Shown one piece after another: positions 1 through 64,000 of a DNA stretch of 64,000 nt; position 1 is the first letter of the stretch; each line of letters starts with the position of its first letter. Below the pieces are notes generated by a model, which saw nothing but the letters and a program-made list of their open reading frames with translations, was not told the origin of the DNA and made no database searches. Both the position numbers and the translations under genes were made by a program. The DNA comes from Peptoniphilaceae bacterium (GTDB lineage Bacteria > Bacillota > Clostridia > Tissierellales > Peptoniphilaceae): the NCBI GenBank assembly GCA_028723425.1, contig JAQYEZ010000038.1:1-64000 (forward strand). Reading direction: 5' to 3'.

Positions 1-186
1 ACTTGTTTAGCAGCCTTATCCTACGTAACTGCCTTATGTGATTTCTGTTCGTCAGACCAAGAGTTTGCCTAGGGCTTCCTTCAGATTCCACCTCACGATG
101 GACACCCTTGCCTTTAGCTATGTGTTTCCCACTACCGGGTATACTTAGGACTTTCACCTTTTAGAATATGCTCATGCCGAGCGCAC
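1..186 (-). mobile_element. Group II intron, 5' end (domain I portion), truncated by window edge
   Basis: Reverse complement begins GTGCGCTCGGCATGAGC..., matching the GUGYG 5' boundary of bacterial group II introns, followed by GGTGAAAGTCC...CCCGGTAGTGGGAAACAC...GGTGGAATCTGAAGGAAGCC...GGTCTGACGAACAGAAATC, typical of domain I. The remainder lies outside the window. Confidence 0.8.
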
Positions 187-190
187 TATG

Positions 191-221
191 ATTAAAAAAT
201 CCCAAAAACTGGGATTTTTTT
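191..221 (-). terminator. Rho-independent terminator of the NUDIX gene
   Basis: aaaaaatcccaaaaactgggatttttt inverted repeat with flanking A/T runs. Confidence 0.8.
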
Positions 222-741
222 ATGTGCTTATATATGATTTTGAATTTCTTAAAACAAATATTAAAGAGATTAATTCTTTTCTATAGGGAACAAATTCTCC
301 CTTTTCTATCAAAGCTAATATTTCATCAAGGCTTGCAAAGCTAACTTCGGTAAGTTCATCTTTTTGAAGCTTTAAGTTTTTTATATCCAAAGAAGGTAAA
401 TATAGTGAAAAATAATCATCAAATCCTTGTTCATAAGTAAGAGTCATGAGTATTTTTTCTTTAGAAAAGTCATGGTCTATACTAAGTTCCTCAAAAAGTT
501 CTCTTGATGCCGCAGTATGTGTATCTTCTCCAGCTAAGACTGCTCCACCACAAGAAATATCCCATAGACTAGGCCGTTTATTTTTTTTAGGATGCCTTTT
601 TTGTATAAGCATCTTTTTTTCCTTATTAAAAATACAAACATGGATTAGCTGATGATAATAGCCCTTAGGTAGTTCATCTCCCCTATTTATATATTTTCCT
701 GTAATTCTTCTTTTATTATCCAAAAGATCCCATTTTTCCAT
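220..741 (-). CDS. NUDIX hydrolase (isopentenyl-diphosphate isomerase-like/YfcD-like)
   Basis: GGAVLAGEDTHTAASRELFEEL is a Nudix box-like segment; 173 aa ORF. Confidence 0.8.
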   Translation of the reverse strand: MEKWDLLDNKRRITGKYINRGDELPKGYYHQLIHVCIFNKEKKMLIQKRHPKKNKRPSLWDISCGGAVLAGEDTHTAASRELFEELSIDHDFSKEKILMTLTYEQGFDDYFSLYLPSLDIKNLKLQKDELTEVSFASLDEILALIEKGEFVPYRKELISLIFVLRNSKSYIST

Positions 742-744
742 ACT

Positions 745-1653
745 TTACCTACATCTTTTTATAGCATTTTTAAACCATTCTGTAAATCTTTCTACATCTA
801 TATCACTTGCAATTTTTGCGTTAGGAGTATTATTAGTAAAATCTATTAGACTTGCTCCCGATGTAAATTCTCCTTGAGTTTCTATATCTACCCTTGCCTC
901 TTCCATAGTAAATAGCTTTTGGTCTTCCAAGTAAGCTATGGTTAAAAGATCATACATATTTAAGCCCTTATCAAAGGATCCGCTCCTATAATGAGATAAT
1001 AAATTATAAAGCATATGGCCTGTTTGATTATAGGTCTTTATTTTGTCAATATCTGTTCCAAATATACGAGCTTTTACTCCTACTTCTATTGGAAATAGAG
1101 AAATATCTAAACCAGACTCAAATATTATCCTTGCAGCTTCAGGATCTACTCCAAAATTAAATTCAGTGTATATGCCAAGGTTTCCTCTTCCAATAGCCCC
1201 TCCCATAATAACTAAATTCTTTATTTTTTCTTTTATACTTGGCTTTGCTATCAAAAGAGAGGCTATATTTGTCAAGGGTCCCAAACATACTATAGTAAGG
1301 TCATCTTCTTTTTCCAAAAGATGAATCATAGCATGAACTGCGCTGTGATCGGATAATAAATTTTCATTTACATTTACAAAATCATAACCATCCATACCAC
1401 TTTCTCCATGGACTTTGCTTGCAAAAACAGGATGTCTTATTAGAGGTTGTTCTGCTCCTTTGGCTATTTCTATATTTTTATCAAAAAATGTTAGAAGCTT
1501 TAAGACATTATTTGTAGTCTTATCTACATCAACATTTCCTGAAACGCTTGTTATTAATTTTGTGTCTATTAAATCCGAATTGATAGCAGCTGTGATAGCA
1601 ACTGCATCATCAATTCCTGGATCTGTATCAAGTATTATTTTGTGTTTTTTCAT
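745..1653 (-). CDS. Nucleoside hydrolase (inosine-uridine preferring family)
   Basis: MKKHKIILDTDPGIDDAVAI N-terminal motif (DTDPGxDDAxA). Start chosen at internal Met matching the family; it overlaps the holA stop. Confidence 0.9.
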   Translation of the reverse strand: MKKHKIILDTDPGIDDAVAITAAINSDLIDTKLITSVSGNVDVDKTTNNVLKLLTFFDKNIEIAKGAEQPLIRHPVFASKVHGESGMDGYDFVNVNENLLSDHSAVHAMIHLLEKEDDLTIVCLGPLTNIASLLIAKPSIKEKIKNLVIMGGAIGRGNLGIYTEFNFGVDPEAARIIFESGLDISLFPIEVGVKARIFGTDIDKIKTYNQTGHMLYNLLSHYRSGSFDKGLNMYDLLTIAYLEDQKLFTMEEARVDIETQGEFTSGASLIDFTNNTPNAKIASDIDVERFTEWFKNAIKRCR

Positions 1654-2681
1654 TATATATCCCTTTCTTTTATACACGCCTTATTTAAAAATATCAATAA
1701 ATGCTCTGCCATATCAAAGTCCTGGCTTTTTTGCAAAACTTCCATCTTATATAAATAATCATGGAGGTCAAAAAGTTCTTCTAAAGAAAAATTATTGACA
1801 AAAGTTTTTAGTTTTTTTAACTCAAAAGATCCAATAGATAAGCATTTCATAATAAATTTTTCATTATAAGATAATTTAAGTAAATATTTTACGCCAATAA
1901 GATTTCTAACTTGCCTTATAATCATATGATATATCATAAATAAATCTTCTCCACTTTCTTTCATATGAAAAAGGGCAGCAGATGCTTGTCTTAAATCTCT
2001 TTGAGAAAAACTATCAGTCAAATTAAATATATTTAAGTTAAGAACCAAGTCAAGTTGGTCATGTACATCTTTTTTTGAAACTCTTATATCTTTGGAATTA
2101 GAAATAATTTTATCAACTGTATTTACCACATCATATAAGTCTATATTACTGTTTTTACTAAGATAGGAAAATCTTTCTATTATTTCTGTGATCAAGGAGT
2201 TTTGTATTTTTTTACCAGCTCTCGAAAATCTTATTCCAATAAATGATGAAAGTTCTTGATTATTAAGCCTACTTATTTCTACTATATTGCCATATTGTAA
2301 AACTTTTTTATAAAACTTGCCCTTAAAGGGACTTGATTCTGAAAAAATAAAAAATGAAACATAGGCTGGAAAGTTTTCCAAATCTTTCTCCAAATTATCG
2401 AGTATTTCTTTGTAATCTTTGATCTTATTTTTTGATAAATCTATATTTCTCCATATAAGATATTTTTTATCTTCCATTACAGGATAAGTCTCAAATGATG
2501 TTTTTATAGTTTCATAGTCTGTTTTTTCTTTTATATCTATATAATTAAAATCAAGAAAAGAGATGTTAGACTTACAAGCTTCTATTATAGACTCATTTAA
2601 ATATTCTTCTTTTGAATCAAATAAATAAATTCCCGAAGTCTCTTTTTTGATTAATTTATTCATAAATTCTTTATAATTCAT
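1653..2681 (-). CDS. holA: DNA polymerase III subunit delta
   Basis: Sequence pattern and position downstream of comEC, as in many Firmicutes. Confidence 0.8.
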   Translation of the reverse strand: MNYKEFMNKLIKKETSGIYLFDSKEEYLNESIIEACKSNISFLDFNYIDIKEKTDYETIKTSFETYPVMEDKKYLIWRNIDLSKNKIKDYKEILDNLEKDLENFPAYVSFFIFSESSPFKGKFYKKVLQYGNIVEISRLNNQELSSFIGIRFSRAGKKIQNSLITEIIERFSYLSKNSNIDLYDVVNTVDKIISNSKDIRVSKKDVHDQLDLVLNLNIFNLTDSFSQRDLRQASAALFHMKESGEDLFMIYHMIIRQVRNLIGVKYLLKLSYNEKFIMKCLSIGSFELKKLKTFVNNFSLEELFDLHDYLYKMEVLQKSQDFDMAEHLLIFLNKACIKERDI

Positions 2682-4867
2682 TGAAAGAATTCTCCCTTCA
2701 AGTATGGTTGTATTTGATATGAATTATCTGAAAATCTAATTTCTACAAAGCCATCTGTCTGAGTATTATATATTTTTCTACCCTTAAGATTATCCAAAAC
2801 TTCCTTGTGTGGATGGCCGTAGCTGTTATTTCTACCTGCAGATATTAGACTAACTTTAGGATCTAGCATTTCTATAAAGGCCTTGGAAGTAGAATTTTTT
2901 GAACCATGGTGAGAAACTTTTAGTATATCTGCCTTTAGTCTAAGTTTATCTTCGTAAGATGATTCCAAATCTCCAAGGCTTAAAATTTTTGTTCCTTTTA
3001 TATTTATTAATAGTCCCAAAGCTTTATTGTTTGTATCTTCTCCATCTACTCCATCAAATACAGCTTCTATATATCCATTCTTTAATTTTACCCTATCACC
3101 CACTTGCATAGCTATAAAATTATACTTTGCTAGGTCTTTTTCATTTAATGCTGTAGAAATTACACTTTTTATATTGAAATAATCATCAATTATATCAAGG
3201 TTACCAGCATGGTCTTTATCCATATGTGAGATAAAAACTGCTTTTATATCCTTAACTCCCATCGCCTTTAACAAAGGAACTAAGATTTTTTTGCCAGAGT
3301 CATAATTATTATATTTTGGTCCTCCTAGATCAATAAGATAAGTATCAGATCCATCTTTTAAAATAAAAGCATCACCTTGACCTATATCTACCATAGCATA
3401 TGTTGGCTTATCAAAAACAATAGGCTCTATAGTCAAAAATCCCACTAGGATTATAGAAATGCCAAGATATAATTTATTTATTAACTTATTAGACTTTTTT
3501 CCATAAAGTAAAACTAGGATTAAGACAAAGAAAAATATATACAAGAGTATTGATTCTTTCTTAAAATCAATATTAAATATTTTAAAATAAGCCAAAAATT
3601 TACTTACATCCAAAATGTTTGCTATAAAAAATTCTAATATCTTAAACACTAAGCTCAATAATTTTCCAAAGAAAGGATATAAAATAATAATTCCAAATAC
3701 TAGGTAGATAGTAAGTTCAAATATAGGAACTACTACTAAGTTTGCAAAAATTGAAATTAAGTTAATCTTGCCATAGTAAAATATTAAAAATGGAAAAATT
3801 GCTAGCTGTATAGCAAATGAAAAAATAGCTTTTTTTGCTATTAAACTATCTCTTTGATAATATTTTATTTTTGGATATACTACATAAATTCCTGTTGCAG
3901 CGGCAAAACTTAATATGTAAGAAGATGAAAGTAGAGCAAAAGGATTAATTAATAAAATTACTATAGCTGCTACTAACAAAGACTTTTTAGGATCCAAAGG
4001 CTCTTTTAAATTAAAGGCAAGAAAACTAATGGTTGTCATTATAAGAACTCTTTGAACTGAAATTGGAAAGCCTATCAAATATCCATAGAAAAAGCATAAG
4101 CTTAAAGCTGTAAAAAATCCGTATTTGTAGTTAATATTAAGGCATGAGAAAATCAAAAGTATAAAACTAACCAATATATCTATATGCAAACCAGAAACAG
4201 CTAACATATGAGATAGTCCCAAATCTTTTATATCATCATTATCTATCAAGGATTGACCCAAAATAACCGATTTTACAAAAGAAGAAGAATCATTGCTTAG
4301 GTTTTTATCAAAAAGTTTGTATATATATTTACTAAAACTATTTTTTAATCCTAATAAAATAGACTTTGATTTACTTTTACTATAAATATGTTCAATATCA
4401 AGTACTGACTTTATCCTTTTAGATAAAAGGTAGGACCTATAGGAAAAAAGATAAGGATTTGTATTTTTATCGGGAATTTTTATTTTTGCCTTAACCAATA
4501 GCTTATCACTTATTTGGTAATTATCATTTGAGGAAAAAACAGACTTTTCTTCACATCCATCTTCTATATCTTTTGCCTTAACAGTGTAAGTATAGTAATC
4601 ATCTCTTTGTTTTTTTTCAACTATGGTTACATCCAATAATCTATTACTCTTATCTGCAAGTTTTAAGGATGAAAAAGTAAAAGATGAATAGAAAAATCCA
4701 AATATAATTCCTATACATAAAAGCATAAGGACTTTATCATACAAATAAAAAACAAATGCCAAAATTAGACTAAAAAGTATAAGATAAAATCCTACGTTTT
4801 GATCAAGTATAAATATTCCTATTCCTGATAAAATCCCCAAAAGGGTAAAAAGTAAATTCTTTCTCAT
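2678..4867 (-). CDS. comEC: ComEC/Rec2 DNA internalization competence protein
   Basis: LGLSHMLAVSGLHIDILV motif, multiple TM helices, C-terminal metallo-beta-lactamase domain (DVGQGDAF-like 'DIGQGDAFILKDG', SHMDKDHAGN, SHHGSKNS). Confidence 0.95.
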   Translation of the reverse strand: MRKNLLFTLLGILSGIGIFILDQNVGFYLILFSLILAFVFYLYDKVLMLLCIGIIFGFFYSSFTFSSLKLADKSNRLLDVTIVEKKQRDDYYTYTVKAKDIEDGCEEKSVFSSNDNYQISDKLLVKAKIKIPDKNTNPYLFSYRSYLLSKRIKSVLDIEHIYSKSKSKSILLGLKNSFSKYIYKLFDKNLSNDSSSFVKSVILGQSLIDNDDIKDLGLSHMLAVSGLHIDILVSFILLIFSCLNINYKYGFFTALSLCFFYGYLIGFPISVQRVLIMTTISFLAFNLKEPLDPKKSLLVAAIVILLINPFALLSSSYILSFAAATGIYVVYPKIKYYQRDSLIAKKAIFSFAIQLAIFPFLIFYYGKINLISIFANLVVVPIFELTIYLVFGIIILYPFFGKLLSLVFKILEFFIANILDVSKFLAYFKIFNIDFKKESILLYIFFFVLILVLLYGKKSNKLINKLYLGISIILVGFLTIEPIVFDKPTYAMVDIGQGDAFILKDGSDTYLIDLGGPKYNNYDSGKKILVPLLKAMGVKDIKAVFISHMDKDHAGNLDIIDDYFNIKSVISTALNEKDLAKYNFIAMQVGDRVKLKNGYIEAVFDGVDGEDTNNKALGLLINIKGTKILSLGDLESSYEDKLRLKADILKVSHHGSKNSTSKAFIEMLDPKVSLISAGRNNSYGHPHKEVLDNLKGRKIYNTQTDGFVEIRFSDNSYQIQPYLKGEFFQ

Positions 4868-5111
4868 GACTTCCTCTGTTTTAACAAATAAATTCTACTA
4901 TAAGCCAAAGTGCTTACTTATATTATAAACTTTTATGACTTCTACATTAATAGCATAACAGAAAAATTCAAAAGCTTCTAGTTATAAATTTCCAAATTAA
5001 TACTTAGCTATAAGAAGCTAAATTTTAAGCAATAGCTAAAGCTTTTATGAGAATACATTAATTATTGTTCAATAAATTATTTATGTGATAAAATGAAATT
5101 GAGGTATAGAG

Positions 5112-5861
5112 ATGAAAGAGTTACTATATATTAATTATCCAGAAATAACAAACATAGAGGCTAATATCATAAGCAGAAAATACGAGGGAGATAAAACCAA
5201 AATAATCCTTGATAGGACAATTTTTAGTCCATATGATGACTATCTTTTCAATGATCAAGGATATATTTCTTCTTTGAAGCTTGTTGATGTTTATGAAAAT
5301 AACAAAAAAATAGTTCATGTCGTAAAGGGAAAACCCGTAAAAAGCAAAGTAGAGCTTAAACTTGATAGTGCAATACGTTTTCATAATCTTTACTATAATA
5401 CTGCCTACCATATCTTAAAATTTAGTTTGGAGAGTCTTTATAACATAAAATACTCTAAATTAAAACTTTACAATAATTATGGTCAATTGGTAATAAGTGA
5501 TTTTTATGTTGACTTTGACAAAAACGAAGTTGAAGATTTTATTAACCATTTAATTAATGTAAATATAAAAATAGAAAATCTTGGTTTGGTTAAAAGCATT
5601 GGAAATTTAGGTCAAGTTGAAAATCCAGGCATAAGCCTAGCCTATACAGGAGATATTTTTGGCATACACATATTTAGATATAACATTATTGCCAATGGCC
5701 TAATTATAGAATTTGTAACAGGAAAAGACTTTTTAAAGCTTAATCAAAATAACATAAGGCTAATTAAAACTATAGAAAAACTTGCAACTAGCGATGATTT
5801 AGCATCAAACAAAATAACCAAAATAATTTCTGCTATTAAAAACAATAAATACTACAAATAG
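5112..5861 (+). CDS. Divergent AlaX/AlaRS editing-domain-like protein lacking most zinc ligands
   Basis: RFHNLYYNTAYHILK resembles the HTAQHLL region; GLIIEFVTGKDFLKLNQNNIRLIKTIEKLATSDDLASNKITKII resembles the C-terminal part of AlaX-type proteins. Confidence 0.55.
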   Translation: MKELLYINYPEITNIEANIISRKYEGDKTKIILDRTIFSPYDDYLFNDQGYISSLKLVDVYENNKKIVHVVKGKPVKSKVELKLDSAIRFHNLYYNTAYHILKFSLESLYNIKYSKLKLYNNYGQLVISDFYVDFDKNEVEDFINHLINVNIKIENLGLVKSIGNLGQVENPGISLAYTGDIFGIHIFRYNIIANGLIIEFVTGKDFLKLNQNNIRLIKTIEKLATSDDLASNKITKIISAIKNNKYYK

Positions 5862-5915
5862 CTGTTCTTTTTTTGTAAGTGCCTTGTAAGTTATTTATAA
5901 TTTTTTTAGATAGAA

Positions 5916-5952
5916 TAAATAGAGACAAACCCAAGGAATGTCTCTATTTTTT
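5916..5952. terminator. Bidirectional-looking terminator between AlaX-like gene and leuS
   Basis: aatagagacaaacccaaggaatgtctctatttttt hairpin. Confidence 0.65.
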
Positions 5953-5955
5953 AGT

Positions 5956-8364
5956 CTATTTTACAACTATATTTAAAATCTTTGAAGGAACAAAGATTAC
6001 TTTTACAATTTCTTTTCCTTCTAATTGATTTTTAATTTTATTATCTTCTTTTACTAGTTCTAATACTTGATCTTTTGTAGCATCTAAGGCAATTTCTATA
6101 GTTGTTTTTACTTTTCCATTAATTTGTACTGGCATTTCATAAGTATCAAATTTAAGTTTTTCTGGATCAAAACTTGGCCATTGAGCTTGATTTAATTGAC
6201 CTTCAAAACCTATTTCTTGCCATAGTTCTTCTGTTAAGTGAGGAGCTACTGGATTTAATAGGATTAGATATGTTCTATAATCCTTCTTGGTGATTTTACC
6301 TAAATTTCTCATCTGATTTAATAGGGTCATAAGTTGAGCTATAGCTGTATTGTATTTTAGATTTTCGTAGTCATTTGATACTTTTTCTATGGTTTGGTTT
6401 ATAAGAACTTCCAAGTCTTTTGAATATTCTTCTCCCTCTTCTACCAAATCGTAAAGGTTAAATACTCTTTCAAGATATTTTCTACATCCCTTAACGCCTT
6501 CATCAGACCAAGGAGCTGTAGACCTAAAATCGCCAATAAACATTTCATAGCATCTTAAAGTATCTGCACCATAATCTCTAACTATATCATCAGGATTTAC
6601 AACATTTCCTCTTGACTTGGACATTTTTTGATGATCTTCTCCAAGAATCATTCCGTGTGAAGTTCTCTTGATATATGGCTCTTTAGTATTTACTATTCCT
6701 ATATCATAAAGGAATTTGTGCCAGAATCTTGAGTATAATAAGTGAAGAGTAGTATGTTCCATTCCTCCATTGTACCAATCAACAGGACCATAATATTCTA
6801 GGGCTTCTTTTCCTACTGGAGCCTTATCATTATGGGGATCCATATATCTTAAATAATACCAAGATGATCCAGCCCATTGTGGCATGGTGTCTGTTTCTCT
6901 TTTGGCTGGTTTGCCACATATAGGACAAGTTGTATTTACAAAGGATTCTATTTTTGAAAGTGGACTTTCTCCATCATCTGTAACTTCATAAGATTCTACT
7001 TCTGGTAGAGTTATAGGAAGATTCTCTTCCTTTTCTGGAACCCAACCATGTTCAGGACAATAAATCATTGGAATTGGTTCTCCCCAATATCTTTGTCTAG
7101 AGAAAACCCAATCACGTAGTTTGAAATTTTTACTTTTTTTACCGATTTTATTTTCTTCTAAATACTCTATTATTCTTTTCTTTGCTTCCTTTACAGAAAG
7201 ACCATTTAAGAATTCTGAATTTATCATAATTCCTTTGTCTATAGATGTGGTAGGAAGTTCTTCTTCTCCAGTATCAACAACAGGAATAATTGGCATATCA
7301 AATTTTTTGGCAAATTCATAATCTCTAGTGTCATGTCCAGGAACAGCCATAATAGCACCAGTTCCATAGGACATTAGGACGTAGTCAGAAACCCAAATTG
7401 GAATTTCTTTTCCTGTTAGAGGATTTATAGCATTTAGTCCCTCAATTCTTACCCCTGTTTTTTCCTTGGCTAGCTCTCCTCTTTCAAATTCAGATTTCTT
7501 TTTTGCTAATTCTTGATATGCTAAGATATCATCAATATTTGTAATTTTTTCAATTAAATCATTTATAATTGGATGTTCTGGAGCTATTACCATATAAGTA
7601 GCCCCAAAAATTGTATCAGGTCTTGTTGTGTATACAGTTAACTTATAGTCTTCGTTTGCAACATTAAAATCTATAGATGCACCATAAGATCTGCCAATCC
7701 AATTTTTTTGTTGAGTTTTTATTTTTTCTTCATAATCAACTTCATCCAAATCATCAATTAGTCTATCTGCATATTCTGTTATTTTTAGCATCCATTGATT
7801 TTTTTCCTTTTGGATAACTTCTGTACCACATCTTTCACATCTTCCATTTATTACTTCTTCATTGGCTAAACCAACCTTGCATGAAGGACACCAATTTACT
7901 TTCATTTCTTTTTTATATGCAAGACCTTTTTTGTATAATTGTAAGAAAATCCATTGGGTCCACTTGTAATAATTCTTATCAGTTGTATTTATTTCTCTTG
8001 ACCAATCAAATGAAAAACCAATAGATTTCATTTGTTCTTTGAAATGAGCTATATTATCTTCTGTAACTTTGGCAGGGTGGATTTTATGCTCAATAGCATA
8101 GTTTTCTGTAGGAAGTCCAAAGGCATCCCAGCCCATAGGATAAATTACATTTTCTCCCTCAAGTCTTCTCTTTCTACTAACTATATCAAGGGCAGTATAG
8201 GGTCTTGGGTGACCAACGTGAAGACCTTGACCAGATGGATAAGGAAATTCTACTAAAGCGTAGAATTTTTTCTTGGTTGGATCTATTTTGCTTTCAAAAG
8301 TTTTTTCTTCATCCCATATTTTTTGCCATTTTTTCTCTATGGCATTTGGATTATATTCTCTCAT
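5956..8364 (-). CDS. leuS: Leucyl-tRNA synthetase
   Basis: [21 protein letters not shown]-type motif, KMSKSRGN; 802 aa. Confidence 0.98.
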
Positions 8365-8372
8365 TTTAACTC

Positions 8373-9761
8373 CTAGTTTTTTTCTGCAAATGCGTGTACT
8401 GTTCTTGGATAAGGTATAACATCACGGATGTTTTTCATCCCTGTAATATACATAACTGCTCTTTCAAAGCCAAGGCCGTAACCAGAATGTATTACAGAAC
8501 CATATCTTCTTAGATCAAGGTAATTTTCGTATTGGTCCTTTACAAGACCATTTTCTTCTATAGATTCTATAAGCTTATCCAGTCTTTCTTCTCTTTGGCT
8601 TCCCCCAATCAATTCACCTACAGCAGGTACTAACAAGTCAAAAGCAGCTACGGTTTTACCATCCTCATTCCTTCTCATATAGAAAGCTTTTATATTTTTT
8701 GGGTAGTCTGTAACAAAAACTGGTCCACCTATTATTTTTTCTGATAAATATCTTTCATGTTCTGTTTGTAGGTCTATGCCCCATTCTACCTTGTACTCAA
8801 ATTCTTGATCTGCCTCTTGAAGCTTTTTGATAGCCTCTGTATAGGTAATTCTACCAAAATCTGCCTTTCTAACTTTTTCAAGTCTTTCTAATAAGGTATC
8901 ATCAATAAATTTGTTGAAAAATTCCATTTCATCAGGACATTCTTTTAGGACGTAGTCAATCATATACTTTAACATTTCTTCTGCAGTATCCATACATATA
9001 TTGTAATCAGCAAAAGCCATTTCTGGTTCTATCATCCAAAATTCTGCAGCATGTCTTGGAGTATTGGACATTTCTGCTCTAAAAGTTGGTCCAAAGGTAT
9101 ATACATCTGAAAAAGCCAAGGCTTGATCTTCTGCTTCAAGTTGACCTGAAACTGTTAAATATGCTTTTTTTGAAAAGAAATCTTTTTTATAGTTTACGCT
9201 TCCATCATCAAGCATTTCTCTATTTTTCATATCCAAAGTTGTGACTTGGAACATTTCGCCCGCTCCTTCTGTATCACTTGCTGTAATTATAGGCGAATGT
9301 GAATATACAAATCCTTTTTCTTGGAAAAATTTATGAATAGCAAAAGCCAAAACCGATCTTACCCTAAATACTGCCCTATAAGTATTAGTTCTTGATCTAA
9401 GATGGGGAATTGTTCTAAGGTATTCGAAAGTTTGTCTTTGCTTTTGAATTGGGTATTTCTCACTAGATTCACCCAAAACTTCAATCTTCTTTGCTTGGAT
9501 TTCGTAGGCTTGTTTGGCATTGTTAGTTTTAACTAAGATACCATTAACTTCTAAAGATGTGGATAGGTAGATTTTTGATAAGTCATCATAATTTTCTAAA
9601 TCTTTTCCAACAACAACTTGTATATTTTTAAAAACACTTCCATCATTTAATTCTATAAAACCAACATTCTTGCCAAATCTTGCTTGCCTTACCCAGCCAT
9701 TAACCTGGATATTAGTATCTACATATTTATCAACATTTTTTATAATATCTCTTAATTTCAT
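8373..9761 (-). CDS. asnS: Asparaginyl-tRNA synthetase
   Basis: Class II aaRS motifs, OB-fold N-terminus, [24 protein letters not shown]. Confidence 0.95.
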
Positions 9762-9764
9762 TTT

Positions 9765-11075
9765 CTATTTACCTTCCTTTAGTTTTTTTAGACCCTCACT
9801 TAATACTTTTTCATAACCTATATCTTTTGCTTGGTAAAATTTTTGACCTACATATTCTTTGGGTAGATATTCTTGGTCTACATAGCCACCGAAGTCATGG
9901 GGATATTTATATTTATCCTTTACAAATTTTTTGCTTGCTTTATAATGCGTATCCTTTAATTTATTTGGAACCTCATAGTCACTTTCTTTCTTAACAAAAT
10001 CCAAGGCCTTAGATATTGCCAAATACGAAGAGTTAGACTTTGGAGCACTTGCTAAATAGACTACTGTTTGGCCTAAAATAATAGATGCTTCTGGCATACC
10101 TACTATATTTATAGCATCAAAGCATGATACAGCTAGATTTAAAGCATTTGGATCAGCATTTGATATGTCTTCCGAAGCAAAAATTATCATTCTTCTAGCA
10201 ATAAACTTTATATCTTCTCCCGACTCAATCATCTTTGCCAAATAATAAAGACTAGCATCTACATCTGAGCCTCTCATAGATTTAATGAAGGCAGAAGTTG
10301 TATCATAATGCCTATCTCCATCCTTATCATAAATAGCTATTTTTTTTGAAACAGAGTTTTCTATCGATGATTGTCCAATAATTATTTTACCATCTTTATC
10401 ATCTTCTGAAAACACGGCTATCTCAAGAGCATTTAAAAGAGCCCTACAATCACCATTAGAATATTTTATTAAACTTTTTATGGCTTTCTCATCAATTTCT
10501 ATATTCTTATTTTTTAATATAAGATCTTCTTTTAAGGCTTTAAACAAAAGAATCCTTAAATCTTTTTCTGAAAGACTTTTTAATTCGAATACATACATTC
10601 TTGATATTAAAGCCTTATTTACTTCAAAATAAGGATTTTCTGTTGTAGCCCCTATTAAAATAATAGTTGAATCTTCTACAAATGGCAAAAGATAATCCTG
10701 CTGTGATTTATTGAACCTATGTATTTCATCCACAAATAGGATAGTCTTCCTATTTTCATACATAAGATTATCCTTAGCTATTTTTATTTTGTTTTTTAGA
10801 TCATTTATACCACTTGCAACAGCAGATACTTTTTCAAAAGCCATATTTGTCGTATAGGATATAAGCTGAGCAAGGGTAGTTTTTCCTACACCTGGAGGAC
10901 CATAAAAAATCATAGAATATATCCTATCTGACTTTATCATCCTATTTATTATTTTTCCTTCCCCCAATAGATGTTCTTGACCTATATAAGACTTTAAATC
11001 CTTAGGTCTCATTCTATCTGCAAGTGGGGCAGATTTTTCCAATTGTCTTTCTTTATTTAGTTCAAATAAATCCAT
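9765..11075 (-). CDS. rarA: RarA/MgsA replication-associated recombination AAA ATPase
   Basis: MRPKDLKSYIGQEHLLGEGK, Walker A GPPGVGKTT, DEIHRFNKSQQD. Confidence 0.95.
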   Translation of the reverse strand: MDLFELNKERQLEKSAPLADRMRPKDLKSYIGQEHLLGEGKIINRMIKSDRIYSMIFYGPPGVGKTTLAQLISYTTNMAFEKVSAVASGINDLKNKIKIAKDNLMYENRKTILFVDEIHRFNKSQQDYLLPFVEDSTIILIGATTENPYFEVNKALISRMYVFELKSLSEKDLRILLFKALKEDLILKNKNIEIDEKAIKSLIKYSNGDCRALLNALEIAVFSEDDKDGKIIIGQSSIENSVSKKIAIYDKDGDRHYDTTSAFIKSMRGSDVDASLYYLAKMIESGEDIKFIARRMIIFASEDISNADPNALNLAVSCFDAINIVGMPEASIILGQTVVYLASAPKSNSSYLAISKALDFVKKESDYEVPNKLKDTHYKASKKFVKDKYKYPHDFGGYVDQEYLPKEYVGQKFYQAKDIGYEKVLSEGLKKLKEGK

Positions 11076-11091
11076 ATCTTTCCTTAATTCT

Positions 11092-11122
11092 AAAAAATGC
11101 TATTCTTGAGAATAGCATTTTT
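11092..11122. terminator. Terminator between nrdR and rarA
   Basis: aaaaaatgctattcttgagaatagcattttta hairpin. Confidence 0.75.
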
Positions 11123-11132
11123 AAAAGCATTA

Positions 11133-11591
11133 TTACTTGTCGTTTTCTTTTAAGTTTTTTAATTCATCATAAAATGAATCAACATCTTTAAATTCTCTAT
11201 AAACGGATGCAAATCTAACATAAGCAACTGGGTCTATATCTTTAAGTTCAGACATGACAAGCTCTCCTATTTCATATGAAGAGATTTCTTTTTTACCCAT
11301 ATGATTAATTTCTAATTCTATGTTGTTAGCAACTTTTTCTATTTGATCCATAGAAACTGGTCTTTTTTCACATGATTTAACAATACCATTAATAAGCTTT
11401 GACCTATCAAATTGCTCTCGTGTTTCATCTTTTTTAACGACCATAATTGTAGAATCTTCATATCTTTCATAAGTCGAAAATCTTTTGTTGCAGTTTAAGC
11501 AAAGTCTTCTTCTTCTTATAGCATGATTTTCTTCTGTTGCTCTAGAATCAATTACTTTAGTATTGTTAGAATCACAATAGGGACATTTCAT
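11133..11591 (-). CDS. nrdR: Transcriptional repressor NrdR
   Basis: [31 protein letters not shown] zinc ribbon and ATP-cone. Confidence 0.97.
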
Positions 11592-11592
11592 C

Positions 11593-12690
11593 TTACTTTA
11601 AGAAATCAGGCAATTCTATATCATCAAATGGATTAGATGATTTTCTTGCTTTAGGTCTATTTAAATCAGCTGTGTTTGTATTTTGACTTGTACTTGGCCT
11701 TTGGGCTTCTTTTCTTTGGCTAGATCTTTGATCTACATTATCAAAACCAGTTGCAATAACAGTAATCTTAATATCATCTCCCAAAGAATCATCTGATCCT
11801 ACTCCAAAGATTATATTAGCATCAGAGTCAATATGATCTCTGATTAATTCAGCAGCTTCATTTGCTTCCATTAGACCAACTTCTGCAGCTGTTACGTTTA
11901 ATAATACCGCATTAGCACCTTCAATAGATGTTTCTAGTAAGGGAGAATTTACAGCAGCTTTTGCAGCATCAACAGCTCTATTTTCTCCTGTTGCCCTACC
12001 TATACCCATATGAGCTATACCTTGGTCACTCATTATAGATTTAACATCTGCAAAATCTAAGTTAATTACGTTTGGAACTGCTATAAGCTCAGAAATACCT
12101 GAAACAGCATCCATTAATACTTGATCAGCCATTTTGAAAGCATCAACCATTGATGTTCTTTTTTCTACTATTTGAAGTAGTCTATCATTTGGAATAGTGA
12201 TTAATGTATCTACATTTGTTTTTAAATTTTCTATTCCCATTTCTGCTTGGCTTTGTCTTTTTCTTCCTTCAAAAGTAAATGGTTTTGTTACTACACCAAC
12301 AGTAAGGATTTCTTGTTCCTTGGCAACTTGAGCAACCAATGGAGCTGCACCAGTACCAGTACCACCTCCCATACCTGCTGTAATAAATACCATATCAGAG
12401 CCTTTGAGTGCATCAGCAATTTCATTTTTGCTTTCTTCTGCAGCTCTTAATCCAATTTCAGGATTTGCTCCAGCTCCAAGACCTCTAGTTAATTTTGCTC
12501 CAATTTGTAGTTTTACATCAGCGTTTGTTTGATTGAGTGTTTGTTGGTCCGTATTTAAAGCGATGAATTCTACACCATTAAGTCCACTCTCTCTCATTCT
12601 GCTTATGGCATTATTTCCACCACCACCAACACCCACAACCTTTATTTTGGCTAAGGTATTGTTATCTACTTCCATATTAATGTTTGCCAT
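11593..12690 (-). CDS. ftsZ: Cell division protein FtsZ
   Basis: [10 protein letters not shown] tubulin signature. Confidence 0.98.
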
Positions 12691-12724
12691 CTTCTTTCCC
12701 CCGTTCCTTGTTATTGATTAATAT

Positions 12725-13504
12725 TTAATTATTATCTTCATTTAAAGAATTATCTTTGACCTCAACTACAGGACTTTTTCCTTTTGTAAGGTCGATTTTT
12801 TTGACGTTAACGCCCTTTTGATCTATATCTTTTAGAACAGAATCAAGTAATTTTAATTTGTAATCCGCATCATTTATGTCACCAAAAATTACATGAATAC
12901 CTTTTATTATTATACCAATATCATCCTTTTTTTCCAAATTTAATTCTTCTATCTGATTAGCATAATAATAAGTTTGTAATTTTTTCAAAAATTTCAATAA
13001 ATCCTTATCTTCAGTAAAGCTATGACCAACTTTTGGGCTTGTAATTTTTGCCTTAAGTTTTACAAGTTCCTTATTAGTTTTTGGATTATTTAAAACTTCT
13101 CCTGTATTTGAAATAATATAAGTTTTGCCTTCATAAGCTGTATACATATAAGGATATATTTCTTCAATTTTTATTTGTATAATATCAGGATATTCTTTTA
13201 TTACTTTGGCATTCTTTATATTATCTTCTTGTTTTAGAATTTCTTCTGCCCTATCATTGTCGTATGTAAATATAGATTTGCCTACAGGATTTCCAATCAA
13301 TTTTAAAATCTCTTCATCACTAGTCATTACATTTCCTTTGACAAAAACCTGAGAAACTTTAAAATAAGTATGATTGTAGGCATTATAAGCTATAATTATT
13401 AGGCTTATTACTAATAAGAATATAAATAAGGGTATAGTAAAAATACCCTTATTTTTTTTTGATTTATCACTTAATCTTCTTCTGTTTTTGTTTGAATTTA
13501 CCAT
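12725..13504 (-). CDS. ftsQ: Cell division protein FtsQ/DivIB (POTRA domain)
   Basis: Single TM then VSQVFVKGNVMTSDEEILKLIG POTRA; position in dcw cluster. Confidence 0.85.
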   Translation of the reverse strand: MVNSNKNRRRLSDKSKKNKGIFTIPLFIFLLVISLIIIAYNAYNHTYFKVSQVFVKGNVMTSDEEILKLIGNPVGKSIFTYDNDRAEEILKQEDNIKNAKVIKEYPDIIQIKIEEIYPYMYTAYEGKTYIISNTGEVLNNPKTNKELVKLKAKITSPKVGHSFTEDKDLLKFLKKLQTYYYANQIEELNLEKKDDIGIIIKGIHVIFGDINDADYKLKLLDSVLKDIDQKGVNVKKIDLTKGKSPVVEVKDNSLNEDNN

Positions 13505-13505
13505 A

Positions 13506-14594
13506 TTATTTATTAGCCGTAAGCCTATCTATTATATCTACAATTTGATCTGCAGCATTTGGATTTGCAAGCTTACCAGCATTTTCCCCCATCAATTTCA
13601 TCCTATCTTCATCTTTTACTATATCTAATATATTATCATATAAGCTATATTCATTTAAATCTTTTTCTAAAATCATTAAACTTGCACCATTATCTACGTA
13701 AGTCTCGGCATTAAATTGTTGATGATTTTCCGTAGTATAATTTTTAGGTATCAATATTGATGGTTTTTTTACACTCGATAGCTCAGCTAAAGTCATAGCA
13801 CCTGATGAGGCTATTATCAAGTCTGATACAGCATAAAACAAATCTATATTATCTATATATGGAAACACTTTTAAATAATCATTTTTGGGAGTATCTTCCA
13901 TGAATTTTTCATAATATCTATTTCCAGTTTGGTGTAGCAAATAAAACTTTCCATCTAAATGCTCTGCCATATTAGAAACTGCCTTATTCATCCAATATGA
14001 TCCATTGGATCCACCAAAGGAGAAAACAACTGGTCTATCTTTTTTTATACCAAGTTTTTCAAGGTCACTTTCTGTGTATTTGTTAGAAAAATTATTTCTA
14101 ACTGGATTTCCTGTTACTATAACATTATCCTTATTTTTTAGATGGGTCATAGCTTGGGCATAGGAAATTAATACATAGTTTACTTTTGTTGAAAGTAATC
14201 TTGTTGTAAGACCTGGATATGAATTAGACTCATGAATTAAAGTTGGTATTTTTTTCTTAAAAGCCCTATAAAGTATTGGACCACATACATAGCCACCTGT
14301 TCCAATAACTATGTCTGGTTTATATTCTTTTATTATTTTTTTAGCCTGCTTTAAACCCTTAATGTTTTTAAAGAAAGACTTAAATAATTTTTTTGAAATT
14401 TTCCTTGGCATTCCCATAGATTCTATTGGCCTAAATTTATAGCCATGTTTTTCGACTATAGCTTTTTCTGGTCCAAAATCTGTTCCAATATATAATATAT
14501 CTACATCTTCATGTCTTTCTTGTAATTTTTGGCAAATAGCAATAGCTGGATAAATGTGTCCACCTGTTCCACCACCTGAAACAATTACTTTCAT
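13506..14594 (-). CDS. murG: UDP-GlcNAc:lipid I transferase MurG
   Basis: VSGGGTGGHIYPAIAI motif. Confidence 0.97.
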   Translation of the reverse strand: MKVIVSGGGTGGHIYPAIAICQKLQERHEDVDILYIGTDFGPEKAIVEKHGYKFRPIESMGMPRKISKKLFKSFFKNIKGLKQAKKIIKEYKPDIVIGTGGYVCGPILYRAFKKKIPTLIHESNSYPGLTTRLLSTKVNYVLISYAQAMTHLKNKDNVIVTGNPVRNNFSNKYTESDLEKLGIKKDRPVVFSFGGSNGSYWMNKAVSNMAEHLDGKFYLLHQTGNRYYEKFMEDTPKNDYLKVFPYIDNIDLFYAVSDLIIASSGAMTLAELSSVKKPSILIPKNYTTENHQQFNAETYVDNGASLMILEKDLNEYSLYDNILDIVKDEDRMKLMGENAGKLANPNAADQIVDIIDRLTANK

Positions 14595-15916
14595 AAGCTC
14601 TCCAATTCATATTTATTGATTTTATCTATAAAGTCTTGCCCTCTTTGGGCATATGACTTATAAACTCCCCAAGATGCGCTAGCAGGAGATAATAAAACTG
14701 TATCTCCCCTTTCCATTATCTCAAATGCTTTTTTCACAGCCTTGTCCATATCATCTGCAATATAATAAGCTATAGACATTTCTTCGCATAATTGTGCCAA
14801 GGTATTTTCAGTTTGACCTATTAGGATCATTGCCTTAGATTTTTCTTTAAAAGCTTCTACCAAGGGTCTATAGTCCACATTTTTATTATAACCCCCAGCT
14901 ATTAGGATAATATTTTTATCAAAACTTGCTATAGCCTTTAAAGCTGAATCTACATTTGTAGCTTTGGAATCATTGTAGAAATCAACTTCCTTTATAGTTT
15001 TTACATATTCTAGTCTATGAGAAATAGCTTTAAAAGATTTTGCATGTGTAACTATACTTTCCTGGTCAAGGCCGTAAAGTTTGCATACCAAAAGTGCTAC
15101 CATGGCATTTTCTATATTATGATTACCAACAATCATCAAGTCATCTGAACTAAGAACTTTTATTTTCTTACCATTTTTGGTAAAAATAATATCTTTGCCA
15201 TCAAGATACATGCCTTTTTCCACAATATTTTTTGTTGAAAACTCATATACTTGGGCCCTAAAATCTTTTTTGTGAGCTTGGAGTATTTTATCTTCATGAT
15301 TAATTATAAGAAAATCTGTAGCTTTTTGATTTTGAGTAATTTTAAGTTTACTATTTACATAGTCATCAAATGATCCATGCCAATCAGTGTGATCTTCTGT
15401 AATATTTAAAATAGCTGCTATATGAGTATCATATTCTACTGTATCATGCAATTGAAAAGATGATATTTCTTCGACAAAAACACAATTTTTATTATACATC
15501 TGCCAAAGAATACCTTGACCAATATTGCCAACTGCTACTGCCTCTATTCCAGACTCGTTTAAAATATGAGTTATCATTGAAGTAGTTGTTGTTTTTCCGT
15601 TGGTTCCTGTAATTGAAATGATATTCTTTTCTGGAAATAACCTATAAGAAAGTTCTATGTCTGAGATTATTTCATTTTTTTCTGCAAGTTTGATTAAGAG
15701 CGGATCTTTGGGTTTTATACCAGGAGATTTTACTACGAATTCAAAACTATCTGACATAGCTCTGTCTTTAGAAATAGGACTATATGTATAGTCCTTTAAT
15801 TCTTCTACTATTTCTTTGTTTGCATCATAAGTAAAAACTTCAAAGCCCATCAAAGACAATGTTTTTACTGCTGAAATTCCTGTTAGACCTAAACCATATA
15901 CTAATACTTTTTTCAT
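14591..15916 (-). CDS. murD: UDP-N-acetylmuramoylalanine-D-glutamate ligase
   Basis: ITGTNGKTTTTSMI, SHRLEYV, NDSKATN. Confidence 0.97.
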   Translation of the reverse strand: MKKVLVYGLGLTGISAVKTLSLMGFEVFTYDANKEIVEELKDYTYSPISKDRAMSDSFEFVVKSPGIKPKDPLLIKLAEKNEIISDIELSYRLFPEKNIISITGTNGKTTTTSMITHILNESGIEAVAVGNIGQGILWQMYNKNCVFVEEISSFQLHDTVEYDTHIAAILNITEDHTDWHGSFDDYVNSKLKITQNQKATDFLIINHEDKILQAHKKDFRAQVYEFSTKNIVEKGMYLDGKDIIFTKNGKKIKVLSSDDLMIVGNHNIENAMVALLVCKLYGLDQESIVTHAKSFKAISHRLEYVKTIKEVDFYNDSKATNVDSALKAIASFDKNIILIAGGYNKNVDYRPLVEAFKEKSKAMILIGQTENTLAQLCEEMSIAYYIADDMDKAVKKAFEIMERGDTVLLSPASASWGVYKSYAQRGQDFIDKINKYELESL

Positions 15917-16872
15917 AAGACTATTATTAAGGTAATCAAAGATAGTATTACAGAAACAGTTGTAAAGCTAGTAACTATTTTTGGTTCCTTGTATCCTTTC
16001 AATTCATAATGATGATGAATCGGGCTCATCAAGAATACCCTCTTCTTGTTTCTAAACTTATAAGATAGAACTTGGATTATTACAGACAAGGTTTCTATCA
16101 TATAAACTCCTCCTAAGAATATTAGGAAAATTGGAATTTGTAAATTTAAAGCAAGAGCCCCAACAGCTCCTCCTATTGCCATAGACCCTGTATCTCCCAT
16201 AAATACTGAGGCAGGATTAGAATTATAAACCAAAAATCCTGACAAAGTTGCAAACATTATTAGAGAAAAGTTCCTATTTACCAAACTATTAACAGATACT
16301 CCTATAATGGCAAAAGCAATAAATACTGGCAAAGATACAGAAGAAGCTAAGCCGTCAAGCCCATCTGTTAAATTTACAGCATTACTTACTCCAATTAAGA
16401 TAAACATCATTATAGGAATCCCTATTATGCCTACATAAAGCTTATAGTCAATAAAGGGAATCCTTAATTGAGTTATTGCTTCCTTATTTGTTAGATAAGA
16501 AATAATACTAATTATTAAAGATACAATAAACTGTAGGCTTATTTTTTGTCTTGGTGTTAGTCCCAAATTTTGTTTTAAAACCAATTTTTTGTAGTCATCA
16601 ATAAAGCCAATTAGTCCAAAACCAAAAGTTGAAATCAACAAAATTAAAGTCTGGTAAGAAAAAGGAAGGAAAATTAAAGTCATAATTATAAGCGGAATCA
16701 AAAAAATTACTCCGCCCATTGTTGGCGTTCCAGCTTTTTCATAATGAGCTTTAGGTCCTTCCTCTCTGATATTTTGACCAATATGTTTATTTTTCAATAT
16801 TGGAAGAATTATCCTTCCACTTATTAGAGTTAATATTAGACTTAATAAAATAATTATATATATGTTTTCCAT
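15913..16872 (-). CDS. mraY: Phospho-N-acetylmuramoyl-pentapeptide transferase
   Basis: TPTMGGVIFL, NLTDGLDGLA, FMGDTGSMAIGG. Confidence 0.97.
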   Translation of the reverse strand: MENIYIIILLSLILTLISGRIILPILKNKHIGQNIREEGPKAHYEKAGTPTMGGVIFLIPLIIMTLIFLPFSYQTLILLISTFGFGLIGFIDDYKKLVLKQNLGLTPRQKISLQFIVSLIISIISYLTNKEAITQLRIPFIDYKLYVGIIGIPIMMFILIGVSNAVNLTDGLDGLASSVSLPVFIAFAIIGVSVNSLVNRNFSLIMFATLSGFLVYNSNPASVFMGDTGSMAIGGAVGALALNLQIPIFLIFLGGVYMIETLSVIIQVLSYKFRNKKRVFLMSPIHHHYELKGYKEPKIVTSFTTVSVILSLITLIIVL

Positions 16873-16877
16873 TATCC

Positions 16878-17279
16878 CTACCTATTCACATTCACGTAAA
16901 CTGTATTGTCATCATTTTCATATATCATACCCAACTCTTCCATAGCATATCTTTGGATTTCCTTGATATCTATTGTCTTTTCTAGCTTTGTTTTAAGCCT
17001 ATCACGACTAAGTTCATATGATATATACTGACTGTCCAATTTATTATACTCTAATTTTGTTTCATTTAATTGTTTTTTTGCATTAATTAAAAAAGCCCCC
17101 ATAATAACAAAGCTAAGTAAAGTTAAAATTGACAGATTTCTTCTAAATCTCCTATCTTTAACTCTTAAGACCTGAGCCCTTTCTTTTAATCTATCTTCCT
17201 TAGTGGTGCGGATTCTAAGTCTTTTTCTTTTTTTGTTATTATTTATTGGTTTTATTCTTAAAGCAGAATTTTTAGCCAT
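16878..17279 (-). CDS. ftsL: FtsL-like septum protein
   Basis: Basic N-terminus, single TM, coiled coil; between rsmH and mraY. Confidence 0.7.
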   Translation of the reverse strand: MAKNSALRIKPINNNKKRKRLRIRTTKEDRLKERAQVLRVKDRRFRRNLSILTLLSFVIMGAFLINAKKQLNETKLEYNKLDSQYISYELSRDRLKTKLEKTIDIKEIQRYAMEELGMIYENDDNTVYVNVNR

Positions 17280-17282
17280 TTT

Positions 17283-18203
17283 TTATATCCTTTCACACAC
17301 CCTTAGCTTTGCACTGTGGCTTCTCTTATTTATCTTTTTTTCTTCTTTACTAGGTTCTATTGGTTTTTTTGTAATAATATTTACTTTCTTTACATGATTA
17401 CAAATACAGACTGGAATAGAGGGAGGGCAAATACAAGCCGTATTTAATTCTTTAAATTTATTTTTTACTATCCTATCTTCCAGAGAATGAAAAGTAATAA
17501 TACAAAGCCTGCCATTTTTCTCAAGCCTATCTACAACCTTTTCTATAGTATTTTCTAAAACTTCAAGTTCCCTATTTACTTCTATCCTTAGCGCTTGAAA
17601 TACTCTTTTTTCTGGATGAGCTTCTTTAGTTCTAACAGAATCTTCTACAATTTTTCTAAGTTCTTTAGTTCTACTAATCTCTCTTTTCTTCCTGTAGGTA
17701 ACAATGTTTTTTGCTATAGTTCTTGAAAATCGCTCTTCTCCATATTTAGAAAAAATATTTTGAAGCTCATCCAAAGAATAAGAATTGACAATATCTTTTG
17801 CTGTTAACTCACTATTTGTGTCCATTCTCATGTCTAAAGGTCCGTCCTTCATATATGAAAATCCCCTATCACTATTGTCAATTTGATAAGATGAAACACC
17901 AATATCCATCAAAGCACCATTGATTTTATCAACACCTGCCTTTGACAAAATCTCATCAACATTTTCAAAGTTGCTATTGATAAAAATAACATTTGAATAG
18001 TCTTTAAGATTTATTTTGGCAGCTTCGATAGCTTCATTATCTTGATCAACTGCTATTAAAAGACCGTCTTTTGCCAAATTTTCCAAAATTCTTTTACTAT
18101 GACCGCCTTTGCCCAAGGTTAAATCCATATAAATACCATGAGGCTTAATATTTAAATTTTCTATACATTCTTCTAAAAGAACTGATACATGTTCAAATTT
18201 CAT
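17283..18203 (-). CDS. rsmH: 16S rRNA m4C1402 methyltransferase RsmH
   Basis: EHVSVLLEECIENL, LTLGKGGHSKRIL, FHSLEDRIVK. Confidence 0.97.
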   Translation of the reverse strand: MKFEHVSVLLEECIENLNIKPHGIYMDLTLGKGGHSKRILENLAKDGLLIAVDQDNEAIEAAKINLKDYSNVIFINSNFENVDEILSKAGVDKINGALMDIGVSSYQIDNSDRGFSYMKDGPLDMRMDTNSELTAKDIVNSYSLDELQNIFSKYGEERFSRTIAKNIVTYRKKREISRTKELRKIVEDSVRTKEAHPEKRVFQALRIEVNRELEVLENTIEKVVDRLEKNGRLCIITFHSLEDRIVKNKFKELNTACICPPSIPVCICNHVKKVNIITKKPIEPSKEEKKINKRSHSAKLRVCERI

Positions 18204-18205
18204 AT

Positions 18206-18619
18206 CTATTCGTCCATTATATCGGACAAATTCACCTCTACTTCATTTATATAAGAATTCCAATTATCAATATCCCATACTTCAATATTGGTATTGTTGC
18301 CGATTATCATAGCCATATCTTTTAGGCCTGCATAATCTCTTAATTGCTTATTTATCAAGATTCTTCCTTGTTTGTCTAAAGTTATTTTTAAAGTTGAAGA
18401 GAAAAATAATCTTTTCATGGCACGATTGTTCTTGTTTTGATAGGACAAGTCTTCAAATTTTTTTGCCCTATTTTCAAATTCATTGCTTGTGTATATGAGC
18501 AGAGATTTTTCGGGTCCCTTGGTTATATAAAATTCTTCGCCAAGCTCTCCTCTAAATTCTGAAGGGATCATTATTCTATTTTTGGAATCAATTTTATGAG
18601 TGAATTCTCCAAGAAACAT
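18206..18619 (-). CDS. mraZ: Transcriptional regulator MraZ
   Basis: MFLGEFTHKIDSKNRIMIPSEFR, LDKQGRILI; first gene of dcw cluster. Confidence 0.95.
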   Translation of the reverse strand: MFLGEFTHKIDSKNRIMIPSEFRGELGEEFYITKGPEKSLLIYTSNEFENRAKKFEDLSYQNKNNRAMKRLFFSSTLKITLDKQGRILINKQLRDYAGLKDMAMIIGNNTNIEVWDIDNWNSYINEVEVNLSDIMDE

Positions 18620-18695
18620 TTCCCTCTCCTACACTTTTTACCACTATTTTCCACTTCACATATATAATATCCTATTTTGCTCAAAAAGTAAACCA

Positions 18696-18725
18696 AAAAA
18701 AATCAGACCAAAAAGTCCGATTTTA
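18696..18725 (-). terminator. Terminator downstream of lgt
   Basis: aaaatcggactttttggtctgattttttt on minus strand. Confidence 0.75.
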
Positions 18726-18768
18726 AATGTTTTATTTAATTTAAAAATAGGGTGGTAGGATTGCCCTA

Positions 18769-19542
18769 TTATTTTCTTTTTAAGCCAAAGCCTGGCATAT
18801 TATTGTATTTTGATTTGTAAAACATAAATAAGCCAATTATCACAAATACTATAGATACAATTTGTGCTATCCTAAATGAACCTATCATCAAAGAGTCTGT
18901 TCTCATTCCTTCTACGAAAAACCTCAAGATACCATAAGCTATAAAATAAATAGCGGCTACTTTTCCTTTTTCAGGATTTTTCTTTCTGTAATTTATCAAA
19001 AACAAGAAGATAATAAAATCTCCTAATGATTCATATAAGAAAGTAGGGTGGTAGCTTTTCCCATCGATCATTATTGCCCAAGGAAGCTTTGATGGGCCTC
19101 CGTGGGCCTCTTGATTTACGAAGTTACCCCGCCTGCCTATTGCCTGTCCCAAAGCAAGTGATGGAGTTAAAACATCTATCATATCTACAAGTGTTATTTT
19201 TTTATTTCTTGTAAATAAGTAAAGGGCTAGAGTTCCTCCAATTATTCCCCCATGTATGGCAAGTCCGCCACCTCTAAGATTTAAAATTTGCCAAGGATTT
19301 TGCATGTAATAATCCCACTCAAATATCACATACCATAATCTAGCTCCTATTATTGCAGATGGCAAAACAACAAAGAGCATATCATAAACAAAATCCTCGC
19401 TTAAGCCTCTTCTGACAAATTCTTTTTGGGCAAATTTTGCACCTAATAATATGCCTGAAACTATTAAAATAGCATACCAATATATATCAATACCAAAAAG
19501 TGAAAAGGCAACTGGATTTATATGTGACTCAATTACTAACAT
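18769..19542 (-). CDS. lgt: Prolipoprotein diacylglyceryl transferase
   Basis: LRGGGLAIHGGIIGG, GRRGNFVNQEAHG. Confidence 0.97.
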   Translation of the reverse strand: MLVIESHINPVAFSLFGIDIYWYAILIVSGILLGAKFAQKEFVRRGLSEDFVYDMLFVVLPSAIIGARLWYVIFEWDYYMQNPWQILNLRGGGLAIHGGIIGGTLALYLFTRNKKITLVDMIDVLTPSLALGQAIGRRGNFVNQEAHGGPSKLPWAIMIDGKSYHPTFLYESLGDFIIFLFLINYRKKNPEKGKVAAIYFIAYGILRFFVEGMRTDSLMIGSFRIAQIVSIVFVIIGLFMFYKSKYNNMPGFGLKRK

Positions 19543-19550
19543 ATCTTATC

Positions 19551-20297
19551 CTATTCTAATTCAAGATCATCTGGCATAGCCCAGTTTGTATAAACATCTT
19601 GTACATCGTCATTGTCTTCTAGGGTATCAATTAATTTTAACAAGGATTTATAATTACTTGGATCAACTTCAATTTCATTTTTTGCAAGATAAATAATATC
19701 TGCACTTTCTAGCTTGTAATTAGCTTCTTTTAGAGCACCAACAGCCGTGTTAAAGTTTTCTATTGTTGTAATAAGTATATAAAAATCTTTTCCATCATCT
19801 TTAACATCATCACAGCCTGCATCCAAAGCTTGCATCATAAGCTCATCAAAGTCGATCTTATCATCCTTTTTTATTGTGATATAACCAACTCTGTCAAACA
19901 TATACATAACTGACCCATCTGTTCCAAGATTTCCACCTGCTCTATCAAAAGCAAATCTTACTTCTGGAGCTGTTCTGTTTTTATTGTCAGTTAAACAATC
20001 TACAATTACCGCTACTCCACCTTTGCCATATCCTTCATAGATAACTCTTTCAAAATTATCAGCACCAGAATCACCAGCAGCTTTTTTTATAGCCCTATCT
20101 ATATTATCATTTGGCATGTTTTCTGCCTTAGCCTTTTCGATAGCAGTTTTTAAAGAAGGGTTATAATCAGGATTATCTCCGCCCTCTCTTACAGCCACAC
20201 TTATATTTCTAGCAAGTTTAGTAAAGATTTTTGCACGTCTAGCATCTTCACTTCCTTTTTTATTTTTAATTTTGCTCCATTTATTATGTCCTGACAT
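19551..20297 (-). CDS. yebC: YebC/PmpR family protein
   Basis: MSGHNKWSKIKNKKGSEDARRAKIFTKLARNISVAVREGG. Confidence 0.97.
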   Translation of the reverse strand: MSGHNKWSKIKNKKGSEDARRAKIFTKLARNISVAVREGGDNPDYNPSLKTAIEKAKAENMPNDNIDRAIKKAAGDSGADNFERVIYEGYGKGGVAVIVDCLTDNKNRTAPEVRFAFDRAGGNLGTDGSVMYMFDRVGYITIKKDDKIDFDELMMQALDAGCDDVKDDGKDFYILITTIENFNTAVGALKEANYKLESADIIYLAKNEIEVDPSNYKSLLKLIDTLEDNDDVQDVYTNWAMPDDLELE

Positions 20298-20306
20298 CTT
20301 ATCCTC

Positions 20307-20933
20307 CTAATCAAATAACATTTTTTCATCAGATATTTCTATATTAATATTTGCACTAGTCATATCTATGAGGGTCTTTTTAAAATCATCAAATTCATCA
20401 TCTCTTATATATAAGGTACTTATGACCCTATCGAGGAATTCTTTATTGATTATTTTGTAATTATTTTTATTTATAAAGTTGTCTATTTGACCCAAAACTG
20501 TATAGGCATGAGTTAATTTTACTTCATAGAATGGTCTTTTGTAAAGAATTTTATCTTTAATACAATCACTAACTGCTCTGGTGTAGGCTCTGATAAGTCC
20601 ACCTTTACCAAGTTTTTTGCCACCAAAATACCTAGTAACAACTACAACAATATTTTTTACATCTTCTTTTTCCAAAACTGAAAGCATAGGAAGACCAGCA
20701 GAGCCTTGTGGTTCCCCATCGTCAGAATATCTTTTTATTTCTGGACTATGATTAATAATATAGGCTATACAATTGTGATTAGCATCCTTGTACTTATCTC
20801 TTATTTTTTCTATAAAATCAAGAGCCATTTCTTCACTTTCAACATACTGGGCACTTGTAATAAAAATGGATCTTTCTTCTTCAAATTTAGCATATGCACT
20901 TTCTTTAATTGTTCTAAATGTTTTTTCTTTCAT
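20307..20933 (-). CDS. YigZ/IMPACT family protein
   Basis: DDGEPQGSAGLPML, TRYFGGKKLGKGGLIRAY. Confidence 0.95.
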   Translation of the reverse strand: MKEKTFRTIKESAYAKFEEERSIFITSAQYVESEEMALDFIEKIRDKYKDANHNCIAYIINHSPEIKRYSDDGEPQGSAGLPMLSVLEKEDVKNIVVVVTRYFGGKKLGKGGLIRAYTRAVSDCIKDKILYKRPFYEVKLTHAYTVLGQIDNFINKNNYKIINKEFLDRVISTLYIRDDEFDDFKKTLIDMTSANINIEISDEKMLFD

Positions 20934-22162
20934 ACTATAAATTCTTCATATTTTTTATAATCTTTGTTAGATATATCAAATTCAATAATAGTGCCAAGAT
21001 TATCATACTTAGTTTTATCTATATCATAATTTGTCATAATAAAATCCAAGATTTGGCCTTGGGAAAAAGGTATGTGCATTACAACGTGTTGATAAGATTC
21101 TTTGATAATCTTAACAATCACTTCTTTAAGCCTTTCTATATCCTTATCTGATTTTGCAGATAAGTAAATTTTTTTCTTGGATGCCTTGTAACCTTTTATA
21201 CTTATTTCATTTTCCACTAGGTCTATCTTATTAAAAACATAGAGAATTTTTTTATCAACAATATCTATATCTTTTAGGGCTTTATCTATAGTTTTTATTT
21301 GATTTTCTAAATCAGATGAAGAATCAAGCACTATTAGGAGCATATCTGCAAACTTTATTTCTTCTAAAGTTGTAAGAAAAGAATCATTTAATTCTTTACT
21401 TAAATTATCAATAAAACCTACTGTATCTGTTAGGGTGACCTTTGTATTGGCAAAGTCTAGCCTTCTAGTTGATGTATCTAAGGTCGCAAACAATAAATCA
21501 TCTGAGTATACATACTTATCTGACCCATAGATTTTTAACATTTGATTTAGGATTGTTGACTTACCAGCATTTGTATAGCCTAATAAAGAAATATTTATGA
21601 TATCTCTCCTACCTTCTCTATTTATGCTTTGTGTTTTTCCTATCTTTTTTAATTGGCTTTCTAAAGATCTTATATCTCTAACTATAGCACGCTTATCAGT
21701 TTCAAGCATGGTTTCACCAGGTCCTCTGGTTCCTATACCACCAGACTGACGAGAAAGATAGGCAAAGTATTTGTTTATTCTTGGCAGTTGATATTTAAGT
21801 TGGGCAAGTTTTATCTTTAATTTAGCCTCTTTAGTGTTGGCTCTTTTGGCAAAGATATCCAGAATTAAAGTGGTCCAATCTACTACGTGAAGTTTCATTG
21901 TCTCTTCTAAATTTCTAAGTTGTGAGGCTGATAATTCCTTATCAAATATTACAGTATCAACTTCTAGCTTTTTTGCCATATCTTTTATTTCATCAACCTT
22001 GCCTCTTCCTATATAAAAAGTAGGATTTACTTTATTAATAACTTGAGAAATATAGGCAACACTTTCTCCACCTGCCGTATTTATCAAGGACTCTAGTTCG
22101 TATATTTTATTTTCTTCATTATCGTTTTTATCCAAAACATTAACTTGTATTACTCTCTGCAT
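20930..22162 (-). CDS. hflX: Ribosome-associated GTPase HflX
   Basis: SRQSGGIGTRGPGETMLETDKR, GYTNAGKST, DTVGFI. Confidence 0.97.
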   Translation of the reverse strand: MQRVIQVNVLDKNDNEENKIYELESLINTAGGESVAYISQVINKVNPTFYIGRGKVDEIKDMAKKLEVDTVIFDKELSASQLRNLEETMKLHVVDWTTLILDIFAKRANTKEAKLKIKLAQLKYQLPRINKYFAYLSRQSGGIGTRGPGETMLETDKRAIVRDIRSLESQLKKIGKTQSINREGRRDIINISLLGYTNAGKSTILNQMLKIYGSDKYVYSDDLLFATLDTSTRRLDFANTKVTLTDTVGFIDNLSKELNDSFLTTLEEIKFADMLLIVLDSSSDLENQIKTIDKALKDIDIVDKKILYVFNKIDLVENEISIKGYKASKKKIYLSAKSDKDIERLKEVIVKIIKESYQHVVMHIPFSQGQILDFIMTNYDIDKTKYDNLGTIIEFDISNKDYKKYEEFIV

Positions 22163-22373
22163 AAATTTCCTTTCTACAATAAATTATACAATTAAAATTG
22201 ATAAATAAAAGCTTTAGCTAAGAATTAAACATATAAAACATATATAACCATAATACAACCTATTACATTTATACATACTTATAGATAAAAAGCTTAAAAG
22301 ATGATAAAATAGATATGAGTTTACGGACAAAAAAATTATTTTTTAATAAAGATAAAATATATAGGAGGTCCAT

Positions 22374-25322
22374 ATGTATAAAAAAATCTCCGCTATAGTT
22401 TTAAAAGTGATATTAACTGCAATTTTTATTATTGGACTTTTTGTGACTGTTTTTGCAGGTCTTGCAGCAGGGTCAATCCTTGAAGTAATGAAAAAGAGTC
22501 CAGCCATAGATGCAGAAAGTATAAAATATGAAATGAGTGAAAACTCAACTATAGTCGATAAAGATGGAAAAGAACTCGAGTCTATAAGAACATCGGAATA
22601 CAGAGATATAATAGACTTCAAACAAATGCCTCAGTATTTGAAAGATGCTTTTGTCGCTGTAGAAGATGAGAGATTCTACGACCACCATGGTATAGACCCA
22701 CTTTCAATTGTAGGCTCTATGCTTGCTAATATAGAACAAGGTGCCATAGTAAGAGGTGGTTCCACACTTACTCAACAGCTAGCAAGAAACACCTATCTTT
22801 CTAATGATCAAACTTATGAAAGAAAGATTAAAGAAATATATCTAGCCTTAGAAATAGAAGATAAACTAAATAAAGATGAAATATTAGAAGCTTATATGAA
22901 CAGGGTATTTTTAGGGCAAAATTCTTTTGGTGTACAAGCTGCGGCCAAAACTTACTTTAATAAAGAAGCCAAAGATTTAAGCTTAGCAGAATGTGCTGCC
23001 ATGGCAGGTATTGTACAATCACCTACAAACTTTGCTCTGTACAAATCAATACCAACCAGTGAAATAACTGATCAAAGAGTATTGGGTGAGTTTTCAATTG
23101 ATGGAGAAAAATACTCAGCTGTTTATAATGAGGCTCCTTTGGAAAGAGCCAAATATGTTCTAAAGAAAATGTTGGAAAATGGTTACATCAACCAAGACAA
23201 ATACCAACAAGCTTTAAGCGAAGATGTTGCTAGCGAAATTCAACCGCCAGAGAGAAATTTAGAAAATACTTCCTCCTACTTTAATAGCTTACTAGAAAAA
23301 CAAGTTGTTAAAAAGTTGATGGATATATACAATATCAACGAAACTCAAGCCTGGGATAAGTTAAACTATGGTGGCCTCAAAATTACAACAACTCTTAATC
23401 AAGATATGCAAATGAGCTTGGAAGATTTATATGAAAACTTTTCATCATATATAGTAGGTCCAAGTCAAGGATGGAATTCTCCACCTTTACTAGCCTTACA
23501 ATATGATAATTATGGAAACATATTGGATAGAGATGGTAAACTTATTTATTGGAAAAAATCTAATCTTATTAACGATAACAACGAAGTAAGCCTAAGACCA
23601 GATGAAGCTTATTATGATGAAACGGGAAATTTGATTATTAACTCCTACAAGTTAAAATTAAATAAAACCAGCCTAGTCTTTGATGATTACTACACTTTAG
23701 ATGATGAAAATTCCAATCTTAGAACCCATAAAACGGGCTTTATTAACTTCTCTTCTAATGATGTAATTTCAAAGGATAGTGAAGGTAATATAAAAATTTC
23801 AAAATCCTATCTTAATAATCATAAGGACTTTGCTATAAGTAATGATAATGGTTCTATTTCAATAAATAAGGATTACTACGATATAGATTTAGAAGGAGTC
23901 ATCCAACCACAAGCTTCAACAGTAATAGTTGATCAAAAAACTGGTCAAATACAAGCTATCATGGGCGGACGTAATCAACAAGGCATAAGAATCCTAAACA
24001 GAGCCTCAGCTCAACCAAGACAACCAGGTTCATCTATTAAACCTATTGCAACTTACACAGCTGCTTTAGATAATGGCTACAATCTTGCCACAGGAATTGA
24101 TGATATTCCATTTATGAGAAACGAAGATGGTCAAATATGGCCAGAAAACGTCTATAAATCTTATAAGGGAATTGTATCCTTAAGAAAATCTATAGAATTT
24201 TCTATTAATACTAATGCAGTTAGAACCTTAGATAAAATTGGAATAGATACATCAAAAAAATACTTAAAGAATTTTGGAATAATAAAAGAAAATCCCGATG
24301 ATGATAACTTTGTATCCAAAGAAGAAGATAGTCAAACTAATGATGAGAATTTGGCTGCTTTAGGACTTGGTGCTATGACCAATGGTCTTACAACCCTAGA
24401 TATGACAGGTGCCTATGCGGCTCTTGCTAATGGAGGAGAATATATAGAACCCTTGACTTTCTCAAAAATAGAAGATAACCATGGCAAGATAATTTTTTCA
24501 AGCAAGGATGCAAATAAAAACAAAGTAACAAGCAAAGAAACTGCTTATCAAATGACCTCTGCCCTACAATCAACTGCTCAATCTTATGAAACTATAGGAT
24601 TAAATGGCAACGACTTTGCGGCAAAGACAGGAACATCAGAATATAATACCGACTTTTGGTGTATGGGTTATACGCCTCAATACACAGTTGGACTTTGGGT
24701 TGGAGCTGACAATCAAAACTTATCCTTGAGCGGATATTCTTATCAGGTAGCTGGAAGTTTTTGGTCTGTCATAAACAATAAAATTTTAGAAGGAAAAGAA
24801 GTAGAACATTTTGAAGAGCCTGAAGGTATAATCCATGCCAAGGTTGATACGATCTCTGGCAAACTACCAACCCAACAATCTTATGCTGATCCAAGAGGAA
24901 CAGTCATAGATGAAATTTTCTCAAAAGATAATCTTCCAACAGAAGAAGATGATATGCACGTTTGGGTAACAGTAGATTCTAGAAATAATCTTTTGGCTTC
25001 TATGATAACTCCAAACGAATTTAAAGTAACTAGGTCCTTTGTAGATAGGAAAGGATCCTATGACCCAAGTCAATGGGATAACATAATTCCTGAAGACTGG
25101 AAATACGGACCACCTACTTCATATTCTAACCTTGGACAAGAACCAAAAGAAGATGAAAAAGACAAAGATAAAGAAGATAAAGACAAAGATCCAGATAAGG
25201 ATAAGGAGACCGATAAGGATAAAGATTCTGAAAATCCAACCGATGATCCTAAAGATTTGCTAAAACCTGTAACGGATGCCCTAAATCAAATCATAAATGC
25301 AGGTAAAAGAAATAATAATTAG
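22374..25322 (+). CDS. Class A penicillin-binding protein (PBP1A family) with Asp/Lys-rich tail
   Basis: EDERFYDHHGIDP and GGSTLTQQLARN glycosyltransferase motifs; QPGSSIKP (SxxK), SIN, KTGTSE transpeptidase motifs. Confidence 0.96.
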   Translation: MYKKISAIVLKVILTAIFIIGLFVTVFAGLAAGSILEVMKKSPAIDAESIKYEMSENSTIVDKDGKELESIRTSEYRDIIDFKQMPQYLKDAFVAVEDERFYDHHGIDPLSIVGSMLANIEQGAIVRGGSTLTQQLARNTYLSNDQTYERKIKEIYLALEIEDKLNKDEILEAYMNRVFLGQNSFGVQAAAKTYFNKEAKDLSLAECAAMAGIVQSPTNFALYKSIPTSEITDQRVLGEFSIDGEKYSAVYNEAPLERAKYVLKKMLENGYINQDKYQQALSEDVASEIQPPERNLENTSSYFNSLLEKQVVKKLMDIYNINETQAWDKLNYGGLKITTTLNQDMQMSLEDLYENFSSYIVGPSQGWNSPPLLALQYDNYGNILDRDGKLIYWKKSNLINDNNEVSLRPDEAYYDETGNLIINSYKLKLNKTSLVFDDYYTLDDENSNLRTHKTGFINFSSNDVISKDSEGNIKISKSYLNNHKDFAISNDNGSISINKDYYDIDLEGVIQPQASTVIVDQKTGQIQAIMGGRNQQGIRILNRASAQPRQPGSSIKPIATYTAALDNGYNLATGIDDIPFMRNEDGQIWPENVYKSYKGIVSLRKSIEFSINTNAVRTLDKIGIDTSKKYLKNFGIIKENPDDDNFVSKEEDSQTNDENLAALGLGAMTNGLTTLDMTGAYAALANGGEYIEPLTFSKIEDNHGKIIFSSKDANKNKVTSKETAYQMTSALQSTAQSYETIGLNGNDFAAKTGTSEYNTDFWCMGYTPQYTVGLWVGADNQNLSLSGYSYQVAGSFWSVINNKILEGKEVEHFEEPEGIIHAKVDTISGKLPTQQSYADPRGTVIDEIFSKDNLPTEEDDMHVWVTVDSRNNLLASMITPNEFKVTRSFVDRKGSYDPSQWDNIIPEDWKYGPPTSYSNLGQEPKEDEKDKDKEDKDKDPDKDKETDKDKDSENPTDDPKDLLKPVTDALNQIINAGKRNNN

Positions 25323-25360
25323 TAATTTATATTTTAAATATAAAGCTCTAAATGAGTGCA

Positions 25361-25394
25361 TTTTAATAGAGGTGGAAGACCACCTCTATTAAAA
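25361..25394. terminator. Terminator, perfect 15-bp stem
   Basis: ttttaatagaggtgg-aaga-ccacctctattaaaa. Confidence 0.85.
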
Positions 25395-25433
25395 TATATA
25401 AAATTTTCTATAGAGTTTTCATAAATTTTTTCT

Positions 25434-25946
25434 TTAAATACTTATTGAATCCAAAAACAAATCTTTTTTATTCTTATTATCGATAATTATTATTTTCTTT
25501 TCTAGCTTTATTTCATTTAACTTACAAAGAATTTTCTTTCTATCATCTTTTTCAAAATTAATTAGCCAATTAATATATTTCAAATTTATTTTTCCTGTAT
25601 GATCAAGGTCTGGATCCTTATTATCTGCATTGTCCTCAGTAAAATTTTTCTTTAAAGATTGAGTAAGATTTGTAGAAGTTTTAAAATCCAAAAAGATAAT
25701 AGTATCTGATGCTTGTATTCTTAAATCCAAAGTTGACATATAGTTGCCATCAAAGATAAATTTATCATGATTTCTTATAATATCTTTTTGTATCTCTATG
25801 AACTCTTCTTCACTTATATGGTGGTCCTTATCCTTCCACCAAATTTTATTTAAATAAAAAACTTCTATTCCGAGTTTTTCTCCCAACTCTCTTGCAAGAG
25901 TAGATTTGCCCGAGCCACCTGCTCCAATAATTGAAATTTTCTCCAT
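25434..25946 (-). CDS. Adenylate kinase-like P-loop NTPase (FlaR/topology modulation family)
   Basis: MEKISIIGAGGSGKSTLARELGEKLGIEVFYLNKIWW; start at internal Met with upstream gaggaatt RBS. Confidence 0.85.
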   Translation of the reverse strand: MEKISIIGAGGSGKSTLARELGEKLGIEVFYLNKIWWKDKDHHISEEEFIEIQKDIIRNHDKFIFDGNYMSTLDLRIQASDTIIFLDFKTSTNLTQSLKKNFTEDNADNKDPDLDHTGKINLKYINWLINFEKDDRKKILCKLNEIKLEKKIIIIDNKNKKDLFLDSISI

Positions 25947-26022
25947 AATTCCTCCATGTCGAGTAATTATACTAGTAAATTTATATTTGTAAAACAAGAA
26001 AATACTTAAATTTCTAATTTAA

Positions 26023-26085
26023 TATAGCGCTATGTCTGTTTATTATAACGCTATGTCTGTTTATTATAGTGCTATGTCTATATTA
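26023..26085. repeat. Three 21-bp tandem repeats overlapping the thyA 3' end
   Basis: tatagcgctatgtctgtttat / tataacgctatgtctgtttat / tatagtgctatgtctatatta. Confidence 0.95.
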
Positions 26086-26927
26086 TATTTTTTATCATTA
26101 GGTTGATAATCTACTAGCTTAAAGTCATCTATGGTGAAATCTTTGAATTCTTTGACAGCTGGATTTATTATAAGCTTTGGAATCTTAGTTTCATCATAAG
26201 TATTTCCCATAATATCCTCAACTATTGGTATGTGCCTTTTATATATATGAGCATTTTGAATAAAGTGAACAAATTGACCTGGTTTAAATCCTGTTACTTG
26301 GCTAACCATTCTCATAAGGGCATAATATTGAAAAGCATTTATACCTCCAGGTGCAGCTGCTGCCAAAAAATCTCCTGATCTTTGGATTAAAGTCATATTT
26401 AAATAATCTCCCGTTACTGTCCACATAGTCAAAAATGCACATGGTATTAAAGTCATATCAGACAAATCATCGACATCATAGAGTGACATTATAAGTCTTC
26501 TATTTAGAGGATTATCTCTAAGTTGTTCTATAAGCCTGTCAATTTGATTTGTTATTTTCTTGGTTTCTGGAGAAACAAACTCCTTATTTATTTGATAGCC
26601 ATAGGCTTTTCCAAGATTTCCCTCTTTATTTTTCCATGAATCCCAATATTTTACCTTATACTTACGAGCCAATAAATTTACATCATTTGACCTGTCTTTA
26701 TAAATCCATAAGATTTCTTTGATAGCAGACTTCCAAAATATTTTCCTTAAGCTAATTATAGGGACAACTCCTTTCTCATAGGTCACTACTTGTTGGGGTA
26801 AATATTTTGTATAAGCCTTGTTTCCATCTTCCCAAACTGGTCTTACATCATTTTTTCTTTCTTCTTCATCATAACCATTTTCTAGAATATTTTTTGCAAA
26901 TTCTATATATTTTTTATTTACATCCAT
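26064..26927 (-). CDS. thyA: Thymidylate synthase
   Basis: RRLIMSLYDVDDLSDMTLIPCAFLTMWTV active-site region, QRSGDFLAAAAPGGINAFQYYALMRM; internal Met chosen as start. Confidence 0.93.
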   Translation of the reverse strand: MDVNKKYIEFAKNILENGYDEEERKNDVRPVWEDGNKAYTKYLPQQVVTYEKGVVPIISLRKIFWKSAIKEILWIYKDRSNDVNLLARKYKVKYWDSWKNKEGNLGKAYGYQINKEFVSPETKKITNQIDRLIEQLRDNPLNRRLIMSLYDVDDLSDMTLIPCAFLTMWTVTGDYLNMTLIQRSGDFLAAAAPGGINAFQYYALMRMVSQVTGFKPGQFVHFIQNAHIYKRHIPIVEDIMGNTYDETKIPKLIINPAVKEFKDFTIDDFKLVDYQPNDKKYNIDIAL

Positions 26928-27028
26928 AATACTTTTATTATATATGATATTTGTAATCTTTGCATCAAAAAAGACTTTTAAAATAAACAAAAGTCCTTAT
27001 TGATTATAATAATTATTTAACGATTCTC

Positions 27029-27271
27029 TTATTTTTTCCCTTGAATAGCATTGATAATGGCAAGTAAAATTACTGCTCCTACAACGCCAACAACAATTTG
27101 ACCGATATTACCGCCAGCTTTAAGACCAAAAAGTCCAAATACCCATGAACCAATGGCTCCGCCAATAATACCAACAATAACATTAGCTATGATACCCATT
27201 TGAGCATCTTTCTTCATTATCATACTAGCTATCCAGCCAGCAATTCCGCCTAAAATTAATGACCAAATCAT
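27029..27271 (-). CDS. GlsB/YeaQ/YmgE family membrane protein
   Basis: Small Gly-rich membrane protein: GGIAGWIASMIMKKDAQMGIIANVIVGIIGGAIGSWVFG. Confidence 0.92.
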   Translation of the reverse strand: MIWSLILGGIAGWIASMIMKKDAQMGIIANVIVGIIGGAIGSWVFGLFGLKAGGNIGQIVVGVVGAVILLAIINAIQGKK

Positions 27272-27457
27272 ATTATTCTCTCCTTTATTTTATTGATTGT
27301 ATTATATTTATACCCATTTTTTAGATTTTAATCATGAATTAATAATAATAAGATTTTCTTGAAATTACCTTGTCTAAAAATAGGGCTATATTTACTTTTT
27401 TTGCTTAGCTAAATAAATTAAAAATACGTGGTATAATAAGAAATGAGGTGAAAACTT

Positions 27458-28171
27458 ATGAATGATATTAATATTTTGATAATAGAAGATGAAGAAATCA
27501 TCGCTAATATAATAAAGACAGCTTTGGAAAAAGAAGGTTATAAGGTATTTTTAGCCTTTGATGGCAAAGTAGGTTTGGAAATTTTTGACCAAAACCAAAT
27601 AGATTTAGTAATACTTGACCTTATGCTTCCAAAAGTATCTGGAGAAGAAGTAATAAAAGAAATCAGATCTAAATCTGAAGTTCCAGTTATTATGACTACT
27701 GCAAAGATTGATGAAGAAAATATTATTAATGGTCTAAGGCTTGGAGCTGATGATTATATAAAAAAACCTTATTCATACAAAGAATTAGTAGAAAGAGTAA
27801 AAACTGTATTAAGAAGAATTGAAAAATACAACCTTCCAAGGGCCGACTTAATCATCACAACCGATGGTAGGCTTGAAATGGATTTAGAATATAATAGATT
27901 TTTTAAAGACGGCAAGGAAGTTTTTTTAACCAAAAATGAATTTCAAATTATTAAAACTCTTTTCTCAAATCCTAACAAGATTTTTACAAGAGAGGAAATT
28001 ATTGAACTTACCTTTGGTTATGACTACGATGCCTATGATAGAGCTATAGATACCCACATCAAAAATATTCGTCAAAAAATTGAAGATGATCCAAAAAAAC
28101 CAGTTTATATTAAAACTATTTATGGAATGGGCTATAAGTCTGGTGGCTTAGATGACGACATTAAAAAATAA
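27458..28171 (+). CDS. OmpR/PhoB-type response regulator
   Basis: Receiver (IIEDEE, LDLMLP, KKPYSYKEL) and winged-helix C-terminus. Confidence 0.96.
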   Translation: MNDINILIIEDEEIIANIIKTALEKEGYKVFLAFDGKVGLEIFDQNQIDLVILDLMLPKVSGEEVIKEIRSKSEVPVIMTTAKIDEENIINGLRLGADDYIKKPYSYKELVERVKTVLRRIEKYNLPRADLIITTDGRLEMDLEYNRFFKDGKEVFLTKNEFQIIKTLFSNPNKIFTREEIIELTFGYDYDAYDRAIDTHIKNIRQKIEDDPKKPVYIKTIYGMGYKSGGLDDDIKK

Positions 28172-29468
28172 AATTTTAAAAAACTTTATAGCCGGCATCC
28201 TTGCCTGCATACTTATTTTTTCTATCTTGGTATCATTTTTACTGGGAAGAATTTCAAGAAATTATATAGAACAAACCCAATATATAAAACCTGACAAAGT
28301 AAAAAATGAATTCCAATATATAATGGCAAAAAATAATACCCATCTTTTAAGTGAAAGACTTTTGGAATATTCAAAAAGAGAAGATGTAAATATAGAAGTA
28401 CTTGATTCAGACAAAACCTCTATTCTTAGGGTTGATGGCCTTAAGAATATTCCCAAATCACTTCTTGAAACAAAAAAGTATTCCTTAGTTTCTCCAGAAG
28501 ATAAGGAGTATATTGGTGAACTTCAAATTACATATGAAAAGCAAAGTGATGCAGTAGAAGAATTAAGAAAAAATTTTACTGCATCTGTTCTTATTGCTAT
28601 AACTTTTTCTATATCAATTGGAGGAATCATAGCCCTTATTTTATCTTATAACATTACAAAACCAATAATCTCTATTTCTGATGCTACTTTAAAGATTAGA
28701 GATGGTGACTATGATATTAAACTTGATGAGTCTGTTATAGAGGAACTTGAAAACTTAAAGGAGAATATTACCTATCTTTCTATTAACCTTAAAAACCAAG
28801 AAAATATTAGAAAACAATATGCTCAAGATATATCTCATGAATTAAGAACGCCTCTAACCAACCTTCAACTTTATATAGAAGCTCTAAAAGATGGACTTGT
28901 AGATTTAAATGATGAAACCTTGGATATGATCTTAAATGAAGTATTAAGATTAAACACCTTAGTAACTAATCTAAATAAAACTTTCCAAGATAATATAGAA
29001 TATATGAAAGTAAATAAAGAATCCTTTAACCTTTCCAAGCACTTAGACCTTATTGTAAAAAACTTTATGCCTAGGTCCAAGGCAAATAATATAAATTTTG
29101 CTACAAAAATCCAAGAAAATGTAATAATATATTCTGATAAGGAAAAAATTACCCAAATTGTCCAAAACTTGATATCAAACGCCTTTAAAGCTATTGGTGA
29201 AGATGGAAATATAACTATAAAACTTACAGAAAATAAAGAAAAGATTATTATTGATGTTGAAGATGACGGTGTTGGTATAAGTAAAGAAAGACTACCTATG
29301 ATTTTTGGTAGATTTTATAGGATTGACGATGCAAGAAATACCAAAGAAAATGGACTCGGTCTGGGTCTTTCTATTACAAAAAACTTTGTCGAATCTTTGG
29401 GAGGAAGAATTAAAGTTTCATCCGAACTTGGCAAGGGTACAAAGTTTACCGTAAGTTTTTCCAAATAA
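28152..29468 (+). CDS. Sensor histidine kinase (HAMP, HisKA, HATPase)
   Basis: DISHELRTPLTNLQ H-box, N-box, DDGVGISKERL; overlaps the response regulator. Confidence 0.96.
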   Translation: MTTLKNKILKNFIAGILACILIFSILVSFLLGRISRNYIEQTQYIKPDKVKNEFQYIMAKNNTHLLSERLLEYSKREDVNIEVLDSDKTSILRVDGLKNIPKSLLETKKYSLVSPEDKEYIGELQITYEKQSDAVEELRKNFTASVLIAITFSISIGGIIALILSYNITKPIISISDATLKIRDGDYDIKLDESVIEELENLKENITYLSINLKNQENIRKQYAQDISHELRTPLTNLQLYIEALKDGLVDLNDETLDMILNEVLRLNTLVTNLNKTFQDNIEYMKVNKESFNLSKHLDLIVKNFMPRSKANNINFATKIQENVIIYSDKEKITQIVQNLISNAFKAIGEDGNITIKLTENKEKIIIDVEDDGVGISKERLPMIFGRFYRIDDARNTKENGLGLGLSITKNFVESLGGRIKVSSELGKGTKFTVSFSK

Positions 29469-29487
29469 TTTATAAATAGGAAAATAT

Positions 29488-30858
29488 ATGAGAAAAAAAA
29501 GAAAAATAAGCCCTTCCAGGGATAAATATATTAAACAAAGAAAAAAAGATGTGACTATCAAACAAAAAAGTCCATCTTCTAGAAAAAGAGCCCAAAAAAG
29601 AAAAAAGCAAATGCAAAAAGTCTATAGAAGAAGAAGGATAATCCTAGCTTTTGCTTGTTTTCTTATAATTTTCGGTCTTGGTAATTTTGTTATTAACAAA
29701 ATAAACTCCTACGGCTCTTACTCCTATCCTAACTTTAGAGATCAAGTAAGAGAAGATATGGGCAAAGAGATTTTTATAGGGTCTACAGATGATAGATCCC
29801 TTACTACAGCAGAAAAACTTTCAGACCTTGAAACACTTTATGAGACTATTTCTAGAAACTATGCAGTAAGAGCATCAAACAGAGATGACTTTGTTAATTT
29901 TGTTAAAGCATATGAAATAACCAAAAAGAAGGTCCTACTAACCAAAACAGATCAAGAATATTTTGATCTTTTGATAAAATACACAGATCTTTTGGCCAAT
30001 AGCAGAAGTAAAATATTGGATAAAAAATCATACGATGACTTACTAGACTACTACAAAAACAACAACAAAACTTACAAGTCTAAAGTAATCCAAAATCCAC
30101 AGGCTGTAAATAGATACAAGAGAATGATTAGTGAAAAATATCCAGAAAAACAATCAATTTTTACTTTAAGATCTCATGTCTTAATTCTTTCAATGAATGA
30201 CTTTAAGCCAGGAAATATAAATAAGGATATCAAAGAATTTACAAAAATAATAGAGCAAAACCAAGGCTTATCAAAAATATTGATAGACCTTACAGACAAT
30301 GATTCTCTGGATAATGTATATTGGCAAAAATTCTTGCCTTTACTAGCTCACAAAAACTATGAGGATACTTATATGGTATTTTATAGGGGTCAAATAATTA
30401 ATAAGTCTCTGGAAGATATGAAAAAAGAAAATAAGAATTTCCAAACAACTTTTGTTAAAAATCAAGCTTCCAAGTATAGAGAAAAACTTGATCAAATTGA
30501 TTTAAATGACTATATGTATTATGATGAAGTTAAACTAAATTTAGAAAATGACAATAAGATTAAAAAAATGGGAATTTATGTAATTTTAAATGATAAATCT
30601 TCAAATGAAGCTATAAACTTTGCCAAATCCCTAAAAGAATCATCTGATGCTATGCTAATTAAAAATTCTAGCAAGACTGATCCTTCGCAAAATGATTTGA
30701 TAAATAACTATCCTGTTGACTTCTTTGTCCTTGAACATTCTGGGCTTTTGGTTTCTATAGACAATTCATTTTCAACAAAAAAAGATCAATCATATCTATC
30801 TTATGATCAATTCATAAATACGGATAACCCTCTTGAGGCTATCTTATCAACACTATAA
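29488..30858 (+). CDS. Membrane-anchored S41 peptidase-like protein, degenerate
   Basis: Very basic N-terminus, one TM (IILAFACFLIIFGLGNFVI); C-terminal ILIDLTDNDSLDNVYW and IYVILNDKSSNEAINFAKSLKES resemble S41 core strands. Confidence 0.5.
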   Translation: MRKKRKISPSRDKYIKQRKKDVTIKQKSPSSRKRAQKRKKQMQKVYRRRRIILAFACFLIIFGLGNFVINKINSYGSYSYPNFRDQVREDMGKEIFIGSTDDRSLTTAEKLSDLETLYETISRNYAVRASNRDDFVNFVKAYEITKKKVLLTKTDQEYFDLLIKYTDLLANSRSKILDKKSYDDLLDYYKNNNKTYKSKVIQNPQAVNRYKRMISEKYPEKQSIFTLRSHVLILSMNDFKPGNINKDIKEFTKIIEQNQGLSKILIDLTDNDSLDNVYWQKFLPLLAHKNYEDTYMVFYRGQIINKSLEDMKKENKNFQTTFVKNQASKYREKLDQIDLNDYMYYDEVKLNLENDNKIKKMGIYVILNDKSSNEAINFAKSLKESSDAMLIKNSSKTDPSQNDLINNYPVDFFVLEHSGLLVSIDNSFSTKKDQSYLSYDQFINTDNPLEAILSTL

Positions 30859-30864
30859 AAGCAG

Positions 30865-30903
30865 AGAGCTATTACTTATTTTTTATTTTGTAATAGCTCT
30901 TTT
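30865..30903. terminator. Terminator
   Basis: agagctattac...gtaatagctctttt hairpin. Confidence 0.75.
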
Positions 30904-30907
30904 AATC

Positions 30908-31894
30908 TTATATATTATCTGATGGGTAAATAATTCCAGCTCCAAGTCTTGCTTCTTCTACTAAGTTTAATACCTTTATTGAATGTTGAAGTTTTTCTTT
31001 CATCTTCTTATAATCTTTTTCTCTTATTATTCTTTCAAATTCCACAAACTCATAATATAGCCTGTGCTCATCATTTTGAACATTTATTCTTTTAGAATCT
31101 TTATTATTTAAATTCAAGTCAAAATATCTAACTTCATTTGGCACTTCAAAAACTATGGAGCCCTCATCGCCTTGTATTGTAGAATTTAATGGAGCGGTAG
31201 AATCTTTTGCTCCTATTGCTATAGCCTTAAAATCTCCATAATCTAAGCATAGGATACCTGATGTATCAATTCCTTTATTTACATTAGCAAGATAGGTTGA
31301 TTTTTGAGGTTGTCCAAATAGGTCAACCATAAGATGAATATTGTAGATATTTAAATCAACCAAGGCTCCCCCATCTTTGTTCACATCAAATACAGGTGCA
31401 ATTTTTCCTACTTTAAAGGCATCATATCTAGATGAATATTGAGAATAGTTAAAGCTTACTATTCTTACATTTCCTATTTCTTTAAGAGAATCTTTTATCT
31501 TTGCTACATTTGGCAAATAAATATTAGAAATTGCCTCTAGTAAAATAAGATTTTTATTTCTTGCAAGATCAATTAATTCATTTAATTGTCTGCTATTAGA
31601 AGTAAATGGTTTTTCACAAATTACATGCTTATTTGCCTTTAAAGCTTTTTTTGCCATATCATAATGCAAAAAATTTGGAACTGCTATATAAGTAACCTCT
31701 ACATCAGGATCATTTAGCAAATCTTCTCCCGTTTTATATGCTTTTTTTATCCCATATTCTTCTTTTAATTGTTGACATTTTTCATAAGATCTTTCTGTAG
31801 AGCCAATAGCTTCAAGTTCTATATCCTCAATTTTTCCAATAAAACTTAGGACATCTTTTACTATTTTGCCACTACCTATTATCCCTAATTTCAT
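30908..31894 (-). CDS. Gfo/Idh/MocA family oxidoreductase
   Basis: LGIIGSGKIV Rossmann; KHVICEKPF. Confidence 0.93.
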   Translation of the reverse strand: MKLGIIGSGKIVKDVLSFIGKIEDIELEAIGSTERSYEKCQQLKEEYGIKKAYKTGEDLLNDPDVEVTYIAVPNFLHYDMAKKALKANKHVICEKPFTSNSRQLNELIDLARNKNLILLEAISNIYLPNVAKIKDSLKEIGNVRIVSFNYSQYSSRYDAFKVGKIAPVFDVNKDGGALVDLNIYNIHLMVDLFGQPQKSTYLANVNKGIDTSGILCLDYGDFKAIAIGAKDSTAPLNSTIQGDEGSIVFEVPNEVRYFDLNLNNKDSKRINVQNDEHRLYYEFVEFERIIREKDYKKMKEKLQHSIKVLNLVEEARLGAGIIYPSDNI

Positions 31895-31904
31895 ATAACC
31901 TCCA

Positions 31905-32816
31905 TTAATATTTATTATGAGCTATCTCTATCTCCTCTATCATATCTCTACCGTCTAGCATTTTCTTTATATTTTTTACATCAAGTATAATAATCTCATG
32001 CTTATTTAAAGTTGCTTTTGATTTTTCTGTCAAAAATGAAGTATTTATAACCAAAAGTGGTTTTATCTTGCCAAGTATGCCTTCCAAATTATCGATCATA
32101 TCTAAAACAAAATTATGGTCAATTTCATCCTTACTATCATAATTCTTAACCTTTATAGCATATCTCATATCACCCTTTTTTGCATAAAGGTCAAACTTGG
32201 TTGATACTTGGTATTCTTCTTGGTAGTCTTCAACCCCATAGCCGCACTTTTCAAGAGCTATTGTAACCAATCTCCTTGAAGTTAAATCTTCATTAATCTT
32301 TCTAAGAGCATGGAGTAGATTTTTCGGTACTATCTTAAAAATACCCGTAACAGCCTCACTATATTTATCAACTGACTTAGTATCAAAACCAATAATCAAG
32401 TCATCTACAATGTTAAAAGATCCATGAGCTATAGCATTTCTTATATGTCTTAACATTGACTCTGCCTTAGTTTCATTGTCCGATTTTGTAAAAATCAATT
32501 TTTGAGAATTGGTACAAATTCCTTTCTTGTAAAAATTCACTATATCAGGATCAATCTTGTCTGTAAATAATACATCCTCATCTCTAAGTTTCATATAGGA
32601 CATTATCTCCAAAAAAGTGTAATTATCATATAGAATATTAGAAATTAACTCGTTAGATTTTGATTGAACTGAGGATATATCTGGCACATACCATAAAAGA
32701 TAAGATATTGCCTCCCACAAATCCTTTGTCATTGGCAAGGGTATCACTTTATGTATCAAAGAATATTTTTTTATATCTTTGCACGAATCTATCTCAAATT
32801 TGTCTGTAAGCTTCAT
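31905..32816 (-). CDS. HEPN-domain + Mrr-like restriction endonuclease-fold fusion protein
   Basis: MLRHIRNAIAHGSFNI (Rx4H HEPN motif) followed by TIALEKCGYGVEDYQEEYQVSTKFDLYAKKGDMRYAIKVKNY...LLVINTSFLTEKSKATLNKHEIIILDVKNIKKML (Mrr-like layout). Confidence 0.6.
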   Translation of the reverse strand: MKLTDKFEIDSCKDIKKYSLIHKVIPLPMTKDLWEAISYLLWYVPDISSVQSKSNELISNILYDNYTFLEIMSYMKLRDEDVLFTDKIDPDIVNFYKKGICTNSQKLIFTKSDNETKAESMLRHIRNAIAHGSFNIVDDLIIGFDTKSVDKYSEAVTGIFKIVPKNLLHALRKINEDLTSRRLVTIALEKCGYGVEDYQEEYQVSTKFDLYAKKGDMRYAIKVKNYDSKDEIDHNFVLDMIDNLEGILGKIKPLLVINTSFLTEKSKATLNKHEIIILDVKNIKKMLDGRDMIEEIEIAHNKY

Positions 32817-32924
32817 ATAATCACCTTCTCCATATATTTACCCCTATTAGTAAAAATTAATAAAACAATTTGCCTACACTTTATTAAAAATAACTGTATA
32901 ATATTGTCTAGAAAAGGAGGACTT

Positions 32925-33803
32925 ATGCATTATACAGGTCAAGTTTATAGACCACCCCTAGAAGCCTACACACCATTATTGGAGGTAACTATTGGGTGCT
33001 CACATAATAAATGTGCTTTTTGCACTATGTACAAACAAACACCTTTTAGCCTTGCGCCAAAAGAAAATATAGAAGCAGATTTAAAGGAACTTTCAAATTA
33101 TGATTCTTTTATAGATAGGATTTATCTATTAAACGGTGATCCCTTTGTTCTTTCTACAGATAAACTTGTAGATATAGCAAATATGATTCATTCAAATCTT
33201 TCTAATGTAAAGACCATAACTTGTTATGCTTCTTTTTATAATTTAAAAAACAAATCAGTTGACGAGCTTAAAAAGCTAAAAAGTTTGGGATATAATGAAC
33301 TTTATATAGGCGTAGAAAGTGGCTATGATAAAGTTTTATCCTACCTTAACAAAGGAGCAAATCTTGATGAATATAAGGAGGGCTTGGAAAAATTAAAAGA
33401 AGCCTCTATAGAATATCATGCTATTATTATGCTAGGAATTGCAGGAAGAGGAAATTCTAAAATAAATGCTCAAAAAACAGCAGAATTTTTAAATCTTTAC
33501 CCTCCAAGATCTGTTTTTCCTATGACTACTGATGTACAAAAAGGATCCATGCTTTATGAAATGAGAAAAAATGGTTTGTTTGAAGAAGCGACCATAAGAG
33601 AAATATTAGAAGAGCAAATCGAATTAGTAGAAAATCTACAACTTGATGATAATGCTCTTTACTCATCAGCTCATGCAGTTAATATGTTGTCTATAAGACA
33701 TAGATTTAAAAATAAGGATAAGATACTTGAAAAGCTACATTATGCTTTAAATCATGCACCTGATGAAATACTAAACTCTACCAACCAAAGAGTTGCTAGA
33801 TAA
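32925..33803 (+). CDS. Radical SAM protein
   Basis: TIGCSHNKCAFCTMY cluster motif (CxxxxCxFC); start at ATG 32925 after aaaggagg RBS, not at upstream 32751. Confidence 0.88.
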   Translation: MHYTGQVYRPPLEAYTPLLEVTIGCSHNKCAFCTMYKQTPFSLAPKENIEADLKELSNYDSFIDRIYLLNGDPFVLSTDKLVDIANMIHSNLSNVKTITCYASFYNLKNKSVDELKKLKSLGYNELYIGVESGYDKVLSYLNKGANLDEYKEGLEKLKEASIEYHAIIMLGIAGRGNSKINAQKTAEFLNLYPPRSVFPMTTDVQKGSMLYEMRKNGLFEEATIREILEEQIELVENLQLDDNALYSSAHAVNMLSIRHRFKNKDKILEKLHYALNHAPDEILNSTNQRVAR

Positions 33804-33806
33804 GAT

Positions 33807-33852
33807 AAAAGGCTCTTAGAAAAGATAAAAATCATCTTTTATAAGAGCTTTA
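33807..33852. terminator. Terminator
   Basis: aaaggctctta...ataagagcttta hairpin. Confidence 0.65.
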
Positions 33853-33876
33853 ATTCTTTTATTATAAAAACTATCT

Positions 33877-35319
33877 TTACTTGCTATAAATTTCTTTTGT
33901 AATATTTCTATCTTTATTTGACAAATTTTTAACCCATATTCTCTTTTTAACCAGACTAAGTCCTAAAATTACTTTATACAAATCTACTAAACATATTATC
34001 ATGTACATATTAACAATAGAAAGATTTGTATAGTGGGCAAGAAAGTAAGATACAGGAAATGATACAAAGATTGTTCCAACAGAGTCAAACAAAAGAGTAA
34101 TTATTGTCTTGCCACCAGACCTAAGAGTAAAGTAGGAAGCATTGTAAAGTGAGCCAATCCAAAGTAAACCTCCTCCTACTCTTAACATATTTGTTGCAGT
34201 TAGCTTTACATTTAGACTAGTGTTGTAAAAGTTTGGGAAAATTGGTGCTAGGCTAAACAAAATTAATCCTAAAACAAAAGCTACAATACAGTCAAAGACT
34301 ATAAGTTTTCTATCTGTATCCACAGCTTCTTCTATCTTATTTGCCCCTAAAAGTCTACCAACAACTATAGAAATACAATCTCCCATAGAAAGATGAAAGA
34401 CTACAAAAAGTCCAATTATAGTAGAAGAAATATTGTAACTTGCCAAGGCTTCTATACCTCTTATAGAATAGGATTGAGTTATAGCTGCATTTCCTACTGA
34501 ATATAAGATTTCATTTATAATAAGAGGAATGCCTCCCTTGGTAATATCTTTAAAAAGTTCTTTGTCTATATGGAAATCTTTGAAAAAATGCTCATAAAAT
34601 CTAAATCTATGCTTATTATTCTTTGCAAGATAAATAAAAAGACTTAGTTCCACAAATCTAGATATAATCGTTGCTATGGCTGCTCCTTTTGGACCTAAGG
34701 CTTTAAATCCAAATTTACCAAAGATAAGTATCCAGTTAAAGACAAAATTCACAAAAACTGTAACTATAGCAACAAACATTGGAAGTCTTGTTTCTCCATC
34801 TACTCTCATTGAAGAAGAAATAGCTTGAGAAAAGGCAAAGGGAATAAAACCTATAGTCATAATTTTTATATAAGATAAAGCATAGGCTGTTGTTTTAACA
34901 ATATTTTCTGTAGAATTTGCTTCTTTATTCATAAAAAGAGAAAGTAGATTATCTCCAAATTTAAAGAAAATAAAAATTGCCAATATAGAAACAAAACTTC
35001 CTGTAACAATATTATAATAAATACATGATCTAACCTTATTATAGTCTTCTTTTCCTGCAAATTGAGCAGCAAAAATCGATGCTGCCGAAATTAGCCCAAA
35101 AATAGCAAGATTAAAAATTGCTATTAGCTGATTGGCGACAGAAACACCAGACATGGCAAGAGTACCTGTTTGGCCAACCATAATATTATCCAACATATTC
35201 ACAAAGCCTGTAATAAGTTGTTGAATAATTATCGGTATGGCAAGGATTAGTATATTCTTATAAAATTTTTTGTCTCCGAAATATTTATCAAAATTTATAT
35301 ATTTTGATATCTGCATCAT
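33877..35319 (-). CDS. MATE family efflux transporter
   Basis: 12 TM-type protein, ILAIPIIIQQLITGFVNMLDNIMVG. Confidence 0.94.
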   Translation of the reverse strand: MMQISKYINFDKYFGDKKFYKNILILAIPIIIQQLITGFVNMLDNIMVGQTGTLAMSGVSVANQLIAIFNLAIFGLISAASIFAAQFAGKEDYNKVRSCIYYNIVTGSFVSILAIFIFFKFGDNLLSLFMNKEANSTENIVKTTAYALSYIKIMTIGFIPFAFSQAISSSMRVDGETRLPMFVAIVTVFVNFVFNWILIFGKFGFKALGPKGAAIATIISRFVELSLFIYLAKNNKHRFRFYEHFFKDFHIDKELFKDITKGGIPLIINEILYSVGNAAITQSYSIRGIEALASYNISSTIIGLFVVFHLSMGDCISIVVGRLLGANKIEEAVDTDRKLIVFDCIVAFVLGLILFSLAPIFPNFYNTSLNVKLTATNMLRVGGGLLWIGSLYNASYFTLRSGGKTIITLLFDSVGTIFVSFPVSYFLAHYTNLSIVNMYMIICLVDLYKVILGLSLVKKRIWVKNLSNKDRNITKEIYSK

Positions 35320-35328
35320 TTTCTCCTT

Positions 35329-36075
35329 TTACAAATAAGATTTTAAAATTTCAGCATAAGATCTAGGTTCCTTGTATATTTTTTCGCAATGCTTAAAATA
35401 AGGCCACTCAAAAAAATTAGCCTTGGGATAAATTTTGTTTAATCTTTTTTTCGCCTGTTTTATATTAAAATCTTTTGTTCCATAATAAAAATTAAGATTT
35501 GCTTGTATCTTTCATCTTAAATAAGGTAAATCTACTCTACTATAGTCTTTTATCATATTATCTATGGATTCTTTGGACATATTAACAAGTTCATTTACCA
35601 TGACTGTAGAGATTTTCTTCTCAATTAAAATTGATAAAACTTTACTTGCAAAATTTTCAGATAAGCTTACAAGACTTTTTAGTCCATTCAAATATTTTGA
35701 AAATACAAATTGTTTAAAAAATGAACTTTTTCTAACACTAGCACCTTCCATGATTACTGAATCAATCTTAATATCTTGATATTTTAAAAGCTCAAAGATA
35801 ACATTTGACCCAAGAGAAACTCCAAAAGCAAACTTTATTTCTGATATTCCCTTGGCTAGAAAATACTTGTGAAGTATAAAAGCTTCTCTACTAGAAGAAA
35901 TATAGGTTTCTCCCTTTGCCTTACCATGACCTGTCAAGTCTGGTATTATAACGCGAACATCACTAAGCTTCATTCTATCAACTAATATTCTTTTTAGCTC
36001 GTAAGCATTTGTTAACATAGAATGAATTAATAATATTGTCTTTTCACTATTACTATTTAAATCATGTATGTACAT
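35329..36075 (-). pseudogene. Alpha/beta hydrolase interrupted by an in-frame TGA
   Basis: MYIHDLNSNSEKTILLIHSM...GVSLGSNVIFELL...DLPYLR-[TGA, 35512-35514]-KIQANLNFYYGTKDFNIKQAKKRLNKIYPKANFFEWPYFKHCEKIYKEPRSYAEILKSYL*; same frame throughout. Confidence 0.8.
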
Positions 36076-36269
36076 CTCTACCTCTAAATCTATTTTTGTG
36101 TATACAATATTATTTAAGCATAGAAATATGTGTATTTTATCAATATTTATTGTTTTACAAAAAATTCCCTTGGTCACAAAAGAGTCACCACAACCGATGA
36201 CTCCTTATACTTATATTAAAATTTCTATACTTCTTTTCTATCAGCTAGTGATAATTATAAATTTACAAA

Positions 36270-36476
36270 TTAATCCTCTATTTTTAACACATTAAAGGCA
36301 GTAGGTCCTCTACCTAAATCAACTCTTTCAAATTCCACAGTTTGACCTTCCAAAAGCGTTTTTCTTTCTTCATCGGATCTTATTTCAGAATAATGCACAA
36401 AAGTATCTATCCCGTCTTCTGACTCAATAAAGCCAAAACCTTTTTTATTGTCAAAAAATTTAACTTTCCCTTGCAT
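36270..36476 (-). CDS. Cold shock protein
   Basis: [30 protein letters not shown]. Confidence 0.97.
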
Positions 36477-36484
36477 CTTATCTC

Positions 36485-37213
36485 CTATTTTTTTCTAGCT
36501 TTAAAGAGAATTCTTAAAGTATCTTCTTTGACAAAAGAAAAATCATCTTCATCAAATGTTTCTATGTCTGCAAATCCTGCCTTTTGTAATTCTTTTTTTA
36601 TAAATGTTGGACTATAAATCCTTTGAACTTGATTTTCTTTTATCCTTCTATAACTTCCATCTTCATCTTCTAAAAAGAAATTTAGGTACATATAAATCAA
36701 ATCATCTTCCTTGTAATTCTCCCATGTATAAAAAACATCTTCGTATTCATAAACATAAGATTCATTGCCAAAAATATTTTCCATCTTATATAGCGAATTA
36801 ATATCAAAAACCAAAAGTCCACCTTTTTTTAAGTTTTTATATGAATTTTCAAAAAGCTTACCTATATCGCTTTTGTTAAGAAGATAATTAACAGAATCAA
36901 GAAGAACTACTATTAAATCATAGCTGTCTTCTTTTATATATTCTGTCATATTTGCCTGATAAAGGTTAAGATTTTCTCTTATAAATTTTTTCTTAAAAAC
37001 ATCCAGCATATCTCTTGATAGATCCAAGGCATCTATATATTTGAAATCATCAAAAAAATATGATGTTAACTTACCAGATCCGCAGGCAAGCTCTAGCATT
37101 CTGTCATTGTCTATAGCGTCTTTTTTTACTAGTTTTTTTATATTGTCTGCATAAAAGTCATAAGGGATATCAAAAGAAAGTTTATCATATATATAAGCAA
37201 AATCTTTATACAT
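36485..37213 (-). CDS. Class I SAM-dependent methyltransferase
   Basis: [15 protein letters not shown] motif I. Confidence 0.9.
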
Positions 37214-39840
37214 TACTTATCTTTTATCTCTTCTAGACTAGCCTTGGTTTTTTCTAAAAGATCCTTATAATTTTCTAGTTTTTCTCTTTCTTCATTTACT
37301 ACTTTTTCAGGAGCCTTATTTACAAAGTTTTGGTTGTTTAATTTTTTAGAAGCTCTGTCGATTTCAGACTCATATTTTTTTATCTCATCTGTAAGTCTGT
37401 TTCTCTCTCTTTGGTAATCAACCAAGTCATCAAGAGATATCAACACTTTAAAGTTATTAAATAGCAAGGTTACAGCATCTTCTATATCAAATTCATCAAG
37501 ACTTATTTTTACTTCTTTTGAAGAGGCAAGATTTATAAATTGAGGTTTCAACTCTTCTAACAAGTCTTTAATCTCTTGATTTTCTGAAACTATACAAAGA
37601 TCTTGTTTAACTTTTGCCCCTACATTTAATTTTGATCTTTGATTTCTAATAGCTGTTATGGCATCTATTGCTGAATTTACTGCTTTTTCTTCCAAATCAA
37701 AGTCAAAGTCATCTCTAACTTGTGGGAAATCTTCTACAATTAACATATCTTTTTTGTTTGGAAGAGATTGGTAAATTTCTTCTGTTATAAATGGCATAAA
37801 TGGATGAAGAAGGGCAATCATATCTTTTAGTACATATAATAATACTTTTTTAACATTTGCTTTCTTCTCCTCATCATCACCATAGAGTCTGATTTTTGCA
37901 AATTCTATATACCAATCACAGTATTCATTCCAAATGAAGTCTTCTATTCTTGAGGCTGCAAGACCTATTTCATACTTATCTAGATTTAAAGTGATTTCAC
38001 CAATAGCATTGTTAAGTCTTTTAAGGATCCATTTATCTTCAAGCTCTAGAGTATTTATATTAAAGTCTAAATCATCTCCATCTTCTATATTCATAAGGAC
38101 AAATCTAGTAGCATTCCAAAGTTTATTGGCAAAGTTTCTATTTGAGATAAGTCTTTTTTCATCATATCTCATGTCATTTCCTGGTGAGTTTCCAGTAATA
38201 AGAGTAAATCTTAAAGCATCTGCTCCATACTTGTTAACAACCTCAATAGGATCAACACCATTACCTAAAGATTTGCTCATTTTTCTTCCTTGTGAATCTC
38301 TGATTAGACCTGTAAATAGTACATGGTGGAAAGGAACTTTGTTTGTGAAATGTAAGGATGAAAATACCATTCTTATTACCCAGAAGAATAAAATATCATA
38401 GCCTGTTACAAGTATATCTGTTGGGAAGAAATAAGCTAAATCTTCTGTTTGATCTGGCCAGCCAAGGGTCGCAAATGGCCAAAGAGCTGAAGAAAACCAA
38501 GTATCAAGTGTATCTTCTTCTTGGCTTACTTTCTTTCCTTCAAGCATACCATTTTCATCTGGATCTTCTTCTGAAACTATTATTTCTCCATCTTCAGTGT
38601 AAAATACAGGAAGTCTGTGGCCCCACCATAATTGCCTAGATATACACCAATCTTTGATATTGTTTAACCAGTTTAGATAAACTTTACCCAAGCTTTCTGG
38701 AATTAGAGTAAGCTCTCCTTTCTCATAGACTTCGATTGATTTTTTTGCAAGTTCATCCATTTTTACAAACCATTGTTTTGATATCAATGGTTCTATTACA
38801 ACATGAGTTCTTTCTGAAAAACCAACAGCATGACTTATAGGTTCAATTTTTTCTAAAAGTCCAAATTTTTCAAGATCCTTAATAATTTCTTTTCTTGCCT
38901 CATACCTGTCAAGACCAGAATATTTTCCATATCCTTCTGCTATTCTTCCCTTGGTATCTATAACTATACATTGACCAAGCTTATGTCTTTCTCCAACCTC
39001 AAAGTCATTAGGGTCATGTGATGGTGTTATTTTAACACAACCTGTACCGTATTGGGCATCTACATAAGAATCTTCTATCAAAGGTATTTTTCTTCCAACA
39101 AGTGGCAAAACTAAGTTCTTTCCTACCTTATCTTTAAATCTTAAATCTTCTGGATTAACAGCTACTGCAAGGTCTCCTAACATAGTTTCTGGTCTAGTTG
39201 TTGCAATGGTAATAAAATCATTTGAATCCTCAAAGGGATACTTAATATACCATAATGAACCTTCCACGTCCTCGTGATAAACTTCTGCATCTGAAATTGC
39301 AGTTTCTGCTTCTACATCCCAATTTACAATTCTATTGCCTTGGTAAATAAGACCTTCATCATACATTTTTTTGAAAACTCTTCTAACAGCTTTCGTTAGA
39401 TTTTTATCCATAGTAAAGGAATCTCTATCCCAATCGCAAGAAACACCAATTGTTCTAAGTTGTTTTTTTATAGTTCCCCCATATTTGTAAGTCCAGTCCC
39501 AACATTCTTCAAGGAATTTTTCCCTACCAAGATCTTTTTTAGTTTTTCCTTCATTTCTAAGTTTTTCTACAACTTTTGCCTCTGTAGAAATTGAAGCATG
39601 GTCTGTACCTGGTATCCAATTTGCTTCATAACCTTGCATTCTTTTATATCTAATTATAATATCTTGTATTGTATTATTTAAAGCATGTCCTAGATGAAGT
39701 TGACCTGTTACATTTGGCGGTGGCATAACAATAGTAAAGGGCTTTTTATCTTTGTTTATTTTAGCCTTAAAATAACCGCCTTCTTCCCATTTTTTATAAA
39801 TCTCTTTTTCAAATTTTAAAGGTTCATATTTTGTTTCCAT
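37213..39840 (-). CDS. valS: Valyl-tRNA synthetase
   Basis: PPPNVTGQLHLGHALN, GRKMSKSLGN, C-terminal coiled coil. Confidence 0.98.
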   Translation of the reverse strand: METKYEPLKFEKEIYKKWEEGGYFKAKINKDKKPFTIVMPPPNVTGQLHLGHALNNTIQDIIIRYKRMQGYEANWIPGTDHASISTEAKVVEKLRNEGKTKKDLGREKFLEECWDWTYKYGGTIKKQLRTIGVSCDWDRDSFTMDKNLTKAVRRVFKKMYDEGLIYQGNRIVNWDVEAETAISDAEVYHEDVEGSLWYIKYPFEDSNDFITIATTRPETMLGDLAVAVNPEDLRFKDKVGKNLVLPLVGRKIPLIEDSYVDAQYGTGCVKITPSHDPNDFEVGERHKLGQCIVIDTKGRIAEGYGKYSGLDRYEARKEIIKDLEKFGLLEKIEPISHAVGFSERTHVVIEPLISKQWFVKMDELAKKSIEVYEKGELTLIPESLGKVYLNWLNNIKDWCISRQLWWGHRLPVFYTEDGEIIVSEEDPDENGMLEGKKVSQEEDTLDTWFSSALWPFATLGWPDQTEDLAYFFPTDILVTGYDILFFWVIRMVFSSLHFTNKVPFHHVLFTGLIRDSQGRKMSKSLGNGVDPIEVVNKYGADALRFTLITGNSPGNDMRYDEKRLISNRNFANKLWNATRFVLMNIEDGDDLDFNINTLELEDKWILKRLNNAIGEITLNLDKYEIGLAASRIEDFIWNEYCDWYIEFAKIRLYGDDEEKKANVKKVLLYVLKDMIALLHPFMPFITEEIYQSLPNKKDMLIVEDFPQVRDDFDFDLEEKAVNSAIDAITAIRNQRSKLNVGAKVKQDLCIVSENQEIKDLLEELKPQFINLASSKEVKISLDEFDIEDAVTLLFNNFKVLISLDDLVDYQRERNRLTDEIKKYESEIDRASKKLNNQNFVNKAPEKVVNEEREKLENYKDLLEKTKASLEEIKDK

Positions 39841-39861
39841 ATTTGCTCCTTTTTTATAATT

Positions 39862-40060
39862 TAAAAGGTGGTAAGGACTAACTCTTAGGACGAGTTAATC
39901 GCGTTACCACCTAAATTTCTTAATTAAAAGACACTCTTTGCACCTATGCGTGCTACATTGAAACTATTTAAAAGCAACCTTCATAGGTTCATAAAAAAGA
40001 TTTTCACCAACCATCTTCTCTCTAATTTTATAAAATCCTACTACTCCTCTTTCTCAAAGT
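39862..40060 (-). promoter_or_regulatory. T-box leader of valS
   Basis: Antiterminator AGGTGGTAACGCG (minus strand), Stem I AGTAGTAGG and GAGAGAAGATGGTTGGTGAAAATC; terminator stem aaggtggtaa/ttaccacctt. Confidence 0.9.
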
Positions 40061-40119
40061 TTCTATATTTACTTGTAATTAATTATATTTTAAATATTTA
40101 ATTTGTCAAACGCTACAAC

Positions 40120-40893
40120 CTAGAGTCCAAGCGATATTTTAGCGTCATTTAATCTCTTCATGCTTGAATTTACATTTTTGTACCAATTTTTAGCACTTGC
40201 ATAGTATTTATTAACGCCCTCAACACTGCCATCCACGTAATATTTTCCATTTGGTGATAGGTAATTTGTAGCTAAAAATCTTGCTGGACCTATAATTGCA
40301 GCAGAATAAGTGTCAAACTTACTAGCCTTGTTAAATGGATCATGATCATAAGCAGTCCATGACATTAGATTATTCTTTTTTTTCACTAAATTTGAAAATT
40401 CTCCACGCATAATTGGATTTTCAGTATTTATAATACCCAAAATAAAAAATGGATTTATGCCAAGTTCATTTTCAAGTTCTACCAAAGTCTTGGTAAAGCC
40501 TTCAATTAAGATTGGATCATTATCCTTTATTAACTTATTTTTAGGATAGGCCTTATTTATTACAAGAGCAAGTTCTTGTGGATTAAGTCCAAGCCTACAA
40601 AGAGGTGACAAAGGATTTGCAGTATTTTTAGCTAAGGGTGTTACTGCTACAGGATCTAAACTTCTATCTTCCTTATTTACAACAACTTTATTTGTATTTT
40701 GACTCATATAAGATTTAGCTTTGAAAGTAACAACTGATGATTTAGATTTATTTCCCAAAAAGCCATTGTCAATGTCAACATTTTCATAATAATATATACT
40801 ATTTCCACTAGCCAAAGAAGTATTTGCTTGTAAGAAAATACCAGTAAAAACAAGGGATGAAAAGATTAGTTTATGTATCTTATTAATTTTCAT
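40120..40893 (-). CDS. Secreted glucosaminidase-like (GH73-type) protein
   Basis: Signal peptide; ELGINPFFILGIINTENP...NNLMSWTAYDHDPFNKASKFDTYSAAI. Confidence 0.75.
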   Translation of the reverse strand: MKINKIHKLIFSSLVFTGIFLQANTSLASGNSIYYYENVDIDNGFLGNKSKSSVVTFKAKSYMSQNTNKVVVNKEDRSLDPVAVTPLAKNTANPLSPLCRLGLNPQELALVINKAYPKNKLIKDNDPILIEGFTKTLVELENELGINPFFILGIINTENPIMRGEFSNLVKKKNNLMSWTAYDHDPFNKASKFDTYSAAIIGPARFLATNYLSPNGKYYVDGSVEGVNKYYASAKNWYKNVNSSMKRLNDAKISLGL

Positions 40894-41157
40894 TTTTCCT
40901 CCAAATATTACAACTTTTTTACAACTAATAAGATTATAATATAATTCATATGTAATTACAAGACTTTCTATACTTTTTTAAGATATTTTTGTCTTCATTT
41001 TGTAACTTTTTATTAATATTTGTTTTTTTATCATATTCTTTAAAGCGATTAACATTTGATAAAAATTACCTAATTTTTAATAAAGTAGTGAAAACCTTTA
41101 TTTTTTTTTCTACATTTGGTATAATTTCTATGAGTTCTAAGAGGGAGAGGATTTTTA

Positions 41158-41975
41158 TGGTTATCAATATAATTTCAGATACAAGTGGCCATGCTACTGA
41201 ACATCTGGTAAAAAAGACCATGATACAATTTGATATTAAATTTAAAATAAAAGTTTATTCATATATTGATAATATGATAGATTTGGAAAAAGTTTTAAAT
41301 ATTATAAAGGATCAAAATAATGAACAAATCCTCTATTACTCTATCCAGGATTCTAAGATGAATGTATATATCGACAATTTTTGTGATCTATATCAAATAG
41401 ATAATATTAACCTTATGGGATTTTCTGTAAATAAAATTTCAGAGGTTCTTGGCATCAAACCTAAGGATAATTTTGATAGCAACAACTTATATGAATCAGA
41501 GTTTTTTAGAAAAATGAACGCTCTGGACTTTGCTATTAAATATGACGATGGTAAAGATTTTAGGTCATTAAAAGCTTGTGATCTTGCACTCATTGGAGTT
41601 TCTAGATCGTCAAAAACCCCTACTTCCATGTATTTGGCAAGCAAGGGTTATAAGGTTTCAAATATTCCTATTTTGTTGGGAAATAATGTACCAAGAGAGC
41701 TTTATGAAATCGATAACAAAATAATATTTGGTCTCGATATCAATCCCAAAGTATTGAGGGAATATAGGCTTCAAAGACTAAAATCTCTAAAACTTTCTAC
41801 CGACTCGCAGTACAGTGATATGAAAAGAATAAAAGAGGAATTGGCCTATGCAAAGGAAATAATGGAAGACTTGGATTGTACAGTTATTGATATTACCAAC
41901 AAGTCGATAGAAGAAACTTCGGAAATTATTATTAACAAATTAAAAAATTTAGAAAGGGGTAACAAAAGTGACTGA
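41158..41975 (+). CDS. Pyruvate phosphate dikinase regulatory protein (kinase/pyrophosphorylase, DUF299)
   Basis: ISDTSGHATEHLVKK, LIGVSRSSKTPTSMYLASKGYKVSNIP; precedes ppdK; start at ATG 41158. Confidence 0.95.
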
Positions 41976-44592
41976 AAAATATGTCTATAGTTTTAATGAA
42001 GGTAACAAAGATATGCGTGATACACTTGGTGGAAAGGGTGCAAACCTTGCAGAAATGACCAACCTAGGTATTAGAGTACCATTTGGTTTTACTGTAACCA
42101 CACAAGCTTGCGCAAGATTTTATCAAGAGGACCAAAAACTTTGGGATACTCTAAATGAAGAAATATCCGAACATATAGTAACTCTTGAAAAGGAAAATAA
42201 TAAAAAATTTGGTTCTGTAGAAGATCCTCTACTAGTATCTGTAAGAAGTGGAGCTCCAATCTCTATGCCTGGTATGATGGATACTATTTTGAATCTTGGT
42301 CTAAACGATGAGGCTGTAGTTGGACTTGCAAACAAAACTAACAACGAAAGATTTGCCTATGACTCATACAGAAGATTCATCCAAATGTTTGCAGATGTTG
42401 CAATGGGTGTAGATAAAAATAAATTTGAAGATGTATTAACAGCAAAAAAAGAAGAAAAGAATGTTGCAAACGATACAGATCTTACAGCCGAAGATTTAAA
42501 AGATGTTGTTGACAAATATAAAGTCGTTTATAAAGAAAATTTGGGCCAAGAATTCCCACAAGAACCAAGAAAACAGCTTGATGCTGCAATCACAGCAGTA
42601 TTTGCTTCTTGGAATAACGAAAGAGCAATTCTTTATAGAAAATTAAACGATATAGATGATAATATGGGAACAGCAGTAAACGTACAAACCATGGTATTTG
42701 GTAATATGGGAGATACTTCAGGAACTGGTGTTGCCTTTTCAAGAAACCCTGCTACAGGTGAAAATAAGCTATTTGGTGAATATTTAATTAATGCCCAAGG
42801 TGAAGATGTAGTTGCTGGTGTTAGAACTCCTCAAGAAATTGCAAAATTACAAGAAGTTCTTCCTGATGTATATAAAGAGTTTAGCGATACAGCTGATAAA
42901 CTTGAAAAACACTACACAGACCTACAAGATATGGAATTTACTATCCAAGAAGGTCAATTATTCTTACTTCAAACAAGAAATGGAAAAAGAACTGCAAAGG
43001 CTGCTATAAAAGTTGCTACAGACCTAGTTCATGAAGGTTTAATCGATAAAGAAGAAGCTATACTAAGAGTAGGAGCTAAGGAACTTGACGCTATCCTCCA
43101 CCCTACATTTACAAAAGAAGCTTTAGATAATAACCAAGCTATAGCCCAAGGTCTTGCAGCATCTCCAGGAGCTGCTGTTGGTAAAATCGCCTTTACAGCC
43201 GATGAAGCTAAAGAAAGAACAGAAAATGGAGAAACAGTTATCCTTGTAAGAGAAGAAACATCTCCAGAAGATTTAGCTGGTATGGTTTCAGCTGTTGGTA
43301 TTTTAACAGCAAGAGGTGGTATGACTTCTCATGCTGCAGTAGTTGCTAGAGGTATGGGTAAATCTTGTATTTCTGGTGCAAATATTGTTGTATCTGAAAA
43401 AGACAGAGTTTTAAAAGCAAACGGCAAAACTTATACAGACCAAGATGTAATTTCTATTGACGGTTCTACTGGTAAAGTTTATATTGGTAGACTTGAACAA
43501 GAAAATCCAAAACTTGAAGGCGAATTTGGTGAATTCATGGGTTGGGTAGACGAAATAAGAGATATGAAAGTTAGAACAAATGCCGATACTCCAAAAGATG
43601 CTGCCCAAGCTTTAGAATTTGGTGCTGAAGGTATTGGACTTTGTAGAACAGAACATATGTTCTTTGCAGAAGATAGAATTTTCCAAGTAAGAAAAATGAT
43701 AATTGCTGATGACTTTGAAACAAGAAAGAAAGCTCTTGATGCAATTCTTCCTATGCAAGAAGAAGATTTCTATCAAATTTATTCTTTAATGAAGGAAAGA
43801 CCAGTAACTGTTAGACTTCTTGATCCACCTCTACACGAATTTTTACCAAAAGAGGACAAAGAAATTCAAAAATTAGCCGATGATTTAGGAAAAGATGTAG
43901 AAGCTATAAAAGAAAGAATAAGTGAGCTTGCAGAAGTTAACCCTATGCTTGGCTTTAGAGGTCTAAGACTTGGTGTAATCTATCCAGAAATTTCAAGAAT
44001 GCAAGGACGTGCTATCATTCAAGCTGCTCTTAGATGTAAGGCTGATGGTATAGATTTAGTACCAGAAATCATGATTCCACTTTCTTCAGAAGTAAAAGAA
44101 CTTTCTTATGTAAAAGCTGAAATCGTAGATGAAATTGAAAAAGTATTTGAAGAAAAGGGACAAAGAATAGACTACCTACTAGGTACAATGATTGAAATAC
44201 CAAGAGCTGCTATAACAGCAGATGAAATTGGAAAAGTAACTGACTTCTTCTCATTTGGAACTAACGACTTAACACAAATGACCTTTGGTTTCTCAAGAGA
44301 TGACGCCGGTAAATTCCTTCCTACCTATTTGGATAAAGAACTTTTGGAAAAAGATCCATTCCAAGTATTAGATCAAAAAGGAGTTGGTTTCTTGGTAGAA
44401 ACAGCTGTCGAAAGAGGTAAAAAAGCTAACCCTAAACTTCACCTTGGAGTTTGTGGAGAACACGGTGGAGAGCCAACTACTGTTAAATACTTATATAACG
44501 TAGGTCTTGATTATGTATCTTGCTCACCATTTAGAGTTCCTATAGCAAAACTTGCAGCAGCTCAAGCTAAAATTGAAAAAGACAGAAAATAA
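41968..44592 (+). CDS. ppdK: Pyruvate, phosphate dikinase
   Basis: GGKGANLAEM, GGMTSHAAVVARGMGK, C-terminal LGVCGEHGGEP. Confidence 0.98.
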   Translation: MTEKYVYSFNEGNKDMRDTLGGKGANLAEMTNLGIRVPFGFTVTTQACARFYQEDQKLWDTLNEEISEHIVTLEKENNKKFGSVEDPLLVSVRSGAPISMPGMMDTILNLGLNDEAVVGLANKTNNERFAYDSYRRFIQMFADVAMGVDKNKFEDVLTAKKEEKNVANDTDLTAEDLKDVVDKYKVVYKENLGQEFPQEPRKQLDAAITAVFASWNNERAILYRKLNDIDDNMGTAVNVQTMVFGNMGDTSGTGVAFSRNPATGENKLFGEYLINAQGEDVVAGVRTPQEIAKLQEVLPDVYKEFSDTADKLEKHYTDLQDMEFTIQEGQLFLLQTRNGKRTAKAAIKVATDLVHEGLIDKEEAILRVGAKELDAILHPTFTKEALDNNQAIAQGLAASPGAAVGKIAFTADEAKERTENGETVILVREETSPEDLAGMVSAVGILTARGGMTSHAAVVARGMGKSCISGANIVVSEKDRVLKANGKTYTDQDVISIDGSTGKVYIGRLEQENPKLEGEFGEFMGWVDEIRDMKVRTNADTPKDAAQALEFGAEGIGLCRTEHMFFAEDRIFQVRKMIIADDFETRKKALDAILPMQEEDFYQIYSLMKERPVTVRLLDPPLHEFLPKEDKEIQKLADDLGKDVEAIKERISELAEVNPMLGFRGLRLGVIYPEISRMQGRAIIQAALRCKADGIDLVPEIMIPLSSEVKELSYVKAEIVDEIEKVFEEKGQRIDYLLGTMIEIPRAAITADEIGKVTDFFSFGTNDLTQMTFGFSRDDAGKFLPTYLDKELLEKDPFQVLDQKGVGFLVETAVERGKKANPKLHLGVCGEHGGEPTTVKYLYNVGLDYVSCSPFRVPIAKLAAAQAKIEKDRK

Positions 44593-44610
44593 TAATATTA
44601 CAATTACCTT

Positions 44611-44639
44611 AGGCTAGAACATTAGTTTCTAGCCTTTTT
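44611..44639 (+). terminator. Terminator of ppdK
   Basis: aggctagaacattagtttctagccttttt. Confidence 0.85.
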
Positions 44640-44745
44640 GTGTGCCTATTTTTTCTAAATTGTCTCAATCTATAAGGCATAAGTATACTTTTCTATAATT
44701 TTTTTCTTATTAACACTTGATAAAAATCAAATAACTTGTATACTG

Positions 44746-44762
44746 ATTAAAAGCGCTTTGCA
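44746..44762. promoter_or_regulatory. Candidate CcpA cre-like operator upstream of aldehyde dehydrogenase
   Basis: ttaAAAGCGCTTTgca contains the palindromic core AAAGCGCTTT seen in cre consensus-type sites. Confidence 0.45.
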
Positions 44763-44821
44763 ATTATTTGTCAATTGCATATAAAATATAATAAACTTAA
44801 TTAAACATTCAAGGAGGAAAA

Positions 44822-46303
44822 ATGAATATGGTTAATTTACAAGAACAATTTGAGCTATATATTAATGGTCAATGGAAGAAACCAGAAAGCGGCAAATATT
44901 TAGAAACAAAATCTCCTTCCAATGGTAAACTTATAACAAAATTTGCGCAAGCAGAAAAAGCTGATATAGACGAGGCTGTAAAGGCAGCAAGAGATGCCTT
45001 TGAAGGAGGCTGGAAAGATACATCAACAGAAGAAAGAGCAAAACTTTTAAATAAAATTGCCGATGTAATTGATGAAAACAGACAAAGACTTGCCACAGTC
45101 GAGTCAATGGATAACGGTAAACCAATAAGAGAAACACTATATGTTGATATACCTGCAGCAAGTGATCATTTTAGATACTTTGCATCAGTAATTAGAAGTG
45201 AAGAAGATAGTGCAAAAACCTTAGATGGTCATCTTTTATCTTTGGTAATTAAAGAGCCTATCGGTGTTGTAGGACAAATTATTCCTTGGAACTTCCCATT
45301 TTTGATGGCAGCATGGAAGATAGCCCCAGCACTTGCTGCTGGTGATACAATAGTTATCCATCCTTCATCCTCTACACCTTCATCTTTACTAGAATTTACA
45401 AGATTGATAGACGGCATATTGCCTAAAGGAGTATTCAATGTTGTAACTGGAAAAGGATCAGTTTCTGGAGAAATTTTACAACATCATCAAGGTCTTGATA
45501 AACTTGCCTTTACAGGATCTACAGAAGTTGGTAGAGAAATTGGAATTTCTGCTGCAGAAAATTTAATTCCTGCTACCCTAGAACTTGGTGGAAAATCTGC
45601 TAATATTGTCTTTGATGATGCTAATATTGATAAGGCTATAGATGGAGCAATGATGGGCATACTCTTTAACCAAGGACAAGTTTGCTGTGCAGGATCAAGG
45701 CTATTTATCCAAGAAGGAATTTACGATCAATTCTTAGAAAAATTAAAGGATAAATTCGAAAATGTAATTGTTGGCGATCCCCTAGACGAAAAAACACAAA
45801 TGGGATCTCAAATAAATAAGGGACAAGTAGAAAAAATAAAATCATATGTAGATTTTGCTAGAGAAAGTGGGGCTAGAATAGTTACAGGTGGTAAGGCTAA
45901 AGAAGTTAAAGATTTACCAGATGGTGCTTTCTTTGAGCCAACCTTAATTGCTGATATTGAAAATACAAACAAGTGTGCCCAAGAAGAAATATTTGGACCA
46001 GTTTTGGTTGTCCAAAAATTCAAAACTGAAGAAGAAGTAATAAAACTTGCCAATGAGTCAGATTATGGTCTTGGTGGAGCAGTATTTACTTCAAATCTAA
46101 ATGTTGCCTTTAGAGTTGCCAAATCAGTAAGAACAGGAAGAATGTGGGTTAACACCTACAATCAAATCCCAGCTGGTGCACCATTTGGCGGTTACAAGAA
46201 ATCAGGTATAGGAAGAGAAACTCACAAGATGATTCTTAATGCCTATAGCCAAACAAAAAATATTATGATCGACCTAAACGAAGAAACTTCAGGTCTATAC
46301 TAA
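44822..46303 (+). CDS. Aldehyde dehydrogenase family protein
   Basis: ELGGKSANIVFDDA, FNQGQVCCAGSR active-site Cys. Confidence 0.97.
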   Translation: MNMVNLQEQFELYINGQWKKPESGKYLETKSPSNGKLITKFAQAEKADIDEAVKAARDAFEGGWKDTSTEERAKLLNKIADVIDENRQRLATVESMDNGKPIRETLYVDIPAASDHFRYFASVIRSEEDSAKTLDGHLLSLVIKEPIGVVGQIIPWNFPFLMAAWKIAPALAAGDTIVIHPSSSTPSSLLEFTRLIDGILPKGVFNVVTGKGSVSGEILQHHQGLDKLAFTGSTEVGREIGISAAENLIPATLELGGKSANIVFDDANIDKAIDGAMMGILFNQGQVCCAGSRLFIQEGIYDQFLEKLKDKFENVIVGDPLDEKTQMGSQINKGQVEKIKSYVDFARESGARIVTGGKAKEVKDLPDGAFFEPTLIADIENTNKCAQEEIFGPVLVVQKFKTEEEVIKLANESDYGLGGAVFTSNLNVAFRVAKSVRTGRMWVNTYNQIPAGAPFGGYKKSGIGRETHKMILNAYSQTKNIMIDLNEETSGLY

Positions 46304-46344
46304 ACTATATTTAACTAACAAAGTTATCTAAGTATAAAAATAAA

Positions 46345-46406
46345 GCCATTTATAGCACACTATCCATGTCAATTTCTAATTTGATACGGATAGTGTAGCT
46401 AATGGC
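46345..46406. repeat. Long imperfect inverted repeat
   Basis: gccatttatagcacactatccatgtcaa ... ttgatacggatagtgtagctaatggc. Confidence 0.85.
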
Positions 46407-46497
46407 TTAAAAGCTTTAAAATAAATAAGCTAATTAATAATATTTCCTATACTTATAAAGCATTATTTTTGTTATTAATTAAATCTCACTACATGTA

Positions 46498-46866
46498 TCA
46501 ATTATTTATTACTATTTTTTCTGCTAAATATACTGCAAAAACTCCACATAAGATACTCAAGACAACATAGGCTAAAGCTGTAAGCTTAAATCCTTTTTCA
46601 AATAGCTTTTCTGTTTCTAGTGCAAATGATGAAAATGTTGTAAATCCTCCACATATACCTACTTTTAAGAATAACTCTAGTTTTGGACTTATTGCATTTT
46701 TTGAAGCAATAGATGCAACTATTCCTATTACAAAGGCACCAAATATATTTATAAGAAATGTCTTTATTGGAAATCCTGTATTAGTATTTACTTCTAAAAG
46801 CCCTATTAGATATCTAAGAACTGATCCCAAAAATCCCCCAGCTCCTACTATAAAACAATCAAGCAT
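46498..46866 (-). CDS. crcB: CrcB/Fluc family fluoride channel
   Basis: GGFLGSVLRYLIG, GICGGFTTFSSFALE. Confidence 0.95.
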   Translation of the reverse strand: MLDCFIVGAGGFLGSVLRYLIGLLEVNTNTGFPIKTFLINIFGAFVIGIVASIASKNAISPKLELFLKVGICGGFTTFSSFALETEKLFEKGFKLTALAYVVLSILCGVFAVYLAEKIVINN

Positions 46867-46984
46867 ATTAACTCCTCTTTAGCCAATGATTTATCATATA
46901 ATTTTTAAATAATTTTTTAGTTTTCTACTTAAGTACAAAAACCTATCTTTACTCTAACCAAGTAAAAAAATCTAATATCTACTA

Positions 46985-47647
46985 TTAATCTATCTCTAGT
47001 AATTTATTTATCATATAGTCGGCTGGATCTATTATATCTAGTTTTGTATATCTTTTTAGGCTGTTCTTAAGATAAGGAAAATGAGTACAAGCAAGTACTA
47101 TAGCATCAATCTTATATTTTGGATCTTTTATCCCCTCTAGATAAGAAAGTAGAACTTTTAGATTCATATCGTCAATAATTTTTTCAGGATCATCTTTTCT
47201 CTCTATAGCCATTACAATTGAAAGATTTCCTATAGAAATAGTATTGATATCATCTCTTGATTCAAGGATTATTTTATCAACTTTGTAAGCAGAAATTCCG
47301 TTTGCAGCAAATATTGCCACATTTTTATAGCTAGGATTAATATTTTTATAGGCATCTAGGGGTGTTATAAGGGGTATATTTAACAACTTTTGTATCTTTT
47401 CACAGTCAATGGCAGAAGATAAGGAATTACAATAGATAAAAATCTTATCCATACCTTGCTTGATACCAAGCCTTGCTTTTTTTATAAAAATCTCTTCTAG
47501 CTTTTCTTTAGAATAATATTGCATCTTTGTCTGTTCTTTAGGATTTACAGACATAGGAAAAGATAAGCTTTCTATTTTCCTACTTTTTAACAAATCTACT
47601 CCCAATTGAGTATCAACACTAGTTCCAGCAAAAACTCCTACCTTCAT
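46985..47647 (-). CDS. Aspartate/glutamate racemase family protein, divergent
   Basis: IFIYCNSLSSA and VLACTHFPYLK two-cysteine racemase pattern; start at MKVGVF. Confidence 0.75.
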   Translation of the reverse strand: MKVGVFAGTSVDTQLGVDLLKSRKIESLSFPMSVNPKEQTKMQYYSKEKLEEIFIKKARLGIKQGMDKIFIYCNSLSSAIDCEKIQKLLNIPLITPLDAYKNINPSYKNVAIFAANGISAYKVDKIILESRDDINTISIGNLSIVMAIERKDDPEKIIDDMNLKVLLSYLEGIKDPKYKIDAIVLACTHFPYLKNSLKRYTKLDIIDPADYMINKLLEID

Positions 47648-47710
47648 AGGTCCTCCTCTTATGAGTAAGCTTTCAAGTAAAACATACAATATCAGTTAAA
47701 ATATAAATTT

Positions 47711-48805
47711 TTATTTATATTTATCTCTAAATTTTTCACTTATTGACTTAATATAATTCTCATTATTAAAATAATCAATACCCATGGCTTTGTGCACTTG
47801 GGCTATTTTCTTTTGCCCTATTAGTCTTGCTTCTTGTGAAGATTTTTCTAGCATTTTAAAGATTTTTTCCATATCTTTAGCGTATTCTTTTCTTCTTTGC
47901 CTAATAGGTCTAAGCTCTGCTTGTAGAATTTCATTTAGGAATTTTTTTACCTTTACATCACCAAGACCTCCTCTTTGGTAATGCTCTTTTAATTGATCCA
48001 AATTTTTATATTCAGGCAGGTATTTTTCAAAATCTGAGTCCTTGGCAAAGACATCAAGATAAGTAAATACTATATTTCCTTCTATCTTTCCTGGATCACT
48101 TACTTTTATATGATCTGGGTCTGTAAACATTGACATTACTTTTCTTCTTACTTCTTCTTCTGTATCTGAAAGATATATACAATTATTCAAGGACTTACTC
48201 ATTTTGGCATTGCCATCAATACCCGGTAGTCTTCTTTGATATTTATTTTCAGGAATTACAGCCTTAGGCTCTACAAAAGTTTGACCATAAATTGAATTGA
48301 AAGCTCTTACAAGTTCTCTGGCTTGTTCTATCATTGGTTCTTGATCTTCCCCTACTGGGACTATATTTGCATCAAATAAAATAATATCTGATGTTTGACT
48401 TACAGGATAAATTAAAAATCCTGCTGGCAAAGATTCTCCAAATCCTTTTTGTTTGATTTCAGCTTTTACAGTTGGATTTCTTTGTAGTCTTCCCAAATGA
48501 ACTAAATTTAATAGATAAAAAGTTAATTCTGTTAGTTCTTGGACATAGGATTGAACGAAAATCGTAGTTTTTTGTGGATCTATTCCTACACTTAAATAAT
48601 CTAGTACAACCTCTCCTATGGATTCTTTTATTTTTTCAGGGTTAGTAAAGTTATCTGTCAAGGCTTGAGCATCGGCAATCATGACATACATTTTATCATA
48701 ATTACCTTCATTCTGGATTCTAACTCTATTTTTAAGGGATCCAACATAATGACCTAAATGAAGTCTCCCAGTTGGTCTATCTCCTGTTAATATTATATCT
48801 GCCAT
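47711..48805 (-). CDS. trpS: Tryptophanyl-tRNA synthetase
   Basis: TGDRPTGRLHLGHYVGSLKN, KMSKS. Confidence 0.97.
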   Translation of the reverse strand: MADIILTGDRPTGRLHLGHYVGSLKNRVRIQNEGNYDKMYVMIADAQALTDNFTNPEKIKESIGEVVLDYLSVGIDPQKTTIFVQSYVQELTELTFYLLNLVHLGRLQRNPTVKAEIKQKGFGESLPAGFLIYPVSQTSDIILFDANIVPVGEDQEPMIEQARELVRAFNSIYGQTFVEPKAVIPENKYQRRLPGIDGNAKMSKSLNNCIYLSDTEEEVRRKVMSMFTDPDHIKVSDPGKIEGNIVFTYLDVFAKDSDFEKYLPEYKNLDQLKEHYQRGGLGDVKVKKFLNEILQAELRPIRQRRKEYAKDMEKIFKMLEKSSQEARLIGQKKIAQVHKAMGIDYFNNENYIKSISEKFRDKYK

Positions 48806-48885
48806 ATTATCTCCTATTTTTTATTTAACAATAATATTATACTTTTTGATTAATTTTATCAAATTATATTTTTCTTCTGTATTAG

Positions 48886-48920
48886 AAAAAAATCTCTGAA
48901 ATTTGCTTCTCAGAGATCTT
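48886..48920 (-). terminator. Terminator of prfB
   Basis: atctctgaaatttgcttctcagagat hairpin with T-run on minus strand. Confidence 0.7.
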
Positions 48921-48924
48921 ACTT

Positions 48925-50044
48925 TTATTTTTTTTCGCTATGACATAAGGATAAATAAGCGTCTATAAAGCCTTCTATATCTCCATCCATTACACTTTCC
49001 ACATTGCCAACTTCAAAGTTTGTTCTGTGATCTTTTACAAGTGTATAAGGTTGGAAAACATAAGACCTAATTTGGCTGCCCCAAGCTATTTGTGAATAAG
49101 TTCCTTGTATATCTTCTATCTTTTCCTTATGTTCTTCTTCCTTAATTTGAACAAGCTTACTGATCAAAAGTTTCATAGCTGTTTCTCTATTTTGTATTTG
49201 ACTTCTTTCAGCTTGAGAAGAAGCTACAACTCCTGTCGGCAAGTGGGTTATCCTAACAGCAGAGTCTGTCATATTTACGTGCTGACCTCCAGCTCCAGAT
49301 GCCCTAAAGGTGTCAATTCTTAAATCTTTTGGATCTATTTCTACACTCATATCATCATCAAGCTCTGGGAAAATATCTACAGAGGCAAATGAAGTATGAC
49401 GTCTTTTTTGAGAATCAAAGGGAGAAATCCTTACTAATCTATGAACTCCTTTTTCCGCCTTTAAATATCCATAGGCAAAAGGTGCTTTTACAAGAAGAGT
49501 CGCCGATTTTATTCCTCCTGCCTCTTCATTGTTCATATCTTGGACTTCGTACTTGTATCCCTTTTTTTCAAAAAATCTTTTGTACATCCTCAAAAGCATT
49601 TGCGCCCAATCAGTTGCCTCAAGCCCACCAGCTCCAGCGTGGATTACTAGATAAGCATTGTTTTTGTCATATTCCCCATCTAGTTGAGTTTTTATTTTAA
49701 ATGAATTTATTTTTTTCTCAAGTTTTTTTAGTGACTCATCTACAAAATCCAAGCTATCTTTTTCGGAAGATTCACTCATCTCTATCAATTCTAATAGATC
49801 TTGGTTATCATTTAGCTCATTTTCATAATCATTATAAGTATCCAAATCATTTTTCTTATCGGAAAGTTCTGCCATGATTTTTTGAGCCTTTTGTCTATCA
49901 TTCCAAAAATCAGCTTGAGTTGTTTTTTTCTCAAGATCTCTAACTAAAACTTTCAAATTTGAAATGTCAAAGAGAGTCTCCAATCAATTTTAACATCTTT
50001 TGTAAATCTTTTATATGTTCACGTAATTCATAAATTTCTGCCAT
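48925..50044 (-). CDS. prfB: Peptide chain release factor 2, +1 programmed frameshift at 49966-49972
   Basis: Zero frame ATG 50044: MAEIYELREHIKDLQKMLKLIGDSL then CTT TGA C; +1 frame DISNLKVLVRDLEKKTTQADFW...; GGQHVN motif. Confidence 0.97.
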
Positions 50045-50046
50045 GA

Positions 50047-52776
50047 TTAACCTTTTTTGACTTGAGTTTTCTTTCTTTCTCTTTCAAGTCTTCTTCTTTC
50101 AGCTCTGGATAAATCTTCTTCATTTATCTTTTCAGTTCCTTGATCACTGGATTCTTCTTTTGGAACATTGACTTGTTTTCTTTCGATTCCTTGTCTGATT
50201 TGAACACTCATCATAAGTCTTATAGTTTCTTCTTGAATTTCTGATGTCATCTTTTCATACATTTCGAAACCTTCATTTGTGTAAGCTCTGACAGGGTCTT
50301 CGTTACCCATAGCTCTTACGCCTATTTCCTTACGCATTTGATCCATTGAATCGATATGTTCCATCCATTTTGTATCAATAACTCTTAAGAGAACAACTCT
50401 TTCTATTTCTCTCATGTTTTCACTACCAAATTTTTCTTCCTTCTCTTGGTACTTAGAAAGAGATGTTTTGTAAATATAATCTATTAATTTATCTTGGGTG
50501 AAATCATTTATATTTTCAAAATGTAATTCTTCAACTGGTAAAGCAAGGCTATTTAGGTAGTTTAATAAGGCTACCATTTCCCAATTTTCTGGTTTTACAT
50601 CAGGATTTGTAAATGAATAAACTGAAGTTTCGATAATATCTTTTAACATGCCTAAGATAGATTCTCTCATGTCTTCACCGAAAAGAACTTGTTTTCTTTC
50701 GTTATAAATAATGCCTCTTTGTTTATTCATAACATCATCGTATTGGAGAACTCTTTTTCTTGTTGCAAAGTTATTGGCTTCTACTCTTGTTTGTGCCTTT
50801 TCTATAGCTCTTGAAACCATTTTTGAAACTATTGGCTCATCCTCTGGGAAGTCATAAGAATCTACAAACTTGCTAACTGCTTCTCCACCATTTAATCTGA
50901 TTAAATCATCTTCAAGGGAAATGAAGAATCTAGATTTTCCAGGATCACCTTGACGGCCTGAACGACCTCTTAATTGGTTGTCTATACGTCTTGATTCGTG
51001 CCTTTCTGAACCAATTATATAAAGACCTCCAGCTTTTCTAACTTGCTCTGCTTCCTTGTCTATACCAGGTTTAAATTGGTTTTTGTATTGTCTATATTTT
51101 TTTCTTGCTTCTAGTATTTCTTGGTTGTCAGTTTCTGAAAAAGCATCTACTTGTTCAAGAACTTCATCAGCAATGCCTTCTCTTTTTAATTTTTGTTTAG
51201 CCATGTGATCAGCATTTCCACCAAGCATAATATCAGTACCACGACCAGCCATATTGGTAGCTATAGTGATAGATCCAAACCTACCTGCTTGAGCAACTAT
51301 ATCTGCTTCTCTCTCATGGTTTTTAGCATTTAATACTACATGAGGAATTTGATTTTTCTTTAATTCTTTGGAAAGTTTTTCTGAATTTTCGATGGAAACT
51401 GTACCAACAAGGATTGGTTGACCAGTTTGGTGAACCCTCTTTATTTCATCAATGATAGCATTAAACTTTCCTCTTTCATTAATATAAACATGATCTGGAT
51501 CATCAATTCTTTGTACAGGTTTATTGGTTGGAATTTCAACAACATCAAGTTTATATATTTCAGAAAACTCATCTTCTTCTGTTTTTGCTGTACCAGTCAT
51601 TCCTGATAACTTATCATACATTCTAAAGTAATTTTGGAAAGTAATTGTAGCAAGTGTTTTACTTTCTGCCTTAACTTCTACTCCTTCTTTAGCTTCTATA
51701 GCTTGGTGAAGACCATCAGAATATCTTCTACCATACATAATACGTCCTGTAAATTCATCTACAATTTGTACTTCACCATTAGTTACTACATAGTCTATAT
51801 CTCTTGTCATAGTAGTATTTGCCTTTAAGGCATTGTTAATATAGTGGGCTAGTTCCAAATGTTCAGGGTCTGAAAGGTTATCAATTCCAAAAAACTTCTC
51901 TGCCTTTGCTGTACCTTTTTCTGTTAGGTTAGAAGATTTTCTCTTCTCATCAACCAAATAGTCTACATCTTCTACAACAAACTCCCTATCAAATGGGTCT
52001 ATATCTGCATCTTCGTTTGGATCAAGTATTCTTCCTTCCAAAGTTTGAATAAACTCATTTGCTTTTACATAAGTATCTGTAGATTCTTCGCCTTGACCTG
52101 AAATAATAAGTGGAGTTCTAGCCTCATCAATAAGAATAGAGTCAACCTCATCGACTATAGCATAATGAAGACCTCTTTGTACCATGGAATTTTTATAAAT
52201 AACCATATTATCTCTTAGGTAATCAAAACCAAATTGGTTATTGGTACCATAGGTAATATCGCAAGCATAGTTTACTTGTCTTTCTGAGTTAGTTAGGCCA
52301 TAAAGTATACAACCTACACTTAGACCTAAGAAAGAGTAAATCTTACCCATCCACTCTTGGTCACGTTTAGCAAGATAGTCATTTACTGTTACTATATGAA
52401 CCCCCTTACCTTCCAAAGCATTTAAGTAGGCAGGCAAAGTTTCAACCAAAGTTTTACCTTCTCCTGTCTTCATTTCTGCAATCTGACCATTATGTAGAAC
52501 AATTCCACCCAACAATTGAACAGGGTAGTGTTTAAGTCCTATAACCCTATCACTTGCTTCTCTAACAACTGCAAATGCCTCAACCAACAAATCATCTAAA
52601 GTTTCGCCATTTGCTAATCTTTCTTTAAATTCATTAGTTTTATTTTTTAATTCTTCGTCTGTTAATTTTTGCATTTCTTCATCTAGTGCTAAAATTTGAT
52701 CAACAAGTTTTTGATTGTTGTCGATTTCTTTCTGACTAAATGATTTGAAAAAGTTAAATATTGCCAAATTTTTCAC
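50047..52776 (-). CDS. secA: Preprotein translocase ATPase SecA
   Basis: MKTGEGKTLVETLPAYL, DEVDSILIDEARTPLIISG. Confidence 0.98.
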   Translation of the reverse strand: MKNLAIFNFFKSFSQKEIDNNQKLVDQILALDEEMQKLTDEELKNKTNEFKERLANGETLDDLLVEAFAVVREASDRVIGLKHYPVQLLGGIVLHNGQIAEMKTGEGKTLVETLPAYLNALEGKGVHIVTVNDYLAKRDQEWMGKIYSFLGLSVGCILYGLTNSERQVNYACDITYGTNNQFGFDYLRDNMVIYKNSMVQRGLHYAIVDEVDSILIDEARTPLIISGQGEESTDTYVKANEFIQTLEGRILDPNEDADIDPFDREFVVEDVDYLVDEKRKSSNLTEKGTAKAEKFFGIDNLSDPEHLELAHYINNALKANTTMTRDIDYVVTNGEVQIVDEFTGRIMYGRRYSDGLHQAIEAKEGVEVKAESKTLATITFQNYFRMYDKLSGMTGTAKTEEDEFSEIYKLDVVEIPTNKPVQRIDDPDHVYINERGKFNAIIDEIKRVHQTGQPILVGTVSIENSEKLSKELKKNQIPHVVLNAKNHEREADIVAQAGRFGSITIATNMAGRGTDIMLGGNADHMAKQKLKREGIADEVLEQVDAFSETDNQEILEARKKYRQYKNQFKPGIDKEAEQVRKAGGLYIIGSERHESRRIDNQLRGRSGRQGDPGKSRFFISLEDDLIRLNGGEAVSKFVDSYDFPEDEPIVSKMVSRAIEKAQTRVEANNFATRKRVLQYDDVMNKQRGIIYNERKQVLFGEDMRESILGMLKDIIETSVYSFTNPDVKPENWEMVALLNYLNSLALPVEELHFENINDFTQDKLIDYIYKTSLSKYQEKEEKFGSENMREIERVVLLRVIDTKWMEHIDSMDQMRKEIGVRAMGNEDPVRAYTNEGFEMYEKMTSEIQEETIRLMMSVQIRQGIERKQVNVPKEESSDQGTEKINEEDLSRAERRRLERERKKTQVKKG

Positions 52777-52910
52777 CTCTAATTCTCTGTTTATCCTATC
52801 ATTTTATAAAAAATTATTCAATTACAAAATAAGATAAGCAAAACTTGTCAAATACTATAATAAAGTAAATCCCGTAATTTGTAAACTATTATTTTAAATT
52901 ATAGGCACTA

Positions 52911-52942
52911 AAAAATGCTAGCCCTAAAAACTAGCATTTTTA
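52911..52942 (-). terminator. Terminator of hpf
   Basis: aaaaatgctagccctaaaaactagcattttta. Confidence 0.8.
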
Positions 52943-52951
52943 TACTTAAAT

Positions 52952-53488
52952 TTATTTCATAGTTGGAATTATTTCACCATAATTTCCATCTTTTCTTTTA
53001 TAAACAACTCTTACTTGCATTTCTTGATCATCTAAAAATACGAAAAAGTCGTGATTTAATAGTTCCATTTGTAAAACTGCTTCTTCTTCGTTCATTGGTT
53101 TTACTGAAATTTCTTTAAATCTAACAATTTTACTGGTGGATTCTTTTTCTTCTTCTAAATCATCAGACAATGATTCAAATCTTATAGACTCTCCACTTTT
53201 CCTGTCTCTTTGGAGTTTGGTCTTATATTTTCTTATTTGTCTAACTAATGAATCTACAATCATATCCACAGAATCCATGAAGTCCTCTGATTTTTCTTCA
53301 GCTCTAAGAATTGTGCCACCCTTTAAATATATAGTTGATTCAACTTTTTTCTCTATACCCTCAACAGCAAGATTTACATCCATTTCTTCTTCATGGAAAT
53401 ACTTATCAAGTCTATCAAACTTTGCTTGGCACATCTCTTTTAAATCTTCAGTAACATTAATGTTTTTACCTCTTATATTAAGTTTCAT
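52952..53488 (-). CDS. hpf: Long-form ribosome hibernation promoting factor
   Basis: N-terminal HPF domain and C-terminal EEAVLQMELLNHDFFVFLDDQEMQVRVVYKRKDGNYGEIIP. Confidence 0.95.
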   Translation of the reverse strand: MKLNIRGKNINVTEDLKEMCQAKFDRLDKYFHEEEMDVNLAVEGIEKKVESTIYLKGGTILRAEEKSEDFMDSVDMIVDSLVRQIRKYKTKLQRDRKSGESIRFESLSDDLEEEKESTSKIVRFKEISVKPMNEEEAVLQMELLNHDFFVFLDDQEMQVRVVYKRKDGNYGEIIPTMK

Positions 53489-53604
53489 ATAGTTACCTCC
53501 TATCTTATTTTTTATATACCCCTTTCGTATTTGTGTAAACGTTTTTAATTTTATTAATTTATAAAAACAAGTATAGTAAAAAAGAATAAATTAAGGAGAA
53601 AATT

Positions 53605-55521
53605 ATGGACAAAACACAGCTAAAAGACATATTAAGCTATGAATTTATCAACAGCTTAGAAATTTCTGGTGACAAAAAAAATTTGGCTTATAAAACTACC
53701 AAGGCCAACGAAAAAGAAAATAGGTATGATACTTTTTTAAACTTACTTGACTTAGATAGTAAAAAATTTTATAGGATTTCAGATAATCCAAATATATCTA
53801 TTTTTACTTTTGACAAAGAGTCTAAACTTATTTTTAAGGAAAAAACTGATGATGAATATGACTATTTCTATAGTAAAGATTTATCTGCCCAAGTTGCAAG
53901 CCAAGCATTTAAAATTGATAAAAATGTTAGCAGTATAGAACACATAAAAGATAATGTATTTCTAATATTTGCAACTGATAAAAAATCAAAAGAAGATAAA
54001 GAAAAATCAGAAGATCAAGATAAGGTATTTAAAGAAGTTACTAGCCTACCTTTCTGGTTTAATGGACAAGGCTATCTAAAATTGGAAACTGTCGGTATTT
54101 ATTTATATAATAAAGATGAAAATAAACTAAAACATCTTATGACTTCAAATATAAATAATGACATATCTCTTCTAAAAATATCCGATGACTTAAAGAAATT
54201 AGCCTATACAAAAGCTATCTATAGCAATGGTTATAACAAAATTTATGAAGACTTATATATCTATGACCTAGAAAAAAATGAAGAAAAACTACTATTAAAA
54301 GAAAAATTCTCATATGCCTATATAAATTTCTATAAAGATGGTCTAGTATTTGTAGGATCTGATATGAAAAAGCATGGAATAAACCAAGATCCTTTTATTT
54401 ATAAGGTTGACTTTGAAGGAAATCTTATAAAAATTTCTGATGATAATTTTGATATAGACTTTGGTGTTTCTACTGGAACTGATGCAAGATTTGGTCATGA
54501 TACTACATTTAGACAAGAAAATGAAAAACTCTATTTTACAGCTACCAAAAATGAGGATTCTAAACTTTATTGCTTTAACCTAGAAACAGGAAAACTTGAT
54601 TTGCTAATTGAAGGTGGTCTTGAAAGCTTTGCCTTAGGAGATGATAAAATATATTATAGCAAGATGAGTAAAGATTCTCTTTGTGAAATTTATGAAGAAG
54701 GTAAGACTAAAGCCTTAGTTGAAAATAAAATTAAGACTCGCCTTGGAAAAATTGAAGAATTTTTCTTTGAATCAAATGGAGATAAATTAAGAGGTTATGT
54801 ACTACTTCCTACAGATTTTGATCCAAATAAAAAATATCCAACCCTATTAAGCATACATGGTGGACCAAAAACTGAATTTTCTGATATTTTCCACCATGAA
54901 CATCAAGTTTTTGCCAATGATGGTTATATAATAATCTATACTAATCCACACGGAGCAAGCGGCAATGGTGTCGCATTTTCTGATATCAGGGGTAGGTATG
55001 GAGAAATTGATTATGAGGATTTGATGAATTTTACAAATGAGGCAATAAAAAGATATCCTCAAATAGATACAGAAAATATGGGAGTTTATGGAGGATCTTA
55101 TGGTGGTTTTATGACCAATTGGATTATATCTCATACAGATAGATTTAAAGCTGCCAATGCCCAAAGATGTATATCAAACTGGATTTCCTTCTATGGAGTT
55201 TCAGATATAGGCTATTATTTTGCAAGCGATCAAACTGATTCAAATCCTTGGGATAGCCTTGATAAGATGTGGGAACTTTCGCCATTAAAGCATGCCAAGA
55301 ATGTAAAAACTCCAACTCTCTTTATTCATTCTGATATGGACTACAGGTGTCCTTTGGAACAAGGCCTACAAATGTATACTAGGATAAAATTAAATGGAGT
55401 TGAAACAAAAATGTTTATCTTCCATGGAGAAAATCACGAGTTGTCAAGGTCAGGCAAACCTAAAGGAAGAATAAAAAGACTTACAGAAATCAAAAATTGG
55501 TTTGATGGACATTTGAAATGA
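53605..55521 (+). CDS. S9 family (acylaminoacyl/prolyl oligopeptidase-like) peptidase
   Basis: GVYGGSYGGFMTNWI nucleophile elbow; C-terminal GENHELSRSGKP. Confidence 0.95.
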   Translation: MDKTQLKDILSYEFINSLEISGDKKNLAYKTTKANEKENRYDTFLNLLDLDSKKFYRISDNPNISIFTFDKESKLIFKEKTDDEYDYFYSKDLSAQVASQAFKIDKNVSSIEHIKDNVFLIFATDKKSKEDKEKSEDQDKVFKEVTSLPFWFNGQGYLKLETVGIYLYNKDENKLKHLMTSNINNDISLLKISDDLKKLAYTKAIYSNGYNKIYEDLYIYDLEKNEEKLLLKEKFSYAYINFYKDGLVFVGSDMKKHGINQDPFIYKVDFEGNLIKISDDNFDIDFGVSTGTDARFGHDTTFRQENEKLYFTATKNEDSKLYCFNLETGKLDLLIEGGLESFALGDDKIYYSKMSKDSLCEIYEEGKTKALVENKIKTRLGKIEEFFFESNGDKLRGYVLLPTDFDPNKKYPTLLSIHGGPKTEFSDIFHHEHQVFANDGYIIIYTNPHGASGNGVAFSDIRGRYGEIDYEDLMNFTNEAIKRYPQIDTENMGVYGGSYGGFMTNWIISHTDRFKAANAQRCISNWISFYGVSDIGYYFASDQTDSNPWDSLDKMWELSPLKHAKNVKTPTLFIHSDMDYRCPLEQGLQMYTRIKLNGVETKMFIFHGENHELSRSGKPKGRIKRLTEIKNWFDGHLK

Positions 55522-56444
55522 AATTAAAAAAGTTTAAATTTAAGGATTTTTTAAAAAATCTACTTAATAGAGTATTGGCCCATGACCTGTCGACTATGTC
55601 GGCGGCCATGTCCTACTACTATCTGTCGGCTTCCTTACCTCTATTGCTTGTTTTGACGAATTTAGTTGGCAAATATTTGGGAGGAAATAGGGATCTACTC
55701 TTAGAATTTGTAGAAATATTGCCAGGGCAAACTCAAGATATCATTATATATATAATAGATTCTTTTTTTAAATCGAAAAACTCAAGTTCACTTTCAGTAA
55801 TAACTTTAATTTTTGCGGTTTGGTCAGCATCAAAAGGAATTTTTAAACTTCTTGATTCCTTAAATGTAGCTTATGGTTTTGGCAAATTCAAATCAAGTAT
55901 TTATGAAAAAATTTTATCTTTTCTATATACACTAGTTTTAATTTTAATAGTAATTATTTTTATGACTATTAGAATTTATGGTCCTAAACTTATAGATACT
56001 ATTAATAATTTCCTAAATGATTTTGGCCTAAGTCCCTTAACAGATCAAGTGACTTTAATTTCAAGACTTATAAGTGGATTTCTACCACTAATAGTGATGT
56101 CAATTGCTCTTGCCCTTCTTTATAAGCTTGCTGCAAATAGAGATAAGAACTTCAACATAACTTTCAAACAAGGACTTGTAGGTGGAATATTTACTACCCT
56201 TGTAATCTATATAGGTTCTTTCATTTACTCATTCTTTTTGGATAATATTTCAAAAATGTCTGTGATCTATGGAACTCTAGCAGGAGTTTTATCTCTTTTT
56301 ATTTGGATAATGATTTTCTCATATTCCATAATATTAGGTGCAGAAGTTATAGCCGCTTTTATGGAGCAAAGAAAGGGTCTAATTAGAGATATACCAGAAG
56401 AAATCGAAGAAAATATACCTGATGGTATAAAGGATAGAATATGA
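55518..56444 (+). CDS. YihY/BrkB family inner membrane protein
   Basis: TMSAAMSYYYLSASLPLLL, six-TM pattern, IYGTLAGVLSLFIWI. Confidence 0.93.
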   Translation: MKLKKFKFKDFLKNLLNRVLAHDLSTMSAAMSYYYLSASLPLLLVLTNLVGKYLGGNRDLLLEFVEILPGQTQDIIIYIIDSFFKSKNSSSLSVITLIFAVWSASKGIFKLLDSLNVAYGFGKFKSSIYEKILSFLYTLVLILIVIIFMTIRIYGPKLIDTINNFLNDFGLSPLTDQVTLISRLISGFLPLIVMSIALALLYKLAANRDKNFNITFKQGLVGGIFTTLVIYIGSFIYSFFLDNISKMSVIYGTLAGVLSLFIWIMIFSYSIILGAEVIAAFMEQRKGLIRDIPEEIEENIPDGIKDRI

Positions 56445-56977
56445 AAAAAGAAATAAGAAGATATTTTTTAAATTTTAAACGTAGGCTTAATAAAAATATT
56501 AAAGATGAATATGACAAGAAAATATATGAAAATATAATAAACTCTGATTTATATAAAAATGCCACTTCAATTTTTATTTATCTATCTATGGATTATGAGA
56601 TTGACACAAGAGCCTTAATAAAAAAATCCTTTAAGGACGGCAAAAAAGTTTATGTCCCAAAAATTAGAAAAAAAATGATTATGGATGCTGTTCAAATAGA
56701 AAATATGGATCAAATAGTAAAAGGTGCTTATGATTTAGATACTGCAAGTGGAGATAATATAATAAAATCACCAGACCTTACTTTAGTTCCAGGGCTTTGT
56801 TTTGACGATAATAAGCACAGGGTGGGCTTTGGAGGAGCCTACTATGATAATTATATAGCTAATCATGATTCTATTTATATGGGCCTATTTTATAGCCAAT
56901 TAAAGATGGATAAGATACCTATAGAAGATCACGATCAAGTGCTTGATTATATAGTTACAGAAAATGGAATAATATAA
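56441..56977 (+). CDS. 5-formyltetrahydrofolate cyclo-ligase
   Basis: LTLVPGLCFDDNKHRVGFGGAYYDNYI. Confidence 0.92.
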   Translation: MKKEIRRYFLNFKRRLNKNIKDEYDKKIYENIINSDLYKNATSIFIYLSMDYEIDTRALIKKSFKDGKKVYVPKIRKKMIMDAVQIENMDQIVKGAYDLDTASGDNIIKSPDLTLVPGLCFDDNKHRVGFGGAYYDNYIANHDSIYMGLFYSQLKMDKIPIEDHDQVLDYIVTENGII

Positions 56978-56982
56978 TTTTA

Positions 56983-57020
56983 AAATGGATGCTACAAAAC
57001 TATTGCAGCATCCATTTTTT
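56983..57020. terminator. Terminator between convergent genes
   Basis: aaaatggatgctacaaaactattgcagcatccatttttt. Confidence 0.85.
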
Positions 57021-57029
57021 TGCTATCTA

Positions 57030-58490
57030 TTAAAAGAATTTTTCTTCAACTTCACTAACATTTATTCTTTTCTTTAAGATCAAAGATACTAATACATTAA
57101 TTAAAATATTTATGACAAAGGCCCACAAAAATCCTGGAATATTTAAGGGAGAAATATTCAATAGCCTAAAGACAAATAATACTATAACTCCCATTGTCAT
57201 ACCAAGACTAGCTCCTTCTTTTGAAGCATATTTCCAATAAAGCCCTAAGATAAAAGCAGGAGCAAGCTGAGCAAGACCTGTATAGGCAACATCTTGAACT
57301 ACTTGAACTAAGGCTTTTGGAGGTCTTATTGCTATTATAGAGGCTATAATTGCTATAAGGACAATGATTATTCTTGAAACTCTCATATTAGTTCGATTTG
57401 AAATCTTTTCTTTTTTGTTAAAGAAAATCAAGTCTTGAGATACTAGTTGTGCACAAGATAAGAGCATAGCATTTATAGTTGATAAACCTGCAGACATGGC
57501 AGCTGCCATTACAAGGGCTGCTACTATCCAACTGGTGTTTTCTATCATCATAATTGGTAGGACTTGGTCTGCTCTGTCCAAATTCCCCAACATATTATGA
57601 CCTGCTAAGCCAATAAATAAAGCTGAAAATCCAAAAATCAAAACTTGAGATACAGGCACACTTATAGCAGATTTTGCCAATGAATTTGTATCTTTTGCCA
57701 TAAGGGATTTTGACCAAATATATGGGCAAAGCCAAATTCCAAAAGGTAGGACTATAAATTGCATAAGCCAATAAGCATTGGTGTAAGTTCCTTGAGGGCC
57801 TGGTCTTGATAAAAGTTCTGGGGCAGAATTTCTTGTTGCTTGGAATAATTCAACAACTCCACCAAAAGGTTTGATTGCTATAATTGCAGCAACTACAATA
57901 CCTGCCATCAGAATTACTGCCTGAAAAGCATCCAAAAGGACAACCCCTCCAGCCCCACCTATCATTACATATAAAAGTGAAAAGACTACAGAAATCAACA
58001 GAGCAACTTTATAATTAAGAAGATCTCCAGTTATTATAGATAAGGCTGTGGCATTTCCTACATACTGCATAGATAAAAATATCAAAGTCATAAGTACAGA
58101 AATACTTGATGCCAAAATCTTTAAATATCCTGATTTAAATCTATCTTGGAAATAATCCCCTATAGACATATAGCCGTATTTTTTGGCCTGTTTTCTAATC
58201 TTATTTCCAAAATAAATAACCATGAAAGCAACCCAAACTTGGCTTAGAACAATTACAATATAAGAAATACCATGAGTATAGTACATGCCTGGTCCACCAA
58301 GAAAAGCAAAGGTTGATTGCATACCAGCTATCATTGTCAAAGCCATCAAAAGACCACCAACTCCCCTATTAGCCAAGAAAAAACTTTGAGTATCTGTTGA
58401 TTTTTTCTTTTTTGAATTTACTATAGTTACCCCTAGCATCAAACATAAGTAAATAACTACTATTAAAAAACTTGCTAAAGATTTATCCAT
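57030..58490 (-). CDS. Sodium:solute symporter (SSS family)
   Basis: SSS-type TM pattern, GGAGGVVLLDAFQAVILMAG. Confidence 0.92.
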   Translation of the reverse strand: MDKSLASFLIVVIYLCLMLGVTIVNSKKKKSTDTQSFFLANRGVGGLLMALTMIAGMQSTFAFLGGPGMYYTHGISYIVIVLSQVWVAFMVIYFGNKIRKQAKKYGYMSIGDYFQDRFKSGYLKILASSISVLMTLIFLSMQYVGNATALSIITGDLLNYKVALLISVVFSLLYVMIGGAGGVVLLDAFQAVILMAGIVVAAIIAIKPFGGVVELFQATRNSAPELLSRPGPQGTYTNAYWLMQFIVLPFGIWLCPYIWSKSLMAKDTNSLAKSAISVPVSQVLIFGFSALFIGLAGHNMLGNLDRADQVLPIMMIENTSWIVAALVMAAAMSAGLSTINAMLLSCAQLVSQDLIFFNKKEKISNRTNMRVSRIIIVLIAIIASIIAIRPPKALVQVVQDVAYTGLAQLAPAFILGLYWKYASKEGASLGMTMGVIVLFVFRLLNISPLNIPGFLWAFVINILINVLVSLILKKRINVSEVEEKFF

Positions 58491-58492
58491 TC

Positions 58493-58741
58493 TTAATCTT
58501 CCTCATCTTTCTCATTTTTTACAAAATCATGCGCAACTATCAAAACAAAAATCAAGTTTACAAACATCAATATCCACCAGTAAAAAAGTGGAAATGGTAA
58601 AAAGCCAAATATATAAGGTTCTGCTGATTTTGTAAAACTGAAGGGAATCATTGCCAATAGCAAAAGTACAATAAAAATTCCCATGATTATCTTATTTTTC
58701 TTCTTCATAATAGTCCTCATTTCTATAAATAATCTTTCCAT
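58493..58741 (-). CDS. DUF3311-like small membrane protein
   Basis: Two TM; LPFPLFYWWILMFVNLIFVLIVAHDFVKNEK, adjacent to SSS symporter; true start is probably an internal Met. Confidence 0.75.
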   Translation of the reverse strand: MERLFIEMRTIMKKKNKIIMGIFIVLLLLAMIPFSFTKSAEPYIFGFLPFPLFYWWILMFVNLIFVLIVAHDFVKNEKDEED

Positions 58742-59978
58742 CTACAAGTGTATATAAAACTAAGCCAAAAAGTAGTTTATCCTTAAATGGACTATTGGAT
58801 GACTTAGATTTAAACTTACTATATTTTACAAGCCTATCTTCATCAAAAATTACAAGATCTGCTGGATATCCTTCTTGCAAAATTCCTCCCTCAAGTCCTA
58901 TTAGCCTTGCTGGATTGTAGGACATTTTCTTTATAACTTCTTTTAAAGTTAAATATCCTGGCCTAACTAAATTTGTTATAGCCAAAGATAGAGCTGTTTC
59001 AAGTCCTATAATCCCACTTGGTGCTTTTCTTATGTCTTTTATATTTTTTTCTTCATCAGTGTGGGGAGCATGATCAGTTGCAATTACTTCTATGGTATCA
59101 TCTTGTAAGCCTCTTATTATTGCAAGTCTATCCTTTTCAGTCCTTAAAGGTGGATTCATTTTAGCAAGTGCTTTATGTTCAATTATGGCCTCTTCAGTTA
59201 AGCTAAAATGATGTGGAGTTGCTTCAGCAAAAATATTTGCCCCCATTTTTTTATAGGCTCTAACAAGCTCAACAGAATTAGCAGATGATATATGTTGTAT
59301 ATCTATTTTTGTTCCATAATGAAGAGCCAAGGCTCCATCTCTTGCTACCATAACATCTTCACTAACATTGGGTGCACCGTCTATACCAAGAGATTCTGCA
59401 ATTTTCCCCTTGTTAAAACCTGGATTTTTGATAAAAGACTTATCTTCTTCATGAAAACTTAATACAAGATCTAATTCTTTAGCTTTTTTCATAGCTTTTT
59501 TTATAAAATCTTGATTATCTAAGCCAACCCCATCATCTGTAAAGACCTTTGCCCCCATCTCTTTAAGAGTTTTCATATCTGTAAGTTCTTTTCCTCCAAA
59601 ATTTTTGGAGATAGCTGCAGCCGAATAAACTTTAATATCTTGTTTTTGCATTATTAAAAGAACTTCTTTCAAGGTATGTGGATTATCAATTACAGGCTTT
59701 GTATTTGCCATAGCAATTACAGATGTAAAGCCACCCCTTGCTGCTGCCATAGAGCCACTTTCTATAGTTTCCTTATGAGTCATGCCTGGTTGTCTAAAGT
59801 GGACATGCATATCTATAAGCCCTGGGCTTACAACCAAGCCTTTAGCATCAATTACCTGATCAAAATCTCCTTCTATCTTTTTTGCTATCTTTACTATCTT
59901 TCCATTTTTTATCAAAACATCTGCTATTTGGTCAAATCCACTAAGAGGATCTATAACTCTACCAGCCCTAATTAACAT
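58692..59978 (-). CDS. pyrC: Dihydroorotase (class I)
   Basis: SPGLIDMHVHFRQPGMTHKETIESG, ATDHAPHTDEEK. Confidence 0.92.
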   Translation of the reverse strand: MLIRAGRVIDPLSGFDQIADVLIKNGKIVKIAKKIEGDFDQVIDAKGLVVSPGLIDMHVHFRQPGMTHKETIESGSMAAARGGFTSVIAMANTKPVIDNPHTLKEVLLIMQKQDIKVYSAAAISKNFGGKELTDMKTLKEMGAKVFTDDGVGLDNQDFIKKAMKKAKELDLVLSFHEEDKSFIKNPGFNKGKIAESLGIDGAPNVSEDVMVARDGALALHYGTKIDIQHISSANSVELVRAYKKMGANIFAEATPHHFSLTEEAIIEHKALAKMNPPLRTEKDRLAIIRGLQDDTIEVIATDHAPHTDEEKNIKDIRKAPSGIIGLETALSLAITNLVRPGYLTLKEVIKKMSYNPARLIGLEGGILQEGYPADLVIFDEDRLVKYSKFKSKSSNSPFKDKLLFGLVLYTLVDGKIIYRNEDYYEEEK

Positions 59979-60181
59979 TTATCAATCCTTTCAATCTACT
60001 ATATTTGTAAAAGCCCTAAAAATTAGTATCAGATTAGCCTTTATAATAATTTTATCAAAACTAGCTTACTTTTTATTTCTACGATGAGTTAATCTTATCC
60101 ATTTTTCTATCCTTTTTAAATTATTGTGATATTTTCTTGTAAATATTGATAAATAATTTGAAACAAATCTAAACTTACTCA

Positions 60182-60227
60182 GAAAAAAGCTGCTGAAAAT
60201 ATTTTAATACTTCAACAGCTTTTTTAT
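60182..60227 (-). terminator. Terminator of serS
   Basis: aaaaaagctgctgaa...ttcaacagcttttttatt. Confidence 0.8.
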
Positions 60228-60238
60228 TGTATTGATTT

Positions 60239-61534
60239 TTAAATTTTATTTTTTACTGGAACTATCTTTTCTTTTCCACCCATATACATTTGTAAAGGTT
60301 GTGGAATTCTAACAGATCCATCTGCTTGTAGCAAGTTTTCAAGAAAAGCAATAAGCATTCTTGGTGGTGCTACTACTGTATTGTTCAAAGTATGAGCAAA
60401 GTAATTTCCTTTTTCTCCTCTTAATCTTATACCAAGTCTTCTTGCTTGGGCATCTCCAAGATTAGAGCAAGATCCTACTTCAAAGTATTTTTTTTGTCTA
60501 GGTGACCATGCTTCAACATCTAGTGACTTAACTTTTAAGTCAGCAAGATCTCCTGAACAGCACTCTAAAGTTCTAACAGGAATATCAAGACTTCTAAAGA
60601 AGTCAACTGTATTATGCCATAACTCTTCGTAATATTTCATAGAATCTTCTGGCTTACAAATTATAACCATCTCTTGTTTTTCAAATTGATGAATTCTATA
60701 AACTCCTCTTTCCTCTATACCATGGGCTCCAACTTCTTTTCTAAAGCATGGTGAATAAGAGGTCATTTTTAGAGGCATTTTTTCTTCTTCATTAATTGTA
60801 TTGATAAATTTACCAATCATAGAATGTTCACTTGTACCAATTAAATAAAGATCTTCACCATCGATTTTATACATCATATTTTCCATTTCTTCAAAAGACA
60901 TTACACCTGTAACAACATCTGATCTAATCATAAATGGTGGAATATAATATGTATAACCCCTATCAATCATAAAATCTCTAGCGTAAGATAAGATAGAAGA
61001 ATGTAATCTAGCTATATCGCCTCTCAAATAATAAAAACCAGCACCAGAAGTATTTCTTGATGCATCCAAATTTATGCCATCAAAAGATTCCATAATATCA
61101 ACGTGATAAGGAATTTCAAAATCAGGAACAATAGGTTGACCAAATTTTTCAAGTTCCACATTTTCTGTATCATCTTTTCCTATTGGCACATCATCTGCTA
61201 TCATTTGTGGGATAACTTGCATTCTTTTCTTTAATTCTTCGCTGTAATTTTTAGTATCTTCTTCCAAGCTAAGTAATTTATCGTTGATATCTGCAACTTC
61301 TTTTTTAGCTTTTTCTGCTTCTTCGAATTTTTTTTGACCCATCAAAGCGCCAATTTCTTTAGAAGTTTTATTTCTAAGTGATCTAAGTCTATCACCTTCA
61401 GTTTTTACTTCTCTAAGCTTTTCATCAAGTTCTATAGCTTCATCAACTAGTGGTAGTTTCTTATCTTGAAACTTCTTTTTTATATTCTCCTTAACTAAAT
61501 CAGGATTTTCTCTAACAAATTTAATATCTAACAT
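60239..61534 (-). CDS. serS: Seryl-tRNA synthetase
   Basis: MLDIKFVRENPDLVKENIKKK, TSEHSMIGK, class II motifs; start at ATG 61534 preceded by ggaggaaaat. Confidence 0.97.
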   Translation of the reverse strand: MLDIKFVRENPDLVKENIKKKFQDKKLPLVDEAIELDEKLREVKTEGDRLRSLRNKTSKEIGALMGQKKFEEAEKAKKEVADINDKLLSLEEDTKNYSEELKKRMQVIPQMIADDVPIGKDDTENVELEKFGQPIVPDFEIPYHVDIMESFDGINLDASRNTSGAGFYYLRGDIARLHSSILSYARDFMIDRGYTYYIPPFMIRSDVVTGVMSFEEMENMMYKIDGEDLYLIGTSEHSMIGKFINTINEEEKMPLKMTSYSPCFRKEVGAHGIEERGVYRIHQFEKQEMVIICKPEDSMKYYEELWHNTVDFFRSLDIPVRTLECCSGDLADLKVKSLDVEAWSPRQKKYFEVGSCSNLGDAQARRLGIRLRGEKGNYFAHTLNNTVVAPPRMLIAFLENLLQADGSVRIPQPLQMYMGGKEKIVPVKNKI

Positions 61535-61561
61535 ATTTTCCTCCAAAAAAATAGACACCAC

Positions 61562-61740
61562 TTAAACTCCAACCAAGGGACGAAGTTCTCGTGGTGCCAC
61601 CCTATTTTAACAATAAATCTATTGTCCTCATCTTACTTATAGGCTCAAAGACGGATTCATCGCTTCCAACCAAAGATTTTCACCAACCATCTTCTCTCTA
61701 AAGGTCTTTGTCAACTACTACTTCTTATCATCGCCTTATT
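61562..61740 (-). promoter_or_regulatory. T-box leader of serS
   Basis: Minus strand AGGGTGGCACCACGAGAACTTCGTCCCTTGG antiterminator; AGAGAGAAGATGGTTGGTGAAAATC; GAATCCGTC specifier region with UCC (Ser). Confidence 0.93.
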
Positions 61741-61889
61741 CAATTACATTAAGTATACTTTATAAAAAGAATTTTTTCAAATCTTTAGTAATTATTCCTT
61801 ATTCTTAAGACTTTAAGAGCCTGACTTTGCCATATTGTAAGGAAAGTTAATTAATTTTAAAAATTTAAAATAAGATTTTATTTGTATAA

Positions 61890-62570
61890 TTAGAGTAATT
61901 TGATAATTCCCTCTGGGGAATTAATTAAAATATCTGCATATTTAATAAGAGTATTTGCCTTTCCGGTTCCAGATAATACTCCAATTTTTAAATTATCTGC
62001 ACTTGCAAATTCCATATCAACTATACTATCTCCGCATACTGCAAGTTCTTTTTCAGAAAGAGAAAATTTATCTAAAAAAGCATATAAAGATTCTTTATTA
62101 GGTTTTTTCTTATATAAATCACCACAAGCATAAAAATCAATATAAGAGCTTAAACCTAAATATTCAAAGGAGTATTTTGCTTGCCTAAAATTATCGGAAG
62201 TGACAAGTCCAATTTTAATATTTTTTCCCTTTAAAAAATCAAAAAGTTTTTTTAAATCACAAGTTGGTCTTATTTGTTCTTTGTTTTTTACCAAAGCCTT
62301 ATAATAAAAATTGTCCAGTCTTTTGTATATTATACTTCTATCTTCATTCATATAAGCTGCTATAAAAAAAGCAATATCTTCTATGGTAGCTGATGCCAGT
62401 AAAGAATTTTCTAAAACTTTATCTTTTTCTATGCCCAAAAGCCTTAAAAGTTCAGTCGCTTTTAAAGAATCTAACTTAAAAGAAGATATGAACTTTCTTG
62501 TTGCAAGTATCCGAAAATCTGAATATTCAAGTAAGGTTCCATCCTTATCAAACAAGATTGCTTTAATCAT
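61890..62570 (-). CDS. HAD-superfamily hydrolase (phosphoglycolate phosphatase-like)
   Basis: ILFDKDGTL, LVTSDN, VCGDSIVDMEFA. Confidence 0.92.
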   Translation of the reverse strand: MIKAILFDKDGTLLEYSDFRILATRKFISSFKLDSLKATELLRLLGIEKDKVLENSLLASATIEDIAFFIAAYMNEDRSIIYKRLDNFYYKALVKNKEQIRPTCDLKKLFDFLKGKNIKIGLVTSDNFRQAKYSFEYLGLSSYIDFYACGDLYKKKPNKESLYAFLDKFSLSEKELAVCGDSIVDMEFASADNLKIGVLSGTGKANTLIKYADILINSPEGIIKLL

Positions 62571-63894
62571 TGTAAACTTCCTCGCAAAGTTCTTTCCATG
62601 TAAAAATTTTATGACTGACCTTTTCTAAATTAAAGAAATAAGGATTTGTAAAAGCAAATAAATCATCATCACTATCGATAATATCAACTCTAAGCCAGTG
62701 ATAGGCTTGATTTAGGTCAAGCTTTAACTTGGAATTTAGGTTTAAGTCTTTTTTTATAACTTTACCGTCTAAAATCCAATTTGCGATTAGTTTTTTTCCT
62801 AAAAATTCTTTATCAAAAAATTTAAGTAAAAAAGTATCTCCTTCATTTTTTACTTCTATAAGCTTTCCCCTAGATACTGAAATATTCCCTTTTAACATAT
62901 TTTCTTTTATACCTTTTAATGATAATTCATTTGAGTATACATAAGTTCTAGGATCTCCTATTAGGGAAGGTAAGATACTTCCTTCATATTTCTCGTAAGG
63001 TAAAAGATGGCTATCACTACCGCCAAGTCCATATACCAGATAACCATTATTTAAGAGAATATTCCAAGCTTTTAGGGCAAGTTTGGTGGCTAATTTTGAA
63101 TCAGAATAGGTGGGATCATTAATTATTTCCATAAATTTTAAGTTTTTAAGTTTAAAATCGCCTAGAGTAAATTTCCATTCTGCCATAAATGGGTGGTTTA
63201 TTGAAAAAACCTTATTACTAAGTGAATTTACAACTTTTAAGAAACTTTCTTCATCTAGTAATGATTTTAGGGAAAATTTTTCAAAAATTGATTCATTTTC
63301 AAAAAATACATTCACATGACCAAAGACACTGGTGATTTCCGTACCAGCAATTATAAGAGGGGAATTTTTAGGCCAAGAAAAATGGTTGAAATTGTGGTCA
63401 GTAGGTGAAAAAAAGTCAAGTCCTTCTTCAATTGCTTTTTTATTATTATTAACTCTTGTCATTTTTCCATCCGAAAAGATTGTGTGAGTGTGAAAATCCC
63501 CTCCATACCATCTTTTATCAATACTTAGTATTTTATCTTCTCCTATTGGAAAATCATTAATCTTTTGACTTAAATTTATATCTTTATAGACTTCAAAGAG
63601 AAGTGGCTTTTTATCCTTTGAAAAATAAATGTATTCAACTGTAAAATTTCCATAATTTTTTAGCCTTTTAAAGCCGGGTGAAGAATAGCAAATATCCCTT
63701 GAAAGATTTCTTTCTACATTTTTGTTTGTTACGATTTGTCCTACAAGTTTATTCAATCCATCATATATCATTAGACTTATAAATGATAGGTCACCGGAAA
63801 GTTTAAAACTTAAGGATGAAGTATTATCATTTATAGGAAATTGAAAACGGCCGAAGCCGTTTTTACCTATTTTTATATTAAATATTTTTTCCAT
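62563..63894 (-). CDS. PHP-domain / CehA-McbA family metallohydrolase
   Basis: GGDFHTHTIFSDGKM, FFSPTDHNFNHF, GTEITS. Confidence 0.88.
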   Translation of the reverse strand: MEKIFNIKIGKNGFGRFQFPINDNTSSLSFKLSGDLSFISLMIYDGLNKLVGQIVTNKNVERNLSRDICYSSPGFKRLKNYGNFTVEYIYFSKDKKPLLFEVYKDINLSQKINDFPIGEDKILSIDKRWYGGDFHTHTIFSDGKMTRVNNNKKAIEEGLDFFSPTDHNFNHFSWPKNSPLIIAGTEITSVFGHVNVFFENESIFEKFSLKSLLDEESFLKVVNSLSNKVFSINHPFMAEWKFTLGDFKLKNLKFMEIINDPTYSDSKLATKLALKAWNILLNNGYLVYGLGGSDSHLLPYEKYEGSILPSLIGDPRTYVYSNELSLKGIKENMLKGNISVSRGKLIEVKNEGDTFLLKFFDKEFLGKKLIANWILDGKVIKKDLNLNSKLKLDLNQAYHWLRVDIIDSDDDLFAFTNPYFFNLEKVSHKIFTWKELCEEVYND

Positions 63895-64000
63895 TACTTA
63901 TTATTAACCTTATCAAGTGCTTCTTGAGCAGTTTTACAAGCTTCATCTAAAGCATCTTTTGCAGGAATATTTTGCAATTCTATCTTATCTGCAGCTATGC
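63894..64000 (-). CDS. C-terminus of extracellular solute-binding protein (partial, off window)
   Basis: Minus-strand translation IAADKIELQNIPAKDALDEACKTAQEALDKVNNK*, resembling the C-terminal helix of ABC sugar/glycerol-3-phosphate binding proteins; TAATG overlap with the PHP gene. Confidence 0.6.
   Translation of the reverse strand, partial: IAADKIELQNIPAKDALDEACKTAQEALDKVNNK

Follow-up and report, generated by a model that had tools for sequence, protein, structure and literature searches.

AlaX proteins are enzymes that clear wrong amino acids off alanine tRNA by metal-dependent hydrolysis, and editing domains of this kind are usually treated as either active or lost. A third condition has been described in the TrpRS of Plasmodium falciparum, where an AlaX-like domain (AXD) has all HxxxH/CxxxH ligands replaced, by Asp-9, Ser-13, Asn-116 and Val-120 (PMC3680381). 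Plasmodium TrpRS needs the N-terminal region that contains the AXD to bind tRNA and to aminoacylate it, and the authors of that study speak against an editing role (PMC3680381). In the open-access literature, we have found no paper joining "alanyl-tRNA editing" with comEC, or AlaX with Anaerococcus.

Here we describe a free-standing AlaX-derived protein encoded divergently from comEC in a window of 64,000 nucleotides (positions 1 to 64,000 of contig JAQYEZ010000038.1, assembly GCA_028723425.1). From the letters of this DNA, the gene had been described as an AlaX-like protein without most of its zinc ligands, possibly a repurposed, non-hydrolytic paralog. We have followed up this original prediction with profile searches, structure modelling and comparison of the locus across the Peptoniphilaceae.

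The window protein has an AlaX fold with a substituted zinc site

The reading frame is uninterrupted, starts with ATG and encodes 249 residues. NCBIfam NF040865 (AlaXM) matched the protein with E=1.4e-12, at a score (47.9 bits) below the curated family cut-off of 300 bits, and TIGR00344 (AlaRS) matched with E=5.5e-10, far under its own curated cut-off. The Pfam search of the protein gave no match, and the first scan of the genome contigs with the single protein sequence gave zero matches. Searching PDB sequences retrieved the Clostridium perfringens AlaX 3kew (E=7e-10). We have also built an HMM from 21 comEC-linked/Tissierellales AlaX proteins (the canonical HMM), which aligned over residues 1-157 with E=2.5e-26 and, in a second segment, over residues 172-244 with E=4.7e-5. 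The AlphaFold2 model, generated with an alignment of the genus Anaerococcus as input, had a pLDDT of 90.8 and a pTM of 0.85. In a Foldseek search against the PDB it ranked 3kew first (E=3.2e-18, target TM-score 0.77-0.80), followed by AlaRS editing domains and then archaeal AlaX-M. Homology to AlaX/AlaRS editing proteins is thus well beyond chance. The AlaX scaffold of the original prediction is borne out by profiles and fold alike, a missing superfamily match or a different fold being the two points on which it could have failed.

The register of the zinc site was set by the canonical HMM alignment, in which the counterpart of HxxxH is N96-T-A-Y-H100 and that of CxGTH is N171-P-G-I-S175 (Table 1). 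Three of the four ligands are therefore replaced (H96N, C171N and H175S) and H100 remains, in agreement with the predicted Asn of NTAYH and the predicted loss of about three ligands. The CxGTH counterpart had been placed at LAYTGD, and this part did not hold: LAYTGD lies directly behind N171-S175 and is equivalent to the "HVxxTGE" of canonical proteins. Among 32 proteins of Anaerococcus and g41, position 96 is Asn in 24, Ala in 7 and Ser in 1. His at position 100 occurs only in the window species, its relatives all carrying Y, I, F, S, C or V.

The same alignment showed D43-Y44-L45 in place of the GGQ of the first editing-site loop, of which I37, F38 and P40 are conserved throughout Anaerococcus, and a deletion of about 20 residues just N-terminal to the C motif. 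The protein thus has neither the HxxxH plus CxxxH zinc site nor the glycine-rich GGQ loop of an AlaX trans-editing enzyme; an AlaX fold with substituted ligands is what an AlaX-derived pseudoenzyme should have. The C-terminal extension is what is left of the helical region found behind the editing domain of AlaX-L. In the window's branch this remnant is a helical stub of 45 residues; the Anaerococcus forms of 203-209 residues lack it.

Table 1. Coordinates of the AlaX-derived gene, its elements and its neighbours in the window
Feature	Position	Strand	Remarks
comEC (Competence PF03772 plus metallo-beta-lactamase domain)	2678..4867	-	Divergent neighbour, upstream; marks the conserved locus
Extended -10-like element TGATAAAAT	5086..5094	+	17 nt upstream of ATG; absent from the scanner's list
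Zinc-less AlaX-derived protein	5112..5861	+	249 aa; scaffold of the editing domain, then a short helical extension at the C-terminus
First loop of the former editing site (residues 33-48, LDRTIFSPYDDYLFND)	5208..5255	+	Canonical TxFYPxxxGGQ
N96, Asn in place of first zinc His of HxxxH	5397..5399	+	Alignments
H100, sole ligand position still His	5409..5411	+	Alignments
N171, Asn in place of zinc Cys	5622..5624	+	Alignments; invariant in Anaerococcus
S175, Ser in place of fourth zinc ligand (His of CxGTH)	5634..5636	+	Alignments
C-terminal extension, residues 205-249, two predicted helices	5724..5858	+	Model, HMM and ortholog comparison
leuS	5956..8364	-	Convergent neighbour, downstream

Loss of the zinc site is fixed in Anaerococcus

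An ortholog was found in 29 of the 30 other Anaerococcus genomes searched, and none of these 29 has any of the four zinc ligands left. Most of the Anaerococcus sequences have Asn at the first His position and every one has Asn at the Cys position. The ortholog alignment that had been proposed as a check thus showed the ligand loss to be fixed. We have rejected true gene absence in the remaining genome (G009): its assembly is missing the whole comEC-leuS region, and the sister genome G001, nearly identical in rpoBC, keeps it, which marks the absence as an assembly gap. Apparent co-loss of comEC and the AlaX-derived gene in G009 was likewise dropped as a hint of a functional link.

No canonical AlaX above the family cut-off was found across the 31 Anaerococcus genomes. 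The window's genome has intact AlaRS editing motifs (HSATH and CGGCH) and encodes a DTD homolog, so trans-editing seems dispensable in it. We have rejected the idea that a second AlaX compensates in the genus, since an AlaX-L on contig C14 of genome G000, outside the window, was found in no other Anaerococcus. This second copy (L107:3842-4963, minus strand) has an intact CGTCH and itself carries Gln at the first His (QTAYH). Its close relatives belong to distant genera of the family (g53, g7, g49 and g39), which suggests horizontal acquisition. Separately, in genome G015, whose contig matches A. octavius NCTC9810, the AlaRS editing-domain region (C1:567022-567647) is in two pieces with internal stops, and this alaS looks frameshifted or misassembled.

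The zinc-less form is derived from a canonical AlaX at the same locus

We have located comEC in 126 of 130 Peptoniphilaceae genomes, fetched the upstream regions and subjected them to an iterated-HMM search. A homolog divergent from comEC, 189-634 residues long, was present in most genera. Outside Anaerococcus there were 62 homologs: 6 canonical (G086, G088, G089, G100, G121 and G123), 1 with two ligands, 11 with one and 44 with none, so that 55 of 62 have at most one of the four. The homolog with two ligands (G102; L110, 1012-2067), reading H,L,C,L at the four positions, is a possible intermediate of decay. Each clade has its own conserved substitutes, as in g57 (MQENLGNA...EGPALKRTGEIG).

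In the outgroup Tissierellales families, the gene divergent from comEC encodes a canonical AlaX with HxxxH and CxGTH complete; therefore the canonical form is ancestral and the zinc-less one derived. The position is common to Anaerococcus, other genera of the family and the canonical outgroups, and the window gene is the positional ortholog of canonical AlaX. This rules out an origin as a paralog, the one part of "repurposed, non-hydrolytic paralog" that failed; the scaffold and the loss of the zinc site both stood, the gene is retained under purifying selection where tested (below), and the zinc-less form proved to be family-wide. Assuming irreversible loss, the species tree (rpoB plus rpoC, 2341 columns) requires at least two independent losses of the zinc site. 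The gene tree, built from fast-evolving proteins, groups all zinc-less rows with a support of only 51. There may thus have been at least two losses, going by the species tree, or one, going by the gene tree.

Several genera have comEC and no AlaX-derived gene, which is therefore dispensable there; in genera that gave no match, the divergent ORFs found at this locus were rejected as unrelated replacements (a ThrE exporter, a Tim44-like protein). Many zinc-less forms of sister genera retain the C-terminal half of AlaX-L. The AlphaFold2 model of one such long form (pLDDT 86, pTM 0.59) matches the AlaRS editing domain plus C-Ala in fold, and it is Anaerococcus that trimmed the C-terminal half. Zinc-less homologs of g57 reach 517-634 residues (L112:2387-3940, L126:911-2815 and L139:2138-3979), far longer than canonical AlaX-L. 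In a related g57 form of 533 residues (L095), the editing-like and C-terminal parts are separated in the alignment by an insertion that is long and highly charged.

Neighbouring genes and -10 elements of the locus

The leuS neighbour of the window gene was also found in A. vaginalis-type species and in g41. At the short-form (203-209 residues) Anaerococcus loci, such as L033, L040 and L047, two tandem ABC exporter genes lie downstream on the same strand and leuS is not there; gaps of 158-258 bp argue against a single operon of these genes with the AlaX-derived gene. In G072 (L096, 4136-5275), the zinc-less AlaX gene has shifted about 10 kb away from comEC and is divergent from an AraC-type regulator.

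In most Anaerococcus, the spacer to comEC is only 41-66 bp long and contains extended -10 elements, found for comEC in 20 of 21 tabulated loci and for the AlaX-derived gene in 14. At 10 of the 21 loci, and also at the contig-end locus L048, which was counted outside them, the back-to-back -10 elements of the two divergent genes merge into a 20-bp near-palindrome, ATTATATCATATGATATAAT, unique within each locus that carries it. Example intergenic regions with back-to-back elements are L034:7947-8000 and L047:7950-8000. The window spacer is 244 bp long and the palindrome is absent from it; TGATAAAAT occupies the position equivalent to TGATATAAT of other Anaerococcus. A generic promoter scan was uninformative, with 8 sites observed against 8.0 expected. 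Going by these elements, comEC and the AlaX-derived gene are probably driven by closely coupled promoters.

Such an arrangement could point to a protein-protein partner, with the AlaX scaffold now serving as a structural or regulatory subunit (e.g., of AlaRS or of a comEC-locus product) and the former pocket as an interaction surface. The locus fixed beside comEC, the partly overlapping -10 elements in many Anaerococcus and the C-Ala-like part retained in many genera, though trimmed in Anaerococcus, would all fit. However, several genera keep comEC without the gene, the G072 homolog adjoins an AraC-type regulator instead, and synteny with comEC is also expected from vertical descent alone. We regard this explanation as unlikely, if the strongest of the alternatives.

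Purifying selection on the AlaX-derived gene among close relatives

We have estimated dN/dS (Nei-Gojobori) for pairs of Anaerococcus orthologs. Close pairs gave 0.06-0.27 for the AlaX-derived gene, 0.12-0.26 for comEC in the matching pairs and 0.02-0.13 for housekeeping neighbours. Distant pairs gave 0.47-0.79 for the AlaX-derived gene, with dS near saturation and comEC higher too. Retention under purifying selection was therefore seen among close relatives. The three segments of the canonical editing site were conserved above the rest of the domain in Anaerococcus plus g41 (p=7e-5), in two other clades (p=0.0013 and 0.002) and in a small fourth set (p=0.05). This speaks for a role that the old pocket has kept and against free decay; the segments form the helix and strand core, and folding constraint contributes to their conservation. 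Because close-pair dN/dS is comEC-like and the former pocket is best conserved, the gene is not a pseudogene.

These data bear directly on the possibility that an enzyme redundant to AlaRS cis-editing and DTD is disappearing lineage by lineage under weak residual constraint. Rapid sequence divergence, the wide spread of lengths, the genera wholly without the gene and the half-decayed G102 homolog are what slow decay would produce. Yet frames are intact in 30 of 30 Anaerococcus orthologs, close-pair dN/dS is low, the pocket segments rank among the most conserved, the predicted fold is orderly and of high confidence, and the lone Anaerococcus absence is an assembly gap of an entire region. Slow decay is thus already disfavoured, and we consider it improbable. 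Least probable of all is a zinc-free deacylase, substrate-assisted like DTD and archaeal ThrRS editing domains and perhaps acting on a new substrate, for although the pocket segments are conserved and several clades have come to carry Asn in place of the first ligand, no candidate catalytic residue common to all clades was found, and in Anaerococcus the GGQ loop is missing, as are some 20 residues close to the C motif.

A probable pseudoenzyme with a retained pocket

The window protein is very likely zinc-less, non-hydrolytic by the AlaX mechanism and functional. We favour, as the probable explanation, an AlaX-derived pseudoenzyme whose old pocket still binds a ligand without cutting it. The gene would descend vertically from that of a canonical trans-editing AlaX-L, which in Tissierellales lies divergent from comEC. 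With the zinc site lost in most Peptoniphilaceae, metal-dependent deacylation of Ser-/Gly-tRNA(Ala) would not be expected, since established AlaX chemistry depends on the metal-binding site. In the window's genome, AlaRS cis-editing and the DTD homolog could cover the need for deacylation. The protein would have been kept afterwards, with purifying selection among close relatives, and its emptied pocket may bind a tRNA by its aminoacyl/CCA end, or else a free amino acid, and leave it uncut. It would then act as a non-hydrolytic tRNA-binding or amino-acid-responsive factor.

Based on precedent and on the conserved former pocket, tRNA binding is the leading hypothesis for the ligand; we propose binding of tRNA or of its aminoacyl end tentatively, at somewhat less than even chances. 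The pI of family homologs spans 4.3-9.8, overall charge is unconserved and no conserved charge pattern or basic surface was found among them; this spread weakens a universal tRNA-binding role. Pocket residues differ by clade, and therefore the bound ligand may differ too. A bolder and rather doubtful extension would see throughout the family a class of pseudo-editing proteins, bacterial and free-standing, that may have arisen from AlaX on more than one occasion at a single locus. They would use the emptied pocket as a sensor of tRNA charging or of an amino acid, and their target would be translation, or else the adjacent comEC via the shared divergent promoter region.

Most of the Peptoniphilaceae keep an editing protein minus its catalytic metal site, at an unchanged locus and under purifying selection where tested; therefore the zinc-less AlaX of this family probably has another job. 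With the canonical orthologs of sister genera and outgroups, the locus offers a natural before-and-after series for an editing scaffold without catalysis. It also carries an annotation warning: comEC-linked "alanyl-tRNA editing proteins" of Peptoniphilaceae are mostly not editing enzymes.

Comparison with known systems

The AlaX-M/AlaX-L trans-editing enzymes (NF040865; PDB 3kew, 2e1b and 9iuw) share with the window protein the fold, the order of elements and the orthologous locus in Tissierellales. Unlike them, the window protein keeps a single zinc ligand of the four, has lost its GGQ loop, is short at the C-terminus and scores far below the family cut-off. The folds of the editing domain and of the C-Ala of Archaeoglobus fulgidus AlaRS (3wqy and 2zvf) both recur in the long zinc-less forms from sister genera, which have no aminoacylation domain and have lost the zinc site. 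The Plasmodium TrpRS AXD shares the replacement of zinc ligands, including Cys to Asn; it is, however, fused to a synthetase and known from one eukaryotic enzyme lineage, whereas the window protein is free-standing, bacterial and of a family-wide kind.
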